DNA from: a bacterium
Lineage (GTDB): Bacteria > Vulcanimicrobiota > Vulcanimicrobiia > Vulcanimicrobiales > Vulcanimicrobiaceae
Direction: 5' to 3'
Assembly: GCA_021778415.1 (NCBI GenBank)
Contig: JAJYCL010000003.1
Location: forward strand, 62,001 to 126,000
DNA: 64,000 bases
In this document: positions 1-64,000 of the stretch, in pieces
Position numbering within the stretch: the stretch's first letter is position 1
Layout: each line of letters starts with the position of its first letter
The notes under the pieces: model-generated
Databases searched by the model: none
What the model saw: only the letters and a program-made list of their open reading frames with translations
Told to the model about the DNA's origin: nothing
Made by a program: the position numbers and the translations under genes

Positions 1-1
1 C

Positions 2-406
2 GATGACCTCGGCGGATCGGTTGCGGCCATTGAATCCGGCTGGATGCAAGGGCGCATCGCCGACTCATCCTACGCTGCGCAACAAGCGATCGAACGCGGA
101 GAAAGCGTCGTTGTCGCCGTCAACAAATTCGTCGAATCAAACGCGAATGCAGCATCAATGCCTCTGCAGCGTATCGATGACCGCATCGAACGCGAACAAG
201 TTGACCGCCTCCAAACGTATCGGCAGCAACGTGACGCAGCCGAGACAACACGCAGACTCGAATGCGTTCGCAATGCGGCACACACCGGAGAAAACCTCAT
301 GCCGCATTTCCTCGAGGCCGTGGATGCCGGGGCTACGTTAGGCGAAGTGTGCAACGTCCTTCGCGATGTCTTCGGAACCTATCACGCAAAAGAAGTTGTG
401 GCCTAA
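2..406 (+). CDS. Methylmalonyl-CoA mutase large subunit, C-terminal fragment (cut by window edge)
   Basis: The frame is open from the first complete codon and reads DDLGGSVAAIESGWMQ, then IADSSY, a run typical of the C-terminal part of the methylmalonyl-CoA mutase catalytic barrel. The final helix with LGEVCNVLRDVFGTY matches the usual end of the large subunit. No cobalamin-binding domain follows, so this is the form in which the B12 domain is a separate polypeptide. The enzyme interconverts succinyl-CoA and (R)-methylmalonyl-CoA in the cytoplasm. Its stop is one base before the epimerase start, so the two consecutive enzymes of the pathway are probably co-translated. Only the last 134 residues are inside the window. 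Confidence 0.9.
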   Translation, partial: DDLGGSVAAIESGWMQGRIADSSYAAQQAIERGESVVVAVNKFVESNANAASMPLQRIDDRIEREQVDRLQTYRQQRDAAETTRRLECVRNAAHTGENLMPHFLEAVDAGATLGEVCNVLRDVFGTYHAKEVVA

Positions 407-407
407 C

Positions 408-803
408 ATGCAGATCGATCATATCGCCATTGTTGTCGCCGACCTTGAGGCAACGCTTGCCCTGTATACGAAAACTCTCGGGTTCAACCAAGTCTACCGC
501 GAGGTCATCGCCGATCAGGGAGTCGAAGCCGTCGGCTTACAGGCCGGCGAATCGATCATCGAATTGCTCCGGCCTCTCGATGAATCTTCGCCGATCGCAC
601 GATTTCGCGGCGATGCCGCAACGAAGCTCCATCACACCGCATATCGCGTCGATCAGCTCGAAACAAAGCTCGCCGAGCTCCGCGCCGCGGGGATTCGCCT
701 GATCGATGAGGTACCGCGAAAAGGCGCCCATGGAAATCGCATTGCCTTTTTGCATCCGAAATCCACGGGCGGCGTCCTGATCGAACTCTGTAGCCGCGAG
801 TAA
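408..803 (+). CDS. mce: Methylmalonyl-CoA epimerase (VOC superfamily)
   Basis: 131 residues, the usual size for this family. It starts MQIDHIAIVVADLE, the first beta-alpha-beta module of the glyoxalase/VOC fold, with His4 as a likely metal ligand; later HHTAYRV and a terminal GVLIEL supply further typical metal-ligand positions. It epimerises (S)- and (R)-methylmalonyl-CoA, feeding the mutase encoded directly upstream. I chose the ATG at 408, which lies just after the mutase stop codon, over an upstream in-frame start that would overlap the mutase by about 40 bases and add residues not seen in the family. Function is assigned from fold plus neighbour; confidence is high. Confidence 0.92.
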   Translation: MQIDHIAIVVADLEATLALYTKTLGFNQVYREVIADQGVEAVGLQAGESIIELLRPLDESSPIARFRGDAATKLHHTAYRVDQLETKLAELRAAGIRLIDEVPRKGAHGNRIAFLHPKSTGGVLIELCSRE

Positions 804-805
804 CG

Positions 806-1570
806 CTACCAGGAGCCGCTAGCACCACCGCCGCCAAAGCCGCCTCCACCGCCGGAAAAGCCGCCTCCGCCACCACCACCAAAGCCCCCGCCGCCAAAGA
901 ATCCACCTCCGCCTCCACTTCCCGGCGGATTGACGAACATGAACGCATCAAGCCAATCGCCGTGGCGTTTTCCACGCCGGGCAATCGTGACGATGATGGC
1001 AAAAATGAGGCCGCCCCCGATAATAAGCGTCAACAGCACGAAGACGATTGCGCCCATCGTATCGTCGGAAGACGAGGTGTCGCTCGATGCCGCCGGTGCG
1101 TTTTTCTTTCCCGACAGAAAGCTGGGATCAATCGCGGTGAGCATCGCGTCGACTCCGCCGGTTATGGCGGCATCGGTGTCCCCATTTTTCATCGCCGGAG
1201 CGATCGTATCGGAGATGATGTTCGCAGAAATGGCATCGGTCAGTCTGCCTTCAAGCCCGTAACCAACCTCAATGCGCACCCGATGATCGCGCATAAAGAC
1301 AAAGAGAACGGCACCGTTATCCCGTCCTTTTTGGCCGACTCTCCACTTCTCCGCGGCGTTGACGGTCCATGTTTGCAGCGGTTCTCCGTCTGTGGATTGC
1401 CCGATCCAAACAATAACCTGCCGGTGCGTTTTGGTATCGAAGTTATGAAGCTCGGTTTCGAGATTCCGCCGCGTCGATGCCGAGAGTGCGTTGGCATTAT
1501 CCGTCACGTACTGCGTCGGCGACGGGGGAATGACGGCTAAAATCGCGCCGAGAATATAGGCTTGTATCAT
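806..1570 (-). CDS. TPM-domain membrane protein with glycine-rich tail (YgcG type)
   Basis: 254 residues. An N-terminal hydrophobic signal-like segment is followed by a TPM domain at about 20-150 (YVTDNANALSAS, later GYGLEGRLTD), one membrane helix near 180-200, and a C-terminal tail made almost entirely of Gly, Phe and Ser. This is the classical YgcG architecture: an exported domain, a membrane anchor and a low-complexity tail. The biochemical role of the family is not settled; TPM domains have been linked to phosphatase activity and to photosystem repair in plants. It is the last gene of a three-gene operon with a second TPM protein and LemA, and its start overlaps the stop of the preceding gene. 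Confidence 0.88.
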   Translation of the reverse strand: MIQAYILGAILAVIPPSPTQYVTDNANALSASTRRNLETELHNFDTKTHRQVIVWIGQSTDGEPLQTWTVNAAEKWRVGQKGRDNGAVLFVFMRDHRVRIEVGYGLEGRLTDAISANIISDTIAPAMKNGDTDAAITGGVDAMLTAIDPSFLSGKKNAPAASSDTSSSDDTMGAIVFVLLTLIIGGGLIFAIIVTIARRGKRHGDWLDAFMFVNPPGSGGGGGFFGGGGFGGGGGGGFSGGGGGFGGGGASGSW

Positions 1571-1938
1571 TGGGCAAAATGCTCGTGGAAGGCTACGCCA
1601 AGATGATCGAGACCGGCCACGACCGCGCCCGGGATATCGCCGACGGCAAACCGCGACCGCATCGCAGCTATTCCGTCTTTCCAGAATGCATCGCTGACGC
1701 GAGCATGTAATTCGCGATCGCCGATCATGGCGAATTGCCGCGCGTTCGGAGCCACAAGGATGAGCGCTGCGTTGTGATGTTTGTGCGTGTGCATCTGCTG
1801 CTGCTCGAATTCCGCTTTCGCTCGCTCGAATGCATCCACATTCCTATCGTTGACAAAACGGACGGCGACGCGAGCAGTCGTCCCGCTCTCGGCCCGCGCC
1901 ATCGCAAAATGAATCCGCGCTTTATCTTCCGGCGTCAT
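1567..1938 (-). CDS. Small TPM-domain protein
   Basis: 123 residues with no clear signal peptide or membrane helix. The middle reads AALILVAPNARQFAMIGDRELHARV, which resembles the core of TPM domains that lack an anchor (the 'I-D/GDRELHARV' stretch). It overlaps LemA upstream by 4 bases and the YgcG-type protein downstream by 4 bases, so all three are translationally coupled. LemA followed by two TPM proteins is a recurring bacterial arrangement and suggests they act together at the membrane. What they do biochemically is unknown. Confidence 0.8.
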   Translation of the reverse strand: MTPEDKARIHFAMARAESGTTARVAVRFVNDRNVDAFERAKAEFEQQQMHTHKHHNAALILVAPNARQFAMIGDRELHARVSDAFWKDGIAAMRSRFAVGDIPGAVVAGLDHLGVAFHEHFAQ

Positions 1939-2549
1939 GGCGAGAAATTGACCGTCGGCACTTTTTGCGCGCCGGCATCGGCGGCAAAATAGACCTTTTC
2001 TTGGAATCGCGATCCGAACATCGAAGCGATAAACACCGTGGGCACGGTATCGCGCTTTGTATTAAAGGCTCGCGCCATATCGTTATAGCGCATGCGTTCA
2101 ACGGCAATCCGATTTTCCGTTCCCTCGAGCTGTGATTGTAATGTGAGGAAGTTTTTGCTCGCTTTAAGATCCGGATACCGTTCCGACACGGCGAGTAAAT
2201 GGCTCAAGGCCATGCCAAGCTGACCTTGCGCCTGATCGTATTTTGCAAAAGCCTGGGGGTTATTGATTGCACCGGCGATGGCTTGCGGTGAAATTTGCCC
2301 GACCTTGGATCGCGCATCCGCAACGGCAATGTACGTACTCTTCTCAAAATTGGCGGCGCCCTTGACGGTCGCCACTAAATTGGGCACGAGATCTGCGCGG
2401 CGTTGATACACATTTTGTACCTGCCCCCACTGCCCTTGCACCGCTTGGTCGAGCGTCACGAGCGAATTATAGGTTGACCCGACGAAGAAACCAAAAATCA
2501 GCAGAAGTCCGAGGACAACCCAGAGCGTATATGATTTTTTGCCTTGCAT
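1935..2549 (-). CDS. lemA: LemA family protein
   Basis: 204 residues, typical LemA length. After a short cytoplasmic segment (MQGKKSYTL) comes one membrane helix (about residues 8-28), then a long helical domain with the family signature NVYQRRADLVPNLVATVKG and the later YNDMARAFN. The topology is a short N-tail, one helix and an exposed helical bundle. LemA proteins are widespread but have no assigned catalytic function. It is first in an operon with two TPM-domain genes. About 60 bases separate it from the DUF4127 gene upstream on the same strand, so it may have its own promoter or may be read through from the salvage operon. Confidence 0.9.
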   Translation of the reverse strand: MQGKKSYTLWVVLGLLLIFGFFVGSTYNSLVTLDQAVQGQWGQVQNVYQRRADLVPNLVATVKGAANFEKSTYIAVADARSKVGQISPQAIAGAINNPQAFAKYDQAQGQLGMALSHLLAVSERYPDLKASKNFLTLQSQLEGTENRIAVERMRYNDMARAFNTKRDTVPTVFIASMFGSRFQEKVYFAADAGAQKVPTVNFSP

Positions 2550-2610
2550 AACCAGCCGCCTTCGGCCCTTGGGGGGTTCCCACCTATGATTGCCGCGCTA
2601 GGTGCCAGAG

Positions 2611-4188
2611 TCACGGCCGTAAATCGGGCGCAATTCCGACGTCGATCTGCGTCTCGAACGTGCGATTCCATGGGAGCGTTATCTGCATCGCAGCGATGTG
2701 ATATCCCGGATAGAGTTCGCGCAAAATTCTATCCGATGCGTGCCAAAGAGCCGCCCGATTGCGTGCAGCAATGGCTTTGGCCACGTCCGGCAACAAGTAC
2801 GTATGATCCGAAACGCCTTGCGCATCGAGGACCGTATTAAGTTCGGGCCGCACGTCGGCGTGAAATGCGACGTCGTCGATGATTCGCATAAACGTGAACG
2901 TCTTGTGGGCGAGCGCATCGTACGTGCCCAATCGTCTCCCAACGCCGGCTGCGACGGCTTCACTCAGAGCCGTACCAACGGAATTTGCGTCGGTGTTCCA
3001 GGCAGCATAGGCATCCAATTTCGATGCGACCCCGCTGTGCAATAACGAATCGCTAAAACGAGCTAGCGACCCGTAATGCCCGCCAAGAAAGGTCTCGTCG
3101 ACAAGGGCCACCGATCTGCCACGCAGCTCATCCGCGCGCAACGATTGCAGCAGAGCGCGATCATCGAGCGCAGTGCTTCCCGGCACGCGGACATCGAGAA
3201 CGATCTGGGGTCGATGCGTCACTTCAACACCGCCGATAAGCCGAATCAGATGCGCAATTGTCGTATGGATCGGCGAAAACTCAATGGGATCTTGGGTCAT
3301 CGCGCCACCGGCGTGCGAGTAGGCAACGGCGCTACGCCGATGCCAATGCACGGCACGATCCATCGCGCGAGCGACCAACACCATACCGAGTTCGTCGGCT
3401 CCGGGCTCGATCGCCGCGCGACGATCCAGGCCCAACGCTTGACGATGCGCACGGAGTCCGAGAACATCGCGAACATGCAAACCCACCGGCCCTGCATCAT
3501 CCTGCCCCAACACAACGCGTTGAACATCGTCGGCAGCCAACAAATCCAAGAGCGTATAATCGACCTGATAGTTGCGCGTTCGCGTCGCGATGTACTCATC
3601 GAACGCAGCTCCGGCAAGCGCGCGATCACGGGCTGCCGAAGCGCGTTCGCTCGGCAACGGCGGATCGTGCAGATTTGCATAGGCCATGATGTACGTCCAT
3701 ATCGGGTATGCCGCAAAAAACGATTGCGCCGATCCGAGAGCGGGGACGCCCGTGGGAGCGAGCCGCATGATCGTTGCAAAGGATGCCACCCATGCCGTGG
3801 GATGCGTGCGACGTAAACGCGCATATTCCAACATGCGGGTCCGAGCATCGAGATAACTCGGACCCGGAACGCGCGAGGCAACGAGGCCGCCATAGGCGAG
3901 CATATCGTTAGAAATAACGTAGGCACCCACATTATGCGGCGTTCTATTCAACCAGCCGATAATGGCGTCGGGATCGCCGAAGGTGAGATAATGTCCGAGC
4001 AACGACGTTGGCGGCTGGCTCACTTCGATGCCCGCGATCCGACCTAACAATTGCGGCAACTGTGCGGTCACCGGTCGGTCATCGAGCGGAACGAGAACGA
4101 TGACGGGAGCGCGAGCGGCTTGAGCCGCCGTCGCAAAGATGACGCAAAAACACACGGCAAGCGCAGGCCAAACGCGAGACATCCTCAC
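2611..4188 (-). CDS. DUF4127 family protein, exported
   Basis: 525 residues. It begins with a signal peptide (MRMSRVWPALAVCFCVIFA, cut near AQA). The mature protein opens VIVLVPLDDRPVT and contains SNDMLAYGGLVASR, both typical of DUF4127, a family of about 500 residues with no proven activity. The start overlaps the MurQ stop by 4 bases, so it is the last gene of the MurNAc/GlcNAc salvage operon. From that position I infer a role in handling cell-wall sugars or muropeptides outside the cytoplasm. The inference rests on gene order only. Confidence 0.85.
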   Translation of the reverse strand: MRMSRVWPALAVCFCVIFATAAQAARAPVIVLVPLDDRPVTAQLPQLLGRIAGIEVSQPPTSLLGHYLTFGDPDAIIGWLNRTPHNVGAYVISNDMLAYGGLVASRVPGPSYLDARTRMLEYARLRRTHPTAWVASFATIMRLAPTGVPALGSAQSFFAAYPIWTYIMAYANLHDPPLPSERASAARDRALAGAAFDEYIATRTRNYQVDYTLLDLLAADDVQRVVLGQDDAGPVGLHVRDVLGLRAHRQALGLDRRAAIEPGADELGMVLVARAMDRAVHWHRRSAVAYSHAGGAMTQDPIEFSPIHTTIAHLIRLIGGVEVTHRPQIVLDVRVPGSTALDDRALLQSLRADELRGRSVALVDETFLGGHYGSLARFSDSLLHSGVASKLDAYAAWNTDANSVGTALSEAVAAGVGRRLGTYDALAHKTFTFMRIIDDVAFHADVRPELNTVLDAQGVSDHTYLLPDVAKAIAARNRAALWHASDRILRELYPGYHIAAMQITLPWNRTFETQIDVGIAPDLRP

Positions 4189-5081
4189 GTCCCGGACGCA
4201 CCTAATGCGGCGCGAAGATTTCCGCGATGCTTCGCAAGATGCTCCTCTGCGGCTTGAACATCCAGCGACAGTCGCTGCATGACGACGGACGTTTTCACCG
4301 ATCCTGAAGCTGCCAAGAGCGACTCTGCCGTCTCTGCATCGACGAACGCGAGCATTTCAATGAGTCGCCGGGCCCGTTGACGCAACTTTGCGTTGGTCGG
4401 TACAACACTGACCATCAAGTTCTCGTACACATGACCCAAGCGGATCATCACGGCAGTCGATATGGTCGCAAGTGCAACCTTCTGCGCAGCACCCGCGAGC
4501 ATACGAGTCGAACCGGCAATCGGTTCTGCCCCCGTTTCCAAAAGAATCACCGTATCGGCAGCCAGAGCCAAAGGACTTGCAGCGACATTGCACAGAGCCA
4601 CCGTACTCGCGCCGAGTCCCTTTGCGGCTCGAAGTGCGGACACGACGAATGCTGCGCCTCCGCTCGCTGAAATACCGAGAACCACATCGCCTGCGCGAAC
4701 GCATTGCCGGATTTCACCCTCACCGGCTACGCCATCATCTTCAGCACCTTCAACAGCCTGTCGCAGCGCAGCAGAGCCGCCGGCAATATGTGCACAGAAC
4801 ATTTCAGCCGGAGCACCGAACGTCGGCGGTATTTCCGCAGCATCAAGAACGGCGAGGCGTCCGCTCGTCCCTGCTCCAACGTAGTGAAGACGACCGCCGG
4901 AAGCAAGCGCCGCAACGATTGTCTCAACGGCCTGCGCGATCGACGGCGTCGCATCGGCGACGTTCCGCACGGCGCGCGAGGCTTCATCGGCAAGCAGCAG
5001 CACCAGATCGTTCGTCGCGAGGGAATCAAGGTGTGTGGTGCGAGGATTTCGCGCCTCCGTCGGCACGATGTGTTCGCTCAC
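4185..5081 (-). CDS. murQ: N-acetylmuramic acid 6-phosphate etherase
   Basis: 298 residues, the usual MurQ length. The SIS fold is recognisable from YVGAGTSGRLAVLDAAEIPPT, with EGAEDD and SASGGAAFV following; the C-terminal helical region ends the protein. MurQ cleaves the lactyl ether of MurNAc-6-phosphate to give GlcNAc-6-phosphate and D-lactate in the cytoplasm. Its substrate would come from AnmK (encoded two genes upstream) or from the sugar kinase next to it, with which it overlaps by 4 bases. Confidence is high on sequence and context. Confidence 0.95.
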   Translation of the reverse strand: MSEHIVPTEARNPRTTHLDSLATNDLVLLLADEASRAVRNVADATPSIAQAVETIVAALASGGRLHYVGAGTSGRLAVLDAAEIPPTFGAPAEMFCAHIAGGSAALRQAVEGAEDDGVAGEGEIRQCVRAGDVVLGISASGGAAFVVSALRAAKGLGASTVALCNVAASPLALAADTVILLETGAEPIAGSTRMLAGAAQKVALATISTAVMIRLGHVYENLMVSVVPTNAKLRQRARRLIEMLAFVDAETAESLLAASGSVKTSVVMQRLSLDVQAAEEHLAKHRGNLRAALGASGT

Positions 5082-5983
5082 TCGCGCACCATGCGCTCGG
5101 CGAGCGACAACGCTCCCATCACCGGCGGGGGCGGATTTTTCTCCACGCGCATGAGGGGCAGTTCGTTGGTTATGCGCGTTTCCAACAAATACGTCAACAA
5201 CGAGTTTTCTTGAAGCAGGCCGCCGGCAAGAACGAGCGCAGCGTCCCGTTCGGAAAGCTCGGCATGACGAGCCACGGTGCGAGCCAATTCGGCAAGATCG
5301 AGGGCCGCTTGCTGAACGATTTTTGCTGCTGCGCGATGCCCGTCGGAGGCAAACGCGACGACCATTGGGGCAAGTTCGGCGAGGCGTCGATTCGGCGCGG
5401 CATCTTCATACACGCACGAGAGCAATCCTCGCACATCCGAAACACGAAAGTATTCGCAGATCGACTTTGTTAAACCGTCGCTTGGAGCCCGACCATCTAA
5501 GGCGCGCAACGTTAATCGGACGCCCTCACGACCAATGACGAATCCGCTCCCCTCGTCGCCAAATACATGGCCGTAGCCTCCGCAACGAAATGTGCGGTCA
5601 TCACGAACCGCAAACCCAATCGAGCCGGTGCCGGCAATAAGAACGACGCCATCGCCGTCCGGCACGGCAGCGCGAAGCGCAAGTAACGCATCGGGGATAA
5701 TCATCAATTGCCGCGGAGCGATGTCTGCCTTTATGGCCGTCGTATAGATTGCCAGCGTCGTGTCGCGATCGATACCGGCTGCACCGAGGCATAGTGCATC
5801 GGGTGTCGCGCCGCGCAGTTGTCCGCGCACGAGGTCAAGAATTATCGCAATACTCGCATCGGCACCGACGACATTCGGGTTGACGGCGGCAGCTTCGGCT
5901 TGCGCAGCAAGATGCCCGTCGCGAGCAACGATGATGCGAACGCGAGATGCTCCGGCATCGACTCCGACCACTACTCTCGACAT
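5078..5983 (-). CDS. BadF/BcrA-type amino-sugar kinase (GlcNAc/MurNAc kinase, MurK-like)
   Basis: 301 residues of the actin-like ATPase fold. The phosphate-1 loop is GVDAGASRVRIIV, the phosphate-2 region is VLIAGTGSIGFAV, and GGYGHVFGDEGSG follows. This is the BadF/BadG/BcrA/BcrD group that includes N-acetylglucosamine kinase and the clostridial MurNAc/GlcNAc kinase MurK. Within this operon the natural role is phosphorylating free GlcNAc (and possibly MurNAc) released by NagZ. It overlaps AnmK upstream by 13 bases and MurQ downstream by 4. The exact sugar preference cannot be told from sequence alone. Confidence 0.87.
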   Translation of the reverse strand: MSRVVVGVDAGASRVRIIVARDGHLAAQAEAAAVNPNVVGADASIAIILDLVRGQLRGATPDALCLGAAGIDRDTTLAIYTTAIKADIAPRQLMIIPDALLALRAAVPDGDGVVLIAGTGSIGFAVRDDRTFRCGGYGHVFGDEGSGFVIGREGVRLTLRALDGRAPSDGLTKSICEYFRVSDVRGLLSCVYEDAAPNRRLAELAPMVVAFASDGHRAAAKIVQQAALDLAELARTVARHAELSERDAALVLAGGLLQENSLLTYLLETRITNELPLMRVEKNPPPPVMGALSLAERMVRE

Positions 5984-7119
5984 TCGATTTCCATCTTCTT
6001 TCTCAGTACGTGAAGGTCCAGCGGCGCGATCGCTCCGAGCGGAACTGCTCGCTGCGCGCCGGTCGCCGTCGGAATATTCGCAGTTCGCCCCCGGAGCGTT
6101 TCGTAGCCGAGAACGGCGAATGCCAACGCTTCTTTTGCATCGGGATCGATTCCGAAGGCCATCGTCGTTTCGACGGGCACCTCATGGAGTCGTTCTTGGA
6201 GCATCTGCATCAGCGGAGCGTGGTGGATGCCCCCTCCCGAACAGATCACACGCCGAGCGCCGGGAGCGTACCGTTGGATCGCATCGGCTACAACCGTCGC
6301 CGTGAGGGCGGCGAGCGTAGCGCACCCGTCCTCAAGCGTCAGCTGGCGCAAGACGGCTTCGTAGCTGCGGCGAAATGCTTCGCCGAACTGTTCGCGGCCG
6401 GTCGTTTTTGGCGCCGAGCGCGAAAAATAGGGATGCCCGAGCATCGTAGCAAGGGCTTGCGCGTGGACAACGCCGCGACGTGCGACCTGGCCATCATGAT
6501 CGTAGCGTCGTGCCCCATTTGTCCGTTCATGAATAAACGCATCAAGAAGCATCACGCCGGGTCCGGCATCAAAAGCGACAACGTCGTCACGCTGCGCCGC
6601 CCGGGGAAGCGATGTCACATTCGCAATCCCGCCGATATTCACGGCAACCCGCGATTCTTCATCGGAACGTAAAAGCAGCCAATCGATATACGGCACGAGC
6701 GGAGCACCATATCCGCTACTTGCCGTATCGCCGCTGCGAAAATCATAGCAAACACTGACGCCAAGGCGTTCTCGCACGATGAACGGATCCCCGATTTGCC
6801 AGGTGCAATGCGATTGACCGTCATGAAAAATCGTCTGTCCGTGCGAAGCAATGAAATCGACGGCAGTATCACCACGGACGTGCTCCGCAGCCGATGCAAA
6901 AGCTACGCCTAAGGCGTGGTGAAGACGAGCAAAATCTCCGGCTTGCGCGAGATTCGGCGGCATAAGCGAGAGCAACTCTTCCCGCAATCCCGCGGGAAAC
7001 GCAAGCGTTGCGAATCGGAGCACCCGTGCGTCATACCCGTTTCCCTGCGGAAACAACTCGACAAGTGCCGCATCGATGCCATCGAGTGAGGTGCCGGACA
7101 TGACTCCGATCGCAAGCAT
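5971..7119 (-). CDS. anmK: Anhydro-N-acetylmuramic acid kinase
   Basis: 382 residues from the ATG at 7119, which shares its first base with the TAA stop of the preceding gene (TAATG); an in-frame ATG 24 bases upstream is less likely. The N-terminus MLAIGVMSGTSLDGIDAALVE is the AnmK signature, and later ASHGQTIFHDG, VNIGGIANVT and CSGGGIHH are present. AnmK hydrolyses 1,6-anhydroMurNAc and phosphorylates it to MurNAc-6-phosphate, the substrate of MurQ. Together these indicate recycling of lytic-transglycosylase products, as in Gram-negative type organisms. Confidence 0.95.
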   Translation of the reverse strand: MLAIGVMSGTSLDGIDAALVELFPQGNGYDARVLRFATLAFPAGLREELLSLMPPNLAQAGDFARLHHALGVAFASAAEHVRGDTAVDFIASHGQTIFHDGQSHCTWQIGDPFIVRERLGVSVCYDFRSGDTASSGYGAPLVPYIDWLLLRSDEESRVAVNIGGIANVTSLPRAAQRDDVVAFDAGPGVMLLDAFIHERTNGARRYDHDGQVARRGVVHAQALATMLGHPYFSRSAPKTTGREQFGEAFRRSYEAVLRQLTLEDGCATLAALTATVVADAIQRYAPGARRVICSGGGIHHAPLMQMLQERLHEVPVETTMAFGIDPDAKEALAFAVLGYETLRGRTANIPTATGAQRAVPLGAIAPLDLHVLRKKMEIECRE

Positions 7120-8138
7120 TACCGATCGACCATCGCAACACACGCATCATAGAACGCAGCGCGCAGTTCCCGAGTATCTCGGCGACCGTAATAGACGGCA
7201 TTGGTAAGCAACACGCCAATGAGTTCGCGCTTCGGTTCGGCCCACACGCACGTGCCGACGAATCCCGTATGTCCGAACGACTCGGCAGAAAATGCCGCGC
7301 CGCACGAATTATCATCCGATGTTTTTAACGCCCAGCCGAGTCCTCGACGTAACACCGGATCACATGCCTGCTCGGAGACCGCTTCTGCAACAAGATGAGC
7401 GCTCACGCATCGTTCCGTCGTCGTCGAGCTTCTCGCGAGATATTCGCGCGCCAACCACGCGACGTCGGCTGCCGTACCAAAGAGTCCGGCGTGCCCGGCG
7501 ACGCCGCCCATTAAATACGCCTTTTCGTCATGAACGTATCCTTGAACGCGCCCGCGCCATCCGTCATTTTCAGTCGCCGGTATCCATGGACGCTCGTGCC
7601 GACGTGGCGCAAATCCCAATGACGTCCGATGAAAATCTGCAATCAGTGCTCCCAGAGAGCGACGATACACGCGTTCGAGCAGCACACCTACGGCGATAAA
7701 ACCAAGATCGCTATAGACGACGCGTTCACCGGGCTTGGCAACAAGATCGCGTTCGAGCGAAAATTGCGCGACATTCGATCCTAAGAGTTCGCGATAGTCG
7801 GCTCCCGAGTTCAAACCAGCCGTATGCGAGAGCAACATCCGCAGCGTTATGCTGCGGTGTTCGTTATTGCGCCACTCGGAAACGATCTCGCATAGCGGAG
7901 CGTCTAAGCGGAGCAGACCATCGTCGACGGCTCGCAATGCAAGCGTCGCAACAAACAGTTTGGTGATTGAGGCGAGATCGAAACGCGTATCGACAAACAC
8001 CGGCTTTGCACCGACATCATCTCGTGTGGAACCAAACGCACCTTCATACCGTAACGATCCACGATGTTCAACGCGAGCGACCGCGCCCGTACACCACGAA
8101 CCGATGGCATCATGAACGATCCGATCAATTGCGTTCAT
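7119..8138 (-). CDS. Serine beta-lactamase-like hydrolase, probable muropeptide amidase (AmiE-like)
   Basis: 339 residues of the class C beta-lactamase/PBP fold. The SxxK nucleophile motif is SITK at residues 57-60, the second motif is YSD at 142-144, and HTG near 290 replaces KTG. There is no signal peptide, so it is cytoplasmic. In Bacillus subtilis the muropeptide-salvage cluster encodes an amidase of this fold, AmiE (YbbE), beside NagZ and MurQ, cutting the MurNAc-L-Ala bond. Here the gene sits between nagZ and anmK with overlaps on both sides. The amidase role is inferred from this parallel; a D-Ala esterase or peptidase is the alternative. Confidence 0.78.
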   Translation of the reverse strand: MNAIDRIVHDAIGSWCTGAVARVEHRGSLRYEGAFGSTRDDVGAKPVFVDTRFDLASITKLFVATLALRAVDDGLLRLDAPLCEIVSEWRNNEHRSITLRMLLSHTAGLNSGADYRELLGSNVAQFSLERDLVAKPGERVVYSDLGFIAVGVLLERVYRRSLGALIADFHRTSLGFAPRRHERPWIPATENDGWRGRVQGYVHDEKAYLMGGVAGHAGLFGTAADVAWLAREYLARSSTTTERCVSAHLVAEAVSEQACDPVLRRGLGWALKTSDDNSCGAAFSAESFGHTGFVGTCVWAEPKRELIGVLLTNAVYYGRRDTRELRAAFYDACVAMVDR

Positions 8139-9610
8139 CCGACGGGTAGAGATCCGGTTGTCGAAGCGCGTCCATCAAGAACATCGTGCAGCGCCGAGAG
8201 CATCGCCGCATCGTCGCCATACGTGCAAACGACATGCTTTGCTTGTGGAAAACTCAATGCATCGTAGGGCTCCAGCGTTGAGACCAGCAACGTTTCCGGT
8301 CTCTCGGCGAGTATCCGAACGATCGCGGCGTGCTGTTCAGGATAGAGATGGGCACGTCGCATAAAGACGACGATTCTCTCCTCGCCAAGCGACTGCATGA
8401 CCGCATCGACCTCGGCGAAACTCGGCTGTAATGGCAACGTTATGATATGCGACTCAAACCCTTTTGCACTCGGCTCGAGGTCAACGGCGCCATGCTCTAC
8501 TTCTCCCGAGAAGGCAACGATGCGATGAAACGGAGCGACCGGGTTTCCGCGTAGCGTCGTGATACTTCGCGCAGCGATTGTTTTGGCGATACCTGCGTAG
8601 GGTGGGCGTGCGTCCACCGCTAATGGCGCGGCAAACTGGGTGCGCAGCGAACGCATCCGTTCAACGGCTTGCATCATACGCTCGAGGGGAATACGTCCAG
8701 AAGCGATGGCCGAAGCGATAGCGCGAATAATGCGCCGCGATTCATCCGGACCTCCCGACAATATCAATGCATCGACGCCGGCAGCGAGCGCACAGATCGC
8801 GCCTTCGACGATTCCGAGCGTTCCTGCGATCGCTTGCATTTCGAGCGCATCGGAAAACAGCACGCCCGAAAACGCGCAGTTCGTGCGTAACCACTCGTTG
8901 AGAAACGGTCCATTAAGCGTCACCGGACGTTCGTCGTGAAGCGCTTCGATGACGATGTGTGCCGACATAACGGCGCGGCACTGCGGTAGTATCGCTCGAA
9001 AAGGCGCCAGATCGCGGGTGGCAAGGCGTTGCAACGAGCCATCGATCACGGGCAGAGCCAGGTGCGAATCCACCGATGTGCCGCCATGACCGGGAAAGTG
9101 CTTCGGCGTTGCGACGATTCCGCCACGGTGCAACCCACGCGTAAATGCGCCGGCCGTGGCGATGACGCGCGCCGGATCGCGCCCGAAGGATCTCGTTCCA
9201 ATGACCGTACTCTGCGGTGCGAGCGCTAAATCGAGGACCGGCGCAAAGTTCACATTCATGCCCATGCGCCGCAAATCGAAGGCGCATTGTTCACCCGCTT
9301 GCGCAATAAGCGTGGTGTCTCCGGTCGCCGACATCGCCATTGCCGATGGCAAACACTCGACACCATCGCGCAAACGAACGACGCGCCCACCTTCCTGATC
9401 GATCGCGATCACGGGCGGAAGCAAGCGATTTGCTCGTGCCCTCATAGCGTCGGTCAACGCACGACCTTGCTCAACTGACGTCAAATTGCGAGCAAAAAAA
9501 ACGTAGCCGCCAAAGGGCGTTGCCCCAACTTCATCATGAAATGTCGCAGCGTCCGTAGCGTGAAAACCGGTCACTACGGTCGCCGCCGCTAGTTCTTCGT
9601 ATGCGTTCAA
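8135..9610 (-). CDS. nagZ: Beta-N-acetylhexosaminidase, glycoside hydrolase family 3
   Basis: 491 residues. The NagZ-type GH3 catalytic loop KHFPGHGGTSVDSH lies at 170-183 (the Asp-His pair is the acid/base), and the likely nucleophile Asp254 is in FSDALEM. A C-terminal domain of about 150 residues follows, as in the longer Gram-positive NagZ proteins. There is no signal peptide, so it acts in the cytoplasm. It removes GlcNAc from GlcNAc-(anhydro)MurNAc muropeptides. Its ends overlap the neighbouring genes by 4 bases each, placing it second in the salvage operon. Confidence 0.93.
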   Translation of the reverse strand: MNAYEELAAATVVTGFHATDAATFHDEVGATPFGGYVFFARNLTSVEQGRALTDAMRARANRLLPPVIAIDQEGGRVVRLRDGVECLPSAMAMSATGDTTLIAQAGEQCAFDLRRMGMNVNFAPVLDLALAPQSTVIGTRSFGRDPARVIATAGAFTRGLHRGGIVATPKHFPGHGGTSVDSHLALPVIDGSLQRLATRDLAPFRAILPQCRAVMSAHIVIEALHDERPVTLNGPFLNEWLRTNCAFSGVLFSDALEMQAIAGTLGIVEGAICALAAGVDALILSGGPDESRRIIRAIASAIASGRIPLERMMQAVERMRSLRTQFAAPLAVDARPPYAGIAKTIAARSITTLRGNPVAPFHRIVAFSGEVEHGAVDLEPSAKGFESHIITLPLQPSFAEVDAVMQSLGEERIVVFMRRAHLYPEQHAAIVRILAERPETLLVSTLEPYDALSFPQAKHVVCTYGDDAAMLSALHDVLDGRASTTGSLPVG

Positions 9611-10587
9611 GGGATTCGTGCTCCAGAGAAAAGATCAAATCGATGTATATCGTCGGCGTGGATATGCAGGCCAAGATTCGCGTTGACGGCGGGCGTATCG
9701 CGTGCATCGACGCGGACGTGCACATCGCCGGCCGTCGTTGCCACCAAAAGAATCACGTCGCTGCCCAATCGCGTTAGGCTGAGGACACGCCCGCGAAGAT
9801 CGCCATCGTCGCAAATGCGAGCGCAATGCGGACGAAACCCGAGAGCCATTCCTGAAAAGCCGAAATGTGCAGCGAGACGTTCACTCACGTTCATGGGCGG
9901 CTCGCCTAAAAACCGGGCGACGCGTATGGTCGCCGGAGCATCGTACACCGCTTGCGGTGGTCCGATTTGCTCGACGCGGCCGTCGATAAGAACCGCAATT
10001 CTCGTCCCGACCGTCATCGCTTCGGCGTGATCATGCGTCACATACAATGCCGGCCCGCCGGCCGCGCGACTGACGGCTCCAACGAGGGCAAGCGCCGAGG
10101 AACGGCCCTGCGGATCGATGTGCGCAAGCGGCTCATCGTAGAGCATCGCCCGAGGCGCACTCGCCAAGGCGCGAGCGAAAGCAATGCGTTGCCGCTCGCC
10201 GCCCGAACATGCACCGACGCGACGCAAAAGCAGGCCATCAAGGTCCAGGAGTTCGACAATCTCTGCCATGCGCGCGTGAGAGACGCGCGAAACCATCGTC
10301 AAGTGGGCGCGCACCGAGAGCATCGGCAAGAGGACATCGTCTTGAAAGAGCAGAGCGAAACGACGATCCTGCGGGGAATCCGCGGCGATGCTGCGACCAG
10401 CGAAATGCAACGAACCTGAATCCATTGTCCCGAGTCCGGCGACGATGCGTAAGAGCGTCGTTTTTCCCGCCCCCGACGGGCCAACGATCGCGACGATTTC
10501 ACCGGAATCGACGGTGAGGCACACGTCATCGACCTGCGGATTCGACCGACCAGCAAAGCGTTTACTGATCGCGTTGAGCGCAAGCAA
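9607..10587 (-). CDS. Sugar-type ABC transporter ATP-binding protein (MalK/UgpC-like)
   Basis: 326 residues. Walker A is GPSGAGKTT, the Q-loop is LLFQDDVLL, the signature motif is CSGGERQR, Walker B is AMLYDEP, the D-loop is HIDP and the H-loop is VTHDHAEA. A C-terminal OB-type regulatory domain of about 80 residues follows, as in MalK/UgpC. It is the first gene of the salvage operon, yet no permease or binding protein is nearby. It may energise membrane subunits encoded elsewhere, as shared ATPases such as MsmK do. The likely cargo is amino sugars or muropeptides, inferred from the operon. Confidence 0.85.
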   Translation of the reverse strand: MLALNAISKRFAGRSNPQVDDVCLTVDSGEIVAIVGPSGAGKTTLLRIVAGLGTMDSGSLHFAGRSIAADSPQDRRFALLFQDDVLLPMLSVRAHLTMVSRVSHARMAEIVELLDLDGLLLRRVGACSGGERQRIAFARALASAPRAMLYDEPLAHIDPQGRSSALALVGAVSRAAGGPALYVTHDHAEAMTVGTRIAVLIDGRVEQIGPPQAVYDAPATIRVARFLGEPPMNVSERLAAHFGFSGMALGFRPHCARICDDGDLRGRVLSLTRLGSDVILLVATTAGDVHVRVDARDTPAVNANLGLHIHADDIHRFDLFSGARIP

Positions 10588-10596
10588 ATGGCGCTC

Positions 10597-10935
10597 CTAG
10601 TGAATGCGAACGAGTTGCGCGACGGATTCGCCGCCAATATCGCTGATATAGACGTCCACGGCCGCCCCCGACCGCAAATCGGTCAGTGAGCCATTGCCGT
10701 TGTGCTTCGTCTCGATGCTTGTCGATGGCAACACTCGAATAGTTCGCACGCCATCGGGAAATTTTACGACGAGAAGTCCGCGGCCGTAATCGACCGAGAC
10801 GATTTTTCCGTGCAAAACTCCTCGATTATGGGCTGGAGCACGTTGCGTCCAGAAATTCCGCACGGGCGGCGGACTCGCGGCAACCGGCTGAGCCGCCGTG
10901 AAAGCCAGGGCGACGAACGCAAACAATCGGATCAT
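10597..10935 (-). CDS. Small exported protein of unknown function
   Basis: 112 residues from the ATG at 10935, where a signal peptide begins (MIRLFAFVALAFTAAQ, cut near VAA). An earlier in-frame ATG at 10995 would add a charged leader and overlap the divergent gene, so I rejected it. The mature part is a small beta-rich domain (GKIVSVDYGRGLLVVKF, then TIRVLPSTSIE) resembling OB-like or DUF5666-type modules. It lies 9 bases before the ABC ATPase and could be the promoter-proximal member of the salvage operon. I do not recognise a function. Confidence 0.6.
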   Translation of the reverse strand: MIRLFAFVALAFTAAQPVAASPPPVRNFWTQRAPAHNRGVLHGKIVSVDYGRGLLVVKFPDGVRTIRVLPSTSIETKHNGNGSLTDLRSGAAVDVYISDIGGESVAQLVRIH

Positions 10936-10988
10936 GGTATCCGTACAACGAGTACCGGGCAACGAGCGTTTCACCACTCCGTTCTCGA

Positions 10989-12464
10989 ATGACATTCTTC
11001 ATGCGTTTATTCGCGGCCATCCTCATCGCCTCTCTCGCCGTCGTGCCGAGTTCGGCATGGGCAACGCCCCAAAGCGCGCTCCTCGCAAGAATGTCGGTCG
11101 CCTCCGGCGGCCCATACACGGCCCAAATCGTATCGACGTGGACGACCAACGACGGAAGCGCTGCCGGCATTGTGACGACAACACGTCAGGGCGATGCGTT
11201 TCTGAGCCGCCGTTGCCTTGGGGCACTCTGCGCCGGCCGATATTTCGATGGAACGACCCTGTTCGCCGTTGACTCAAACGACGATCTCCTTCCGCTCACA
11301 TCGGCCGATCTCGAGGACCTGCGCGACCTTCGCTCGGCCTTGGCGCTCATGTTTTTGGCCCCCGACTTCCGGCGAAACGGTGGAATAATCACGCTTGAGC
11401 CCCCGTTTCATCAGGCGGGCAAAGATCGCGATATCATGCAGCTAGCGATGCCCGATGGCCGAAAACTCAGCATTTGGGTGAATCCGAAAACGGCTCTCGT
11501 GACGCGCATCGACCTTGACCTCCGAAGCATTCGCCTGCGAGAGTATCGTCGGGTTGGCCCCTACATGATCCCCTTTCAAGAAATCTATGCTCGCGCACGA
11601 CCGCGCACATTTCTATCGCGCACTGTTATTTCCGGAAATTTGCACGCACCGATCGGCATCGTGAGCGCAGTCCATCGCGACGCACCCGCCGCTCGGCGTG
11701 TTCGGGGGTCGACGCTTCCTATTTTCCCTTGCCAATTGGCCAACGTCGCGACCCGCTGCCTCGTCGACACCGGAAATAGCGGCATGGCCATTTCCCTTCG
11801 CTTAGCCGAACAGCTCAATGCGCCGGTCGTCGGAGCCGGAACGGCCCACGGGCTAGGAACCTACTCAACCGAAGTCGTCCGAAGCGGCCCGCTGACGCTT
11901 GCCAACGCACAGTTCGGCCCGGCACGGTATCTCGTTCTCCCGGATCTTTCCGGCTTGGGATTCGACGTTGTCGTAGGAAACGCCATATTCTCATCGCTTA
12001 CGGCGACGCTCGATTCACAGTCCTTACGATTTGGAACGCCGCCGAAGAGCAACGCGCAAGCAATCGCCGTGAGCTTTCCCGCACTCCTTCCCGAACTTTC
12101 CGTGGGTATCGACAATCAAAAGGCAGATGTTGATCTCGATACCGGAGACGATGCCGGATTCGATTTCTCGGCGACATTCGTCAAAAAATTTCCTCGACTT
12201 TTCACGCCGACAACGTCAATGAGGGTCAAAGGCATAGGCGGAACGGCGGTTACGCAACGTGGCGACGATCGGGTATTGCATCTTGGAACGTGTACGATTC
12301 TTGCATTTCCTACGCAATTCACGGCGGCGATGCCCTCGTCTACTGACGGGCGCATCGGCGCACGCATTCTTCATTCCATGACCCTTCGTTTCAACTATCC
12401 GGCCGGACGCATTGAATTTTCTCCCGCTGGCAAGACACCACCATGCACGCGATCATCACCTTAA
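10989..12464 (+). CDS. Exported protein with two retropepsin-like aspartyl protease modules
   Basis: 491 residues with a signal peptide (MRLFAAILIASLAVVPSSA). The N-terminal third is an outer-membrane-lipoprotein-like beta domain. Two retropepsin-type repeats follow: the first has LVDTGNSGMAIS around 255, the second DLDTGDDAGFDF around 380. Each carries the D-T-G triad of aspartyl proteases. Bacterial proteins of this kind are usually annotated as retropepsin-like aspartic protease; a substrate is not known. The 3' end overlaps the DUF167 gene by 22 bases. The second triad lacks the usual Ser after Gly-Asn (GDDA), so only one module may be active. Confidence 0.72.
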   Translation: MTFFMRLFAAILIASLAVVPSSAWATPQSALLARMSVASGGPYTAQIVSTWTTNDGSAAGIVTTTRQGDAFLSRRCLGALCAGRYFDGTTLFAVDSNDDLLPLTSADLEDLRDLRSALALMFLAPDFRRNGGIITLEPPFHQAGKDRDIMQLAMPDGRKLSIWVNPKTALVTRIDLDLRSIRLREYRRVGPYMIPFQEIYARARPRTFLSRTVISGNLHAPIGIVSAVHRDAPAARRVRGSTLPIFPCQLANVATRCLVDTGNSGMAISLRLAEQLNAPVVGAGTAHGLGTYSTEVVRSGPLTLANAQFGPARYLVLPDLSGLGFDVVVGNAIFSSLTATLDSQSLRFGTPPKSNAQAIAVSFPALLPELSVGIDNQKADVDLDTGDDAGFDFSATFVKKFPRLFTPTTSMRVKGIGGTAVTQRGDDRVLHLGTCTILAFPTQFTAAMPSSTDGRIGARILHSMTLRFNYPAGRIEFSPAGKTPPCTRSSP

Positions 12465-12709
12465 CGTGTAAACCGGGCAGTTCACGTCCGGGTCTGAGTC
12501 GTCGCGAAGGGGGATACGAGCTTCGCATCCGGGCTCGGGCCATCGATGGAAAAGCCAATCTCGCCGTTATTGCCGACCTAGCGGAGTATTTACATATCGC
12601 GCCATCGCAGATCGAAATACTCCACGGGCACCGATCTCGGATGAAACGCGTAAAGATTTCGGGGGTTTGCCAGGACGACGTCGAGGAACGCTTTGCAACG
12701 TTGACTTAA
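12443..12709 (+). CDS. DUF167 (YggU) family protein
   Basis: 88 residues, normal for DUF167. The family core is ELRIRARAIDGKANLAVIADLAEYL, quoted here only to LRIRARAIDGKANLAVIADL, followed by a Gly-His-Arg-Ser turn (GHRSRMKRVKI) that is the most conserved part. The protein is a small cytoplasmic alpha/beta fold of unknown function found in all kingdoms. Its start lies inside the 3' end of the upstream gene, which indicates translational coupling. Confidence 0.85.
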   Translation: MHAIITLTCKPGSSRPGLSRREGGYELRIRARAIDGKANLAVIADLAEYLHIAPSQIEILHGHRSRMKRVKISGVCQDDVEERFATLT

Positions 12710-12752
12710 GACGCAGCGGAGAAGCCTCCTCCATCCTTGAAGGACGCAGGTT

Positions 12753-13631
12753 ATGAAACTTCGTCCCCACTGGGAAACCGGCATTGCACTCCTTGTGATC
12801 CATCTTGGCGCCGTGCTCGCATTTTTTCCCGCGTTCTTCTCCTGGCCGGCCGTTGCCGTCGCCTTTGCCGTTGCCTATCTTACCGGCGGCATCGGCGTCA
12901 CGCTCTGTTTTCACCGGACATTGACGCATCGCAGTTTGCGCATGGTCAAGCCTCTCGAATACGCAATGGCGATTCTCGGCACGCTCGCCCTCCAAGGCGA
13001 TCCGATCGAGTGGGTTGCAACGCATCGCTTGCATCATGCCCACGCAGATCGCGACGGGGACCCGCATAGCATACGCAAAGGCCTGACCTGGGCACATCTT
13101 ACCTGGCTGTTTCGCACAAATAAAAATTTACCGACATGGGAGCAGCGCAAACGCTATACGCCGGATCTTTCCTCCGAACCGTTCTACCGCGCACTACCGT
13201 ATCTCCATCTCCCGCTGCAAGTGGGATTAGGTGCGTTGCTGTTTTTCCTCGGGGGCTGGTCGTTTGTCGTCTGGGGTATTTTTGTTCGGCTAGTTGTGGT
13301 CTACCACATCACCTGGCTCGTTAACAGCGCAGCCCATTTTTCGGGATACGTGACCTATCGCACCAAAGATCGCTCGGTCAATTCATGGGTCGTCGCCATG
13401 CTCGCGTGGGGCGAAGGCTGGCACAACAATCACCACGCATTTCCGTTTTCTGCACGGCATGGGCTCAAGTGGTTTGAATTCGATCTTACCTGGTGGAGCA
13501 TTCGCTTGCTACGCGCCTTACGACTCGTCGATAAAGTGCGCGTTCCGTCGCTTGAGATGCGCGAATCGTTAGCTAAGGCGCAACGGGAAGTGCATCGCCG
13601 TTTCTTTCGTCGTTTCGGGACACAACCGTAG
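12753..13631 (+). CDS. Membrane fatty acid desaturase (delta-9 acyl desaturase family)
   Basis: 292 residues with four or five hydrophobic segments. All three di-iron histidine boxes are present: HRTLTHRS (about 50), HRLHHAHAD (about 91) and HNNHHAF (about 228). This is the stearoyl-CoA/acyl-lipid desaturase layout, introducing a cis double bond into membrane acyl chains with O2 and an electron donor. The organism must therefore meet oxygen. The last 59 bases overlap tail-to-tail with the EAL-domain gene on the other strand. Confidence 0.9.
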   Translation: MKLRPHWETGIALLVIHLGAVLAFFPAFFSWPAVAVAFAVAYLTGGIGVTLCFHRTLTHRSLRMVKPLEYAMAILGTLALQGDPIEWVATHRLHHAHADRDGDPHSIRKGLTWAHLTWLFRTNKNLPTWEQRKRYTPDLSSEPFYRALPYLHLPLQVGLGALLFFLGGWSFVVWGIFVRLVVVYHITWLVNSAAHFSGYVTYRTKDRSVNSWVVAMLAWGEGWHNNHHAFPFSARHGLKWFEFDLTWWSIRLLRALRLVDKVRVPSLEMRESLAKAQREVHRRFFRRFGTQP

Positions 13632-15684
13632 CGAACGAAAAGGCTTCGGACGGCGGTGAAGGGCGGCTCACAAAGAAGCCCTGTACCTCTTCCACGCCGA
13701 TGTCGCGGAGTTGCGACAACGTATCGAACGTTTCCACTCCCTCGGCGATCGACGTTAAACCGACCGTCTGGGCCAGGGTTACAATGGCCTTTACGATGGC
13801 TGCGTCGTGAGAACCAGGAAGCATATCCCGGACGAAGCCCTTATCGATCTTGAGCGTATCGATCGGGAAGCGACGCAAATAACTCAAACTGGTGTACCCG
13901 GTACCGAAATCGTCAACGGAGAGACGTACGCCCAGGCGTTTGAGACTTTGCAACAACGTAATCGCCGACGAGACATCGTGCATGATCGAGCTCTCGGTGA
14001 GTTCCAGTTCGAACGCCGATGGATCGACATCGTACTCGGCAAGAACGCGACGGATCGTTGGTTCTAGCGTGCCCCGCTCAAACTGACGAGGCGAAACATT
14101 CACACAGACGCGAGGCACGTGAAAGCCTTCTGCTTTCCATTGCGCGAGTTGACGCGCAACTTCGCCGAGCACCCACTCACCCAACACGTCAATCGAACCG
14201 GACTCTTCAGCTACTGGAATAAAACTATCGGGTTGCAACAGCCCGAGCGTTGGATGCTGCCATCGAACGAGGGCCTCAAAGCCGCATAGCGATAAATCGG
14301 TGCAGCGCACAATCGGCTGATAATGCAACAACAACTGACCATCGGCGGCCGCACTACGAAGATCGCGTTTCAACGCGACGCGCTCGGTCGACGATGAGAG
14401 CATCCCCGGCACGAAGAAACGCCACGTGTTGCGCCCGGCTTGCTTCGACGCAAACATCGCTGCCTCGGCTGCCTTCATCAGGGCCTGAGCATCCATGCCA
14501 TCATCTGGAAAGACGCTAATCCCGATCGATGGAGTAACAAATGCATCCGTCTTGGCAATTTCAAATGCCGAGTCGAACGCATCGCGCAAACGTGATGCAA
14601 AGCTCTCGAGCGTTGCCCGATCGACAACATCGACGAGCAACATCGCAAACGTATCATCACCCAATCGCGAGATGGTGGCGCTGCGATCGACTAAACGCCG
14701 CAGCCGCGAAGCCACACTCCGCAGCATTTCATCACCAAAAGCGGTCCCGTAGAGATCGTTAATTTCTTTGAAACGATCCAAATCCAGCGTCAGAAGCCCA
14801 ACGCGACTGGAATATCGTTGTGCCATCGCGATGGCTTGCCCTAATCGATCTTCGAGGAGGGCACGATTGGGCAAATCGGTGAGCGGATCGTACTGCGCAA
14901 AATACGCAATGCGTTGCTCTGCCACTTTACGCTCGGTGATATCGAAAGCAACGGCAATCGTTCCCACGATACGACCGTCGATATCGCGCAAAGGCTCGAC
15001 ATGCCCCTGCAGCGTCTTTCCCGACCAAATCATCTCATACTCCGACGCGACACCTTGCAAGGCGACAAGATGCGCACGGCGGACCGGAAAACGTGATTCG
15101 TCGGCGATGAGAGCCGATGACGCGATGCGCGACCCAATCATCGAATCCGCCGACATCCCAAGGGAACTCAGCTGGGCGCCCTCTAACGACGTGATATTGA
15201 GCTCGGTGTCGGTGGTCACGACTAAGGCCGGCAATTGCTCAAAAAGGAGGCGCAACCGCGTTTCGCGCTGACGCAATTGATCTTCCATCGATCGTCGTGC
15301 CCGACGGACTTCGGCATCTCGGATTGCCCGCTCAACGGCCGAGCCTAGGCGTTTCAAATTATTCTTAAAGACGTAATCGTAGGCGCCTTCGCGCATCACT
15401 TCAACGGCTGCCTCTTCACCGATTGCGCCGGAGACGATGACGCAGGGAATATCCGCGTTACTACTGCGCAACAGCGCCAGAAGTGCCGGCGCACTAAAAT
15501 GCGGCATTGAATAATCGCAAAGCACGATATCCCACGTGCCATCCCGCAACGCCGCCGTCGCCGTATCGGGAGTGTCGACCCGGACTGACTCAACTGCATA
15601 GCCGTGCTTTCGCAGGGCAAGCAGATTCAGCTCCGCATCATCCGGCGAATCATCGACAAAAAGTGCCCGCAGTTCGGAGCTCAC
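13573..15684 (-). CDS. REC-PAS-GGDEF-EAL protein, probable c-di-GMP phosphodiesterase
   Basis: 703 residues. An N-terminal receiver (LFVDDSPDDAE, phosphoacceptor Asp in VLCDYSMP) is followed by a PAS domain, a GGDEF domain and an EAL domain. The GGDEF signature is degenerate (LGDDT), so synthesis of c-di-GMP is unlikely. The EAL domain retains FEALVRW, LTESSIM and VDDFGTGYTSLSYL with the metal-binding residues expected of an active phosphodiesterase. It overlaps the single-domain response regulator by 4 bases, so the kinase two genes upstream probably phosphorylates one or both receivers and controls c-di-GMP breakdown. Confidence 0.92.
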   Translation of the reverse strand: MSSELRALFVDDSPDDAELNLLALRKHGYAVESVRVDTPDTATAALRDGTWDIVLCDYSMPHFSAPALLALLRSSNADIPCVIVSGAIGEEAAVEVMREGAYDYVFKNNLKRLGSAVERAIRDAEVRRARRSMEDQLRQRETRLRLLFEQLPALVVTTDTELNITSLEGAQLSSLGMSADSMIGSRIASSALIADESRFPVRRAHLVALQGVASEYEMIWSGKTLQGHVEPLRDIDGRIVGTIAVAFDITERKVAEQRIAYFAQYDPLTDLPNRALLEDRLGQAIAMAQRYSSRVGLLTLDLDRFKEINDLYGTAFGDEMLRSVASRLRRLVDRSATISRLGDDTFAMLLVDVVDRATLESFASRLRDAFDSAFEIAKTDAFVTPSIGISVFPDDGMDAQALMKAAEAAMFASKQAGRNTWRFFVPGMLSSSTERVALKRDLRSAAADGQLLLHYQPIVRCTDLSLCGFEALVRWQHPTLGLLQPDSFIPVAEESGSIDVLGEWVLGEVARQLAQWKAEGFHVPRVCVNVSPRQFERGTLEPTIRRVLAEYDVDPSAFELELTESSIMHDVSSAITLLQSLKRLGVRLSVDDFGTGYTSLSYLRRFPIDTLKIDKGFVRDMLPGSHDAAIVKAIVTLAQTVGLTSIAEGVETFDTLSQLRDIGVEEVQGFFVSRPSPPSEAFSFATVVSRNDERNGDALPVAP

Positions 15685-16115
15685 TCAACCTCCGCTGACG
15701 GCGGCGGTTCGTTGAGGACAATCCAATACAGCCCGAGTTGCCGAACAGCTTCAACAAATTCGTTAAAATCGACTGGTTTGCGAACGTAACTGTTCACACC
15801 CAGACGATAGCCCGCCAGACGATCTTCTTCCTGTTTGCTTGAGGTGAGGATCACCGTCGGGATTAAGGCGGTTCGTTCGTCGCGACGGATTCGCTCAAGC
15901 AGTTCGAGTCCCGATATTTTCGGAAGCTTGAGATCGAGCAGAATAAATTGCGGCAGGCCACGTCCATCACGATGGCCTTCGAAAAGAAATTCGGCTGCGG
16001 CTGCTCCATCGCGAAGGACCACCACCTCATTGATAATATGGTTCTTCGAAAAGGCGCGTCGCGTCAATTCGACATCGTCATCGCTATCTTCAATGAGGAG
16101 AATGTACGGTTTCAT
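15681..16115 (-). CDS. Single-domain response regulator (Rcp1-like)
   Basis: 144 residues, receiver domain only. The acidic cluster is IEDSDDD, the phosphoacceptor lies in LLDLKLPKISG, the switch Thr/Ser is in ILTSSK and the conserved Lys is in RKPVDF. The LLDLKLP variant is typical of Rcp1-type regulators that work with phytochrome-like kinases. It sits between a PAS/GAF kinase and a REC-EAL protein, overlapping both by 4 bases, and probably relays phosphate between them. Confidence 0.92.
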   Translation of the reverse strand: MKPYILLIEDSDDDVELTRRAFSKNHIINEVVVLRDGAAAAEFLFEGHRDGRGLPQFILLDLKLPKISGLELLERIRRDERTALIPTVILTSSKQEEDRLAGYRLGVNSYVRKPVDFNEFVEAVRQLGLYWIVLNEPPPSAEVE

Positions 16116-18070
16116 ACCAACTCGTTTCGCGCCTCCATCGGAAGCGAAAAGTAAAAGGCGGCTCCTTTGTTGATTTCTCCTTGCGCGCGAATCATCCCGC
16201 CATGCCTATGAACGACACGCGCCACAGTGGCGAGCCCGATCCCCGTTCCCTCATATTCGTCGGCAGTATGCAGCCGCTGAAAAGCACCGAAAAGCTTATC
16301 TGCATACTTCATATCGAACCCGGCTCCGTTATCTCGCACAAAAAATTCTCCCTCGTTCGTTCGGCCAATCGTAATTTTTGCACCGTTGGTATGCCGCGTA
16401 AACTTCCATGCGTTCCCAACAAGGTTCTCGAATATTGTGCGTATGAGCGTCGGATCGCCAACAGCCGATAAACCGGGTTCAACATCAACATCCACGGTTC
16501 GCTCGGGGTTGAGCTCAGTGAATTCCGCCGCAACGGCAGAAGCCAAGGCCGAGATATCGACTTTTTCACGAACAAGCGTCCGGCGAGCAATTCGTGCTAA
16601 ATCCAGCAGTGCGTCGATAAGCTCGGCCATGCGCCTGGCCGCTTTACGAACACGCACGATATACGAACGGCCAGTCTCGTCAAGTCGATCAGAATAATCT
16701 TCTTCAATGACTTGGGAGAAACCGTCGATTGCCCGCAAGGGAGCTCGTAGATCATGAGAGACGGAATACGCGAACGATTCTAATTCCTTATTTGCAGCCT
16801 TTAGCTGGCGGGTTCGATCGGCAACGCGCTGTTCCAAATCGATATTGAGCTCGCGAATTTCCAATTCCATGTTTTTACGAGCAGTAACATCGCGAACGTA
16901 GATCGCGACGCCACCGGCCCACGGGAAAAACCGAGTCTCAACCCACATCGAAAATGCGGGCGAGAAATACTCCACCGTTTGTGATTTATGGTCCCTCAAT
17001 GAAGATCGAATTGCCGCGACAATTTTTTCTTCGCCGGGGTTGGTAAGAAATTCAAGAGCGGAACGACCGATGAGTTCCTCTGCTGGAATGCCATAAAAGT
17101 GAGACATGCGTTTGTTGACAAACATCACTTTGAGATCCGCGTCCACTGCCGTGAACGCATCTTGAATCGATTCGAGTATCCCGCGCAAATTGCGCGTCGC
17201 CTCGCGATTCCTCATCGCTTGAGTTATTGTTGTTGCGAACGATTCGATGCACTCGACATCACCTTCGCGAAGCTTATCGGGCAAAAATGCCACAATAAAT
17301 CCGAAGGGGTTTTCAGGCGATCCGAGGATTGCACCGACGCTCGCAACGGCTCCTAGTGTCGCAAGCGGTTCGAGTTTATCGAAACGGGGATCATTGCAGA
17401 CATCGTCGGATGTCAGTACGCCGCCTTGCTCGACAAGTTGTCGACCGAAGGGGAGGGATTCCCACGAATGCGTTTCTTGGGCGTTATCTCCCCAACCGTG
17501 TTGCACGACCAATGTAAAGGTCTGTTCTCGAGAATCATACCGTCGAATTTCGGCAATGCGCGCACCCAAGGCATCGATGCAGAGACGGACGGCTCGGCTT
17601 TGAATCTCTTCGACCGAAAATCCGGCAATCGCCATGCGGGCAAGTTCTAGCTGCGCGTCTTGGAGGGCATGCGTTCGCGCTAACGCGCGATCGGCTTCAA
17701 CGCGTGCCGTAATATCTCGAAAAAATACCGAAATGCCATCTAGCGACGGATAGGCGTTGACTTCAAACCAGACATTCGATGTCCGTGAAAACTCGATAAA
17801 GTGGACCGGGCGCTGTTCGCGCATCGCCGCCAAATAGTTGCGTTCGAATGCGGTACCCTTTGCCCGCGGAAATGCCTCCAACCACGGCTGCCCGATTACC
17901 GAGTTTCGATTTTCAACTTCGAGCAGATTGAGCGCACGTCCATTGATATACGTCAGGAGAAAATTCGCATCGAACGCAAGAAAGCCGTCCGTTATGCGCT
18001 CAAGTACCCCTTGAGGGGCAGCCTCGGCAAACGGCGGCAGACCAGACGGCGACTCCACGTGCTGGTTCAT
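16112..18070 (-). CDS. Multi-PAS/GAF sensor histidine kinase
   Basis: 652 residues, cytoplasmic with no membrane helix. The order is PAS (about 20-125), GAF (about 145-290), PAS (about 295-405), a coiled coil, HisKA with the phosphorylated His in SVSHDLRAPLRAID (about 440), and HATPase with DNGAGFD and GTGIGLATV. The H-box region closely resembles bacteriophytochrome-type kinases, but no chromophore-binding Cys is evident. It heads the three-gene signalling operon. The signal is unknown; light, redox or a small ligand bound by GAF or PAS are possible. Confidence 0.92.
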   Translation of the reverse strand: MNQHVESPSGLPPFAEAAPQGVLERITDGFLAFDANFLLTYINGRALNLLEVENRNSVIGQPWLEAFPRAKGTAFERNYLAAMREQRPVHFIEFSRTSNVWFEVNAYPSLDGISVFFRDITARVEADRALARTHALQDAQLELARMAIAGFSVEEIQSRAVRLCIDALGARIAEIRRYDSREQTFTLVVQHGWGDNAQETHSWESLPFGRQLVEQGGVLTSDDVCNDPRFDKLEPLATLGAVASVGAILGSPENPFGFIVAFLPDKLREGDVECIESFATTITQAMRNREATRNLRGILESIQDAFTAVDADLKVMFVNKRMSHFYGIPAEELIGRSALEFLTNPGEEKIVAAIRSSLRDHKSQTVEYFSPAFSMWVETRFFPWAGGVAIYVRDVTARKNMELEIRELNIDLEQRVADRTRQLKAANKELESFAYSVSHDLRAPLRAIDGFSQVIEEDYSDRLDETGRSYIVRVRKAARRMAELIDALLDLARIARRTLVREKVDISALASAVAAEFTELNPERTVDVDVEPGLSAVGDPTLIRTIFENLVGNAWKFTRHTNGAKITIGRTNEGEFFVRDNGAGFDMKYADKLFGAFQRLHTADEYEGTGIGLATVARVVHRHGGMIRAQGEINKGAAFYFSLPMEARNELV

Positions 18071-18164
18071 CCTCTTACCAACATCGGCTAAAACGAAAGA
18101 GATTCGATAGGTGCGAACTGTCGCGAGGAACGCTCAGCCCGGGAGCAAACGTTTCCCTACCACT

Positions 18165-18623
18165 ATGAACAAATATGCTCTCGTGCTTGGTACTCTTCTC
18201 GTCGGAGCGACGGTAGCCGCGTGTGGGAGCACAGCCGGAAGCGTTCCGACGCCCACCGCCCCGCCTGCGTGCGTTCTTCCGTCGCCTCTCGCCTTGGTCT
18301 ATCCGGCCCCAGGCTCCACGGTCGCCGGGTCTTCGGTCACTCAAGTCATCATCGCCACGCAAACGACGATTCCCACCAACCTCAACGCCCTCTTAGGCGT
18401 GGGAGGAAACGTCGCAGCCTCAGGCAGCGCGTTCGGAACGGCAACTCCACCTTTCCCGCAACCAACCACGGCCCCAACCTTTGCCAACCCCGTCTATTCA
18501 TCGAGCCCATTTTCGTGGTCGCCGCTTCCACCCAGCGGATCAACGGTCGAACTCTTTCTGGACGACCCGAATAATCCGAACTGCAGCCCGGCCGACACCG
18601 GCTATAACTTCAAGTTACAGTAA
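18165..18623 (+). CDS. Putative lipoprotein of unknown function
   Basis: 152 residues from the ATG at 18165; an in-frame upstream ATG gives no sensible signal peptide. The N-terminus MNKYALVLGTLLVGATVAAC ends in a lipobox-like TVAAC, so Cys20 is the likely lipidated residue. The rest is rich in Pro, Thr, Ser and Ala and has the look of an Ig-like or low-complexity exported domain (PAPGSTVAGSSVTQVIIAT). The stop overlaps the next gene start (TAATG). I do not recognise a family. Confidence 0.65.
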   Translation: MNKYALVLGTLLVGATVAACGSTAGSVPTPTAPPACVLPSPLALVYPAPGSTVAGSSVTQVIIATQTTIPTNLNALLGVGGNVAASGSAFGTATPPFPQPTTAPTFANPVYSSSPFSWSPLPPSGSTVELFLDDPNNPNCSPADTGYNFKLQ

Positions 18624-19180
18624 TGATGCGTTCGTTAGCTCGTCTCGCGGTTGTCGCCACCATGAGCCTCGCGTTACGGCCAGTGGTGGCGCAGGCTGAT
18701 GTGCGATCGTTGATCGCGGCACACCCCTGTACGATCGTCGCCGTCCAAATGCTACAAAACGTTGATTCGTCTAGCGCACGCGCCGGCGATTTTTTTCGCT
18801 TCGCAACCGTGAACGCAGCAACCATCGGAAACACCATCGTTATTCCCGCGAGAACAATCGGCTACGGTACCGTCGTCATTGCCGGTGCCGCCGGACGCAA
18901 TGGCCGCGCTGGGTCGCTCGTGCTCGAACCTCGGTATTTTGTCTTCAGCGACGGCACCCATTTAGGCGTCGTTCTTGATCATCGCACCGCCGATCTTGCA
19001 GCAAATGGCTCGAGCGGCGGAGCGCCCGGCTATCTCGGGGCAATTCCTGTTCCCGGAATCGGCGCGGCCATTGGAATATTTAATTATCTTCACAACGGCA
19101 AGAACGTCGCGGTCCCCAAAGGAACGATATTTGCCGTGTTTCCCAGCGATTCACCGAGCGTTTCGCGCTGCGACCGTTAA
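18623..19180 (+). CDS. Exported protein of unknown function
   Basis: 185 residues. Two adjacent ATGs (18623 and 18626) follow the lipoprotein stop. A signal peptide runs to about residue 25 (VVAQA). The mature domain contains GDFFRFATVNAATIGNT then VIPARTIGYGTVVIAG, a beta-rich pattern seen in exported proteins that present surface loops, and a Gly/Ile/Val hydrophobic stretch near 145-160. It is co-transcribed with the lipoprotein. Its 3' end overlaps the convergent hydrolase gene by 30 bases. No function assigned. Confidence 0.6.
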   Translation: MMRSLARLAVVATMSLALRPVVAQADVRSLIAAHPCTIVAVQMLQNVDSSSARAGDFFRFATVNAATIGNTIVIPARTIGYGTVVIAGAAGRNGRAGSLVLEPRYFVFSDGTHLGVVLDHRTADLAANGSSGGAPGYLGAIPVPGIGAAIGIFNYLHNGKNVAVPKGTIFAVFPSDSPSVSRCDR

Positions 19181-19915
19181 GAAATCCACCATAGCCTCCA
19201 GCGTCTCCGCGGGCTTTTCTCGATGCGGCGAGTGCCCACAGCCGGGGATTTCGCATCGCGTTACGGGGCCGCGAGCAAGCTGTTGCAACCGATCGAGTTG
19301 CGTCAAGGTGCCGTAGGCATCGGCGAGTCCTTGAATCGCTAAGATTGGAACGGCGATTCGTGCGCAATCGGGCTCAATATTCATGTCCGAAAAAGCATTG
19401 GACAACCAGACGTCGTTCCAGCCATAAAAGGTGGCGTCGACATCTCGATGATGTTTGGCCATACGTTTTCGCAAATCGCCCGATTCAAACGCAACCCGTG
19501 CCGCACGAATGCCGTCAATCGATTCCGGTTCCACGAAAAGATGCGGTGCTTCAACAATGATCCGCTGCGGTTGCTGGCTTTCCGGCAGCGAACCGGCAAA
19601 GATGAGCGCGATCGTTGCACCGTCACTGTGCCCAACGAGAATCGTCTCTCGTGCGCGTAACCCATACTCATCGAAGAGTTGCGGAAGCACAACGAGCGCC
19701 TCGTCGCGCATATACTCCGCCGGTCGCGCAGACGCCAAAACCGGCGATTGTCCGTAGCCGAAACGCGAATAGACCAACGCGCTATAGCCCGTTCGCTCTG
19801 CGAGACGCTGAGGAAAATCGCGCCAAAGTCCGAGCGAACCCAGCCCTTCATGCAAAAAGACGAGGGTCGGCGCGTCTGCTTTGACTGCCGGAATGAGCCG
19901 AGATTCGAGAATCAT
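19151..19915 (-). CDS. Alpha/beta hydrolase coupled to senB
   Basis: 254 residues from the ATG at 19915, which overlaps the SenB stop as ATGA; a much longer upstream reading would run through SenB and is not credible. The oxyanion region is FLHEGLGSLGLW, the nucleophile elbow is GHSDGA, and the acid and His are probably in GLADAYG and GCGHSPH. These are standard alpha/beta hydrolase features. Translational coupling to SenB suggests a role in the selenium pathway, for example handling a selenosugar-derived intermediate or thioester/ester, but that is inference. A generic esterase is equally possible. Confidence 0.8.
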   Translation of the reverse strand: MILESRLIPAVKADAPTLVFLHEGLGSLGLWRDFPQRLAERTGYSALVYSRFGYGQSPVLASARPAEYMRDEALVVLPQLFDEYGLRARETILVGHSDGATIALIFAGSLPESQQPQRIIVEAPHLFVEPESIDGIRAARVAFESGDLRKRMAKHHRDVDATFYGWNDVWLSNAFSDMNIEPDCARIAVPILAIQGLADAYGTLTQLDRLQQLARGPVTRCEIPGCGHSPHREKPAETLEAMVDFLTVAARNAR

Positions 19916-20862
19916 TGAAGCACCATACGCCAAAGCCGACGTTCGCGCGATGGCCGCACGAGTGGTGCCAGCGCGGCAATTTCGGCCCGGAGTTTCGCTC
20001 GAAATGGTGCGTCTTCGGCGAAGCGCTTCATGACGGAAGCACAGTCGTCCGTATCCACGACATTGAAGTAGCCTGAATACGACGAGCCGAGGATACCAAC
20101 ATTTCCTGACACGCGCGAGGCCAGCACCGGAAGTCCCGCTGCAATCGCCTCGCAAACGACATTTGCTCCGCCCTCCATTCGCGAAGGAATGATCAGCGCG
20201 TCACCCATGAGGATCTGTTTGCACACATAGGCAGGTGAGTGCTCACCAATCCACGTGTACCGCGGATCGCGTCCTGCCCACGCGCGCGCGCGCCGCTCGT
20301 ACGTTGCGTCAAGCGCACCCCCGATCTGCACAACGCTGATGGCAACATCGCGCGATAGCGCCCGCAACGCTTGTGCCGGTCGCAACGAATCTTTCTCATG
20401 TCGCAAATGCCCGATGACTAAAAATCGCCACGGTTTTTTGGAGGTCGCCGACATCCGGTGACTCGCCTTGCTCATCGTTGCCGATTGAATGATCGCGACG
20501 GCTTTTGCTCGAGCAGGACGTGGGAGAAAGCGAATTCCGTCGGCTTGCAACGTCACGATGGCGTTGGCTTGCGTTAAGAGACGATGGGCTAAACGGCGAC
20601 GGGGCAAATCCCGATAGAGATCGGTTCCTGTCATAACGACGATAAGACGGCCGTTCGGGCATGCCCGTCGATAGCGAAGCGCCTCTTTGGCGCTTTTCTG
20701 GGCATGCAACGCGACCAGCGCATCGTCGTTACCGCCATCGTACGCCTCGATGAGTCGGACGCGATGGCCAAGCGACGCAAACAATCGGGCATAGCGTCGC
20801 GCCGTTACGGCATTTCCGCTGCGCTGCCCCATCCGAGGCGGGCAGAGCAAAGCTATCCTCAT
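19912..20862 (-). CDS. senB: SenB-type glycosyltransferase (probable selenosugar synthase)
   Basis: 316 residues of a GT-B glycosyltransferase. Features I associate with the SenB family (formerly a group of putative glycosyltransferases) are GNAVTARRYARLF near the N-terminus, ALHAQKSA at 51-58, TGTDLYRDLP at 78-87, VIGHLRHEKDSLRPA at 149-163 and EGGANVVCEA at 230-239. SenB joins selenophosphate to a UDP-sugar to give a selenosugar. The assignment is strengthened by an EgtB/SenA-like gene starting 17 bases away on the other strand and by SelD nearby. An ordinary glycosyltransferase would not normally occur in this company. Confidence 0.85.
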   Translation of the reverse strand: MRIALLCPPRMGQRSGNAVTARRYARLFASLGHRVRLIEAYDGGNDDALVALHAQKSAKEALRYRRACPNGRLIVVMTGTDLYRDLPRRRLAHRLLTQANAIVTLQADGIRFLPRPARAKAVAIIQSATMSKASHRMSATSKKPWRFLVIGHLRHEKDSLRPAQALRALSRDVAISVVQIGGALDATYERRARAWAGRDPRYTWIGEHSPAYVCKQILMGDALIIPSRMEGGANVVCEAIAAGLPVLASRVSGNVGILGSSYSGYFNVVDTDDCASVMKRFAEDAPFRAKLRAEIAALAPLVRPSRERRLWRMVLQ

Positions 20863-20879
20863 GGCGAAGAGCGATCAGC

Positions 20880-22133
20880 ATGCTGGATCGTGAACTGCGC
20901 GATGCCCGCGCGCGCACGTTGACCTACGTTGCCGATCTGCGCGACGATCAGTTTTTCGTGCCGCACTTGCCTATCGTCAACCCGTTGCTCTGGGAATTGG
21001 GGCATATCGGCTACTTCGCCGAATGGTGGACGTTGCGTCACTTGGGTGGCCGCGCGCCCATCCTGCACAATGCGGATGCATGGTACGATTCTGCCGCGAT
21101 CGCGCACGACGATCGATGGTCGCTGCCCCTTCCATCGCGCAGCCCAACGCTGGCCTTTCTCGATGAACAACTTGCCGGGACAATCGCCCTGTCCGACCGA
21201 CTTGCAGACGACGATCGGCTGCGCTATTTCTACGGCTTGATTCTTGGCCATGAGGATATGCATGGCGAAGCCTTGCTCTATACGCGCTCGACGCTGCACT
21301 ATACCCGCCCACATGTGCAGACCTTGCGACCCCCGGTTCGCCAATCGCAAGCGACTGGCGACGCCGCAATTCCCGGCGGTCGCTATCGCATCGGTGCATC
21401 GCGCGGCGACGGCTTTGTTTTTGACAACGAGAAATGGGCGCACGATGTCGACGTTGATGATTTTGCCATCGCCCGCGCGTGCGTAACGAATGAGGAGTAT
21501 GCCGCTTTTGTGCTCGATGGGGGCTATTCCGACGAGCGATTGTGGAGTGCCGCCGGCTGGAAATGGCGCACCTCGGAAGGCGTGACGATGCCGCTTTCTT
21601 GGCGAAACGCCGACTGCGAGCCGCTCGGCTTTGAGCGACGTGTATTTGACCAGTGGACTGCACTCGCCGGCAATGAACCGGTGACGCAGATCTGCGCCCA
21701 CGAAGCCGATGCTTTTGCCCGCTGGGCGCATCGGCGCTTGCCGACCGAAGCGGAATGGGAAATTGCGGCAAGCGGCAAGGAGCGACGTCGCTATCCCTGG
21801 GGAAATAGCACGCCGACTTCCGAGCATGGAAATCTCGATCTGTGGTATGGCGATGTTCTCGACGTACATGACTTCGCATCCGGAGATACCCCCGAAGGGG
21901 TTCGCCAAATGCTCGGCAACGTGTGGGAGTGGACCGCATCGCCGTTTATGCCGTATCCCGGTTTTTCGGTCGACCCCTACAAAGAATATTCCGCCCCGTG
22001 GTTGCGTACGCATCGGGTCTTGCGCGGCGGGGCCTGGTCGACGCGCGCTCGATTGGTTCACAATCGTTGGCGCAATTTCTATCTGCCGCATCGTCGCGAT
22101 ATTTTCACCGGGTTTCGGACCTGCGCTCGCTAG
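20880..22133 (+). CDS. senA: SenA-type enzyme (EgtB-like; probable selenoneine synthase)
   Basis: 417 residues. The N-terminal DinB-like domain supplies iron ligands: His42 in WELGHIGYFAEWW, then HEDMHGE at 124-130 (the HxxxHxE motif). The C-terminal half is a formylglycine-generating-enzyme/SUMF1 domain with PGGRYRIGAS, GNVWEWTASPF, VLRGGAWSTRARLVHN and GFRTC. EgtB makes the C-S bond of ergothioneine; SenA makes the equivalent C-Se bond from hercynine and a selenosugar. The SenB and SelD neighbours point to SenA rather than EgtB. No EgtD (hercynine synthesis) is in the window, so hercynine must be made elsewhere or imported. Confidence 0.86.
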   Translation: MLDRELRDARARTLTYVADLRDDQFFVPHLPIVNPLLWELGHIGYFAEWWTLRHLGGRAPILHNADAWYDSAAIAHDDRWSLPLPSRSPTLAFLDEQLAGTIALSDRLADDDRLRYFYGLILGHEDMHGEALLYTRSTLHYTRPHVQTLRPPVRQSQATGDAAIPGGRYRIGASRGDGFVFDNEKWAHDVDVDDFAIARACVTNEEYAAFVLDGGYSDERLWSAAGWKWRTSEGVTMPLSWRNADCEPLGFERRVFDQWTALAGNEPVTQICAHEADAFARWAHRRLPTEAEWEIAASGKERRRYPWGNSTPTSEHGNLDLWYGDVLDVHDFASGDTPEGVRQMLGNVWEWTASPFMPYPGFSVDPYKEYSAPWLRTHRVLRGGAWSTRARLVHNRWRNFYLPHRRDIFTGFRTCAR

Positions 22134-22135
22134 CG

Positions 22136-23209
22136 TCAGGTCTTAAAGCCCGGTAAAAATCCCACGATAAGACCGGCAATGATTCCCGCGGCAGCAACCG
22201 TTCCGAGTGCCGTGAGCAGTAATTTGCGCGGAAACGCACTGCGCACGATGTAGAGCGTCGGCAAACTTATTGCCGGCAATGTTACGAGCAACACCGCGGC
22301 TGCAGCCGGAGAGAGCCCGAATCCGAGAAGCGTTTGAATGATCGGTACTTCACCCGCCGTCGGAATCATAAACAGCGTTCCGCCGATGGCAAGTCCGATC
22401 ATGGTGAGAAGGCCGCCTCCGGCCAATGTGAGATGCGGGGTGAATAAAAACGCGCGCGCCGCACCCAACAGTAAAACCAGCACAATATAGCCGGGGATGA
22501 TCGTGTAGAGCTCCCACCACAAAATCTTGAGCCAATCGCGGACAAGATCCCAGCCATTTTCGCTAGGGTTTTCGATCGGCGCATCGTCGATGGTGAGATC
22601 GAGCGGTTGCGGAAACCAACGATTTGCCAACGTCGCCACGACGGCAATCAAAAGTACGCCGAAAATCAGGCGCACGAGCATGTATTGATAGCCGAGGACG
22701 GCGGTGATAAAGAGGAGGACTGCCGGATTGAGAACGGGGTTACCGAGCAGAACGGCGATGGCGGCTCCGGCCGATGCGTTCTGTTTGCGAAGGCCCACTG
22801 CCAGTGGACCGGTGCAGCATGTTCACATCATGCCGCCGAGGCTTAACGCCCCGGCGATTGCGACCGATCGATAATCACTGCGACCGAATAAGCGATGAAT
22901 CCAACGGCGCGGCACTAAGACTTGAATCGTCGCGCCGAGAATCAAGGCCAGAACCAACGCTTGCCAAATGAGATTGTAGTACGTCATTGCATACTGCAAC
23001 GCAGCCTGCCAACCCACGGCCGGAGGCGTGGCGGTGGTGCCCGAGACGACCGACGGGCCGATCGAATGATGCGAGAATGCCAAGAACGTCTTGGCGTAAT
23101 ACGGCATCCATTTCACGTAGAGCAAGCCCGCGACGAGCGTGAGGACGAAGATCGCGGTGCCCGCGATGAGGCGGCTGCGCGGTGCGCGCGCTGCGGTTGA
23201 TTCGATCAT
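22136..23209 (-). CDS. Predicted selenocysteine-containing permease (DUF318/ArsP-like), read through UGA at 22823-22825
   Basis: One frame encodes 357 residues if the UGA at 22823-22825 is read. Both halves belong to the same membrane permease family: upstream ILGATIQVLVPRRWIHRLFG, downstream GLRKQNASAGAAIAVLLGNP. At the junction the protein reads LGGMM-U-TCCTGPLAVG, where as I recall homologues have MMCTCCTAP; the Sec (residue 129) replaces the first Cys of that motif. A strong hairpin begins 13 bases after the UGA. The true terminal stop is also UGA. I chose the ATG at 23209, giving a normal first helix and leaving 84 bases to divergent selD; 23326 would overlap selD. Location suggests selenium transport, unproven. 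A pseudogene with one nonsense mutation is the alternative. Confidence 0.8.
22792..22825 (-). promoter_or_regulatory. Bacterial SECIS-like element of the permease mRNA
   Basis: Reading the minus strand, the UGA is followed by a 12-base linker and then a hairpin with 8 consecutive pairs (GGTCCACT against AGTGGGCC, one G-U pair) closing a three-base loop, GGC. The loop lies 21-23 bases after the UGA and begins with G. Distance, stem length and loop G fit the accepted pattern for bacterial selenocysteine insertion elements bound by SelB. Found by inspection, not by a covariance model. Confidence 0.72.
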
Positions 23210-23293
23210 GCTCGCCAATTGTCGCAGACTGTCGCTCCTCCCTGCCACGGCGTGCAAGAGTGAGTCCTCGGCAACACGGCGAACGGGCATGAG

Positions 23294-24334
23294 GTGAGTA
23301 AAGACGATATCCTTCGCTTGACGCACCTCTCATCGTGCGCAGGTTGAGCCGGTAAACTCGAGGCTGGTGCCCTCTCGCACGTGCTGCGAGAATTGCCTGC
23401 AATCACCGATCCGCGTGTGATTGTTTCGAACGCAACGAACGATGACGCCGGCGTCATCATCCTGACGGATGATATTGCGCTCGTGCAGACCGTCGATTTT
23501 TTCACGCCTGTTGTTGACGATCCTTACTGGTACGGCGCAATCGCTGCCGCCAATGCGCTCTCCGATGTCTACGCGATGGGCGGCACACCGCTCAGTGCTC
23601 TTGCTATCGCTGCATTCCCGGAAGATCTCCCGCACGACACGATTGGAGCCATCCTGCGAGGTGGCATCGATAAAGCCAAAGAGGCGGGCATCGATATTCT
23701 CGGCGGGCATACGATTCGCGACGCGGAACCAAAATACGGACTTGCCGTGACCGGTACCGTGCATCCCAAGCGAGTCATTCGCAACGTGAGCGTTCGTGAC
23801 GGCGATATACTCTTTCTCACCAAACCCCTCGGTAGCGGCATCCTAACGACGGCTAGACGCAACGACGCCATCACGGCGGCAGAACTCGAACCGGCGATCA
23901 TTGTGATGGCGACGCTCAATCGTGCGGCTGCGCTAGCATTCGATGGCCTCGCTATTCACGCCGCCACCGATATCACCGGATTCGGTTTGCTCGGCCATCT
24001 GAGCGAAATGACAGGAAGTGCGTTTGGCGCAAGACTCCATGCCGCGAGCATTCCAATCATGAAAAGTGTGGTGGCGCTTGCCGAAACGGGGCACGTTCCC
24101 GGCGGATCGAAAACGAATTTGAGCAACGCAACGCTCAACGGCGTCACCTTTGCCGACTCGGTCTCGACCGCAATGCGCTTGGTTCTGGCCGACGCGCAAA
24201 CCAGCGGCGGTCTCCTCGTCGCCGTCCACCCAAGCGATGCCGATGCCTATGAGGCGGCCCTGCAAAAACATGGCGTCACAACGATCGCCCGCATCGGCGA
24301 GATCACAACCGGACCGGGAATTTCGGTGCTCTAG
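23294..24334 (+). CDS. selD: Selenophosphate synthetase, selenocysteine-containing (UGA at 23345-23347)
   Basis: 346 residues if translation starts at GTG 23294 and reads the UGA at 23345-23347. The N-terminus becomes LRLTHLSSCAG-U-AGKLE, so Sec18 and Lys21 occupy the places of the catalytic Cys17 and Lys20 of E. coli SelD. Without the UGA the protein would begin at GTG 23381 and lack its active site. Downstream are ATNDDAGVIIL, VDFFTPVVDD and the C-terminal DAQTSGGLLVAVH. SelD makes selenophosphate from selenide and ATP for Sec and for SenB. Sec-containing SelD is known in other bacteria. In selenoneine clusters this partner is named SenC; one SelD may serve both routes here. Confidence 0.93.
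23345..23374 (+). promoter_or_regulatory. Bacterial SECIS-like element of selD
   Basis: After the UGA there is a 12-base linker, then GAGGC pairing with GCC-C-UC (one bulged C) around the four-base loop UGGU. The loop is 18-21 bases after the UGA with G at its second position. This is weaker than the permease hairpin but has the same spacing. Found by eye only. Confidence 0.55.
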
Positions 24335-24394
24335 CATCCAATCAAAGCCTTCGCCCGTTGTAAAGACTACCGCTTCGTTACGAAAGGACGTGCT

Positions 24395-24622
24395 ATGAAC
24401 CAGCAAAGCTCGATCATCACCTTTCTGTTTAGCCCCGTTGGCCGCAGCATTCGCGCACTAATCGGCATCGCGATGCTGCTTTGGGGATTTTATGGCCTCG
24501 CCGGAATCGGCCGAGATATCGTACTCCTCCTTGGCGCTGTTTTTCTTCTCTCCGGCATCATCAATTTCTGCGGCGTCTCGGTGCTTTTCGGCGGTCCGTT
24601 TATGGGTAAACGCAGCGTCTAA
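24395..24622 (+). CDS. Small DUF2892-like inner membrane protein
   Basis: 75 residues with two membrane helices (about 17-36 and 40-60). The layout of RSIRALIGIAMLLWGFYGL followed by a second helix with NFCGVSVLFGG resembles DUF2892 proteins, which are short two-helix membrane proteins often linked to rhodanese domains. A Cys in the second helix is typical of that family. It has its own ribosome site (AAAGGACGTGCT before ATG). Role unknown. Confidence 0.72.
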   Translation: MNQQSSIITFLFSPVGRSIRALIGIAMLLWGFYGLAGIGRDIVLLLGAVFLLSGIINFCGVSVLFGGPFMGKRSV

Positions 24623-24689
24623 TCTGCGTCGGTTGCTGTGCAATCTCGGAGCAGAGGGGCGCGCAGCCGACTTCGCGTAAGAGCGCCCG

Positions 24690-25460
24690 ATGAATCCTCT
24701 TCTTCTGGCTGTGCTTTTTGTTGGTGGCGCAATCATCTACGCACTCGTCGGCCTAACTCTCGCTCGTCGCGTCACCAGTAAAGTAGTGGCCGAAGGGCAT
24801 AATGATGTTTTGGTGCCCCTCTTTTTAACTGCGGGTGTCATCTACGCCGTCCTCCTTGGCTTCATCGTCGTCGGCGAATGGGAATCATACGACGCTGCAA
24901 AGGCGAATACCGCAGAGGAAGCGGCGCTTCTGGTGCCGCTCTATCGGCAAACCACCGTCATGGCACCGGAAAAAGGCGCGCAAATGCGCGAGGCAATTCG
25001 CGCCTACGCCGAAGACGTCGCTCGCGGATGGCCACAATTTCAAGAGGGCAAACGCAACCGCAAAGCCGGTGCCGATCTCAATCGCATTTTCGGCATTTTT
25101 GCAACGCTACGCCCGGCTACTCAGGCTCGCGCGATTATCGCGGCGCAATTCCTCACGACGTTTTCACAAGCGATCCTCGATCGCAATAAGCGCTATGCAC
25201 AAGCGGCCGAGTCGCTCTCATGGTTGATGTGGGTCGCTGCGATTGGCGGTGGCATCGTTACGATTGGTATGAGTTTCTTTCTCTACATGGATCGTTTTTG
25301 GCCGCAAGTGCTGATGGTCAGCGTGATGGCTGCGCTCATCGGCATTTTACTTTTTACGACGGCACTTTTTAGTAGGCCATTCGTTGGACCGCTCGCGATT
25401 GACGCCGCTCCGTTCGAGCAATCCATTTCGGTCTTCACTGATGTCGACCACGGATTTTAG
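24690..25460 (+). CDS. DUF4239 membrane protein (bestrophin-like)
   Basis: 256 residues with about four membrane helices: 5-25, 45-65, and two near 185-235. Between them lies a charged helical segment. The motif VLLGFIVVGEWESYDAAKAN followed by EEAALLVPLYRQT is characteristic of DUF4239, a family structurally compared with bestrophin anion channels. No function is established. It is followed after 12 bases by a small YbjQ-like gene. Confidence 0.78.
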   Translation: MNPLLLAVLFVGGAIIYALVGLTLARRVTSKVVAEGHNDVLVPLFLTAGVIYAVLLGFIVVGEWESYDAAKANTAEEAALLVPLYRQTTVMAPEKGAQMREAIRAYAEDVARGWPQFQEGKRNRKAGADLNRIFGIFATLRPATQARAIIAAQFLTTFSQAILDRNKRYAQAAESLSWLMWVAAIGGGIVTIGMSFFLYMDRFWPQVLMVSVMAALIGILLFTTALFSRPFVGPLAIDAAPFEQSISVFTDVDHGF

Positions 25461-25472
25461 GAGCAAGCATCG

Positions 25473-25700
25473 ATGCGCGTAAGTACCGTCACCACGCTAC
25501 CTGCGATGGCAGCAGAACTGGGCGTCGTCTATGCCACCGTCGAAGGCGTCAACGAACACTCCTTCGACGAGTGTTTGGAACTCCTGTGCCAGGAAGCGCA
25601 GGAACGTAGAGCGACCGCCCTCGTTGGGTTACAGCTCGTCCAAAGCCAATTTCAATGGAACCAACGCACGAGCCTCATCGCCACCGCCGTGAAAGAGTAG
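25473..25700 (+). CDS. Small YbjQ-like protein
   Basis: 75 residues. The pattern of an N-terminal TTLPAMAAELGVVYA, a central helix with CLELLCQEAQERRATALVGL and a final IATAVKE resembles a short version of the YbjQ/heavy-metal-binding-like beta-alpha fold. Two Cys lie in the helix. It is probably co-transcribed with the DUF4239 gene. It is the last gene with ordinary chromosomal composition before the accessory island. Confidence 0.5.
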   Translation: MRVSTVTTLPAMAAELGVVYATVEGVNEHSFDECLELLCQEAQERRATALVGLQLVQSQFQWNQRTSLIATAVKE

Positions 25701-26012
25701 CGTTCGCGTCAGTCGGTGGTGTTTCTCGAGCGCGAAAAGACGCGCTGGCGATAGCGTATACGTTCGAGGCAAGCCATCGTGGCCACGATTCCGGTTTCTG
25801 CGAGGAGGTAGTACCGGCAGTAAAATTTGAATTGACGATTTTCCCCGTTGGGAAAAATCCGTACGCTAGTGCGCCGGACTCCTTTCGCAGGCATTCGACG
25901 CTCGCCTATTCGCCTAGCTGGATTGGTGACATCACAATCCGCATCAGTCCCTCCGGCAAAGTAGTTGCGTGCAGACCCCGCGGAGACCAAAATCTTAATT
26001 GCAAGATGTTGA
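25701..26012 (+). other. Gene-free stretch at the left edge of the accessory island
   Basis: I see no convincing gene here on either strand. Open frames exist on both strands but show no family features. Composition shifts towards lower GC around 26.0 kb, which marks the change from core chromosome to island. I found no clear copy of the tmRNA 3' end that would define an attachment site. Confidence 0.5.
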
Positions 26013-26081
26013 CCGCCCGCTTCCCTGCGCTGGCTACACTGCGGCCCTTTTTTTATAACCATTTCACGATATTGGAGAAAA

Positions 26082-26693
26082 ATTATTAAAAATCAATATA
26101 AAAGTGACGACCGCGAGTTCCGCCGTTACAATGAAAATCATCAAGAGGGGCGCAACAACTTCAACAATAACGGCGACATCTATAACAGCAGTTTCCTTTT
26201 CGGCGGCGCGACGGAAGTCATCGGTCTCGATGTTTATGACACCGTGCGCTTTCGCATTCCCATTTCGCCGTCGGGCCTTGCCGGGACCGGCGTCATCAGC
26301 ATTATTACTGGTACCTTGAGCTTTGTCGCAGACACGATCACGTTGATCTCTGCGTCGGGCACCCAGTCGTTTTCGCGTTCTATTGCATCCTTCATAAGGC
26401 CACCGTGGCCATACTTTTTGGTAGTCGTGGGCGTGATGTTTTTGATGTTAGGATCGTTGTTACGAGGGCGAGAGCATGCGCAGCTTTACGGACTTACGCT
26501 GAAAGACGTAGGCAGCGGGATCGAAATCACGAAGAAAGCAGCACCGTGCTTTAAGCAAGGGTGTACAGGAACGATGCGTCTCATCACATTAAGCAACGAA
26601 GACGATACGCCATATTTTGTATGCAATCGGAATCGCCGGCATCTCATCGAATTCGATTACGCTCTTCGTCTCGATGAGAAATCTCAACAATGA
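26082..26693 (+). CDS. Membrane protein with C-terminal zinc-ribbon-like domain; no canonical start codon
   Basis: About 203 residues if translation begins at an ATT near 26082-26085, placed 5-8 bases after a GGAG ribosome site. The frame opens with an Asn-rich stretch (EGRNNFNNNGDIYNSS), then a beta segment, a membrane helix near 115-130 (PYFLVVVGVMFLMLGSLL) and a C-terminal domain with CFKQGCTG and a single later Cys (FVCNRN), an incomplete zinc ribbon. The first canonical start in frame is GTG 26244, which would discard the clearly protein-like N-terminus. The stop overlaps the next ATG (ATGA). Unknown function; partial decay is possible. Confidence 0.5.
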   Translation: MIKNQYKSDDREFRRYNENHQEGRNNFNNNGDIYNSSFLFGGATEVIGLDVYDTVRFRIPISPSGLAGTGVISIITGTLSFVADTITLISASGTQSFSRSIASFIRPPWPYFLVVVGVMFLMLGSLLRGREHAQLYGLTLKDVGSGIEITKKAAPCFKQGCTGTMRLITLSNEDDTPYFVCNRNRRHLIEFDYALRLDEKSQQ

Positions 26694-26873
26694 AATGCGA
26701 TCTCGAATTTCTCAAGGTGGGCCGGTCGTCGCCTCCCGGGCACGCGATATTTGTCCATCACGCAATCTGTCGAGCTATTTGTCTCCGGCGGAGGCAATTC
26801 TGAGGCTAGCGAAGAGATCGTTCCACAAGTGCAGAAGCAGATCTCCCATACCTTGTCTCGCATGCGCGGCTAA
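26690..26873 (+). pseudogene. Frameshifted N-terminal remnant, possibly an MBL-fold hydrolase
   Basis: The ATG at 26690 overlaps the upstream stop. It reads MKCDLEFLKVGRSSPPGHAIF, then after a +1 shift near 26750 continues SITQSVELFVSGGGNSEASE. The order 'EFL-VG-SPPG-AIF ... V-GGGN-E-SE' resembles the start of ComEC/Rec2-related metallo-beta-lactamase-fold proteins, where a first strand and a GG turn precede the metal motif. The rest is missing; a degraded IS256 transposase follows. The assignment is tentative. Confidence 0.3.
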
Positions 26874-26930
26874 CGCATCCCGACGTCGATCATGCATCGC
26901 GCAGGCGGAACGTCTCGCTGAAAATCGACG

Positions 26931-27683
26931 GTGAGCCGATTGCTTACGCAGCTCGATCTGCGCGTGGCTGCTTTTAATGATCGTCGTCTCGATGACATGG
27001 AATTCCCTTTCGTCTACGTTGACGCGATGTTTATCAAATGCTGGCATAGCGACCATATCGCAAGCAAAGCTGCCCTGATTGTGAGCGGGGTAAATGAAAC
27101 TGGATACCGCGAGCCGTTAGGCGTTGCCGCGGGCGATACGGAAAGCTTTAGAACATGACAGACTTTGTTTTCAAGCCTATAAAAGTGTGGATTGATTGGG
27201 GTTGCTTTTGTCCTTTCCGATGAACACGCCGGCCTCGTCGAAGCCTTGCGTAGACATTTCGCAGGTGCGACAAGGCAACGATGCCACGTGCATCTCGAAC
27301 GCAATTTACTCGGGCACAGCCCACTTCGTGGGCGAGAGGCCGTTGCCGAATCCGCTAGGCGCATATGTCACGCTGGCGAAATCGGTGAAGCATGTTGACA
27401 GTTCGCAAATTTCGTCGAACAATTTGCAAAATCGACCCAAGGCCATAGCCAGTTTTGAAAAATCGTTTAACAACGCAACGGCGGTGATTTGCCTTCCCGA
27501 AAAATCCCACGGGCGCTTACGATCCACCAACATTCAAGAGCGGCTGTACGAAAAAACCCGTCTCAGAGAGCGAGTTATCCGAATTTTTCCAAACGAGAAT
27601 CCGGCATTGGGGCGCTTCTAGCGGAAACCGCCGAGACTTGGCAGGAACGCACCTACCTTGATATGCAAGGGTTTCCTGAATAG
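26931..27683 (+). pseudogene. Degraded IS256-family transposase
   Basis: Fragments in shifting frames match the catalytic part of IS256/mutator transposases: SRLLTQLDLRVAAF with FVYVDAMFIK, then VLSDEHAGLVEALRRHF with QRCHVHLERNLL, then RERVIRIFPNENPAL and the C-terminal GALLAETAETWQER. The last matches the IS1249-like branch ('RERVIRIFPNE'). At least two stop codons and one or more frameshifts separate them, and the N-terminal third is missing. This copy cannot make an active transposase. Confidence 0.8.
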
Positions 27684-27764
27684 CAGGCAACGTAGCTCAA
27701 CGAAAGATCACCCATCATCAAACTATCGATCGCGATGAAGCTAGCCCGTTTTCTCGGAGAGTAT

Positions 27765-28010
27765 TTATTTAGACATTACGCGGCTTGACTCAACCGGCGT
27801 TCGAATTCCACGGGCGAGATGTTGCAGATCGAATACCTTGGGCGCCGCTGCGCGTGCGTTTGGGAAACTATGCTTGGCGAGAAGCTCGCACTCAAGGATT
27901 GCATTGAAGCACTCACACATCGCGTTGTCACAGCAATCTCCAACCGAACCCATCGAAGGGCGGACGGCGGCACTGTTGCAGCGCTTGCTGAAAGCAATTG
28001 ATGTATACTG
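27765..28010 (-). pseudogene. IS3 OrfB transposase, C-terminal fragment
   Basis: Carries the third catalytic region of the DDE transposase, with the usual GSVGDxxDNAMxE pattern (here GSVGDCCDNAMCECFN) where the last acidic residue expected of the DDE triad has shifted, and a frameshift before the C-terminal SPVEFERRLSQAA. It is the downstream half of the element split by IS30. Confidence 0.75.
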
Positions 28011-29474
28011 GGCGGATTCAACCAGTCGAAGCAACACTGTCTTCTTTTTGCGTTTCGATAAGGAGCTGATTAAATGCTTCTGCCGGCGTCTTCCAGCCGA
28101 GAGTTTTTCTTGATCGTGTGTTGAGCGTATGTGCTACAGCGATGATCGCGTCGGCACTATGCAAGCTGAGATCCGTTCCTTTTGGAAAATATTGTCGGAG
28201 CAGTCCGTTGGTGTTTTCATTGCTACCGCGTTGCCATGGGCTTCGCGGATCGCAGAAATACACTTTCAAGCCGGTGTCAATTCGCAGCTGAGTATGTTGT
28301 GACATTTCTGCGCCTTGATCCCATGTTAGCGATTTCCGTAAATGCTCAGGCAACTTCACAATCGTTCGTGTTATAGCATCGCGAACTGCTTCCGCCCCAT
28401 GCCCAGCAAGCGCAGGTCCGTTTTTTACGCGCAATTCAGTATAGTAGTCTTTCATTCTTGGGAGGTGTAGTAAAATGGTAAAACGCGTCGAGCGTTCTAC
28501 GAGCGTGCCAATTGCTGAGCTGCCTAAACCTAAAATGAGATCGCCTTCCCAATGACCAGGTACCGCGCGATCTCGAGCCTCCGCGGGCCTCTGGACTGAT
28601 CATGATTTGGGAATCCACAAATGATTTTCCGCGCTTTTGAGCACGGCTACGAGGTAAGCGCAAGGCTCTTCCCATGCGTAAACAAGCTGTTAGATCGCGT
28701 TTCAAAGCGCCGCGTCCCTGAATATATAGTGCTTGATAAATAGCCTCATGACTTATGCGCATTGTCGCGTCCTCGGGATAATCAAGTTTAAGGCGATGGG
28801 AAATCTGTTCCGGGCTCCAGGCTACCGCCCAACGGCGCTTCTGGCGAAAGACGGCTCGACGCCCTTTCCAAACGACGTGGGGATTTTTTACAAGTGTGTT
28901 TTGGGGACCGCTGATTTGTCCAGCAAGTCTCTCCTGAACATAAGCGTGCAAACGGACGTTTCTTACTAATTTCGCTATTTTTGGGCGACGAGCAGCGCGA
29001 TCTGCATGCCATTGCGCATTACTAGCCCGATAATCCATTGCACCGCAGCGTGTAGCTGCGTTTCGACGTAATTCGCGGGAAATTGTGGACGGCGTCCTAT
29101 CGAGCCGACGAGCAATGCTGCGAACGCCGTGGCCTTGAGCGCGCAGAACTGCAATTTCTTCTCGCTCCGCGAACGAAAGGTAACGACCCGATAGTGGCTT
29201 TGATGAGCGAGAAAAATGCTTGGGTGGCATTCCGCCAGCTTGCCGAAAGCACCTTATACCGACAGGCGCTGATATCCCGGCATCAAGTGCTGCGTTTTCG
29301 CTACTTCGGCCCGCTGTAACGGCCTTCCAGAAAATATGATAATTCTCGCGAAGTGCCGCGGGCGGACGCCCCGGCGAACGCAATGCTTTTCTTAGGATCC
29401 GCCCTCGGGCGAGTTTTTTGGATTTCAATGCAACCTCCGGTTATAAGATGTTGCTTCGACCGGTTGAATCCGCC
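28011..29474 (-). mobile_element. IS30-family element (1464 bp) with 26-bp inverted repeats and 3-bp target duplication
   Basis: The left end at 28011 reads GGCGGATTCAACCAGTCGAA on the plus strand. The right end at 29474, read on the minus strand, is GGCGGATTCAACCGGTCGAA. Over 26 bases the two differ once. The element is flanked by CTG at 28008-28010 and CTG at 29475-29477, a 3-bp duplication as expected for IS30. It encodes one transposase on the minus strand, with a single frameshift. Confidence 0.92.
28018..29428 (-). pseudogene. IS30 transposase with one frameshift
   Basis: The N-terminal part has the IS30 helix-turn-helix (RYLSFAEREEIAVLRAQGHG, then ARRLDRTPSTISRELRRN). The central part has SWSPEQISHRL-type residues (WSPEQISHRLKLDYPED). 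The C-terminal part is the DDE catalytic region from WEGDLILGLGSSAIGT to WQRGSNENTNGLLRQYFP. One extra C just after IMIS (about 28609) shifts the frame; the correct frame resumes at QRPAEARDRAVPGHWEGD. IS30 does not use programmed frameshifting, so this is an inactivating indel or a sequencing error. Confidence 0.88.
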
Positions 29475-30210
29475 CTGCGAGCCTTGGTCCGAATGGTGAA
29501 TGGCATTTTTGGGCTTATGATTGTGAATAGCCATGTCGAGGGCGCCGACGACCGACTCCGCTCTCATGTGCGTTGACATTGCCCAACCGACGACACGGCG
29601 GCTGAATACGTCGAGCACGGACGTGCATCCTTGTCCCGGACCGTCGTCTTGAAGGCCATACGGCGAATCGCTCCCGGGATTTTTCGCTCACGCATAAGCC
29701 GAGCCACGCGCTTATCACTCGCGAAGATATTCTCGTCGCGGAGATCGGCTTGAATGCGCGGACGTCCGTAGTTTTCTAGCGATGCTCGATGCAGCGCCTC
29801 GATCAGATCACCAAGTAAATATTATTCTGATGTCGTTTCAAGGGCTTACGCGTAAGCCACGCATAATAGCCGCTGGTCGAGACATCCAGCACGCGACATT
29901 GCGTAGCAACGGGCAAAAGGAACGGTGCGCTCTCACGAATTCGAAGGCTTTGACAGAATCGAATCGGTCTCGCGAGCAAACCACGCCGCGGCTTTTGACA
30001 AAATATCTCGCTCGATTTCGAGTTGCCGCACGCGTTTGCGCAAGTGCGCGACGTCTTCTTGGTCGGCGGTCGTGAGCCCGTCGCTACGATGGCCCGAGTC
30101 GAGATCGTTATCTCGTCGGCAAGTTCGTCCGCGCCTCGACCAACTCGCGCTAGCTTGACGATTTTATTCCGAAAGTCGACTGGGTAGGCCCGGGTTCGTT
30201 TTTGGGGCAT
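29475..30210 (-). pseudogene. IS3 OrfA and OrfB N-terminal half, frameshifted
   Basis: OrfA begins at ATG 30210 (MPQKRTRAYPVDFRNKIVKL) with its helix-turn-helix. It soon loses frame. OrfB reappears as QCRVLDVSTSGYYAWLTRKP and further on as VLDVFSRRVVGWAMSTHMRA with HHSDQGSQ at the insertion point. Several indels separate these, so nothing functional is made. Confidence 0.75.
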
Positions 30211-30438
30211 GAACGGACCCTTCTCCGCTAAGCAGAGAATGTCCACGGAACCGTGCCAGCTTCACGAACTGGCCGATGACCTTAACCCAAAATCAAATTA
30301 CAGAAGTTCCGGGGCTTGACTTTTGCTGTGTCGTGTTCAGAAATAGGGCGGCAGGCCGTCTGGCTTAAAAAGGAGTTCTGTACGGGGCGTACCAACGTCG
30401 TAACCCATGTAGCCTGCTCTATTCCTTGGAGGTTTCGT

Positions 30439-31977
30439 ATGGCGAGTCCCGGTTTCAACCTTATTTACTACGTCAGCCTTTACGGGGCTAAATGGGACGG
30501 AGTTACCGATGACGCAGCAGCGATTCAGGCCACTATCGACGCCGCATCTGCTGCTGGCGGCGGAACCGTTGTGCTTCCTGTTGGCAAAGGTGCGTTTGGC
30601 TCGCAGCTTAACGTGCCAGCATTTGTTCGCCTTATTGGCAATGGATTGTGGATCACACAACTCAACGCCCTCTCGTCTTCGCAAAACGGAATCACAGTTA
30701 CGGGAAAATACGCACAGGTGTCGGATTTCTTTCTTAGCGCGCCACTAGGCAATACTGGGACGGGCCTATCGATAGCATCCTCTCCAAATTGTATTTTCAA
30801 AAACCTCCAAATTTCTGAGTTTATTTCGGGCTTTGCGCAACAGCAATCTCCAGACGCAAATATTGAAAACGTTCTTTGCTCAAATTCTAGTAACAGTAAT
30901 TCGATCGGTTTCACAATCGACGGCACAGTTAAAGGTAATGTTTCGAGTATCTATCGCGACTTCTCCGCAGTAGGACTGCAAACTGGGACGAACGATAAAT
31001 TGAACGCCGCCAACGCTGGAAAGACGGGCTGGCATATTTTTAGTAGCACAGCGAATGGAGACTGCGGCGACCTGAGCTTTTTTAATTGCAGTGTTTCCAA
31101 TGCGGGAACAGCCGCAAAGATCGACTTTACGAACGCCCTCCAATATTCAGATGCATCGTCCGATATTATTTGGGAAGATTTCGTCTTCGACTTATTCACA
31201 GGTTATGGGTTCCAGATACTTGGGGGCGACGACGCGACATTGGTCAAGTTAAATGGAGGATTTCTCGATGCCGCGCCGTACGGCACTTCGTCGGTCGTCG
31301 GAATTTATGGATCAAATCGCGGGTTGCTGATTTCTGGGATCGAGTGGATTCCGGTCCTCACAAGCTTCAGTTTCGGAGCTTATGCGACGTTCATCGCGGG
31401 GCAAGATGCCGTCGTAACGGGCTGTTCGTTTAATGGTTGGGATCACGGGCTTTACGTAGATGGCGGGAAGGTGACCGCAATTGGGAATCGCTTCTTTACC
31501 ACGGAAGGTGCCGCAGGGTCACTTATCGGACGTACAATGAACGCGGTGGAAGTCTATAACTCGACCGGATCAATTGTTACGGGGAATTTAATCGGCGCAT
31601 CGGTGTCTCATGGCATAGCAACGGCCATCACATTTGAGAGTTCTGCAGGGTTTTGCGCTGCGATTAGCAACGATCTAACATCGGCGAATATCGACGCGAA
31701 AGTGCTAAACAACTCAGCGACATCCATTCTTGCAGATAACCCCGGGTATAATCCAGTCGGAGCTATGGTTCCCCCGACCGTCACGACCGGGACGTACACC
31801 TACACGAACAGTTCGGGGGTATTACAATTCGTAAACGTGAGCGGCGGCAATGTCACCTCAATTACGGCGAACGGTGTGCTGACCGGATTGTTAGCGGGCT
31901 CGTTCGCTGTCCCGTCTGGGAAGTCGCTCGTTGTTGTGAATACCGCGGCTCCGACGTTGACCGTGTCGGGAGACTAG
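30439..31977 (+). CDS. Right-handed beta-helix protein (pectate-lyase-3 / tailspike-like)
   Basis: 512 residues from the ATG at 30439, preceded by a good ribosome site (TTGGAGG). The N-terminus YYVSLYGAKWDGVTDDAAAI followed by ATIDAASAAGGGTVVLPVG is the Pectate_lyase_3 entry motif, shared by polysaccharide lyases, rhamnogalacturonases and phage tailspikes. The middle is rich in Asn, Ser, Gly and Ile in the repeating pattern of a beta-helix, and a beta-sandwich-like C-terminal region starts near 440. No signal peptide is visible. It overlaps nothing but abuts the SGNH hydrolase directly. A surface glycan or phage-type receptor-binding role is plausible; the exact substrate is unknown. Confidence 0.8.
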   Translation: MASPGFNLIYYVSLYGAKWDGVTDDAAAIQATIDAASAAGGGTVVLPVGKGAFGSQLNVPAFVRLIGNGLWITQLNALSSSQNGITVTGKYAQVSDFFLSAPLGNTGTGLSIASSPNCIFKNLQISEFISGFAQQQSPDANIENVLCSNSSNSNSIGFTIDGTVKGNVSSIYRDFSAVGLQTGTNDKLNAANAGKTGWHIFSSTANGDCGDLSFFNCSVSNAGTAAKIDFTNALQYSDASSDIIWEDFVFDLFTGYGFQILGGDDATLVKLNGGFLDAAPYGTSSVVGIYGSNRGLLISGIEWIPVLTSFSFGAYATFIAGQDAVVTGCSFNGWDHGLYVDGGKVTAIGNRFFTTEGAAGSLIGRTMNAVEVYNSTGSIVTGNLIGASVSHGIATAITFESSAGFCAAISNDLTSANIDAKVLNNSATSILADNPGYNPVGAMVPPTVTTGTYTYTNSSGVLQFVNVSGGNVTSITANGVLTGLLAGSFAVPSGKSLVVVNTAAPTLTVSGD

Positions 31978-32700
31978 ATGCTCGTGCGTTCTAGGCGGGC
32001 ACCGTTCGAAAGGTTTGCTGTTGCGTTCTGCGGCCTGATGTTTCTTTGTGGCGACTGGGGCTCTTTGCCTGCGATTCAGGCCGCAACGGAAACGGTGCCA
32101 TTGCGAATCACAGTTATCGGCGATTCCATCTCGAAATTGCAGATACTGCCGGGCTCCGCAGTTCCTTGCGGAGTTCCAACAAATGGCGTTATTCCGTGTA
32201 AATATTCAACCGATGGAAGCAAAAGCTATCCGGCACTTATTGCGGTACAGACTGGGGACATTGTTACAAATCTGGCATCACCCGGTGCGAGAACCGTCGA
32301 AAATTCTCCTGGGACCATCGCGGTTATTAACCAGGTGCCGAGTATTCCGAAAAATTCCAATGTTGTGATCGTAGAGTCAGGTACAAATGATACGTCGGCC
32401 CACGGAGCAAGCCCTCAATATCTTGCCGACATATCGAAAGTTGTCTCCGCAGTCCATGCGCGAGTACCCGGGGCGCGCATGATTTTTATAGGAGTTCGTT
32501 ATTTTTGGCAAGTGTCGAGTATTAATGATCGCGTTAATCTTTGGGACGCGGATCTTCGACTGCAGAATGGAACCTTTATTGATACTCGCCAACAATGGCC
32601 GCCAGGCGTCAACGTAGATTGGCCCGATGGTACGCACCCTGGTCCTGGCGCAGTGAGGGCACTCGCGAGGGATATCGAATCCACGCTTAAAGGCAGCTAA
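31978..32700 (+). CDS. Exported SGNH/GDSL hydrolase
   Basis: 240 residues with an N-terminal hydrophobic signal (AVAFCGLMFLCG). Block I is GDSIS with Ser50, block III is GTND at 135-138 and block V is DGTH with Asp217 and His220, so the catalytic residues are all present. SGNH enzymes are esterases, often removing acetyl groups from glycans. The start codon is the base after the beta-helix stop codon, so the pair is co-translated. Together they look like a glycan-modifying or depolymerising pair carried on the island. Confidence 0.85.
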   Translation: MLVRSRRAPFERFAVAFCGLMFLCGDWGSLPAIQAATETVPLRITVIGDSISKLQILPGSAVPCGVPTNGVIPCKYSTDGSKSYPALIAVQTGDIVTNLASPGARTVENSPGTIAVINQVPSIPKNSNVVIVESGTNDTSAHGASPQYLADISKVVSAVHARVPGARMIFIGVRYFWQVSSINDRVNLWDADLRLQNGTFIDTRQQWPPGVNVDWPDGTHPGPGAVRALARDIESTLKGS

Positions 32701-32801
32701 TCTCACCGAAGGGCCCGTCTGGCTGTTTCGAAAGATTCTTCATCGTATTGAAGTGACCCCCTCGGGAGCTCGACACCCAATAAGCGAAATGAAGGTGTCC
32801 A

Positions 32802-33182
32802 GTGAGAAAGCCATACCAGCCGGCCAAGCCGGAGCCTGACGAGGGGACGTTCGAGTGATGGACCGCGCAGCGAAAGGCGGCGATCATCCTCGAAGTCCTC
32901 AAAGGCCAGATCTCGGTACCCGAAGCCGCGCGCAAGTACGGATTCACGCAAGGCGAATTTCGGCAGTGGGCCGACGAGTATCACCGCGGCGGAACCGATT
33001 CGCTCAAGGTCAACAAGAAAGGCCTTGAAGCGGAGCATCGCGCCGAGGTGAAGCGTTTGCAAGCCAAGATCGGCGAGCTCGTAATGGAAAGCGAGATCAG
33101 CAAAGAGGCGATGCGGCCTTTCACTTCCGTCGAGCCGATGTTACGCGGCTCTCTGCTCGACGACGATGGCCCAAAGCCGTGA
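32802..33182 (+). pseudogene. IS3 OrfA with an early in-frame stop
   Basis: From GTG 32802 the frame reads VRKPYQPAKPEPDEGTFE, then TGA at 32856-32858, then WTAQRKAAIILEVLKGQISV with the helix-turn-helix and a coiled-coil LQAKIGELVMESE. The TGA sits where related OrfA proteins have a coding residue. It either inactivates OrfA or means the protein starts further inside. Nothing like a SECIS hairpin follows. OrfB starts at GTG 33179 overlapping the OrfA stop (GTGA). Confidence 0.65.
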
Positions 33183-33973
33183 TCTGCCGCGTGTTGAACG
33201 TTGCTCGCAGCACCGCCTACTATCGCGAGCACGATCGCGCCGAGGTGGTCGACGAGGTACTCGCGCAACGCATCAAGCATTTGATCGATGCCGAACCGTA
33301 TCTCGGGTATCGGATGGTGTGGGCGCGCCTGCGTCGCCAGGGAACGCCGTCGAATCGCAAGGCCGTGCAGCGGATCATGCAGATCAAGGGCTGGCAGTGC
33401 CATCGTCGTCTCAAGAAACGCTGCTCACCTCGCGTCGAGAGCAAGCTGAGCGTGGAACGTGTCTCCAACGTGCGCTGGGCGACGGACGCGACGTACGTCT
33501 GGACGCGCTTCGACGGCTTGGTTTACGTCAATGCGATTTTAGACTGCGCAGATCGCGAATGCATCGGGCTCAACGTGAGTCAGCGAAACGACGCACGTGA
33601 AGCGGCTTGGGCGCTCGAAGATGCATTGATACGCCGGTTCGGCGCGCTGCCTCAGGGTAACGCCGACGTCGTGCTGCGCACCGACAACGCGCTGGTTTAC
33701 GCCTCACAGCTGTATCGCGACCTCGCAAAATCCTACGGTCTCCGCCAAGAGATCATTCTTCCGCACACACCCGAGCAGAACGGCCTCGCCGAATCGTTCA
33801 TGGGCACGCTCAAGCTTGAATGCATCTGGCAGCATCGCTTTGATACGCACGACGAGGCGAAGGCGACCATCACTGCGTGGGTCAAGCATTACAACGAGTC
33901 GCGGCCACATTCGCGGCTCAACTACCTCACGCCGGTCGAATGGCGCAGCCGGCAGGCCGAATTAAGCTCCTAA
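33179..33973 (+). CDS. IS3-family transposase OrfB
   Basis: 264 residues, apparently complete. The HTH_21 region has RVLNVARSTAYYREHDRAEV, and the rve core has the DDE triad: Asp in WATDATYVW, Asp in VLRTDNALVYAS and Glu in NGLAESFMGTLK, followed by SRPHSRLNYLTPVEW at the C-terminus. It starts with GTG overlapping the OrfA stop. Of the insertion sequences here this is the best preserved catalytic protein, though its OrfA partner is damaged. Confidence 0.88.
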   Translation: MICRVLNVARSTAYYREHDRAEVVDEVLAQRIKHLIDAEPYLGYRMVWARLRRQGTPSNRKAVQRIMQIKGWQCHRRLKKRCSPRVESKLSVERVSNVRWATDATYVWTRFDGLVYVNAILDCADRECIGLNVSQRNDAREAAWALEDALIRRFGALPQGNADVVLRTDNALVYASQLYRDLAKSYGLRQEIILPHTPEQNGLAESFMGTLKLECIWQHRFDTHDEAKATITAWVKHYNESRPHSRLNYLTPVEWRSRQAELSS

Positions 33974-34090
33974 CTTATCCTGAAACCGCGGGGTCACTTC
34001 AGTATCTTTTTTGTTCGACTATTTAGGTTTTGCCGTTACTTGAGGAAATTCGCGGATTGGCGTAGCCCGTTACGTGCATTGTATTATGCG

Positions 34091-35461
34091 GGATAGTGTC
34101 CCCACAAGTGGTGTATGAGCCGTGGCTCGGCGAGGTAGACGTTAGGCGGTCATTACCGCCGAAAGTCTTGGCGTCTGATTGTCGCTGACGGCCTCCATTC
34201 CTTCGAACTGCATGTATCGCCGGTACAGTTGCCACTCGTCATTCTGCTCAAGCAAGATAGCGCCGACGAGTCGGATGATCGCATTCTCGTTCGGAAATAT
34301 GCCAACGACATCGGTACGCCGCTTTATTTCGGCATTTAAGCGTTCGAGTGGATTTGTCGATGCAACCTGTCTACGATATGCTTTGGGAAAATCCATGAAC
34401 GCGAGAACGTCATATTCAGCGTCGTCCATAATTGCGGCGAGTTTTGAGAATTTTTCCCTCAGTTGGTCGGCGACGATGCGCCATTGCTTGTGGGCTGCAT
34501 CGGCGGTTTCTTGAGCGAAGACCGTAGTGATAAGTGCAAGAACCATTTGCCGTTGTCCCTTGCCGGCATAGGCAAGAGCATTACGCATGAAATGCACACG
34601 GCAGCGCTGCCATGTCGCCATAAAGACCTTGCTAATGGCAGATTTCAAGCCGACATGCGAATCGGAGATCAAGAGTTTTACGCCACGTAGGCCGCGATGG
34701 CTCAGGCTTCGTAGAAAGTCCGTCCAGAACGGCTCGGCTTCGCTCGGGCCAACGCGAAGCCCTAAGAGTTCGCGAGTTCCATCGGTATTCACACCTACGG
34801 CCAGTATTACCGAAACGGAAATAATACGACCGGATGAACGCACTTTCACATACGTCGCATCAATCCAAAGATACGGCCAATCGCCTTCCAATGGGCGGTT
34901 CAAAAACGCGTTGACTCGTTCATCGATCTCGGCACACAAGCGGGAAACTTGGCTCTTTGATATGCCGGTCATACCCATGGCTTTAACGAGTTCATCGACG
35001 GAGCGTGTCGAGAGGCCCTGACTATACGCCTCTTGAACGACCGCCGCTAGCGCCTTCTCGGCCGTACGACGTGGTTCAAGGAATGGCGGGAAATACGTGC
35101 CTTTGCGGAGTTTCGGAATTCGAAGATCGATAGATCCGGCACGCGTCTCCCAAAGGCGATCTCGTTATCCATTGCGGGAGTTTTCTCGTCCGCTTTCGCG
35201 GCTACCGCACGCTGCGCCGCAGCGGCCTTCGACATCATCATCCATCATACGCTGGGCGATAAATTGCAGCATCTCGCGCAGAAGATCGACTTCTGCGCCC
35301 TTTTCAACAAGCTCGGTTAATGCGATACTTGGGTTGGTCATCGTGGTTCCTTTCGAAAGGGTGTTTGCTTTTTCAAAAAAAACTTTCGCCAGAAGCCACG
35401 GTGACCGCTCTCTGTGCTACGAGGGCGGCCCGTTCATACACCACTACATGGGACACGATCC
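34091..35461 (-). mobile_element. IS256-family element with 28-bp imperfect inverted repeats
   Basis: The left end (34091-34118) GGATAGTGTCCC...GTGGTGTATGA is matched by the reverse of 35434-35461, GGATCGTGTCCC...GTGGTGTATGA; 23 of 28 positions agree. It carries one transposase gene on the minus strand. I see no clear flanking target duplication. Confidence 0.82.
34142..35341 (-). pseudogene. IS256-family transposase interrupted by one nonsense codon
   Basis: In one unbroken frame from ATG 35341 (MTNPSIALTELVEKGAEVD) the protein is 399 codons, the family length. The only defect is TAA at 35165-35167, where the motif RNG[11 protein letters not shown] normally has Tyr. Downstream are [55 protein letters not shown] and [15 protein letters not shown]. 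The catalytic residues look intact, so the copy was inactivated recently by one change. Confidence 0.88.
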
Positions 35462-35601
35462 GAGGATCAGCTTGCCCGCATCAAAACTCAAGGAAAACGT
35501 GGATCAAAGCTAATCCGGCGATTCACTAACAAAATGGGTCAGTTTTCGCCCGGCTTTAACAACGAGTTTGTGGGGTGGCCTCGGTTTCGTAGACACGGAG
35601 T

Positions 35602-36467
35602 TTATGCAGCCTGATTCTTTTCGAACTGCTCGGGGTTGACGTATCCGAGCGTCGAATTCGTCGCTTACGATTGTACCAGATCTCAATATATTCGAAAGTG
35701 ATCGCACGCGCCGATTCGCGCGTCTCGAAGATCGGATCGTCGAGTTCGCGTTTGAGAGTCGCGAAAAAACTTTCCGTCACCGCATTGTCCCAGCAGTTCC
35801 CTTTGCGGCTCATGCTGCAGACCATTCCATGACGATCGTAAAAACGCTGCACCGCGTCGCTTGCAAATTGCACGCCGCGATCGGAGTGGACGAGCACCGC
35901 ATGATCGATAGAGCGCAGCTCTGCTGCCGTTTGCAAAGCATCGAGCACCAGCCGCGATTCAAGCCGGTGACTCATCGACCAGCCTACGACTCGTCGTGAG
36001 TACAGATCGAGGACGACGGCGAGGTAAAGCCAGCCTTTGTGTGTGCGGAGGTACGTTATGTCGCTTGTCCATACGCGATTCGACGCTTGAATCTCAAAGG
36101 GAGCGAAGTGGCGGTCCAACAGATTCGCGGCGATCTGCTTCTGATGCTTGGAATCCGTCGTTACCTTGAACGCACGCGGTGTTTTGCCGCGAATTCCGGC
36201 TGCTCGCATAATTTTCGTTACCCGCCGGCGAGAAACGCGCTCACCAATGTCGCGCAAATCGCACACGATCGGACGACTGCCATAGCGCTTCTTGCTATCA
36301 GCATGAAAAGCGACGATCTGGAAACGCAAGGTACGATCGCGTTCGTCCCGCGCGCTCGCCGGGCGACGGCACCACGCGTAATACCCCGACATCGACACAT
36401 TTAGCGCACGGCACATCGAACGAACTCGCCACTTGCCGACGTGCCTTTGGATGCAATCAAATCTCAC
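35602..36467 (-). pseudogene. IS3 OrfB transposase with a late frameshift
   Basis: About 285 residues. HTH_21 (CRALNVSMSGYYAWCRRPAS) is followed by the DDE core: SDITYLRTHKGWLYLAVVLD, VHSDRGVQFAS, and RKGNCWDNAVTESFFATLK. Near the end WYNRKRR should continue HSTLGYVNPEQFEKNQAA; that text is present one base out of frame, ending at the stop at 35602-35604. A one-base deletion about 35664 therefore replaces the last 20 or so residues. The catalytic core is complete. Confidence 0.85.
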
Positions 36468-36760
36468 TTGGACTGCTTCGCGAACCAGATTGCCGTTTTT
36501 TTTAAAATGTCGCGCTCCTCAGTTACACCGGCGAGTTTCCGACGCAGCCGACGAAGCTCTTCATCCTGCGAAGTCAGGTTGCCGTTGCCACGAAACGCAT
36601 CCTTCGCTTCAGCCTTGAATTGTCGAACCCATCCGTACAAGAGGTTCGGCTCAAGACCAAGCGATCGTGCGACCTCAACGGGCGTCTCGCCGCCGTCTAC
36701 GACGCGACGTACCGCCTCGACCTTGTACTCACGCGGGAACTTCCGTCGTTGCTCTGCCAT
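36464..36760 (-). CDS. IS3-family OrfA with a slippery A-run before its stop
   Basis: 98 residues: helix-turn-helix (REYKVEAVRRVVDGGETPVE) and a leucine-zipper coiled coil ending ERDILKKTAIWFAKQSK. Eight consecutive A residues lie in the KK codons. A -1 slip there leads into a frame that continues as NGNLVREAVQ and on into OrfB, the usual IS3 programmed frameshift producing the OrfAB fusion. OrfB begins 4 bases before the OrfA stop. Confidence 0.85.
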   Translation of the reverse strand: MAEQRRKFPREYKVEAVRRVVDGGETPVEVARSLGLEPNLLYGWVRQFKAEAKDAFRGNGNLTSQDEELRRLRRKLAGVTEERDILKKTAIWFAKQSK

Positions 36761-36851
36761 GGGGCACCATTCTTTCCGACCTCCACTTGAGGCCTATCAT
36801 GGTGTCCACGAAACTGAGGCCAGGCCAGATGTCTATGACGGTATCTATGAG

Positions 36852-37283
36852 ATGTTGGCGTACATTCTCATGTACCTTTTGATGTTGGTGCTGGAGATAT
36901 TTGACGAGATGACGACCGTACGTGAGGGGTATTTTAACTGGCTACAAATCGTGTCGACTGGTTCATATGAGGCCATTTTTTCGGAAACGTCGAGCATGGT
37001 TAAAATCGTGAATGAGACGTATCAAGACGTGCTCAAATGCTTAAGCTGTGGTGGGAAATTGATTGTTGAGGAAGCCACCGCATTTCAGTTTCTCGCAAAT
37101 GAGGAAATTGTGTGCAAACGATGTGAAACACTTCAGGAATTCCCGTTGTTCTGGCTTACGTCGCAAGTGCATTTACGAGAGATAGATGCAAGTGGGATCA
37201 AGCCCCAAAACTTCTCCGAGACTCGCGACGATGAATCGACAAATGGAAACACAGGGGCGCCAATTAGCGGGCCATCGATTTAG
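36852..37283 (+). CDS. Zinc-ribbon-like protein, 5' end probably removed by IS3
   Basis: 143 residues from ATG 36852, but the same frame is open back to the IS end at 36822, so the original N-terminus is probably lost. There is a hydrophobic helix at the start (MLAYILMYLLMLVLEIF) and two Cys pairs, CLSC and CKRC (about 61-64 and 94-97), forming a plausible zinc ribbon. A Ser/Thr/Asn-rich tail follows. GC is lower than in neighbouring core genes. I do not recognise a family. Confidence 0.5.
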   Translation: MLAYILMYLLMLVLEIFDEMTTVREGYFNWLQIVSTGSYEAIFSETSSMVKIVNETYQDVLKCLSCGGKLIVEEATAFQFLANEEIVCKRCETLQEFPLFWLTSQVHLREIDASGIKPQNFSETRDDESTNGNTGAPISGPSI

Positions 37284-37406
37284 TCAGGCCTACTCACCAT
37301 GCTTTGCGTCACTCGCCATGTTCTCAGATCGTTTCAAATTCTTTCATCGATGAGTCTGCCCCGGCGAGAATGCTCAAGTTCAGGCACAGCCTCAGTTATC
37401 ATTTCG

Positions 37407-37889
37407 TCATTGGAACGAGGTACGCTGTCGCTCGCAATCGCAGAGCCACATAACCTGAGGTCGTGGTTTCCGTAAATCGATGCCCACGTTATAGCTTTCA
37501 ACGTCGTCGATAGACGACGGTATCGGGTGCCCCTTGCCGCACCGAATAAGGTCAATCCTACCCGCCTGAAATTGGGTGAGCACTCGAATCTGCTCATTCT
37601 TGCCTACCGGCAGAACGAGCACCCCTCGGAGGCATCGTTCTTCGCCAATTTTCGGAAACTGCAACCTGAACTCGCGGGCCTTTTCAATCATTGCCCCGTC
37701 ACAAGTCAGCAACGGGCATTCGTTTTCCCAGGCGAGCTGCAGGACATCCGTAAAGTCCTCATCGTCCTGGTGCTCACCATTGTACTCTGTCTGGGGTTTG
37801 CAAGTCGTGGCACTCATGAACGAGCGACCCAAGGCCCTGCCAACAGCGGCCCCATCGATATGCTTGTCCGTAACGACTTTGGGTTTCAT
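37407..37889 (-). CDS. PIN-like domain protein
   Basis: 160 residues. VVTDKHIDGAAVGRALGRSF near the N-terminus and DEDFTDVLQLAWENECPLLTC, quoted to DEDFTDVLQLAWENECPL, followed by CDGAMIEKAREF (Asp64), fit the order of acidic residues in PIN-type nucleases (an early Asp, a mid Glu/Asp, then a 'T-D' strand). The second half is beta-rich (LRGVLVLPVGKNEQIRVL) with a CDCE cluster near the end. No antitoxin gene is evident next to it. It lies just outside the tmRNA 3' end. A toxin or tRNA/mRNA nuclease role is inferred from fold only. Confidence 0.6.
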   Translation of the reverse strand: MKPKVVTDKHIDGAAVGRALGRSFMSATTCKPQTEYNGEHQDDEDFTDVLQLAWENECPLLTCDGAMIEKAREFRLQFPKIGEERCLRGVLVLPVGKNEQIRVLTQFQAGRIDLIRCGKGHPIPSSIDDVESYNVGIDLRKPRPQVMWLCDCERQRTSFQ

Positions 37890-37934
37890 CTGAAGCTATC
37901 TTACACGAATCCCAATAATACGGTCCAGAAAGCA

Positions 37935-37969
37935 CAGTATCCCAAAGATACACAATTTTTGGGATACTG
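37935..37969 (-). terminator. Hairpin terminator of the tmRNA gene
   Basis: On the minus strand, 8 bases past the CCA, a 12-bp perfect stem (CAGTATCCCAAA with TTTGGGATACTG) encloses an 11-base loop. The following TGCTTTCTGG is only weakly U-rich. Its position right after tmRNA suggests 3' end formation. Confidence 0.65.
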
Positions 37970-37977
37970 CGTGGAAA

Positions 37978-38329
37978 TGGTGGAGCTGTCGGGGAACTGC
38001 CCCCCGAGTCCGAAAAGCCTCGCCGACGCATTCTACAAGCTTAGTTTCGACTTTGACTTACTCGTACGGACGCCTCAAAACGCGGCTTACCGTTCGCAGC
38101 AGATTCTTTTTCTCGTGAGTTCGCCGAACCGCTCGACCCCACCAACCCGACTTCATTATAGGCTACGAGGTGGTTCGGGTGACCCCTCGCTGCCCATGGC
38201 TAGCTTAGTTTAAGCAGCCAGTGCGTACTGCGTGTTTGCAGTTGTTTGTTTGCGATCGTTTAAGGAGTGCTCGCAACTCCGCTTGCTAACGCCGGTCGCG
38301 GATCTCTCCGTCGAGCCTAATTCAGCCCC
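37978..38329 (-). ncRNA. ssrA: Transfer-messenger RNA
   Basis: 352 nt, one-piece tmRNA. The 5' end GGGGCTGAATTAGGCTCGAC pairs with the 3' CAGCTCC before ACCA; the seven-pair acceptor includes the G3-U70 pair that marks alanine charging. The tag frame starts at the resume codon GCA (38239-38237) and encodes ANTQYALAA then TAA (38212-38210), very like E. coli ANDENYALAA. The CCA is encoded. The T-loop, read as GGCAGTT inside CGGGG/CCCCG, is not the usual TTC type. It rescues stalled ribosomes and tags nascent chains. The IS-rich island lies immediately past its 3' end. Confidence 0.95.
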
Positions 38330-38342
38330 CCGACCACACTCA

Positions 38343-38373
38343 CTTATACCACACCTCCGCAAGCGAAGTTTCA
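38343..38373 (-). promoter_or_regulatory. Probable tmRNA promoter (extended -10)
   Basis: On the minus strand TGGTATAAG gives a TATAAG -10 box (38348-38343) with an upstream TGG extended element. A weak -35 (TGAAAC, 38373-38368) is 19 bases away. The -10 box lies 13 bases before the mature 5' end, consistent with a short 5' leader removed by RNase P. Confidence 0.5.
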
Positions 38374-38382
38374 GCCCAGACC

Positions 38383-40560
38383 CTAGGACCCGAGACTTTT
38401 CCGTTCGTCCCCGCCGAGGGCACCGTCGGTGTGAAAGCCGGAGACGGCACCGCGAATACGTTCAGCCTCGGTCTGCAAGGAGCCGGTCAGCGAGCGCAAC
38501 TCATCTGTTGATGCTGCAATCCGTTCACCGCGCTTGGCGACCGCACTGACATCGGCTGCCGTCGAGGTGACGGCCTGAGAACCCGCCTGCGAGGAGGATT
38601 CCAATTGCGTCGCCAGCACCGAAAGCGCACCGGCCATTTGCGCGTTTTCGGTAGTCAGCCGCTCCACGAGCAGGGTTGATTCTACCAGCGAATCCGTCGC
38701 CGATTTCTGCTCTTGTTGCGCGAGGACAACCGCATCGATGCGCTCGCGAACCGCGCTGACGTTATCGACAATCGCGGCTAAGGAATCGGCGACGAGGGAG
38801 GTCTTCTCCCGCCCCGATTCGACCGACGAGCTTCCCAAACGCGTGACATTCACGGCGCGATCCGTCTCGGTTTGCACGCTTTGAATCAGGGTGGCAATCT
38901 CTTTGGTTGCCGTTGCCGATGAATCGGCAAGTTTGCGAATTTCATCGGCAACAACGGCAAACCCACGACCGTGCTCGCCGGCTCGCGCCGCTTCAATTGC
39001 GGCGTTAAGCGCGAGAAGATTCGTCTGATCGGCGATTTCATCGATCTTTTGCGTGATAGCGCCGATCTCTTGGGAGCTCACCCGCAAAGATCCGATGACA
39101 TTGACGAGATCGGACATTACCGTTTGCGCATCTTGCGAGGTACGATCGGCCTGCAAAATCGCCGCAGTTGCCGAATCGGCACTTCTTCCGGCTTCACCCG
39201 CGATACGCATGACTTCACCGGCAGCTTCAATGGTCGCTTTTGCCGTTTGCGCTAACTGTTCGAGCCCGGCCGCGTTTGTTTGTGCGGCGCTCCCCAAGCG
39301 ATCCGCCGTGGTCCGCAATTGACCGGCCGTACTCGTGAGCTCACCGGCACCGGAAGCAACACGCGTCATTGCGTCGTCGAGTGTTGCCATCGCGTTTGCA
39401 GCGCTTGCAAGATCTCGCGCATTTGCCGACGCGTCGGTGGCAAATTCTCCCGTCCGCGAAGCCAACGCCTGCGACGAAGAATCAAGGACCCGAGCCGTCG
39501 CTTGCACATCGATGACGACGCTGCGAATGGTATCGAGCACGTTTTTAAAGGCGTGCGCGAGGACGTCGCGCGTCGACTGGGGCTCGATACGGACCGAAAG
39601 ATCACCGGCGGCAAGGCCTTCACCGGCTCCGGCGATTCGTGCGAAGGCCGCACTTGCGTCGCCGAACGCCGAAACCAATAATCCCGCTTCATGCGCGTAG
39701 CGCGGCTCGGAGCGCAATTCTTCGCTGCCGACCAAATCTCCGACGCGAAGGCGTTCCATAAGATCGACAACATGAAGAATGGGTCGCGCAATGCTGTGCG
39801 AGAGAATGCGGGCTGCCATGAGTGATGTTAAACCGGCGACTGCGACGGCGCAGAGCGTGTAGATGACCGCCAAGCGAGATCCCATCGCCACCGTCATCGT
39901 TTTCGCGCTGACTTCGGCGAAAAGATGTAAGGCGCCGCCGGCCATAGCAAAGATTGCGACCCCGGCAACAACGAGCATCGTCACAAAAAATCGGCGTCCG
40001 ATTTCGCCACGAGCATGCTGCGGAATCGGCGGATTTAGGCCGCGCTGGGCGCAAAACAGCGCGATTAATTGTGCGATGAGCCCTTCGGCCGCACTCGTAT
40101 TCAGAACGCAATCGAGCAACGCTCCCGTCGCAATTGCGGCGATCAATGCACCGATGTTGGGCGTGACTGGGACACCGCGAACGATATTCGAAACAATGAT
40201 CACGGCCGCACCGCCGAGTGCATAGGTCAAAATAAAGCTGAGTTGCACCTGTACGAAAAACGACCGTAATTTAGCGATTGCATCCTCCGTCGTCATCGCC
40301 ATTTCGTCCGCCGCGTCGCGGACTCGCCCGAGCGTTGCACGATCGAAGGCATGCGAAATCATCATCGTGACGGTTGCTAACACGACGGCGGCAACAACGA
40401 CCGAGATCAACTCGCGTTTGGTGAAATCGGCAAAGACGGCGGCAACGAGAATTGCCGAGGGAATCGACGCCAGCGACGTCAGCCTTAAACCATTTTGAAA
40501 GGCGGCGACCCGCGCGTTCCAACGCGCGGTAAAATCGCCGCCGGCAGAATCCCCTTGCAT
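38383..40560 (-). CDS. Methyl-accepting chemotaxis protein with multi-helix membrane domain
   Basis: 725 residues. The N-terminal part has six or so membrane helices (from about 28 to 255) in place of a periplasmic ligand domain. A HAMP-like region (about 260-330, [20 protein letters not shown]) precedes a long coiled-coil signalling domain whose hairpin tip reads [40 protein letters not shown] (quoted to [20 protein letters not shown]). It presumably senses a membrane or intracellular signal such as energy state or light. No cheA/cheW genes are nearby. Its 3' end is 54 bases from the tmRNA gene on the same strand. Confidence 0.9.
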
Positions 40561-40561
40561 C

Positions 40562-40939
40562 CTAGCGCGAGGCGTTTGAAGAACTCGCGGGCGGAGCCAT
40601 CGATTCGGCGAGCACGGTGCTTACCACCATCATAATGATTGCGCCAATGAGATTAGCTTCCCACCCCGGGATACTCGAAGGCTCATGCAGATGAACGAGT
40701 TTTGCCGTTATCGCGAAGAGAATAAAGTTGATAACGACGGAAAACAATCCGTGCGTGAGCCAGGTAAGTGGCGCTGAGATCAGCCGCAAAATCGGGCCAA
40801 GCAAAGCATTGACGATACCGAAGACGAGCGCGGCAATAAGCGCACCGGTTATGCTGAGGTTATGATCGAACCCCGGAACGAATTTAGCGATGCAATAGAG
40901 CGCAATCGCATTGGCGAGAAATCCGACGATGAAATTCAT
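40562..40939 (-). CDS. Phage-holin-4-like small membrane protein
   Basis: 125 residues with four membrane helices. The pattern [20 protein letters not shown] followed by [20 protein letters not shown] matches the Phage_holin_4_2 family, which despite the name is common in bacterial chromosomes with an unknown membrane role. The gene ends one base before the chemoreceptor start region and is probably co-transcribed with it. A lysis function is not implied. Confidence 0.82.
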
Positions 40940-41001
40940 AGCGGTCCTCCTTTTGTGGTTCCGCCTTTGCGTTTCTCTCCTGGCTCCCCTCCAAAGGGGC
41001 C

Positions 41002-42852
41002 CTATCCGTCGGCCTCCAGCTCGTGCTTGATTTTCGCGGCAAGTTGCGGCGTGAACCCCTTGAGCGCCGCAATATCCTCGATGCTGGCCCGACGCACGGC
41101 TGCCGCCGTACCGAAGGCCTCGACCAATCGCTTACGGCGCGTTGGGCCAACGCCTTCAAGCGCATCGATGCGCGAGCGCAACATTGCTTTTGCCCGACGC
41201 TTGCGATGGTAGGTAATGGCGAAACGATGTGCTTCGTCACGAACGCGCATCACCAAATGCAACCCCGCCGATGCCGGTTTGAGAACGATCGGCTCGGATT
41301 CGCCCGGCAAATAGAGCCACTCATGCTCTTTTGCAAGCCCGGCAACCGGGATCCCGGCTAGACCAAGCTCATCGAGAACCTCGACAACAGCTTGCAACTG
41401 TCCCTTGCCGCCATCAATGAGCAGTAAATCCGGTCGTTTCGCAAACCGCTCTTTTTTGGCGGGGTCGGTTGCATTCGCAGTTTGCACGAGGTAGCGGAGA
41501 CGCCGACGTAACGTCTCTTGCATCATGGCAAAATCGTTTGGACCGCGGTCGTATTGAATTTTGAATTTCCGATACTCACTCCGTTTTGACCGACCATCCA
41601 CAAAGACGACCATGGACGAAACAGCGTTGGTTCCCTGAATATTCGAAATATCGTAACATTCGATGCGATGGGGCGGGCCGGGCAATTCCAATGCTTCGGC
41701 CAGTTCGGTCAACGCATTGGCATGGGCGGCCTCGCGTAATTCCTGATGCGAAAGGAAATCGTCGAGATTTTTTTGCGCATTTGTCTGCACGAGACGCAAA
41801 TATTCCGCGCGAGGACCGCGTTGCGCGTGCAGGATCCGCGCGCGCTGCCCCTTCATCTCCGAAAGCCATCGCTCCAATGGGCCTCGATCGGTCACTTCGC
41901 ACTGCAGCAAAATCTCTTTAGGAATCGCGCGCGCGCCGCTCTTGCGGGCGAGATAAAATTGTTTGAGCGCATCGGAGAGCACATCGGCATCACTTTGCGT
42001 CCCAACGCCTTCGAGTATAAAATGCTCTTGGCCGAGTAACGTCCCGTCGCGTACAAAAAATACTTCGACGCATGCTTGCCCCTGCGCACGTGCCAACGCG
42101 ATGAGATCCATATCCAATCGCGTCGCCCAAACGACTTTTTGCTTTTCCCCCATGCGACGCACGGCGACGATGCGATCCCGAACGCGTGCTGCCGTCTCAT
42201 AGGCCATGCTTTGGGCCGCCGCATTCATTTCCGCGTGCAAACGAGCCAACAACGGCTCTTGCTTGCCTTCGAGGAGGAGGACGACCTCATCGACGATAGC
42301 GTCGTATTCGGATTCGGATTGATAGCCGACGCACGGTGCCATGCACCGCTTAATGTGGTATTGCAAACACGGTCGCTTCCGTTTTCCGTCAATCGGTTCG
42401 CGACAGGTGCGCAACGGAAAGACGATACGCATTAATTCGATCAGTGATCGAAGCGCCTGAACGTTCGTATAGGGGCCGAAATATCGCGCGCCGTCATCTT
42501 TGACCGTGCGAGTGAATTGGACGCGCGGATACGGCTCGTTGGTGACCTTGAGATACGGGAAATGCGTATCGTCACGAAGGCGAACGTTATACGGCGGTTG
42601 ATGCTGGCGGATGAGATTGGCTTCGAGAATGAGCGCTTCGACTTCATTGGAGACAACGATGGTGTGCAAATCGACGACCCGCGCCACCATCGCAGCTGTC
42701 CTCGGATGATGATCCGCTCCGCGTTGAAAATACGAGCGCACGCGATTGCGCAGCGAAATAGCCTTACCGATGTAGAGCACGCTGCCGTCGGCTGCGAGCA
42801 TTTGATAGACACCCGGAGCATCGGGAAGCCGCGCAAGACGCTCCTCAAGCAT
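41002..42852 (-). CDS. uvrC: Excinuclease ABC subunit C
   Basis: 616 residues, the usual length. The GIY-YIG nuclease is at the N-terminus (DAPGVYQMLAADGSVLYIGK), the UVR coiled coil near 205-235, the RNase-H-like endonuclease near 380-540 (YDISNIQGTNAVSSMVVFVD and LLIDGGKGQLQAV) and the tandem helix-hairpin-helix at the C-terminus (GVGPTRRKRLVEAFG). With UvrA and UvrB it makes both incisions in nucleotide excision repair. All domains appear intact. Confidence 0.97.
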   Translation of the reverse strand: MLEERLARLPDAPGVYQMLAADGSVLYIGKAISLRNRVRSYFQRGADHHPRTAAMVARVVDLHTIVVSNEVEALILEANLIRQHQPPYNVRLRDDTHFPYLKVTNEPYPRVQFTRTVKDDGARYFGPYTNVQALRSLIELMRIVFPLRTCREPIDGKRKRPCLQYHIKRCMAPCVGYQSESEYDAIVDEVVLLLEGKQEPLLARLHAEMNAAAQSMAYETAARVRDRIVAVRRMGEKQKVVWATRLDMDLIALARAQGQACVEVFFVRDGTLLGQEHFILEGVGTQSDADVLSDALKQFYLARKSGARAIPKEILLQCEVTDRGPLERWLSEMKGQRARILHAQRGPRAEYLRLVQTNAQKNLDDFLSHQELREAAHANALTELAEALELPGPPHRIECYDISNIQGTNAVSSMVVFVDGRSKRSEYRKFKIQYDRGPNDFAMMQETLRRRLRYLVQTANATDPAKKERFAKRPDLLLIDGGKGQLQAVVEVLDELGLAGIPVAGLAKEHEWLYLPGESEPIVLKPASAGLHLVMRVRDEAHRFAITYHRKRRAKAMLRSRIDALEGVGPTRRKRLVEAFGTAAAVRRASIEDIAALKGFTPQLAAKIKHELEADG

Positions 42853-42858
42853 GGTGTC

Positions 42859-43479
42859 TTAGGTCGCGTTAGCCGTGCGCGAGCGAATCCAACGGACGAG
42901 CAAAAATGCAACCACGAGAATGGCTACGCAGATGATGATGAAGCGCGTACCGCTGTGCAAGAGCGCCGTGATGGCATGCGTGTGTTCGCCAAGCGCGTTG
43001 CCGGCAAAAATTAAGGCTCCACAGAATGCCAATGAACCTAGCGCATACCAAAAATAAAAGGGAACGAGGTGCATGCGAGCGATCCCGGCCGGAATCGAAA
43101 CGATGCCCCGAATCACCGGAATAAAACGGCAGATAAAAATCGCAAACGTTCCGAAGCGGTCGAAGAACGCGTCCACACGATCAAGCTGTGAATGATGGAA
43201 ACGCACGTATTTACCGAATCGCTCGACAAGTGGGCGACCACCGAAGCGGCCGATGGCATAGCCGACACTCCCTCCGAGCACCTCACCTACGACGGCAAAG
43301 AGAATGGTCAGCCACAGGTTGCTCAGGTGCCCCGAGGCCACCAAAGCTCCAGCAGTGGGCAAAACGACCTCCGAGCCGATCGGCGCTCCGATGTTGCCAA
43401 GGGCCATCACGAGAACCAAGCCGCCATAGCCGTAGTGATCGATCAGGCTCAATATCGCAACCTGAATTGAATGCATCAT
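42859..43479 (-). CDS. DedA family membrane protein
   Basis: 206 residues with about five membrane segments. The family signature GEVLGGSVGYAIGRFGG and the arginine motif FIPVIRGIVSIPAGIARM are present. DedA proteins act as membrane flippases or transporters, with roles in undecaprenyl phosphate recycling or proton-motive-force-dependent lipid movement in some species. It starts by overlapping the ClpN-domain gene (ATGA) and is followed by uvrC. Confidence 0.9.
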   Translation of the reverse strand: MMHSIQVAILSLIDHYGYGGLVLVMALGNIGAPIGSEVVLPTAGALVASGHLSNLWLTILFAVVGEVLGGSVGYAIGRFGGRPLVERFGKYVRFHHSQLDRVDAFFDRFGTFAIFICRFIPVIRGIVSIPAGIARMHLVPFYFWYALGSLAFCGALIFAGNALGEHTHAITALLHSGTRFIIICVAILVVAFLLVRWIRSRTANAT

Positions 43480-43865
43480 ACTCCGCTTCCCTGGGCTCGC
43501 CGTAAAAGCTGAGCGGCAAGCCCGCCGCCCTCGCGTTGTAAGGCAAGAAATAAGTCAAAAGGTTCTACTTCGCGGTCGGCGGCGAGTTGCTCGGCGATTT
43601 CGACGATTTTCCGAACGCGGGGCGTCACGAGAATGCCTTCCCAGAGGCGATCGTCGCCCGTCACCAGCGATCGACGAATCTCGGCATGAACCGTGTGCGC
43701 ATCGACGGCGTGCGCGGCAAGAGACGACAAAATGGCCGGGTCGCGCTCCTGGAGCAGCGCTTCGAGCACATGCTCGGCACCCAGATAATAGTGATTATGA
43801 TTGCGACATTCTTGTTCGGCCACCCGGAGCACCCGGCGAGCCGAAGGGCTAAAGCGTTGGAACAA
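43476..43865 (-). CDS. Stand-alone Clp N-terminal-domain protein
   Basis: 129 residues if started at the TTG at 43865; an ATG at 44069 would run through the tRNA and its terminator and cannot be right. The domain FSPSARRVLRVAEQECRNHN with YYLGAEHVLEALLQERDPAI and a second repeat (VTPRVRKIVEIAEQLA, VEPFDLFLALQREGGGLAAQ) is a complete double Clp N repeat without any AAA+ module. Such proteins (ClpS-like adaptors or ClpC N-domain paralogues) may bind substrates for a Clp ATPase. The start codon is inferred. Confidence 0.75.
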   Translation of the reverse strand: MFQRFSPSARRVLRVAEQECRNHNHYYLGAEHVLEALLQERDPAILSSLAAHAVDAHTVHAEIRRSLVTGDDRLWEGILVTPRVRKIVEIAEQLAADREVEPFDLFLALQREGGGLAAQLLRRAQGSGV

Positions 43866-43884
43866 GGTCGTCCGATGCGTTTTC

Positions 43885-43920
43885 TTAGAGAAAAGTCGAG
43901 GGGTTGCGGCTGGCAACCCC
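43885..43920 (-). terminator. Terminator downstream of tRNA-Pro
   Basis: On the minus strand an 8-bp stem, GGGGTTGC with GCAACCCC around a 5-base loop, is followed by TCGACTTTTCTC. It lies 15 bases past the tRNA CCA and before the ClpN gene, a normal factor-independent terminator for the tRNA. Confidence 0.8.
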
Positions 43921-43935
43921 CCGGCGTTTTGAGTA

Positions 43936-44012
<77 letters not shown>

Positions 44013-44095
44013 AAGCCGACGGCAGATTCGGTTCAGGTCACCCGGCTCCTTCATGCAGGGGAAGAACATCGCGATACCGGAAGCACCTGCACCGC

Positions 44096-44794
44096 ATGGA
44101 TAGCGCTCAAACCGTAAAAAAACGGTATCTCATCGTGGGCTGTGGCCGCGTCGGCTCCTCGCTCGCAAAACTCCTCGACGCTGATGGTCATGAGATCATC
44201 GTGGTCGACGATAACCCCTCCGCCTTTAAACGCCTCGGACAAAAATTCGGCGGCCATATTGTTGTGGGAACGGGTATCGATTACGACGTGCTTAAACGCG
44301 CGGGTGCAGCAACTGCAGATGGTTTCGTGGCCGTCACCGATGGTGACAATCGCAACATCATGGCGGCGCTCATTGCCCAACGCATGTTTAAAATTTCGCG
44401 CATCGTTGCCCGCATTTACGATCCTCCGCGCGGACAAATGTACAAAGAACTCGGCATCGAGACGGTCATTCCAACGACGGTCGGCGCGAAAATGATTCGC
44501 GACACGCTGATGGAGGCTCCCTGGGATATCGAACGTTCTTTTGATTTCGGAAAGATGAGTTCGATTGTCGCCTACGTCGGCGAGCGTGCCGTCGGCAAGC
44601 GCATCGACCAAATCGAGAAACCGGGAAAAATTCGGATTGCCGCAATTCGTCGCGGAACGTCGGTCGTTATTGCCTTCGACGAACTGGTATTGGAGCGTAA
44701 CGACGAAATCAACGCGATCGTCGCGCCCGATGCGATTACGGAAGTCGGAAATCTCTTCGAACGCGCAACGACAATCTCAAAGGTGCCTGCATAA
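44096..44794 (+). CDS. TrkA-type potassium channel/transport regulator (first of two)
   Basis: 232 residues. An RCK N-domain (YLIVGCGRVGSSLAKLLDAD, then VVGTGIDYDVLKRAG) is followed by an RCK C-domain (about 150-225). It binds NAD(H) or nucleotides and gates potassium uptake (TrkH/KtrB) or a channel. The next gene is a second protein of the same kind, one base after this stop. No membrane partner is encoded in the window. Confidence 0.9.
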   Translation: MDSAQTVKKRYLIVGCGRVGSSLAKLLDADGHEIIVVDDNPSAFKRLGQKFGGHIVVGTGIDYDVLKRAGAATADGFVAVTDGDNRNIMAALIAQRMFKISRIVARIYDPPRGQMYKELGIETVIPTTVGAKMIRDTLMEAPWDIERSFDFGKMSSIVAYVGERAVGKRIDQIEKPGKIRIAAIRRGTSVVIAFDELVLERNDEINAIVAPDAITEVGNLFERATTISKVPA

Positions 44795-44795
44795 T

Positions 44796-45485
44796 ATGTT
44801 CGTTCTCATTGTCGGCGGCGGAAAAGTCGGCAGCTACTTAACTCGTGCGCTTCTCAATCAGAATCACGAAGTCGTCGTCATCGAAAAAGATGAACGCAAA
44901 GCCAAACTTCTCGACCGCCTCATCGATCGGCAAGTCACGGTCGTAGGTGACGGGTGCGATCCGAACGTTCTTTTGAGTGCCGGTGTCGAGCGCGCCGATG
45001 TGGTGGTTGCCGACACAGGCGATGATGAAGATAATCTCGTTACGACGCTCATCACCAAGAAAAAAACCAAAGCCCGTTGCATCGCGCGCGTCAATAACCC
45101 GCGAAATAAGACGATATTCGAATCGCTCGATACCGTCGATCCGGTAACCGTCATCTCATCGACGGAAATTATCCTCGATGTCCTCAACGAGCACGTCAAC
45201 GCCTCGAAATATGGGGCAGCAATCGAAACGATGCATCTTTTCGGCAAGGGTGAAATGCAACTCGTCAAGTTGACCGTTCCGTTGGATTGCAGTGTCGTCG
45301 GGCGACGATTATCGGAAATTCCATTCCCGCAAAACAGCGTTCTCGTAGCCGTCGAACGCAACGAAGAAATCACGATTCCCAATGGTGAAACGACGATTCA
45401 CGGCGGAGATCGCCTGATGGCCTTGGTGAAAAATGGCGCGGGAGAAAAACTACGCTCGCTCTTCTGCATGAGCACGCCGAGCTAG
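44796..45485 (+). CDS. TrkA-type potassium channel/transport regulator (second of two)
   Basis: 229 residues from ATG 44796, one base after the first gene's stop. RCK N-domain: FVLIVGGGKVGSYLTRALLN with VVGDGCDPNVLLSAG. RCK C-domain from about 145 (LVKLTVPLDCSVVGRRLSEI). The two half-size proteins together give the four RCK units that full-length TrkA has in one chain, so they may form a heteromeric gating ring. The alternative is two separate homomeric regulators. Confidence 0.9.
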   Translation: MFVLIVGGGKVGSYLTRALLNQNHEVVVIEKDERKAKLLDRLIDRQVTVVGDGCDPNVLLSAGVERADVVVADTGDDEDNLVTTLITKKKTKARCIARVNNPRNKTIFESLDTVDPVTVISSTEIILDVLNEHVNASKYGAAIETMHLFGKGEMQLVKLTVPLDCSVVGRRLSEIPFPQNSVLVAVERNEEITIPNGETTIHGGDRLMALVKNGAGEKLRSLFCMSTPS

Positions 45486-45526
45486 CGGCTATCTCGACCA
45501 ACGTCGATGATCAGGTCACGCTTGCG

Positions 45527-46741
45527 CTAATGCGTATGAGTGAAATTCCCGACGCGAACGTCGGATGATCGCATGGCCGCTAAAGCCGCCCGCATTCCGA
45601 TAACGCTTCCTGGCCGACCAACGGCAGAAAAATACGCTTCCGGATCAATATTGAGCGTACGTGTTTGGATCATCGTTGGACGCACACTCTGCAAAAACGC
45701 TGTCATCGCCGCAATTTCGTCGACGGCATCGGTGACGCCGGGATGAGTGAGAAGGTTCAAACTCACGCGTAACTTTGCATCGCACGCCAATCGAATCGAT
45801 TCGAGTACATCGTCGAGCGCATACCCAAGTGGGCGATAATAGGCTGCGTACACCTCAGGCCGAAACGAGTTGAGCGAAATGCGAACGGCCTGCAAGCCGG
45901 CATCAATGCAACGCTGCAGCGACGACGGCATCGAACCATTGGTATTGAGATTGATTGTCCCGTTGCTCACGTTTGCGCGCGTCTTTTCTATGGCCCGAGC
46001 GATCGTCACTGCGCGAAGGAGCGGTTCACCCTCGCAGCCCTGCCCAAAGGAAACGATGCCATCGCCGACGCGTTCAAGATGATGAACCGCGACACGAGCG
46101 ACTTCATCCGCTGCAACTTCTTCGGCTATGCGCGTCTGAGGCGAGGGAACCGTCGACTGATCATCTTGTTCGGAGATACAGCCGATGCATCGCGCATTGC
46201 ATTTCGGCGAAACCGGTAAGGCCGCTTCCCCGCGCTCTAAAAAGACGTTTTGCGCCGTAAAGCAGCCATATTCGCGAGAGCAGAGCGCGACTTGCTGCAA
46301 GACGCGATTCTGCGGATCGGTCGCCATGCGAGCCTCGAGAATCGCTTCGAGTTCGCCGTCGGCAAATTCCCGCGGAGCCCAATCTTCGCTCTCATCGGTT
46401 CGCATAGCCGCAACAAAGAGTTCGTCATCACGTTCGCACGCAAACGTGTAGCCGAACAGTGGGAGCGTCGCAGCATGAGCGTCCGTCTCGTAGGCAGGAA
46501 GAAGTAATCGTGTGTATCCGGCTGGGAGCATTACTGCATGAGTGCTGCGCCTACGTTGAACCCCGCTCGTCGTCTTCGGGTGCCTCCCGGGGAGCACCAT
46601 CGAAACGGTGCCCGGCGGCGCCGCAATGAGATCGTCGTCGCCAACCGTACGTAACATTCCGCCGTCGGCAAGCGGCTCCACGGAGGGATCGAAAAAAATT
46701 CGCCCACGTGCATCGCAATACGAAAGTCCGATACTCACCAT
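45527..46741 (-). CDS. Radical SAM protein of unknown specificity
   Basis: 404 residues. The cluster motif CNARCIGC is near residue 180, after a 170-residue N-terminal domain without a recognised fold. The barrel that follows contains FGQGCEGEPLL, INLNTNGSMP and AVRISLNSFRPEVY, typical of the SAM-binding strands. Substrate unknown. It is 6 bases from dapF on the same strand and may share its operon; a link to tRNA or cofactor modification is possible but not shown. Confidence 0.85.
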   Translation of the reverse strand: MVSIGLSYCDARGRIFFDPSVEPLADGGMLRTVGDDDLIAAPPGTVSMVLPGRHPKTTSGVQRRRSTHAVMLPAGYTRLLLPAYETDAHAATLPLFGYTFACERDDELFVAAMRTDESEDWAPREFADGELEAILEARMATDPQNRVLQQVALCSREYGCFTAQNVFLERGEAALPVSPKCNARCIGCISEQDDQSTVPSPQTRIAEEVAADEVARVAVHHLERVGDGIVSFGQGCEGEPLLRAVTIARAIEKTRANVSNGTINLNTNGSMPSSLQRCIDAGLQAVRISLNSFRPEVYAAYYRPLGYALDDVLESIRLACDAKLRVSLNLLTHPGVTDAVDEIAAMTAFLQSVRPTMIQTRTLNIDPEAYFSAVGRPGSVIGMRAALAAMRSSDVRVGNFTHTH

Positions 46742-46747
46742 TAGGTC

Positions 46748-47554
46748 CTATAACTGCTCTTGTGCAAAGACATCAAAGTATTCATAGTTCGCCGAAAAGA
46801 CGCGCACTGCCGGGCCTTCAAGCAATGCCGAACTGCTTCCATCCCATATGACTCTCAGTCGCCCGCCCGGAACGAGAACATCGACGGGAGAGCGAGCGAC
46901 CCCCAAATTGAGCGCTGCAGCGGCGATTGCGACCGCTCCGGTTCCGCACGCCATGGTTTCACCGACCCCGCGCTCATAATGCCGGGCGCGAATCCGCTGC
47001 GCCGTCTCAACCGCAGCGACATGCACATTGATGCCCTCGCGATATTGCGGAAGTGATGCCAATTCAGCAACGGTCGCATGCAAATCGACATCATCGATAT
47101 CATCGAGAAAAAACACCGCATGCGGATTGCCTAACGAAACAATCGACGGTCCAACGAATTTCGTCTCGCGCGTTGCGATCACCGGGACACCCATGACGAC
47201 GCGAACGAGAAAATCGGGGTCGCGAGAAAGGACATGCGTTTGAATCAGGCCTGCTTTAGTCGCTATACGACGACTATCGCCCTCGCCTCGTTCCGACAAA
47301 TACCGAGCCACGCAGCGAATGCCGTTGCCGCACATCTCGGCTTCGCTTCCATCGGCATTCAAGACTCGCATACTGGCATCGCTGATCGTCCCCTCACCGG
47401 GACCGACGAGCAGGACGCCGTCCGCTCCAACGCCGGCATGCCGGTCGCAAATCATGCGCGCCGCGCGGGTCTCATCGCCGACGGCAAAATCGCGCTCATC
47501 GACCACGACGAAATCATTTCGGGCACCGTGCATTTTTACGAACGGAATAAGCAT
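46748..47554 (-). CDS. dapF: Diaminopimelate epimerase
   Basis: 268 residues, normal length. The two catalytic Cys are in AEMCGNGIRCVARYL and MACGTGAVAIA, and the first strand is FVKMHGARNDFVVVDE. It converts LL- to meso-diaminopimelate for lysine and for peptidoglycan, which shows the wall uses meso-DAP. It follows miaA after 12 bases. Confidence 0.96.
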   Translation of the reverse strand: MLIPFVKMHGARNDFVVVDERDFAVGDETRAARMICDRHAGVGADGVLLVGPGEGTISDASMRVLNADGSEAEMCGNGIRCVARYLSERGEGDSRRIATKAGLIQTHVLSRDPDFLVRVVMGVPVIATRETKFVGPSIVSLGNPHAVFFLDDIDDVDLHATVAELASLPQYREGINVHVAAVETAQRIRARHYERGVGETMACGTGAVAIAAAALNLGVARSPVDVLVPGGRLRVIWDGSSSALLEGPAVRVFSANYEYFDVFAQEQL

Positions 47555-47566
47555 CTGATCCCCGTA

Positions 47567-48466
47567 TTAGGTCCAGCCAAGGAACTCCCTGGCCGCAGCC
47601 TCGACATCGCCTGACTTTATCCATAACGCATAGGGTTCGGACCGAAACCACGTACGTTGTCGTCGCGCATACCGTCGCGTCGCACGAAGAAGATGCTGAC
47701 GAAGCTCATCGTATGTCGCCGCACCCATAAGATAGGCAAGCGCCTGTGGATACCCGACGGCGTTGGCCGCAGGAACTCCGGCACCAATGCGCTCCGCTTC
47801 TTCGACGAACCCAGCGGCGAGCATTGCATCCGTTCGCTTTGCGATACGTGCGTCGAGTTCACTCGTCTCGACATCGAGCACGATTTTCACAAACGCGATG
47901 TTTTGCTGGCGCAACGTCGGCAGGGTCCGTTCTTGAGGAGAAGCCGGAGATAGTGCAATTTCCAACGCCCGACCAATTCGATACGCATCACTTTGTGAAA
48001 TCAAAGCCGCGCGCTGCGGATCTCGGGTCGTCAGCCAACCGTGCAAAAACTCGGGCTCGTGCAAGGTCGATTCGTGCCGGATACGCGCACGAATCACCTC
48101 ATCATGCTCCGGTGCAAGGCGCATGTCACCGCAAAGTGCTCGAATATAGAATCCCGTGCCGCCGACGACGATCGCGCGTTTGCCACGCTGATGAATCGTG
48201 TCGATTGCAGCATGTGCGTCGATGACAAACCGAGCCGCAGAATACGTTTCGTCGGGAGCAAGAAATCCCACGAGGTGATGCCTGACTTCTTGCACTTGTG
48301 CCAAAGTCGGCGCGGCAGTTCCAATGTCCATACCGGCATAAATCTGCCGTGAGTCGGCATTGACGATTTCCGCATCGAATTTTTTTGCGAGATCGATGGC
48401 GAGTTGCGTCTTACCCGAGGCCGTTGCCCCGGCAAGAACGAGGACGCCTGATCGTTGAAAAGACAC
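47567..48466 (-). CDS. miaA: tRNA dimethylallyltransferase
   Basis: 299 residues from GTG 48466, which shares a base with the lipase stop (TAGTG); a longer in-frame start lies inside the lipase gene and would add 22 residues not in the family. The P-loop is GATASGKTQ, then NADSRQIYAGMDIGTA, VVGGTGFYIRAL and the C-terminal AVGYPQAL and RRYARRQRTWF. It adds a dimethylallyl group to A37 of tRNAs reading UNN codons. MiaB, which thiomethylates the same base, is encoded at 54-55 kb. Confidence 0.94.
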   Translation of the reverse strand: MSFQRSGVLVLAGATASGKTQLAIDLAKKFDAEIVNADSRQIYAGMDIGTAAPTLAQVQEVRHHLVGFLAPDETYSAARFVIDAHAAIDTIHQRGKRAIVVGGTGFYIRALCGDMRLAPEHDEVIRARIRHESTLHEPEFLHGWLTTRDPQRAALISQSDAYRIGRALEIALSPASPQERTLPTLRQQNIAFVKIVLDVETSELDARIAKRTDAMLAAGFVEEAERIGAGVPAANAVGYPQALAYLMGAATYDELRQHLLRATRRYARRQRTWFRSEPYALWIKSGDVEAAAREFLGWT

Positions 48467-49596
48467 TACAACGATGCGCTCGTCGGACAATTTTCCTTGG
48501 CCGGCTTCCCGGAGAACCGACGAGCTGCCCACGAAAGCGCTCGCGGCAATGTTTTTCGCAGCAGCGTAAAATGATCGGCACCTGCGACGGTTTCATACTC
48601 GATGTGTCCTCCACGAAGACACAGTCCCAGATCAAGATCTGTCGTCATCGCTGGAGAAACGACGGTATCGGCCGTTCCTTGCAGCAACAGCACCGGTACC
48701 GAAATATGCAAGCGCGTCGGCTCGTTGTTCCGATAATCGTGGAGAAGGCGCGAAAAATCGGCATTTTTCTTAAAAAATGTCGGAGGCGAAATCTGCGACC
48801 ACTGCGGTTTTTTGACGAGTGTCCAATTGCACTCGCGCTGCAAATCCGGCAACATGGCCATTCCCTTTGCGCTGAACAGGTCGGATAGGTGCAAGTGCGG
48901 ATCTTCCGTTGCCATCCCTTCGATCATCATCGGGATGAACAGGAAATAATTTATCGGATCGGAGTACGGAAGAGTATTCAGCAGGATGCCCGAGAGATGC
49001 GATCCCGGCGCGTAGGAAATTGCGCCGAGTAACGTCAGTTCAGGAGCCCATTTTGCGGCGTAAGCGGCGGTGGATAGTGCGGCTGCACCGCCTTCGGAAT
49101 GGCCCATCGCGATCCAGCGTGTTCCAATCTGCGGATCGATCGTGCGCGCCGCTCGGACACTGTCGGTAACATCGCGCATCGCTGCCTGGGCGACAAAATA
49201 CGGGTGAATCCCCAGCGTTCCCTCGCCTTCATAATCAGTTTGCACCACCGCATATCCCGCAGCCACCCAAGCATCGAGCATTCGCTGCTCGCCATCGGGT
49301 TTGGCAAAGCTAGAAGGCGCACACTGCGGTGCATTGCCCGTCGTACCGTGAGCCCACGCGATAATCGGCCACCCGCCCGTAGGCGGTTCGCCACGAGGGA
49401 TCGCTAGCGTCCCGGTCACCGGAACCGTGCTCCCATCTGAAGCGACCGTGGTGTACTCCATGAAAACATTACGCGCCGCACTCGGCAACGCCGCTCCGGT
49501 CGAAAGTACCGACGTGCGCAAGACGATGCCGTCAGCCAACGCCTGACGGCACGTGAGCGACAGAATACTTACGGCCAGGATGAGGAAGCGCTTCAC
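48466..49596 (-). CDS. Secretory-lipase-type alpha/beta hydrolase
   Basis: 376 residues from GTG 49596, where a signal peptide starts (VKRFLILAVSILSLTCRQALA). The nucleophile elbow is GHSEGGAAAL, preceded by WAHGTTGNAP and TDYEGEGTLG; the acid and His lie in LQGTADTVV and AGADHFTL. This is the secretory lipase (LIP) family of exported esterases or lipases. It is followed by miaA with overlapping stop and start, a somewhat odd pairing of a secreted enzyme with tRNA modification. Confidence 0.85.
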   Translation of the reverse strand: MKRFLILAVSILSLTCRQALADGIVLRTSVLSTGAALPSAARNVFMEYTTVASDGSTVPVTGTLAIPRGEPPTGGWPIIAWAHGTTGNAPQCAPSSFAKPDGEQRMLDAWVAAGYAVVQTDYEGEGTLGIHPYFVAQAAMRDVTDSVRAARTIDPQIGTRWIAMGHSEGGAAALSTAAYAAKWAPELTLLGAISYAPGSHLSGILLNTLPYSDPINYFLFIPMMIEGMATEDPHLHLSDLFSAKGMAMLPDLQRECNWTLVKKPQWSQISPPTFFKKNADFSRLLHDYRNNEPTRLHISVPVLLLQGTADTVVSPAMTTDLDLGLCLRGGHIEYETVAGADHFTLLRKTLPRALSWAARRFSGKPAKENCPTSASL

Positions 49597-49721
49597 CGCA
49601 AACGACGATTCGTTGAAATCCTCGGCAGCTACTGCCATCGCGTTTCCACGCAAACGACACGAGTGCGGCTTTTCGCATTCGCCGCGTGGCCTTTATGACG
49701 CTCGCTACGCGCCGTCCTGAT

Positions 49722-49905
49722 TATGCTTCGAGACGCTCGCTGCGCTCGCTCCTCAGCATGACAGAAATTTGTCACCCTGCAAGAGCGCACGCGAGTGCGC
49801 GTCTCGAAGGGTCTGCCGTCACCCTGAGGAGCGCACGCGAGTGCGCGTCTCGAAGGGCATTCTGTCACCCTGAGGAGCGAGCGCAGCGAGTGTCTCGAAG
49901 GGCTG
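49722..49905. repeat. REP/BIME-like palindromic repeat cluster 1
   Basis: Four copies of a unit built as TGAGGAGCG - variable palindrome - CGTCTCGAAGG. One (about 49722-49763) is inverted; three (about 49773, 49819 and 49865) point the other way and begin GTCACCCTG. The inner palindrome varies (GCACGCGAGTGCGC or GAGCGCAGCGAGT). The same unit recurs at 57.6 kb. The cluster fills the gap between mutL and the lipase gene. Confidence 0.85.
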
Positions 49906-49914
49906 CTTGAGATC

Positions 49915-51609
49915 TCACACTCGCTTAAAGAGGCGTGCGAGATCGTCGCCGGCGAGGCGGATGATGGTGGGGCGGCCGTGCGGGCAATGCATCGGGTTTT
50001 CGCATTGTTGCAGCCGCTGCAAAAGTGTCGTCATTTCATCGAACTCGAGCGTCTCGCCGGCAACCGTCACCGAGTGACAGGCGAGCGACGCCCAGACGCG
50101 TTCACGAACGTCGCGTTGCTTCGTCTCCGAACGCAAATCGTCGAGAAAACCGGCAAGATCGAAGGCACGTGCCCGGTAGCCCGCGGGTGTCGCGACGATG
50201 CGATACGTTCGTTCCCCAAAGGCTTCAATATCGAGGCCGCCTTCGCGCAAGATATCGAGCATGCTATCGAGCGCTTCGCTTTGGGTCGCCTCAAGCTCAA
50301 CGACCGTCGGCACGAGCAACGGCTCACTTGGCGCTTTGATTTTTGCGGCGCGAACGATCGCCTCATAGGCGATGCGCTCGTGCGCCGCATGTTGATCGAC
50401 TAAGACGACGGCATCACCGTCGCTGGCTAAAATATAGGTGCGATTAACTTGCGAGAAAACGCGGACGCGCGATCCACTCGAATCGGCGGCATCCGGCTCA
50501 ACACGTTCAAAGAGCGACTGCACGTGCGCAAGGCTCGAATCGATTCCCTGCGGCGCCAACGAAACACCGGGCCAAGAATCACTATGAAGTTGCGAACGCA
50601 GGCGCTGCGTTGCATGCGCATGCAACGTTGCGGTGATGCTGCGACGCACGGCATCGAACACTTGAGTTTGATGGCGCAAACGAACCTCGGCCTTCGCCGG
50701 ATGCACGTTCGCATCGACGCTCTCCGGCGGAAGATCGAGAAACAGCACGCCGTATGGGTTTCGACCGACCATCGCAAACGTGGAATATCCGGCAGTCCAC
50801 GCACTTGCTATGGCGCTATTGCGCACGCTGCGCGCATTCACGAACAGATATTGCATCCGCCGATCAGGACGATCATGCCCCGGCTCGCTGATAAAACCGC
50901 GAATCGATCCGACGAGCGAAGGCGCCGCGTCTTCGCGCAATGGAATGAGATGCAGCGCAGCTTGGCGACCAAATACCCCTGGCAGACGATCCGCAAGGTG
51001 TTCGACCGCCGGAAGCGACCAGATTTCGCTTCCATCGTGACGCAACGTAAAGCTCACCGCGGGATAGGCTAACGCGAACGTCGATAGCCACGACGAGACA
51101 CGATTAAATTCCGCCTGCGCCGAGCGCAAAAATTCACGTCGCACCGGAACATTGGCAAAAAGCTGTTCGGCACGAATGCGCGTCCCTTCCGGCGCGGCAA
51201 TCGGTTCGACTTCGCTATGTTCCTCAGCGTGGGCTTCGATTTTTGCACCAATCTGTGCATCGTGACTCCGTGAAATGATCGATAGGCGAGCGACTGCAGC
51301 GATACTCGCGATCCCCTCACCGCGAAAACCGAGCGTTGCAATCGCTTCAAGATCGTCGGTTCGCACAAGCTTACTCGTTGCGTGCCGACGAACGGCAAGA
51401 GGCAAGTCCTCCGGGCGCATGCCGACACCATCGTCGGAGACGTCGATGAGCGCAACGCCGCCTTCCAACAAATCGACGCGAATCCGCGTTGCTCCGGCAT
51501 CGATAGCGTTCTCTACAAGCTCTTTTACAACCGAAACGGGACGTTCGATAACTTCGCCCGCCGCAATCTGACCGATGGTGACGGCATCGAGGAGACGAAT
51601 CTTAGCCAT
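49915..51609 (-). CDS. mutL: DNA mismatch repair protein MutL
   Basis: 564 residues from ATG 51609, which overlaps the mutS stop (ATGGCTAA). The GHKL ATPase has TIGQIAAGEVIERPVSVVKE, VSDDGVGMRPEDL and LGFRGEGIASIA. The C-terminal domain ends CPHGRPTIIRL. I see no DQHA(X)2E(X)4E endonuclease motif in complete form (VDQHAAHERIAYE is present and could be active). It couples MutS recognition to excision. A much longer upstream reading frame covers mutS and is not real. Confidence 0.95.
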   Translation of the reverse strand: MAKIRLLDAVTIGQIAAGEVIERPVSVVKELVENAIDAGATRIRVDLLEGGVALIDVSDDGVGMRPEDLPLAVRRHATSKLVRTDDLEAIATLGFRGEGIASIAAVARLSIISRSHDAQIGAKIEAHAEEHSEVEPIAAPEGTRIRAEQLFANVPVRREFLRSAQAEFNRVSSWLSTFALAYPAVSFTLRHDGSEIWSLPAVEHLADRLPGVFGRQAALHLIPLREDAAPSLVGSIRGFISEPGHDRPDRRMQYLFVNARSVRNSAIASAWTAGYSTFAMVGRNPYGVLFLDLPPESVDANVHPAKAEVRLRHQTQVFDAVRRSITATLHAHATQRLRSQLHSDSWPGVSLAPQGIDSSLAHVQSLFERVEPDAADSSGSRVRVFSQVNRTYILASDGDAVVLVDQHAAHERIAYEAIVRAAKIKAPSEPLLVPTVVELEATQSEALDSMLDILREGGLDIEAFGERTYRIVATPAGYRARAFDLAGFLDDLRSETKQRDVRERVWASLACHSVTVAGETLEFDEMTTLLQRLQQCENPMHCPHGRPTIIRLAGDDLARLFKRV

Positions 51610-54085
51610 GGGGCCCAAGAAGTGAAAGTTGTGCATGATCATCGGCTCGATGCGTCGCGCGAACGCGTAACGGAGCTTGCACTTCGATATCCGCTTTGCC
51701 GCCAAGAGCGAGTGCCACTTCTTGCGCGCGGGCAATGACCGATGACGGTAGTCCGGCCATCCGAGCGACTTCGATGCCGAAACTCCTCGACGAACTTCCC
51801 GGCTGCACACGATGCGAAAAGACCGGGGCGCCACCGCGCGCGGTATTCTCGACTGCCGTGATGTGGTAGTTCGCGACAAGCGACCAGTGCTCGTCAAGGG
51901 CACAGAGTTCATGGAAATGCGTGGCAAAGAGCACCATCGGTGCTCGGGAACCCAGCCCCAGGAGATATTCGCAAATTGCCTGCGCAATGGAAAGGCCGTC
52001 GATGGTTCCGGTGCCACGCCCGACTTCATCCACGAGCAATAGCGAACGATGCGTGCAACGCTGCAAAATCTGCGCAGCTTCGGCCATCTCCATATAGAAG
52101 GTCGATTGACCCGATGCAAGATCATCGCCAGCACCAATGCGCGTAAAGATGCGGTCGACGGCGCCCAGCGTCATTGATTTTGCGGGAACGAACGAACCGA
52201 TTTGAGCCATAATGACAAGCAAGCCAGCCTGTCGCAGATACGTCGATTTCCCGCCCATGTTCGGGCCCGTCAAGAGAATGAATCGGTGTTCGTCTTCTTT
52301 GAGTGACATATCATTGGGAACAAAATGCGTCCCCAACATCGCTTCGATCACCGGATGCCGTCCATCTTCGATGCGAACACACGACGCATCGATAAACGTC
52401 GGACGGACGTAGCCGCGAGTTGCCGCGCACTCCGCGAACGCGCAGAGCACATCGAGTGTCGCCAGCATCTCCGATGCGGCTAAAATATCCTCAATACGAG
52501 CGGCGACACGCGTTACCAGCTCGCCGAAGAGCCGCTCTTCCAGATGCTGCTGCCGAGACTGTGCCGATGAAATCGCCATCTCAAGTTCTTTAAGCTCCGG
52601 CGTACTATACCGCTCACCGGTAGTCAGCGTTTGTTTACGAACGTACTCTGGAGGGACCTGATGCGCGAACGCCTTGGAAATCTCAATGGCGTAGCCGAAC
52701 GCCGAGGCATATTTTATGCGCAATGTTTTAATGCCGGTCCGCTCGCGTTCTCGTTCCTCAAGATCTCCTAAGCGACCGCGACTATCGCTGCGTAACGCAA
52801 CACATTCCGCTAATTCCGAATCCGCATCGGGCCGAATGACCCCACCGTCGGCTAATCCGGCCGCTGGTTCATCAAGCAGCGTCGCGCGAATGTCGGCAAG
52901 AAGATCGGAGAAATCCGCCAGCCCATCGATTCTATGCACTAACGCCGCCGGTACCGAAGCCCGCAACGGAAGCATCGTCTCAAACGTCCGTCGCAGCGAT
53001 GCAATATCGCGTGGCAGCGCACGCCCGAAACGAACTTTTTGCGCGATGCGCTCCAAATCAAAACAACCGCGGAAAATCGTCTGTAAAGCACTACGAGCAC
53101 CGTGAGCGGCGCATAAGTGCTGCACATCTTCTAGGCGATGCTCGATCTCCTCGCGTTCAAGTAACGGTGCGGAAATCCAGCGTGCGAGCAACCGCGAACC
53201 CATCGAGGTGACGCAGGCATCGAGTGTTGCGAACAACGTCGCACGCGGATTTTGCCCTTGGGCCCGGAGTAATTCTAAATGCTTACGAGCTCCGGCATCG
53301 ATGGCAAGATACGCCTGCTTGCGATAGCATACGACGGCATCCAGAGGAGTCGCTCCGCCCGCAACCCCGGTTCGCACAACAAATGCAGAGAGGACATCCA
53401 GCGCGCGCTGCATCGCCGTCGATTCCTGCAGAGAAAACCCGTCGGGGGTAGCGCGCAAATGGGCTTCAAGGAGCGTCACCTGCGACGGTGTAACGCGCGT
53501 TGAAAACGGTTCGACGCACGCGACAATCTGTGAGCGCAACGGATCGGGCAATTCGAGCACAAGTTCGGTGGGCATGACGCGCATAAGTTCCGCCTGCAAA
53601 TCTTCTGCAGCGGTTTCTCCGGACAGCGCGGTCACGGCACAGTACCCAGTGGAAATATCGGCGTAGGCAAGAGCCAGCGTTTCGGCGCATAAGACAACAG
53701 CGGCAAGGTAATTATTTTGCTTGCCATCGAGGAGATGTTCTTCGACAATCGTTCCCGGCGTAATGACGCGGGTGACATCGCGTCGCACGAGTTTATTCGG
53801 CTTCGGCTCTTCAAGTTGTTCGGCAAGCGCGACGACGAAGCGTTGCGCCACGAGTTTTGCAAGATACCCGCCCAGCGCATGATGCGGCACGCCGGCCATG
53901 GCCACTTTGCGACCACCACCTGCATCCTTTGTCGTCAGCGCAATTTGCAGCGCACGCGCCATGCGCTCAGCTTCCTCGCCGTAGGCTTCATAGAAATCGC
54001 CGACGCGCATAAGGAGCAACGCATCGGAATGCTTCTCTTTGAGCCCGAAGTATTGTTCGAGCATCGGTGAATATTTGGTCGTCAC
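51602..54085 (-). CDS. mutS: DNA mismatch repair protein MutS
   Basis: 827 residues. The N-terminal mismatch-binding domain opens MLEQYFGLKEKHSDALLLMR, and its Phe-x-Glu is in VGDFYEAYG. The Walker A is GPNMGGKSTYLRQ, followed by STFYMEMAEAAQIL and LVDEVGRGTGTIDGLSIA. Full-length MutS1. It precedes mutL and follows miaB with a 4-base overlap, giving a miaB-mutS-mutL operon. Confidence 0.97.
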   Translation of the reverse strand: MTTKYSPMLEQYFGLKEKHSDALLLMRVGDFYEAYGEEAERMARALQIALTTKDAGGGRKVAMAGVPHHALGGYLAKLVAQRFVVALAEQLEEPKPNKLVRRDVTRVITPGTIVEEHLLDGKQNNYLAAVVLCAETLALAYADISTGYCAVTALSGETAAEDLQAELMRVMPTELVLELPDPLRSQIVACVEPFSTRVTPSQVTLLEAHLRATPDGFSLQESTAMQRALDVLSAFVVRTGVAGGATPLDAVVCYRKQAYLAIDAGARKHLELLRAQGQNPRATLFATLDACVTSMGSRLLARWISAPLLEREEIEHRLEDVQHLCAAHGARSALQTIFRGCFDLERIAQKVRFGRALPRDIASLRRTFETMLPLRASVPAALVHRIDGLADFSDLLADIRATLLDEPAAGLADGGVIRPDADSELAECVALRSDSRGRLGDLEERERERTGIKTLRIKYASAFGYAIEISKAFAHQVPPEYVRKQTLTTGERYSTPELKELEMAISSAQSRQQHLEERLFGELVTRVAARIEDILAASEMLATLDVLCAFAECAATRGYVRPTFIDASCVRIEDGRHPVIEAMLGTHFVPNDMSLKEDEHRFILLTGPNMGGKSTYLRQAGLLVIMAQIGSFVPAKSMTLGAVDRIFTRIGAGDDLASGQSTFYMEMAEAAQILQRCTHRSLLLVDEVGRGTGTIDGLSIAQAICEYLLGLGSRAPMVLFATHFHELCALDEHWSLVANYHITAVENTARGGAPVFSHRVQPGSSSRSFGIEVARMAGLPSSVIARAQEVALALGGKADIEVQAPLRVRATHRADDHAQLSLLGPHG

Positions 54086-55479
54086 ACCAGCGAGATCATC
54101 GGTGCGCTAACACGGACGCCTTCGTCCTCAAGATGTTCGGCTTGGCGTACGATGCGCCCGGTGCAGCCCCAGACACGCGCATCATCGACGATCATATCCA
54201 GCCACGGCTCGCGAGCATACCGCTGCTCATCGTACTCCGGCGGCATGGGGGCGATCATCGTGACATTATCTCCCGATTTCATCGTCAACTTGCTGCGATC
54301 TTTTTTCGATGGACCGACGATGAGGCCGCGCACCGTACGACCGATCAGCCGATCGTTGTAGGCACGAACGTGTGCGTTTTGTGCGTCGGTGAGTTTCACG
54401 AATCGTTCGTGCTTGACCACTTCATCGACTTGCTCCCAACGCGCTGCCGGCGTGCCGCGGCGGATAGAATAGATAAACATATAGGCATTGGCAAACACAC
54501 CACTTCGTACGAACTCCATCGTCGCTTCAAAATCATCGTCGGTCTCGCCTGGGAATCCAACGATGATATCCGTCGTCACCGCCCAATGCGGGAGATACGT
54601 TGCGATCCAGTCGAGCCGTTCTTGAAATTGTGCTCGGGTGTATTTGCGATTCATGCGCCGTAGCATCGCATCGCTTCCCGACTGCAGCGGAAGATGAATT
54701 CGTGGAGCAAGTTTTGGAATGCGGGAGAACTCCGCAATCATCGCTTCGGTAAAATCTTTGGGATGCGGAGAGATAAACGTGATGCGTTCGAGGCCATCGA
54801 CTGCCGCAACATCCCGACAGAGCGACGCAAAATCTTGACCGGTCGCCGGATCACGCCAAGCATTCACCGTTTGCCCAACGAGCATAATCTCACGCGCTCC
54901 AGCATGAACTTTTGCGCGCACTTCGCTGAGGATCTCCGCACTCGGTCGATGATCGAAGCGGCCGCGCACGTGCGGGACGATACAAAACGTACAATAATAC
55001 GAGCAACCGCGCTGAACGGTCACAAAATCTCGCAAGTGCGTGTATGCGTCGGTCACCGCATCCGCAGTCCCGCCAAGCGGCATCAGGAGCGCGCGCTCTT
55101 CGGAATATTCGGTATCGGTAAAATCGTCGCGCCAGGCCGAGAGCGTATCGCCGAGTTCGGCGATTTCTTTTGTCCCGAAGACGGCATCGATATGCGGCGC
55201 GTTATTCTTCATTCGGTCGCGATCTTGCTCGGCAAGACACCCCATGACCACCAGGCGAACGCTTGCATCGGCGGACATCAGTTCTTTAAAGTGGTGAATC
55301 CGTCCATACGCCCGACGTTCGGCGTTGTCGCGTACCGTACACGTGTTGAGGACCAACACGTTGGCGTCTTCAGGGCGTTCGACGACGGCATAGCCGGAAG
55401 CGGCGGCGCGCGCCGCAACGTCGTTCGAATCGGCCTCATTCATCTGACAGCCGTGCGTTTCAATATAAATCGTCGCCAT
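54082..55479 (-). CDS. miaB: tRNA-2-methylthio-N6-dimethylallyladenosine synthase
   Basis: 465 residues. The UPF0004 domain has IETHGCQMNEADS and VLNTCTVRDNAE with the three auxiliary-cluster Cys. The radical SAM motif is CSYYCTFCIVPHVRG. Later HLPLQSGSDAMLRRMNRKYT and a TRAM domain at the C-terminus. It adds the methylthio group to i6A37, the product of MiaA. The start overlaps nothing upstream; the divergent der gene lies 66 bases away, so promoters for both are in that gap. Confidence 0.96.
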   Translation of the reverse strand: MATIYIETHGCQMNEADSNDVAARAAASGYAVVERPEDANVLVLNTCTVRDNAERRAYGRIHHFKELMSADASVRLVVMGCLAEQDRDRMKNNAPHIDAVFGTKEIAELGDTLSAWRDDFTDTEYSEERALLMPLGGTADAVTDAYTHLRDFVTVQRGCSYYCTFCIVPHVRGRFDHRPSAEILSEVRAKVHAGAREIMLVGQTVNAWRDPATGQDFASLCRDVAAVDGLERITFISPHPKDFTEAMIAEFSRIPKLAPRIHLPLQSGSDAMLRRMNRKYTRAQFQERLDWIATYLPHWAVTTDIIVGFPGETDDDFEATMEFVRSGVFANAYMFIYSIRRGTPAARWEQVDEVVKHERFVKLTDAQNAHVRAYNDRLIGRTVRGLIVGPSKKDRSKLTMKSGDNVTMIAPMPPEYDEQRYAREPWLDMIVDDARVWGCTGRIVRQAEHLEDEGVRVSAPMISLV

Positions 55480-55545
55480 GTGGAAGCACCGTAGGTTCGC
55501 CGGGACGGGCTTTGCACCCCGTCGCGGCGAACTGGGTGGGTTGCC

Positions 55546-56937
55546 GTGGATGAAATACTCATAGATGCTCCCGCAGAGACTGCGCCCCTACGCCCCGCAA
55601 CGGTTGCCGTGGTCGGACGCCCCAACGTGGGCAAATCCGCCCTTTTCAATCGTCTGATCGGTCGCCGCCTCGCAATCGTCGAGGATACGCCCGGCGTCAC
55701 GCGCGACCGCCTATACGCCCTCTGCGAGTGGACGGGCCGAACCTTCACCCTCGTTGACACGGCCGGAATCGATCCCGAGCTCGAGACGGGCGAAACGGCT
55801 CAAATAGCGCTGGGAACGCGTCGCCAAGCCGAGGCGGCGGCTCTTGCCGCCGATGTCGTTCTGTTTGTCGTCGACGCGCAAGACGGGGCGCACCCGCTCG
55901 ATGTCGATGTGGCAGCGATTCTCCGCAAGAATCGCCGCAAAGTGATTTTAGTCGCAAACAAGGCCGAATCGGTGAATGCCTCGACGAGTGCGCACGCCGA
56001 ATTTGCGACACTCGGATTCGGCGATCCGGCGATCATTTCGGCCATTCATGGTGAGGGAATCGGCGATCTCCTGGATCGGATCATCGAAGCGTTGCCACCG
56101 GATGCTTCCGGCGACGCCCGCGAAGGCGAATTGTCGCTGGCAATTATCGGACGTCCGAACGTCGGTAAGAGTTCGCTCCTCAATTCGCTCCTGGGCGAAG
56201 AACGCGTCGTCGTCTCCGATATTCCGGGAACAACTCGCGATGCGATCGATACGCTCTTCACCTGGAAAGGCAAATCGTATCGTCTTATCGATACGGCCGG
56301 CGTCAATCGAAAATCCAATCAGCATGGACCGATTGAGTACTATTCCGCTTTGCGTTCGATCTCGGCGATCGGTCGCGCCGATATCGCCCTTCTCGTTTTC
56401 GATTCGATGCGGGGTCTGACGCTGCAGGATCGACGCTTAGCCGGGATGGTGATCGAAGAAGGTAAGGGCCTGATTATCGTCGGGAATAAATGGGATCTCG
56501 CTCGCGAACAGGGCGAATATCAACAGGGCGATCTCATTAACGTGCTGCACGAACAGATGCCGTTTGCGCGCTTTGCTCCGGTGACGTTTCTTTCGGCGCT
56601 CACAAAGCGCCGTCTCAACAGCTTGATGCCGATCGTCGAAAAAGTCGCGGAAAACCTCGATCGCCGCATTCCGACAGCGCAACTCAATGAGCTTGTGCGC
56701 ATGACGACGCTGACTCACCCCGCACCGGCCATCGCGGGAAAACTCTTCAAAATCTATTTTGCTTCGCAACCGGCAGTGCATCCGCCGAAATTTCTCTTCT
56801 TCTGCAACGACCCCGATCTCGTGCCACATTCATACGTGCGGTTTCTGGATAACACATTACGTGAGCATGGCGATTTCGAAGGCGTTCCGCTCCAACTCGA
56901 ATTCCGACCGCGGCGGTCGGCGGATAGCGACGAATGA
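55546..56937 (+). CDS. der: GTPase Der (EngA)
   Basis: 463 residues from GTG 55546. Two GTPase domains: GRPNVGKSALFNRL (about 24) with DTAGIDPE, and GRPNVGKSSLLNSL (about 203) with DTAGVNRK and GNKWDLA. A C-terminal KH-like domain follows. It is needed for 50S ribosome assembly. Its stop overlaps the plsY start (ATGA). Confidence 0.96.
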   Translation: MDEILIDAPAETAPLRPATVAVVGRPNVGKSALFNRLIGRRLAIVEDTPGVTRDRLYALCEWTGRTFTLVDTAGIDPELETGETAQIALGTRRQAEAAALAADVVLFVVDAQDGAHPLDVDVAAILRKNRRKVILVANKAESVNASTSAHAEFATLGFGDPAIISAIHGEGIGDLLDRIIEALPPDASGDAREGELSLAIIGRPNVGKSSLLNSLLGEERVVVSDIPGTTRDAIDTLFTWKGKSYRLIDTAGVNRKSNQHGPIEYYSALRSISAIGRADIALLVFDSMRGLTLQDRRLAGMVIEEGKGLIIVGNKWDLAREQGEYQQGDLINVLHEQMPFARFAPVTFLSALTKRRLNSLMPIVEKVAENLDRRIPTAQLNELVRMTTLTHPAPAIAGKLFKIYFASQPAVHPPKFLFFCNDPDLVPHSYVRFLDNTLREHGDFEGVPLQLEFRPRRSADSDE

Positions 56938-57533
56938 TCGCAGCGGCAGCTCTGATCGGAGCCTTCCTCGCCGGCTCCATTCCTTTCGGATTCTTACTCG
57001 GTCGCCTCATCTATCACACGGATATCCGCAAAAGCGGCAGCGGAAACATCGGCACAATGAACGCCCTGCGAACGCTGGGCGCGCCCGGTGCCGTCGTGGT
57101 GTTACTCCTTGACGCAGGCAAAGGCGTTCTACCGACGCTGATCGCGACACATCTCAACGGCGCCGCTTGGTTGGCACCGAGTTGCGCAGCACTCGCCGTT
57201 CTGGGGCATTGCTACTCGCCGTGGCTGGGATGGAAAGGCGGAAAGGGCGTGGCCACTTCAGTTGGAGCCATCTTCGCGCTTTCGTGGCAAGCCGGACTCA
57301 TCTGTGTCGGCGCATGGCTGCTCGGAACACTCCCCACGACCTATTCCTCCGTCGGCTCGATGCTCGCAAATATTGCCGCTCCGTTCGCGCTCTTTTTCCT
57401 GACCGGGAGCCTCGCAAATACAGCGTACGGAATTTTCGTCGCCTTCTTCATTCCGTATGCGCATCGCGAAAATATCGAACGACTCCGCAACGGCACCGAA
57501 TCCGGCATCTCTTTCCTCCGCCGAAAAACCTAA
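56934..57533 (+). CDS. plsY: Glycerol-3-phosphate acyltransferase PlsY
   Basis: 199 residues with five membrane helices. The three conserved motifs are present: GSIPFGFLLGRL then SGSGNIGTMNALRTLG, HCYSPWLGWKGGKGVATS, and the Asn/Glu-containing region near the end. It transfers the acyl group of acyl-phosphate to glycerol-3-phosphate, the first step of phospholipid synthesis. Co-translated with der. Confidence 0.95.
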   Translation: MIAAAALIGAFLAGSIPFGFLLGRLIYHTDIRKSGSGNIGTMNALRTLGAPGAVVVLLLDAGKGVLPTLIATHLNGAAWLAPSCAALAVLGHCYSPWLGWKGGKGVATSVGAIFALSWQAGLICVGAWLLGTLPTTYSSVGSMLANIAAPFALFFLTGSLANTAYGIFVAFFIPYAHRENIERLRNGTESGISFLRRKT

Positions 57534-57539
57534 CGCGCA

Positions 57540-58170
57540 CGACGCGCGCTCTTCAGCATGACGGAAGCTCATCACACATATCAGCCTCTGTCACCCTGAG
57601 GAGCGCACGTAGTGCGCGTCTCGAAGGGGCCGTGTGAAGGGCCGCGAGTCATTGTTGCACGCTTCGCGTGCTCCGTTAGGATGATGCTTCGAGACGCGAT
57701 GCTTCGCATCGCTCCTCAGCATGACAAGTGCTCATCTTGCACTGCAGAAGCTCATCACACATATCAACCTCTGTCACCCTGAGGAGCGCACGCAGTGCGC
57801 GTCTCGAAGGGGCCGTGCGAAGGGCCACGAGTCATTGTTGCACGCTTTGCGTGCTCAGCTAGGATGATGCTTCGAGACGCGATGCTTCGCATCGCTCCTC
57901 AGCATGACAAGTGCTCATAGTGCACGACAGATGCTCATCACACATATCAACCTCTGTCACCCTGAGGAGCGCACGTAGTGCGCGTCTCGAAGGGGCCACC
58001 GCGAGCCATTGTTGCACGCTTCGCGTGCTCCGTAAGGATGATGCTTCGAGACGCGATGCTTCGCATCGCTCCTCAGCATGACAAGTGCTCATCTTGCACT
58101 GCAGAAGCTCATCACACATATCAACCTCTGTCACCCTGAGGAGCGCACGTAGTGCGCGTCTCGAAGGGGG
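57540..58170. repeat. BIME-like array: alternating inverted REP units in a ~180-bp higher-order repeat
   Basis: Seven full units plus a remnant at 57540-57560 fill this gene-free 630 bases. Forward units (GTCACCCTGAGGAGCGCACG ...) start at 57590, 57773, 57956 and 58130. Inverted units (ATGATGCTTCGAGACGCGAT ...) lie at 57681-57725, 57864-57908 and 58038-58082. Spacers are also conserved (for example AGCTCATCACACATATCAAC), so the larger repeat has a step of 183, 183 and 174 bases. Each unit is a palindrome able to fold into a stem. No protein is encoded. Confidence 0.9.
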
Positions 58171-58192
58171 CTGTGCGGAAGGGTCATTGTGT

Positions 58193-58227
58193 ATGAGAAA
58201 GCCCATCGTGCAGAAGCACGATGGGCT
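58193..58227 (-). terminator. Terminator of the metalloprotease gene
   Basis: A 12-bp perfect stem (AGCCCATCGTGC with GCACGATGGGCT, loop of 4) ends in TTTCTC on the minus strand, 24 bases past the metalloprotease stop codon. Confidence 0.8.
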
Positions 58228-58251
58228 AGGGAGCAAACGCGGTGGTGCGTA

Positions 58252-60795
58252 CTAGTAGGGGAGTGACGCTGGCAATTGCGATTGGAGCGTTTCGCCCATG
58301 CGCAATCCCATCGCCGACATCACCGGCATCTTGCCTCGAACGGCTTCGTCCGCCAAGGCTGCCAGTGCGCTCAGGTGTGCACGCGTGAGCGAATCGATAC
58401 CGTGAGCATTTGCTCCGTCACGTGCAATCTGGGCAATCTGCACCAACGACTGACGAGCCAAGGCTCGCGCGTCGCCTGGGGTTCCCGGCGTCGGCATAAC
58501 CCACATATGCGCCATGCGCTGCATGAAACGCATCTGCAAATCACGACGAACCATTCCGGATTTGGTGACATTGCCATAAATCGATGCGACGGACCAATTG
58601 AAGAGATCCGAGATCGACATTGTTTTTCCGTGGCCGTACTTTGTCGGCAACGAATCGATGCGTTGCAAGGTTAGCGGCGCATAGAGTTGGTTCAAGACCG
58701 TCTCTTGAGCGGCCGCGGCATAGCCCGCTACATCGACATCATGTCGCGCAGGCGGATTATATGCCCACGTCCCACCACCGGTAAGAGAACTCACTTCCGA
58801 GTAGGTGAGATGCGTCAGTACGTACGGATTAAAATTCCACGCCGCATCGGAGAACAAGCTTTTGGCAAGCAGCCCCCACGCGCGCACTTCTTGTGAACGT
58901 GGAACAGCAGTCAACGGCGCCCATGAGCCGGGATCGCCTTGATGGCTGCGCGAGAGATATTCGCCGCCGATGGTGTTGGCCGGCATCATCGCGCAACGCA
59001 TATAACTACGCATCGGATACAAGAACGCCATGCGCGCTTGATCGAACGCGCGACCACGCAGTGGGAAACGCTGTGAGACATCGTTCATCACGTTGTGGAG
59101 CATAGCGACCTGCGTTTGGCACCATGCTAATGGGTGATTCGTGAGATCGAACTGCGCAACGCGCGGATCGATCGCGTGCCCCTGGCCGAAGAACACATCT
59201 TCGTCGGACGCAAATCGATACGTAGGATTAGCCCACTTCGATGCCAGACGATTGAGCGTCGGAACTTCTTGTTCCGGCGTCTTCGCGTTGGGAATATTCG
59301 CGTAGCCGTAGTTGATTGCGTAGTAATCATACGGTCCAAGAACGAGTTGACTGTAATCCCCTTGGCGAGTGCCTTTGGGCCAAAGATTGATCGGTGCATA
59401 TTCCATGACCGATGAAGCGACGCCATATTTCGACGTAAAGGCTGTGCTCTGAAGATCTTTCGCCGTATAGGCTTCCGAACCGATGAAATTGTGCTGCAAT
59501 CCAAGATCATGTCCTGATTCATGCAGCACCGTCGCTCGCAAGTATTCTTGAACAAATGCATCTTGCGCCTGGTTGCTCATCGGAAGTCCACGCGCCGGAG
59601 CGACGATGAACTTATAAATGTTTCCCGTCATGCCTTCCACGGCATCGACGTTAACGCCAACGTTAAGGTCTTCGCCGGTGAGCGGATCGGCCATGATGAG
59701 CGCCTCGGCACCATACTGCGGCGAGGACGTCAATATCCAACGAACCATGTTGTGCGAGATATCTTCCGGATCCCATTTCGGATCGTTCGGTTGATCTTTG
59801 ACCTGCACCGCATTGCGGATTCCAACTTTAGCAAAGGCATCATTCCACGTGAGGAGTGCGGCCTTGACGGTCGCGCGATACTTGAGCGGAACGTCGTTGG
59901 AAATATAAAACACCAGCGGATGCGTGGCATTTGAGGGCTTGCCCGGAGTTTCAGGAGCGAAATTCCAACGATTGATGTAATTGATATTGCGCGTCTCGTG
60001 CGAATCGCTCGCAAAATCGAGAACCGGCTGCGAGAAGTAGCCAACGCGGGCGTCGGCGATACGCGGCATATAATGATCGTTCGGACGAGCCGCAATATTG
60101 TAGGTCATCTGAACATCGACGTTGCGAGCATCCGGCGTATTGTCGATCGTATTCGGATCGAACGACGACCAGGTCTGACTTACGCGCAAAATATCGTTAT
60201 CCGGAAGAGCCTTTGCGCTCTTAAAGAAGCTCTTCGTCGGATCGAGATGGTAGCCGTGGGCTGGGTTTGGGATCGCTGCTCGAAATTGCGATGTCATGTC
60301 GGCAACGTCACCTAAAAAGGCCGACGCAGGGAACACAATCATTCCGGTTTTCGCATCCGTCGAGACGATGGGAACAACCGCAATAATCGACGACGGAAAC
60401 GACGTCTTCACACCGAGCGCTTCGGGAGTACTCGGATTAACTTTGTAATATTGCGCGGGCCAGCTCATGACAATTTTATTGTCAACACGCGAAAAACGGA
60501 AAATGCGTGCGGGAGCAACGTACGGCTCGCCCGCCGCAGGGCCGAACCCGCCGAGGCCGGTCGCCGGCACCGATGTTTCAATGAGATCTTCGTTAAGCTG
60601 TTTTGGGGAGATGCCGAAATAAACATTACCCAATTTTTTGATAATCGTAATGAACCCGCTCTCAACGGTCGCGCCCTTAACGAAGTATTCATAGGGGGCG
60701 GGACCCGGAGCCGGGGGCATCATTTGAGCGCTGGCCACGAGTGGCGAGGACAACGCAAGAGCGCCTGCAAGAGCAAGCGCGGCACGACGTAACAC
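58252..60795 (-). CDS. Large secreted zinc metalloprotease (DUF5117/DUF4953 family)
   Basis: 847 residues with a signal peptide (MLRRAALALAGALALSSPLV, cut near ASA). The zinc motif is HESGHDLGLQHN (about 437), the extended HExxHxxGxxH form seen in metzincin-like enzymes. The N-terminal domain (about 45-250, FSRVDNKIVMSWPAQ and similar) and the long C-terminal domain fit the DUF5117-DUF4953 layout of exported proteases of about 800 residues. Monocistronic, with its own terminator. Substrate unknown; nutrient or envelope protein turnover is likely. Confidence 0.88.
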   Translation of the reverse strand: MLRRAALALAGALALSSPLVASAQMMPPAPGPAPYEYFVKGATVESGFITIIKKLGNVYFGISPKQLNEDLIETSVPATGLGGFGPAAGEPYVAPARIFRFSRVDNKIVMSWPAQYYKVNPSTPEALGVKTSFPSSIIAVVPIVSTDAKTGMIVFPASAFLGDVADMTSQFRAAIPNPAHGYHLDPTKSFFKSAKALPDNDILRVSQTWSSFDPNTIDNTPDARNVDVQMTYNIAARPNDHYMPRIADARVGYFSQPVLDFASDSHETRNINYINRWNFAPETPGKPSNATHPLVFYISNDVPLKYRATVKAALLTWNDAFAKVGIRNAVQVKDQPNDPKWDPEDISHNMVRWILTSSPQYGAEALIMADPLTGEDLNVGVNVDAVEGMTGNIYKFIVAPARGLPMSNQAQDAFVQEYLRATVLHESGHDLGLQHNFIGSEAYTAKDLQSTAFTSKYGVASSVMEYAPINLWPKGTRQGDYSQLVLGPYDYYAINYGYANIPNAKTPEQEVPTLNRLASKWANPTYRFASDEDVFFGQGHAIDPRVAQFDLTNHPLAWCQTQVAMLHNVMNDVSQRFPLRGRAFDQARMAFLYPMRSYMRCAMMPANTIGGEYLSRSHQGDPGSWAPLTAVPRSQEVRAWGLLAKSLFSDAAWNFNPYVLTHLTYSEVSSLTGGGTWAYNPPARHDVDVAGYAAAAQETVLNQLYAPLTLQRIDSLPTKYGHGKTMSISDLFNWSVASIYGNVTKSGMVRRDLQMRFMQRMAHMWVMPTPGTPGDARALARQSLVQIAQIARDGANAHGIDSLTRAHLSALAALADEAVRGKMPVMSAMGLRMGETLQSQLPASLPY

Positions 60796-60974
60796 GCGTG
60801 TATACCTCCGAGCGATGTAGATGAGGGTACTAGCTACCTTCTAGTGCCCTACCTTCGGCATCGAGTCCACCCACCCCTAACGAGCGAGCCTGCCTCGTCC
60901 GAGGCTCGGCAGGAGGCCCTTCTTCTGGCATTTTACGAGGGCTCACCGAGCTGCTCCCCGTACTTGGCCGGGCA

Positions 60975-61535
60975 ATGATTTCATCGAACGATTTTCGTAA
61001 CGGCGTCACCATCATCGTCGACGGCCAACTTTGGACCGTCATCGAGTTTCTTCATGTCAAACCCGGCAAGGGATCCGCCTTCGTCAGAACGCGGCTGAAG
61101 AACGTGAAAACGGGGACCACCCTCGAACGCACATTCCGCGCCGGCGAAAAGCTCGAGCGCGCGACCGTCGAGAACCGCTCGATGTCGCTGCTGTATAATG
61201 ACGACGACGGCTTCCATTTTATGGATCAAGAGTCGTTTGAAAATGTGACGATTCAGCGCGAATTAATTGGTGGTCCCGCAGATTTCATTAAAGACGGTAT
61301 GATTGTTGAAGTGCAATTTCACGACGGCCTTCCAATCGGCGTCGATCTCCCCTCACACGTCGAAATGAAAATCATCGAAACCGATCCCGGATTCAAAGGC
61401 GATACGGCAACGAACACGTTTAAGCCGGCGACGTTGGAAACCGGAGCCGTTGTCCAAGTTCCCTTATTCGTCGAAGCGGGCAATGTCATCCGCATTGACA
61501 CGCGCGATCGGCGCTACATCGGCCGCGTCAACTAA
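60975..61535 (+). CDS. efp: Translation elongation factor P
   Basis: 186 residues: KOW-like domain 1 (SSNDFRNGVTIIVDGQLWTV), the exposed Lys in PGKGSAFVRTRLKNV, then OB domains 2 and 3 (ETGAVVQVPLFVEAGNVIRI). EF-P relieves ribosome stalling at polyproline. The modified Lys is in the loop KPGKGSAF. No EpmA/EpmB/YmfI gene is nearby, so the modification is unknown. The 180 bases upstream contain a GC-rich hairpin (CCTGCC with GGCAGG, about 60889-60914). Confidence 0.96.
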   Translation: MISSNDFRNGVTIIVDGQLWTVIEFLHVKPGKGSAFVRTRLKNVKTGTTLERTFRAGEKLERATVENRSMSLLYNDDDGFHFMDQESFENVTIQRELIGGPADFIKDGMIVEVQFHDGLPIGVDLPSHVEMKIIETDPGFKGDTATNTFKPATLETGAVVQVPLFVEAGNVIRIDTRDRRYIGRVN

Positions 61536-61550
61536 TCCGTAGGCAGCGAG

Positions 61551-63446
61551 ATGTCGCGACGCGTTCGGCAATTTCTGCTCTCCGGATCGGTTGCCGTTAC
61601 CGTCAGCATCATCGCCATTCTGTTCTATGCGCTTCCGTCGGTCGGACGCAACCTTCCGTTTCTCCAGCGACTTGGCGACTATGCAATCCATCTCAATATA
61701 TTGGCGAATCCGTCAACGCTCGGACTTGTTAATGCACCGTCGTACGATGAACCAAATCCCAATCTCGCTCTTATCGATATCGACGACTCCTCGATCGGAA
61801 ACACAGCCGCCGGACTGACCGCATGGCCGTTTCCTCGCGCTGTCTACGGAAAGTTACTCACGCGACTCGCCAAAGCGAACGTAAAGGTCGTCGCGTTCGA
61901 TGTAAATTTCCTTGAGGATAATGTCGGCGACGACGTTTTTGCCGATGGACTCCGTAAAGTGAATGCCGCGCTCGCATTCCAAATCACCACATCGTCGACT
62001 GGAAATCTCGGGATTCTGCCCGTCGTCCCAACGCTCGCACATGCGGCCAAAGCCGTCGGCTATTCAACGGTCGATACCCCAGGTGGATTCGTTATCGGTC
62101 AGCCCCCGGCAATTACCGCCCGAGGCGCCAACGGCGTTTCGAAGCGCTACAATTCGATCGCCGTTGCGGCAACGCAACTTTTCATTGGACATGCCATTCC
62201 AATTCGACAGCTCCCGACCGTCGATGGTCGATTCATTCTTTTGCCGCCGCATGTAGAAGCCAGGCAAGCCATTTCGGAGCGAGCCGGATCCCAAAAACTC
62301 TCGACCGATTTTGCCGGCGGCGGGCGGCTCTCGTTCGCCGACGCGATGACCATTCCGATTGATCAACTGCGCATATTCGCAAAAAATCGTCTGATTTTCA
62401 TTGGTTCTACGGCGCAAGCACAAGGCGACCGAGTATCGACGCCGATCGGCATTATCGGTGGCGTCTATGTCAATCTTCGCCTTGTGGACCAACTCCTAAC
62501 GAATACGTTCGTACACCCAGCTCCACCCGTCGTCGATATCGCCCTCATGATTCTGTTACCGCTGCTTACCGCACTGATTATCGTCACCGTGCGCCCGCTC
62601 GTGGCCGTGCTGGCAACGTTGGGAATCCTGCTCGCGTTCATTGAAATCAATGCGGCGCTCTTCGTCTACAAGCTCATTTGGCTTGATCTTATGCATACCG
62701 CAGGCGCAATCGCGATGTCATCGGCCGCCCTGATTGCCGTTCGCGTCGTTCGCGAAGGCGCCGAACGGCGCCAAGTAACGAATCTGTTCGGTATGCATGT
62801 AAGCCCTGCCGTCGTGCAAGAAATCCTTAAATCCGAAGATCCGGAAAGCTCGCTTGCGCTCACCGGCAAACGCGTCAAGGCCACCGTTTTTTACAGCGAT
62901 ATTCGCGGTTTTACCGCCATGTCCGAAACGATGAGCCCGGAAGCTATCTACGGCCAACTCAACGAGTACTTCGAAGAGATGTGCAAACTGATTTTCGATC
63001 ACGGTGGGTACGTCGATAAGTTCATCGGGGATTGCGTCATGGCCGTATTTTCCGCCCCCTACCAAACACCGGACGATGCGCTCAAGGCCGTGCGTTCGGC
63101 GGTCGCACAGCAATCGCGAATCGACGATCTTGTCGAGCGTTGGAAAGAGACCGACAAGAAAATTTTCACGGTTGGTATGGGCATCAATACCGGCGAACTC
63201 GTCATGGGAAACCTCGGTTCGAGCAGCCGCATGAACTACACCGTCATCGGCGACACGGTCAACACGGCGGCTCGCCTGTATAATGTGGCAAAGGGCGGCC
63301 AAATTATTATCAGTCAATCGACGTACGACGAAGTCAAAGATTTTGTCGAAGTGGAAGAACTCGAACCGGTGAGCGTAAAAGGCAAAGTCGAGCCGATCCG
63401 CATTTATCAAGTCCTTGCTATGAAAGACTCGTCATCGCAAACCTAA
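61551..63446 (+). CDS. CHASE2-domain class III adenylate/guanylate cyclase
   Basis: 631 residues. A signal-anchor helix precedes a CHASE2 sensor (about 35-330, LALIDIDDSSIG and AWPFPRAVYGKLL), then three membrane helices (about 335-410) and a class III cyclase domain: FYSDIRGFTAMSETM with both metal Asp (the second in GDCVMAVFSAPY), and MGNLGSSSRMNYTVIGDTVN. The catalytic residues for cAMP synthesis appear present. It senses an extracytoplasmic signal and makes cAMP (less likely cGMP). It follows efp after 15 bases. Confidence 0.93.
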   Translation: MSRRVRQFLLSGSVAVTVSIIAILFYALPSVGRNLPFLQRLGDYAIHLNILANPSTLGLVNAPSYDEPNPNLALIDIDDSSIGNTAAGLTAWPFPRAVYGKLLTRLAKANVKVVAFDVNFLEDNVGDDVFADGLRKVNAALAFQITTSSTGNLGILPVVPTLAHAAKAVGYSTVDTPGGFVIGQPPAITARGANGVSKRYNSIAVAATQLFIGHAIPIRQLPTVDGRFILLPPHVEARQAISERAGSQKLSTDFAGGGRLSFADAMTIPIDQLRIFAKNRLIFIGSTAQAQGDRVSTPIGIIGGVYVNLRLVDQLLTNTFVHPAPPVVDIALMILLPLLTALIIVTVRPLVAVLATLGILLAFIEINAALFVYKLIWLDLMHTAGAIAMSSAALIAVRVVREGAERRQVTNLFGMHVSPAVVQEILKSEDPESSLALTGKRVKATVFYSDIRGFTAMSETMSPEAIYGQLNEYFEEMCKLIFDHGGYVDKFIGDCVMAVFSAPYQTPDDALKAVRSAVAQQSRIDDLVERWKETDKKIFTVGMGINTGELVMGNLGSSSRMNYTVIGDTVNTAARLYNVAKGGQIIISQSTYDEVKDFVEVEELEPVSVKGKVEPIRIYQVLAMKDSSSQT

Positions 63447-64000
63447 CACTCTCCGTAGAACTCTTTTTCGCAGCACTCGGAGCATCTATTTTCGGATCGA
63501 TGGTTGGCCTGGGCGGCGGTTTTCTACTGGTCCCCTTTCTGCGACTCTTTATGGGATTTAGCCCGGCAGCCGCAGCCGGCACATCACTTGCCTTGGTTGT
63601 CGCCAACAGCGGAAGCGGCGCGTTTACCTATCTCTTGCAAAAACGCGTTCACATCAAAATCGGCCTCCTCGTTGCGCTCGGTGGATTACCCGGCTCGATT
63701 TTGGGAGCCTACGTCGCCCATCGTATCTCACCGCACCTCTTCGACTGGCTCCTCGCCGGCCTATTGACCATTATCGCAACGGATATGATGATCAATCGCC
63801 ACAAGCGCGTTGGATCTCGCGATGAAACGGCGGATGTGCGACGCATGAAAGGCATGTCGTATCGCATGAGCGTCGCGGCCGGATTTTTTGTCGGCTTCCT
63901 CGGAAGTCTCTTCGGCATTGGTGGCGGCGTGGTGCTCGTGCCGGCTTTCGTGTATTTCTCCGAGCTCCCGGCGCACGCGATTAGTGCTACCTCGCACTTC
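63434..64000 (+). CDS. TauE/SafE-family (TSUP) permease, incomplete at window end; start codon unclear
   Basis: The frame reads ANLTLSVELFFAALGASIFG and then SMVGLGGGFLLVPFL, the first TSUP repeat, with GGVVLVPAFVYF as the second-repeat motif near the end. TSUP proteins export or import sulfite, sulfonates or similar anions. The first ATG in frame (63500) falls inside the first helix; no ATG, GTG or TTG lies before it in this frame for at least 80 bases. I give 63434 (ATC) as the likely extent. The gene overlaps the cyclase stop by about 13 bases. Confidence 0.75.
   Translation, partial: MANLTLSVELFFAALGASIFGSMVGLGGGFLLVPFLRLFMGFSPAAAAGTSLALVVANSGSGAFTYLLQKRVHIKIGLLVALGGLPGSILGAYVAHRISPHLFDWLLAGLLTIIATDMMINRHKRVGSRDETADVRRMKGMSYRMSVAAGFFVGFLGSLFGIGGGVVLVPAFVYFSELPAHAISATSHF

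Follow-up and report, generated by a model that had tools for sequence, protein, structure and literature searches.

The Bacillus subtilis cluster murQ-murR-murP-amiE-nagZ-ybbC, as presented in the sections of PMC5061867 that concern it, includes NagZ and AmiE enzymes that act outside the cell, and the same sections name NagZ, LdcA, AmpD, AnmK and MurQ as the proteins used in Gram-negative anhydro-muropeptide recycling. For the Tannerella kinase MurK, a specificity pocket of S133-P134-L135 is given in the relevant section of PMC10465942. The 64,000-nucleotide stretch of bacterial DNA analysed here (the window) contains a conserved MurNAc/GlcNAc salvage operon that ends in a gene of the DUF4127 family. 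Genes found near DUF4127 in other bacteria also recall sialic-acid (nan) catabolic clusters, which contain NanE or AGE, a ROK kinase, an RpiR regulator, an importer and the NanA aldolase.

Seven open reading frames lie on the minus strand from 10587 to 2611, and their translation showed that consecutive genes overlap by 1–13 bases: from the ATPase to DUF4127, the overlaps are 4, 4, 1, 13, 4 and 4 bases, the 1-base overlap assuming that AnmK starts at the ATG in 'taatg' at 7119 (a GTG start at 7143 makes it 25). The leading gene (9607..10587) encodes a sugar-type, UgpC/MalK-like ABC transporter ATPase with matches to Pfam ABC_tran (5.5e-29) and TOBE_2 (7.2e-07), whose best NCBIfam model, UgpC, scored 228.6 bits, under its cut-off of 432. 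The adjoining gene (8135..9610) encodes a NagZ-type GH3 beta-N-acetylhexosaminidase (Pfam Glyco_hydro_3, E 3.6e-69; NCBIfam PRK05337, 218.6 bits, above the cut-off of 207), which aligns to the GH3 beta-N-acetylglucosaminidase of PDB entry 6k5j at E 4.6e-65 with KHFPGHG..DSH and FSDALEM inside the alignment. An AmiE/PBP4B-type serine hydrolase (7119..8138), a candidate MurNAc-L-Ala amidase, matches Pfam Beta-lactamase (6e-48) and, as its best NCBIfam model, PBP4B (88.5 bits, under the cut-off of 385). AmiE-type serine hydrolases carry SxxK, Y-x-N-like and HTG motifs, and the translation here carries SITK, YSD and HTG. A signal peptide was looked for by eye in this protein and in the NagZ-type protein, and none was visible.

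Further along the operon come AnmK (5971..7119, with the reading frame open to 7143), the anhydro-MurNAc kinase, which matches Pfam AnmK at 7.5e-95, NCBIfam NF007148 with 406.4 bits (cut-off 387) and PDB 3cqy at E 1.7e-61, and MurQ (4185..5081), the MurNAc-6-phosphate etherase, which has SIS/GKRP domains, scores 331.6 bits against the NCBIfam MurQ subfamily PRK05441 (cut-off 168) and 275.5 bits against TIGR00274, under that model's cut-off of 302, and matches PDB 4s12 at E 2.1e-61. Between them, a BadF-family, MurK-like amino-sugar kinase (5078..5983; Pfam BcrAD_BadFG, 2.6e-26) has as its closest solved relative 8zo3, an N-acetylmuramic acid/N-acetylglucosamine kinase (E 8.5e-27), followed by the hexokinase 2e2n (8.9e-22). 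Its segment GGYGHVFGDEGSG aligns to GGWGHIIGDEGSG of 8zo3, and its GGYGHVF resembles GGWGHII there; like 8zo3, it keeps the histidine of GGxGH, and a MurNAc/GlcNAc specificity is predicted from this relationship. All seven reading frames are in place, and the names in the original prediction hold up in the family searches, as does its mixture of genes: AnmK occurs together with a MurK-like kinase and a hydrolase of the AmiE/PBP4B type, which makes the operon a clear example of a murein-sugar salvage line with both kinases.

Searching with the window's proteins by tblastn, we found the same gene order in 20 of 20 same-family loci fetched, with exceptions limited to the ATPase (present in 13 of the 20), the BadF kinase (19 of the 20) and a 7-kb insertion before MurQ in one locus; an operon kept in this way is far beyond chance. 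The core of NagZ, AmiE-like hydrolase, AnmK, BadF kinase and MurQ is common to the whole class, and the enzymes expected from family searches and sequence to deliver MurNAc-6-P (NagZ, amidase, AnmK and kinase) are all linked to MurQ, in an order kept in relatives. It is plausible that the six genes other than DUF4127 form a cytoplasmic MurNAc/GlcNAc salvage route. Judging by the families, muropeptides or disaccharides would reach the cytoplasm, where NagZ would remove GlcNAc and the AmiE-like hydrolase the peptide; AnmK would phosphorylate the 1,6-anhydroMurNAc that lytic transglycosylases release, MurNAc/GlcNAc would be phosphorylated by the MurK-like BadF kinase, and MurQ would convert MurNAc-6-P to GlcNAc-6-P.

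The seventh gene (2611..4188) encodes a protein that matches Pfam PF13552 (DUF4127) over positions 1–488 of 489 with E 1.2e-94 and 318.1 bits, against a gathering score of 27 bits; neither 'DUF4127' nor 'PF13552' was found in the open literature searched. About residues 1–25 form a signal-like N-terminus with a hydrophobic segment, in line with the export that had been predicted for this protein, and the structural model has a pLDDT of 92.9, with residues 1–23 below 50. Across 30 sequences from the window's phylum, 30 columns are invariant, many of them D, E, R or N; the invariant residues include D36, D95, D231, D265/E266, E303 and D364. PDB sequences gave no match up to E 1, and with the model Foldseek gave a best E of 1.3e-3 and TM-scores below 0.3 among the matches listed, while the top match in VIA-align was a methylmalonyl-CoA mutase domain (Z 10.1, 132 residues), the rest being 8.5 and below. 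We take these matches of a predicted model as probable Rossmann-like parts only, from which a new fold does not follow. Signal-like N-termini, judged from hydrophobic segments in sequences taken by coordinates rather than by a signal-peptide predictor, were seen in all 9 of the copies from Bacteroidota and in 1 of the 32 from named Bacillota; an N-terminus scan of a lower-scoring Bacilli group found that 5 of 9 fetched copies look exported.

Of the 148 genomes sampled from the phylum, 126 contain DUF4127, and the linkage counts use 124 of these (G125 and G139 were counted as absent). Among the 88 same-family genomes that have both DUF4127 and MurQ, 82 carry the two no more than 2 kb apart. This linkage was found only in the window's own order, and the sampled murQ-linked copies are one clade confined to that order: all eight fall together with a support of 1.0 in a midpoint-rooted FastTree tree of 70 domain sequences, in which backbone nodes are weak and some slices end in a partial codon. 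In another family of the same class (f3), MurQ occurs in 12 of 14 genomes and DUF4127 in 4 of 14, and the core operon is mostly without DUF4127. Outside the class, the two were linked in none of 19 genomes with both, and in 11 of the phylum's sampled genomes, not all of them complete, DUF4127 occurs without a counted MurQ. For these counts, MurQ matches below 83 bits were dropped as SIS-domain relatives, as was one match of 87.5 bits in family f12 (G013, positions 3–200 of 291, in a 600-aa frame).

In other samples, relatives of MurQ, AnmK and AmiE were near none of 100 DUF4127 loci, 80 of which are the best 80 of 507 confirmed loci, a set that leans toward relatives of the query. Among these best 80 of 507, a 2-epimerase was near 38 (NanE at 18, a NanE-like family, c7, at 15 and AGE, GlcNAc 2-epimerase, at 5), NanE and c7 never occurred at the same locus, and 42 had none of the three types within a flank that was in some cases short. 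Other recurrent neighbours are a PF12831 FAD oxidoreductase, a ROK or BadF sugar kinase, an importer and sometimes HydA; the Pfam names of neighbour clusters rest on one representative each, and neighbour genes are greedy ORF picks that include some false frames. A sample of 200 Bacilli genomes contained DUF4127 in 30. There, with distances computed by hand and a 50-bit fragment in G323 excluded, 10 of the 15 high-scoring copies and none of the 17 lower-scoring ones had NanE at 10 kb or less, and MurQ was near none of the 32. Seven of 14 loci fetched outside the class showed none of the partners searched.

By hhalign, c7 matched NanE with a probability of 88.9 (E 2.4e-6, 181 columns), compared with at most 20.8 for five other families and 0.4 for shuffled columns; NanE against DHDPS also reached 83.2, so part of the c7–NanE match may be general barrel likeness. 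The 50 structural matches listed for the c7 model include TrpA and other phosphate-binding barrels (Z 18.8–21.6) but not NanE. A sialic-acid pathway was rejected, because tblastn with 11 DHDPS-family proteins (E 1e-4) found a DHDPS/NanA-like match near just one of the 100 loci, a search that a distant NanA could escape. The wider association of DUF4127 is accordingly with a NanA-free set: a NanE/AGE-type 2-epimerase, the PF12831 FAD oxidoreductase, a ROK/BadF kinase and an importer. The window's genome also has a second locus, with NanE, a second BadF kinase, an FAD oxidoreductase and HydA; all 8 loci of this kind that were fetched had both NanE and the FAD oxidoreductase. NanE and DUF4127 are on different contigs in this genome, and G024 and G044 carry DUF4127 but no NanE.

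DUF4127 had been predicted to act in muropeptide handling; on that reading it would be a periplasmic enzyme specific to peptidoglycan recycling that might cut, for example, anhydro-disaccharides or peptides before uptake. The murQ linkage within the window's order and the signal-like N-terminus speak for this, as do relatives of GHL10, the family that includes the denuded-glycan hydrolase DigH, near 9 of the best 80 of 507 loci, in one cluster, another GHL10 protein in L045, and NagZ relatives near 4 of the same 80. That linkage is, however, confined to one order, the f3 core operon mostly lacks DUF4127, DUF4127 occurs without a counted MurQ, and elsewhere its neighbours are NanE, AGE or c7 without MurQ, AnmK or AmiE, so we regard a dedicated muropeptide enzyme as rather unlikely. 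The expected association with cell-wall sugar genes held for amino-sugar genes and, outside the window's order, failed for murein-specific ones.

DUF4127 could instead be a passenger, its role in the envelope or in metabolism unrelated and its place 3' of murQ reached by chance in one ancestor and then kept. The single clade of murQ-linked copies would fit this, as would gaps of 0.5–3.6 kb between DUF4127 and murQ in some relatives (the gap in L113 holds a pyruvate-carboxylase-like gene) and the position of the f3 copy in a region of ABC ATPase and Peripla_BP_6 genes; yet the 4 bases that it shares with murQ in the window, the linkage retained in most of the family's sampled genomes and the amino-sugar neighbours that recur across other phyla make it unlikely. 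That DUF4127 binds or senses an amino sugar without being an enzyme, as the weak partial match to 4ry0, a sugar-binding protein (109 residues, Z 8.5), might suggest, is very improbable given the many invariant D, E, R and N residues, the existence of both exported and non-exported forms and the fact that the Bacillota operons with DUF4127 have solute-binding-protein genes besides it.

With murQ linkage limited to one order and amino-sugar neighbours elsewhere, DUF4127 looks like an amino-sugar-pathway protein that is not muropeptide-specific. It would cleave or modify a glycan or glycoside that contains an amino sugar, in whichever compartment this substrate enters first. For most Bacillota this would be the cytoplasm, reached through an ABC importer; for Bacteroidota, and probably also for the window's organism, it would be the periplasm behind SusCD. 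Its product would be an N-acetyl amino sugar ending as GlcNAc-6-P, and its operon position may reflect a shared end product and envelope source rather than a dedicated muropeptide step. We consider a salvage operon joined by a predicted amino-sugar-glycan enzyme, not dedicated to muropeptides, the best explanation as a whole, with belief and doubt about evenly balanced. More tentatively, and short of an even chance, DUF4127, the PF12831 FAD oxidoreductase, a 2-epimerase (NanE, AGE or an uncurated NanE-like barrel) and a ROK/BadF kinase, sometimes with HydA, may constitute a NanA-free route of amino-sugar catabolism that is widespread and as yet undescribed. DUF4127 would be the entry enzyme of this route, with an overall fold not seen before; it would be cytoplasmic in most Bacillota and exported both in Bacteroidota and in the class of the window, and in one order a MurNAc recycling operon would have captured its gene. 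The neighbourhoods make a function-free family a testable enzyme candidate with likely partners named, and a muropeptide reading drawn from one operon could misdirect assays.

Compared with the B. subtilis cluster, so far as the account of it above extends, the operon likewise brings together MurQ, an AmiE-type serine hydrolase and a GH3 NagZ, but it is without MurP and MurR, has AnmK and the BadF kinase instead, and carries DUF4127 in addition; its NagZ and AmiE-like proteins, with no signal peptide visible, differ from the extracellular B. subtilis pair. The window's genome also has a NamZ_N homologue, of the ybbC family, unlinked to the operon. With Gram-negative recycling, as outlined in the same account, it shares NagZ, AnmK and MurQ family members, and seven SLT-domain matches lie elsewhere in the genome, whereas the operon carries the AmiE-like hydrolase for the step at which AmpD would act. 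The DUF4127 loci of Bacillota and Bacteroidota resemble nan clusters in that NanE or AGE, a ROK kinase, an RpiR regulator and an importer surround the gene; they differ in the near-absence of NanA-like matches and in adding the PF12831 FAD oxidoreductase, sometimes HydA, and DUF4127 itself.

All seven overlapping genes of the original prediction were found as open reading frames on the minus strand, with overlaps of 4, 4, 1, 13, 4 and 4 bases (taking the ATG within 'taatg' at 7119 as the AnmK start), and the family names given there match the Pfam and NCBIfam assignments. The GH3 NagZ carries KHFPGHG..DSH and FSDALEM inside its alignment with a solved beta-N-acetylglucosaminidase, and the AmiE-like serine hydrolase, whose top NCBIfam match is PBP4B with a score below cut-off, contains SITK, YSD and HTG motifs. 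AnmK and MurQ each match solved enzymes (E ~1e-61), and the nearest solved relative of the BadF kinase is 8zo3, a MurNAc/GlcNAc kinase. Judged by these similarities, six of the operon's genes appear to form a coherent route. Elsewhere in the genome there are one NamZ_N homologue, seven SLT-domain matches and a NagA-like gene (211.9 bits, under the 225.65 cut-off), so that both anhydroMurNAc and MurNAc could arise, two sources that would account for the two kinases within one operon. Upstream of the ATPase by 9 bases, on the same strand, lies an exported-looking 132-aa ORF (10597-10995, minus strand) with no Pfam match, which may be an eighth operon gene; 61 bases past DUF4127, LemA (Pfam 2.9e-52) and two more genes (806-2549, minus strand) could be co-transcribed with it.

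The positions of DUF4127, MurQ and AnmK matches were compared across 148 genomes of the phylum. Of the 98 genomes in the window's family, 88 carried both DUF4127 and MurQ, at most 500 bases apart in 62 and at most 2 kb apart in 82, and in the order's other family (4 genomes) they lay within 500 bases in all three genomes holding both. In f3, a further family of the class outside the window's order (14 genomes), MurQ was found in 12 genomes, with AnmK within 6 kb of it in 11; DUF4127 occurred in only four, never within 2 kb of MurQ, and 6.7-13.5 kb from it in the three genomes with both. Outside the class (32 genomes), 19 genomes held both genes, on the same contig in none, a figure weakened by fragmented assemblies. 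Over the whole sample, DUF4127 without a counted MurQ was seen in 11 genomes and MurQ without DUF4127 in 14.

Searching 60 fetched stretches with the seven window proteins, we found NagZ, AmiE-like, AnmK, MurQ and DUF4127 in 20/20 same-family loci, of which 19 also carried BadF and 13 the ATPase, and every operon gene except the ATPase in two loci of the order's other family. Nine f3 MurQ loci (one cut beside AnmK) all contained AnmK and MurQ, with NagZ and AmiE-like in eight, BadF in six and DUF4127 in two. These counts show that the salvage core is common to the class and that the tight DUF4127 link is limited to the window's order. In a 70-sequence tree, all eight sampled murQ-linked DUF4127 copies formed one clade (support 1.0), to which three f3 copies were sister. 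A glyoxalase-fold protein, by eye similar to methylmalonyl-CoA epimerase in the window (366-803, plus strand), was also seen near DUF4127 in several class members (L138, L155, L112, L113), including f3 genomes where murQ is not adjacent.

Beyond the class, DUF4127 is associated with a different set of amino-sugar genes. We scanned flanks of up to 10 kb in the best 80 of 507 DUF4127 loci from named genomes of many phyla, at least six of them from the window's own phylum. The association with murQ and anmK, from which a role in muropeptide handling had been predicted, stands within the order and fails in these other sampled loci: the window's MurQ, AnmK and AmiE had no match at E 1e-5 in these 80, nor lay near any of 100 when 20 further Bacilli loci were added, while NagZ matched 4 and BadF 2 of the 80. 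Recurrent partners, clustered and named by Pfam from one representative per cluster, were instead a PF12831 FAD oxidoreductase (22 loci), ROK (19), two ABC permeases (19 each), NanE (18), a solute-binding protein (17), c7, an uncurated NanE-like barrel family (15), RpiR (15), Gfo/Idh (14), GHL10, of which DigH is presumably a relative (9), an esterase (9), SusC (7), SusD (6), GlcNAc 2-epimerase (5, one member above the curated cut-off), MFS (5) and HydA (4). At least one of NanE, c7 and the 2-epimerase is present in 38 of these 80, and no locus has NanE together with c7. The usual sialic-acid cluster was rejected, because a DHDPS/NanA relative lay near just 1 of 100 DUF4127 loci, although a distant NanA could have escaped the search. 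The RpiR genes fit the sensing of ManNAc-6-P by RpiR-type NanR in Streptococcus, as described in PMC12713135.

A second sample, 200 genomes of the Bacilli (the class of G157, which is the genome of the Lentibacillus locus L060), agrees in part with this survey. DUF4127 was present in 30, and NanE and MurQ were sought in those 30. NanE lay within 10 kb of 10 of the 15 high-scoring copies (at least 389 bits), and MurQ above cut-off within 10 kb of none of the 32 copies. Among 20 fetched loci, the 11 with high-scoring DUF4127 had the FAD oxidoreductase in eight and NanE or c7 in eight within the fetched stretch; the nine with low-scoring DUF4127 had neither. The low-scoring copies (218-269 bits; 17 copies, in G285, G220, G325 and other genomes) form a second Bacilli group, with NanE within 10 kb of 0/17.

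Of 14 loci fetched from the phylum outside the class, six had c7, and one more had HydA, no further than 1.5 kb from DUF4127; the other seven had none of the partners searched. Among the six, L133 is a contig that also figures in the wide survey, as L062. NanE was found in 17/17 genomes examined of the window's order and in 0/4 of f3. In the eight of these 17 NanE loci that were fetched, the window's own included, a PF12831-type FAD oxidoreductase lay within 5 kb of NanE in all, with HydA in five and a BadF kinase (tblastn) in six. The NanE cluster of the window's genome (L203, G000:C36:24310-31760) comprises NanE, a BadF kinase, a 100-aa HELYH-motif protein and the FAD oxidoreductase, with HydA further along beyond a gap; Pfam confirmed the identities of NanE, kinase, oxidoreductase and HydA. 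Its kinase is nearest to the hexokinase 2e2n (E 7.8e-24), with 8zo3 more distant (1.9e-12), and the cluster adjoins genes resembling cytochrome oxidase by eye. Much of the partner set found with DUF4127 elsewhere is thus present in the window's genome, yet DUF4127 sits on the murQ operon.

The c7 family aligns with NanE over 181 columns, and its predicted model is a phosphate-binding-type barrel, suggesting that it is an epimerase. A family of about 235 residues, predicted to be a phosphate-binding-type TIM barrel, occurs at L033:3420-4124, L094:9280-9993 and in a further 13 loci, in many cases immediately upstream of DUF4127, and carries KVHxNVEHRASGT and PTQRxIxP..IGAIVTG motifs; Pfam gave no substantial match for the three members scanned, and NCBIfam none for two.

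Signal-like DUF4127 N-termini, judged from coordinates by hydropathy scan, were found in 9/9 Bacteroidota, both Verrucomicrobia-type sequences, 3/4 Acidobacteria and Georgenia, in 1/32 named Bacillota, in 1/11 high-scoring and 5/9 low-scoring Bacilli copies, and in 0/9 Zipacnadia/WS1 and Melainabacteria-type sequences. For the window's class, all 24 loci picked up by an initial scan have a hydrophobic stretch ahead of the DUF4127 motif, although in some the nearest starts leave just 13-16 residues. Given the ABC importers of Bacillota and the SusCD and MFS genes of Bacteroidota, DUF4127 would encounter its substrate in whichever compartment comes first once the outer uptake step is passed. Across 30 sequences of the phylum there are thirty invariant columns, including D36, D95, D231, D265, E266, E303, D364, N398, N402 and D439, consistent with an enzyme. 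AlphaFold gives a confident model (pLDDT 92.9), with no full-length structural match among the matches listed. On this basis, and with the amino-sugar gene association itself demonstrated, we propose, as a guess at the reaction, that DUF4127 might cleave or modify amino-sugar glycans, feeding GlcNAc-6-P.

Searches of the open literature, with subscription papers mostly outside their reach, returned no paper on 'DUF4127' or 'PF13552' and none related to the partner set. Denuded glycans are degraded by DigH, according to PMC12288456. The six-gene core is a mixed version of the MurNAc recycling already known (PMC5061867; kinases, PMC10465942).

Follow-up and report, generated by a model that had tools for sequence, protein, structure and literature searches.

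Does a permease gene that is interrupted by a UGA codon and lies beside the selenophosphate synthase gene selD encode a selenocysteine (Sec)-containing protein, and, if it does, what does that protein carry? The gene lies in a 64-kb stretch of bacterial DNA (64,000 nucleotides, analyzed as a whole and called here the window) from a draft genome of 2.59 Mb that is 95.6% complete. By sequence, its closest named contig belongs to Candidatus Eremiobacterota, and on this basis we place the genome in Eremiobacterota. An earlier interpretation made from the letters alone, which we call the sequence-only reading, proposed a new selenoprotein, perhaps devoted to selenium. We followed up both parts of that proposal.

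One Permease Frame with an Internal UGA

The gene (22136–23209, minus strand) runs from an ATG at 23207–23209 to a TGA stop at 22136–22138, and its sole interruption is a TGA at 22823–22825. Read through, it encodes 357 amino acids, with Sec129 in an M-M-U-T-C-C motif, and the translation around the UGA is ...SLGGMM-U-TCCTGPLAVG.... The two same-phase frames on the minus strand had been taken as a single DUF318/ArsP-like permease broken only by the UGA, and the joined protein supports both the unity and the identity: it scores 86 bits against Pfam PF03773 (ArsP_1; gathering cut-off, 32 bits). The half upstream of the UGA, by itself, reaches 25 bits and falls under the cut-off. Standard ORF calling splits the gene in two, as had been anticipated, and the downstream open ORF begins at GTG 22798. 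No NCBIfam model reached its cut-off for this protein, and the YraQ-type group to which we assign it is one that we define here.

The UGA has not simply been reassigned throughout the genome, because the permease itself ends in UGA, which thus still terminates in this organism, and because the residue in homologues is always Cys and never Trp. The open ORF from GTG 22798 does leave room for regulated termination, in which most of the product would be a truncated protein and the ORF past the UGA would be a gene of its own. We find this hardly tenable, because cutting at the UGA would lose an invariant Cys pair and half of the membrane helices, and because the Cys-containing orthologues are single proteins.

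Conservation of the UGA Column

Among 198 related genomes, 23 have a close orthologue of the permease. The column of the UGA holds TGA in 12 of these and TGC or TGT in 11, with neither another stop nor another residue, and TGA is kept down to ∼50% amino acid identity. Cys also occupies the column in all seven distant ArsP_1 homologues that we aligned, and in six it opens a C-x-C or C-x-x-C motif. The sequence-only reading had expected Cys in homologues, correctly, and had named two findings that would refute it, a column with no Cys or UGA in any homologue and several independent stops in close relatives; neither is the case. Three distant ArsP_1 matches were also flagged for in-frame TGA, but these codons proved to be terminal stops. 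Because the codon is kept in 12 orthologues and is matched by Cys codons in the others, its presence is more than chance. A pseudogene, with the UGA a plain nonsense mutation or a sequencing error, would also give the two fragments that ORF calling reports, but it is ruled out by this conservation: 12 genomes, which represent at least seven genera, share the identical TGA at this codon and keep an unbroken frame before and after it.

On a tree, the Sec state requires three changes, for example a single gain with two losses, or gains that arose separately. All 12 genomes with a TGA permease have selA, and G071, the only genome with an orthologue but no match to selA, carries the Cys form (TGA permease versus selA presence, against all other genomes, Fisher p = 0.04).

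Sec Machinery and a Second Sec Codon in selD

A genome without selA, selB, and selC would likewise have refuted the proposal, and all three are present. The tRNA-Sec gene (selC, anticodon tca) scores 68.5 bits and selA 493 bits; selB is split between the ends of contigs C8 and C59, and the larger of its two pieces shares a contig with selC. The pieces overlap in homologous but non-identical sequence, which makes an assembly edge the probable cause of the break and leaves assembly or binning doubtful at this point.

The selD gene (23294–24334, plus strand), which occupies the SenC role, is itself predicted to encode a selenoprotein. It has its own in-frame TGA at 23345–23347, within the active site sequence SSCAG-U-AGK, at the catalytic Cys position of the Escherichia coli enzyme. 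Read through this codon, the product scores 359 bits against TIGR00476, versus 331 for the truncated ORF. The adjacency of selD had been stated correctly, but given the internal TGA its start lies further upstream, at GTG 23294, than the open ORF suggests; ordinary ORF calling begins the gene too late, at 23381. At this position TGA is found in 14/14 Eremiobacterota SelD neighbors inspected, including those in which the permease has Cys, and Cys in three SelD proteins from other phyla. Two divergent genes with Sec codons, permease and selD, thus share one intergenic region.

A Hairpin and Codon Constraint after the UGA

The bacterial SECIS is a stem-loop just downstream of the UGA, with a G at the start of a loop that lies ∼16–37 nucleotides past it. 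The window has a SECIS-like hairpin at 22792–22810 of the minus strand (GGTCCACT-GGC-AGTGGGCC, read from 22810 to 22792), with 8 base pairs and a GGC loop, spanning nucleotides 13–31 after the UGA. It is present as the sequence-only reading described it and obeys the distance and loop rules, with its loop at nucleotides 21–23; 11/11 full-length TGA genes fold a stem of 8 bp whose loop begins with GG. In the TGA gene of L038, the stem sequence is altered yet still pairs, in a shifted register.

Taken alone, the folding energy of the hairpin is unremarkable (z = −0.71, with 53/200 shuffles folding equally well), and hairpins can form at the corresponding position of Cys genes too. The codon constraint after the UGA is stronger evidence. 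Among TGA genes, whose mean amino acid identity is ∼60%, synonymous-codon identity is 0.78 in the 15 codons after the UGA versus a gene mean of 0.50, and this stretch coincides with the peak for the gene. In Cys genes, the same stretch has a value of 0.56 versus a mean of 0.47, and the peaks lie elsewhere. No SECIS or other selenium-related RNA was found by Rfam in the 64-kb window at gathering thresholds. Rfam did find a tmRNA gene (37978–38329, minus strand, 124 bits) that ARAGORN missed. In one relative (G019:C9, ∼242900–244840), ∼900 extra bases interrupt the permease a few codons past the UGA, inside the hairpin, and the remaining parts resemble a broken copy.

Given the Sec/Cys column, the presence of selA, selB, tRNA-Sec, and SelD, and the codon constraint after the UGA, a Sec codon at 22823–22825 is the best reading of these sequences, although protein-level proof is absent.

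The Sec Motif in a Predicted Structure

Across ten diverse members of the group, the invariant residues are M127-M128-[U/C]129-x-C131-C132, P135, N157, N161-P162, P283-T284-A285, and E287, so that Sec129 stands for the first Cys of an M-M-C-x-C-C motif. An AlphaFold2 model built from the ten sequences has medium confidence (pLDDT 75, pTM 0.76). In it, Sec129 falls in a short break between helices 113–126 and 130–142, and comparable breaks are predicted at 280–283 and 311–315. Broken helices often house the substrate site of transporters. From the break at Sec129 in this model, we infer that the U/C-x-C-C motif may bind or relay a chalcogen species; at a mean pLDDT of 75, only limited claims can be made about the position of the motif. 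Neither a sequence search nor Foldseek found a structural relative of the permease in the PDB.

A Selenoneine Cluster in Eremiobacterota

On the other side of the permease lie senA, for selenoneine synthase (20880–22133, plus strand; NF041186, 483 bits against a cut-off of 420), and senB, for selenosugar synthase (19912–20862, minus strand; TIGR04348, 314 bits against a cut-off of 300). With its neighbors so named by NCBIfam, the window holds a selenoneine cluster, in the order senB(−) senA(+) permease(−) selD(+). Of the 20 other orthologue neighborhoods that we extracted, 13 contain all four genes (permease, senA, senB, and selD), and several of the remainder are cut by contig ends; at least two further arrangements exist, senA-selD-permease and senA-permease-selD. 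Over the 198 genomes, a strong SenB match is found in 21/23 genomes with the permease versus 10/175 others, without correction for phylogeny. In-frame TGA flags in the SenB of two genomes were rejected, as they fall in the start region or at the terminal stop. Downstream of the cluster, overlapping open frames at 27765–30246 resemble integrase and transposase fragments and suggest a decayed insertion sequence region.

Cys Relatives and Selenium Genes in Other Phyla

A genome scan found Cys-containing relatives of the permease in Bacillota and Pseudomonadota. In Cohnella pontilimi and a Paenibacillaceae genome, the permease gene and selD-mnmH point away from each other. The Dyella permease gene is immediately next to selA, in a group of selD, selB, and selA that adjoins formate dehydrogenase genes. 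The MnmH, SelA, and SelB identities at these loci were confirmed. On a Ligilactobacillus salivarius plasmid (L108, 4442–7068), a YraQ-type permease lies by genes for YeeE/YedE, TusA, a rhodanese, and D-proline reductase, and the PrdB there has an in-frame UGA (AG-U-GTC).

All eight distant named genomes with the permease that were tested have selD. In order-wide surveys, selD is present in 77/78 Paenibacillales genomes with the permease (E < 1e-40; the order of Cohnella, 300 genomes) versus 69/222 without it, and the two genes lie within 5 kb in 49 genomes. In the order of Dyella (200 genomes), the figures are 9/9 versus 26/191, with all nine within 5 kb. Pooled over these 500 genomes, selD accompanies the permease in 86/87 cases and lies no more than 5 kb from it in 58. 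The Fisher tests of co-occurrence ignore phylogeny; the recurrent adjacency of permease and selD in differing arrangements does not depend on that caveat. The linkage is not universal, as an Enterobacter relative sits among non-selenium genes, and members in Gallionella, Methylobacter, and Bhargavaea have no recognized selenium gene within 6 kb, although these genomes do have selD. What had been offered as a guess, that the permease serves selenium, thus gains weight from the synteny and co-occurrence seen across three phyla; selenium transport itself remains an inference.

Proposed Function

We consider it probable, though well short of settled, that this is a Sec-decoded YraQ-type permease dedicated to selenium. 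We observed the frame, the column of Sec or Cys, the genes for Sec insertion, the synteny, and the co-occurrence, but we infer the insertion of Sec in the cell, the substrate, the direction of transport, and the role of the motif. In the proposed mechanism, SelB and tRNA-Sec would decode the UGA as Sec, directed by the hairpin just downstream, to give a polytopic inner membrane permease whose U/C-x-C-C site would handle the chalcogen. A reduced or thiol-bound selenium species would then cross the membrane to or from the pathway of SelD, SenB, and SenA, encoded alongside, or that of MnmH or SelA. Because the Cys forms share the linkage to selenium genes, the linkage seems to be a property of the transported compound or its pathway rather than a by-product of Sec. 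Because the permease is found with selenoneine, selenouridine, and Sec genes and near proline reductase, its substrate should be one common to all of these loci, probably selenide, selenite, or thiol-bound selenium rather than selenoneine itself.

The direction of transport is harder to assign. We slightly favor import over export, but nothing is decisive, and the named relatives in the superfamily are exporters. The permease could instead export selenide, selenite, or methylated selenium, guarding the cell against an excess. Efflux has precedent here, as the known or predicted relatives ArsP, SO_0444, and SaoE are named as efflux proteins, which leaves a detoxifying exporter possible; an export role has likewise been suggested for YedE, another membrane protein linked to SelD (PMC5322559). 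An exporter is nevertheless on the unlikely side, because the gene adjoins mnmH-selD in organisms for which trace amounts of selenium suffice and because, in the loci examined, it is tied to genes for the use of selenium and not to known detoxification genes.

A second alternative accepts the Sec residue but not the selenium substrate. In this case, the permease would export a toxic metal or metalloid (arsenic, copper/zinc, or mercury) or thiol-reactive compounds, and its proximity to selenium genes would reflect only its dependence on Sec. The superfamily does take its name from an arsenical permease, and the nearest NCBIfam models, although weak, are SO_0444 Cu/Zn efflux (NF033936) and SaoE efflux (NF040736). 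We think this improbable. The Cys versions, which are independent of selenium, still lie by selD, mnmH, or selA-selB and co-occur with selD, and the NCBIfam scores are far under the cut-offs (46–73 versus 300 and 53–86 versus 325; the window permease itself has 56 and 61 bits, respectively, and meets neither).

If the dedicated selenium permease is real, selenium supply, SelD, and the transporter would form a loop in Eremiobacterota, as making both the permease and SelD needs selenium. More broadly, the permease family tracks selD in three phyla (Eremiobacterota, Bacillota, and Pseudomonadota), and one of its members, yraQ, is a conserved E. coli gene whose function is unknown. We incline, if only narrowly, to the view that YraQ-type permeases, E. 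coli YraQ among them, are a widespread and overlooked family of dedicated selenium transporters, of which the Eremiobacterota form carries Sec at the substrate site.

Comparison with Known Systems

The nearest known Sec permease is that of the SO_0444 family, whose Sec form (WP_014809615.1, motif UxC) is listed among the known prokaryotic selenoproteins in a 2026 inventory (PMC13188914). It belongs to the same superfamily, with U-x-C where the window permease has U-T-C-C, although it is not established that the two share a column, and it differs in that no link to selenium is described. That inventory of 119 prokaryotic selenoprotein families also includes a Sec form of YeeE/YedE and parts of a Sao transporter, but no YraQ-type permease was found in the parts of it consulted (PMC13188914). 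The original claim of a probable new selenoprotein is qualified in that the superfamily already has a listed Sec member. The permease still represents a further selenoprotein family, one whose gene would be broken in two by ordinary gene callers.

According to that review, a specific, high-affinity system for selenium transport has yet to be identified in any prokaryote (PMC13188914). An earlier comparative-genomic survey of genes linked to SelD put forward YedE as a transporter, and the word "permease" is absent from its report (PMC5322559). YedE/YeeE (PF04143) is similar to the window permease in being a predicted selenium/sulfur transporter with an invariant Cys, encoded beside selenium genes and with a listed Sec form (PMC5322559, PMC13188914). 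It differs in being a separate protein family, one that neighbors the YraQ-type permease in L. salivarius. We found no selenium-linked COG0701/UPF0718/DUF318 permease in the literature searched, although a passing mention in the original selenoneine paper is not excluded. Compared with the known senA-senB-senC cluster, the Eremiobacterota cluster is alike in that senA and senB pass the NCBIfam cut-offs and selD takes the senC role; it differs in the added permease and in the Sec predicted in both permease and SelD.

Finally, E. coli YraQ resembles the window permease over its full length (46% identity over 87% of the protein) and shares PF03773 and the MMCTCC motif, but it has Cys where the window permease has Sec. 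The gene is present in 5394/5426 complete E. coli genomes, and no function for YraQ was found in the literature searched. We rate the result as a new selenoprotein family that also gives an orphan permease of wide conservation a functional assignment open to testing: because the family includes this conserved gene, the question of selenium transport can be tested directly in E. coli.
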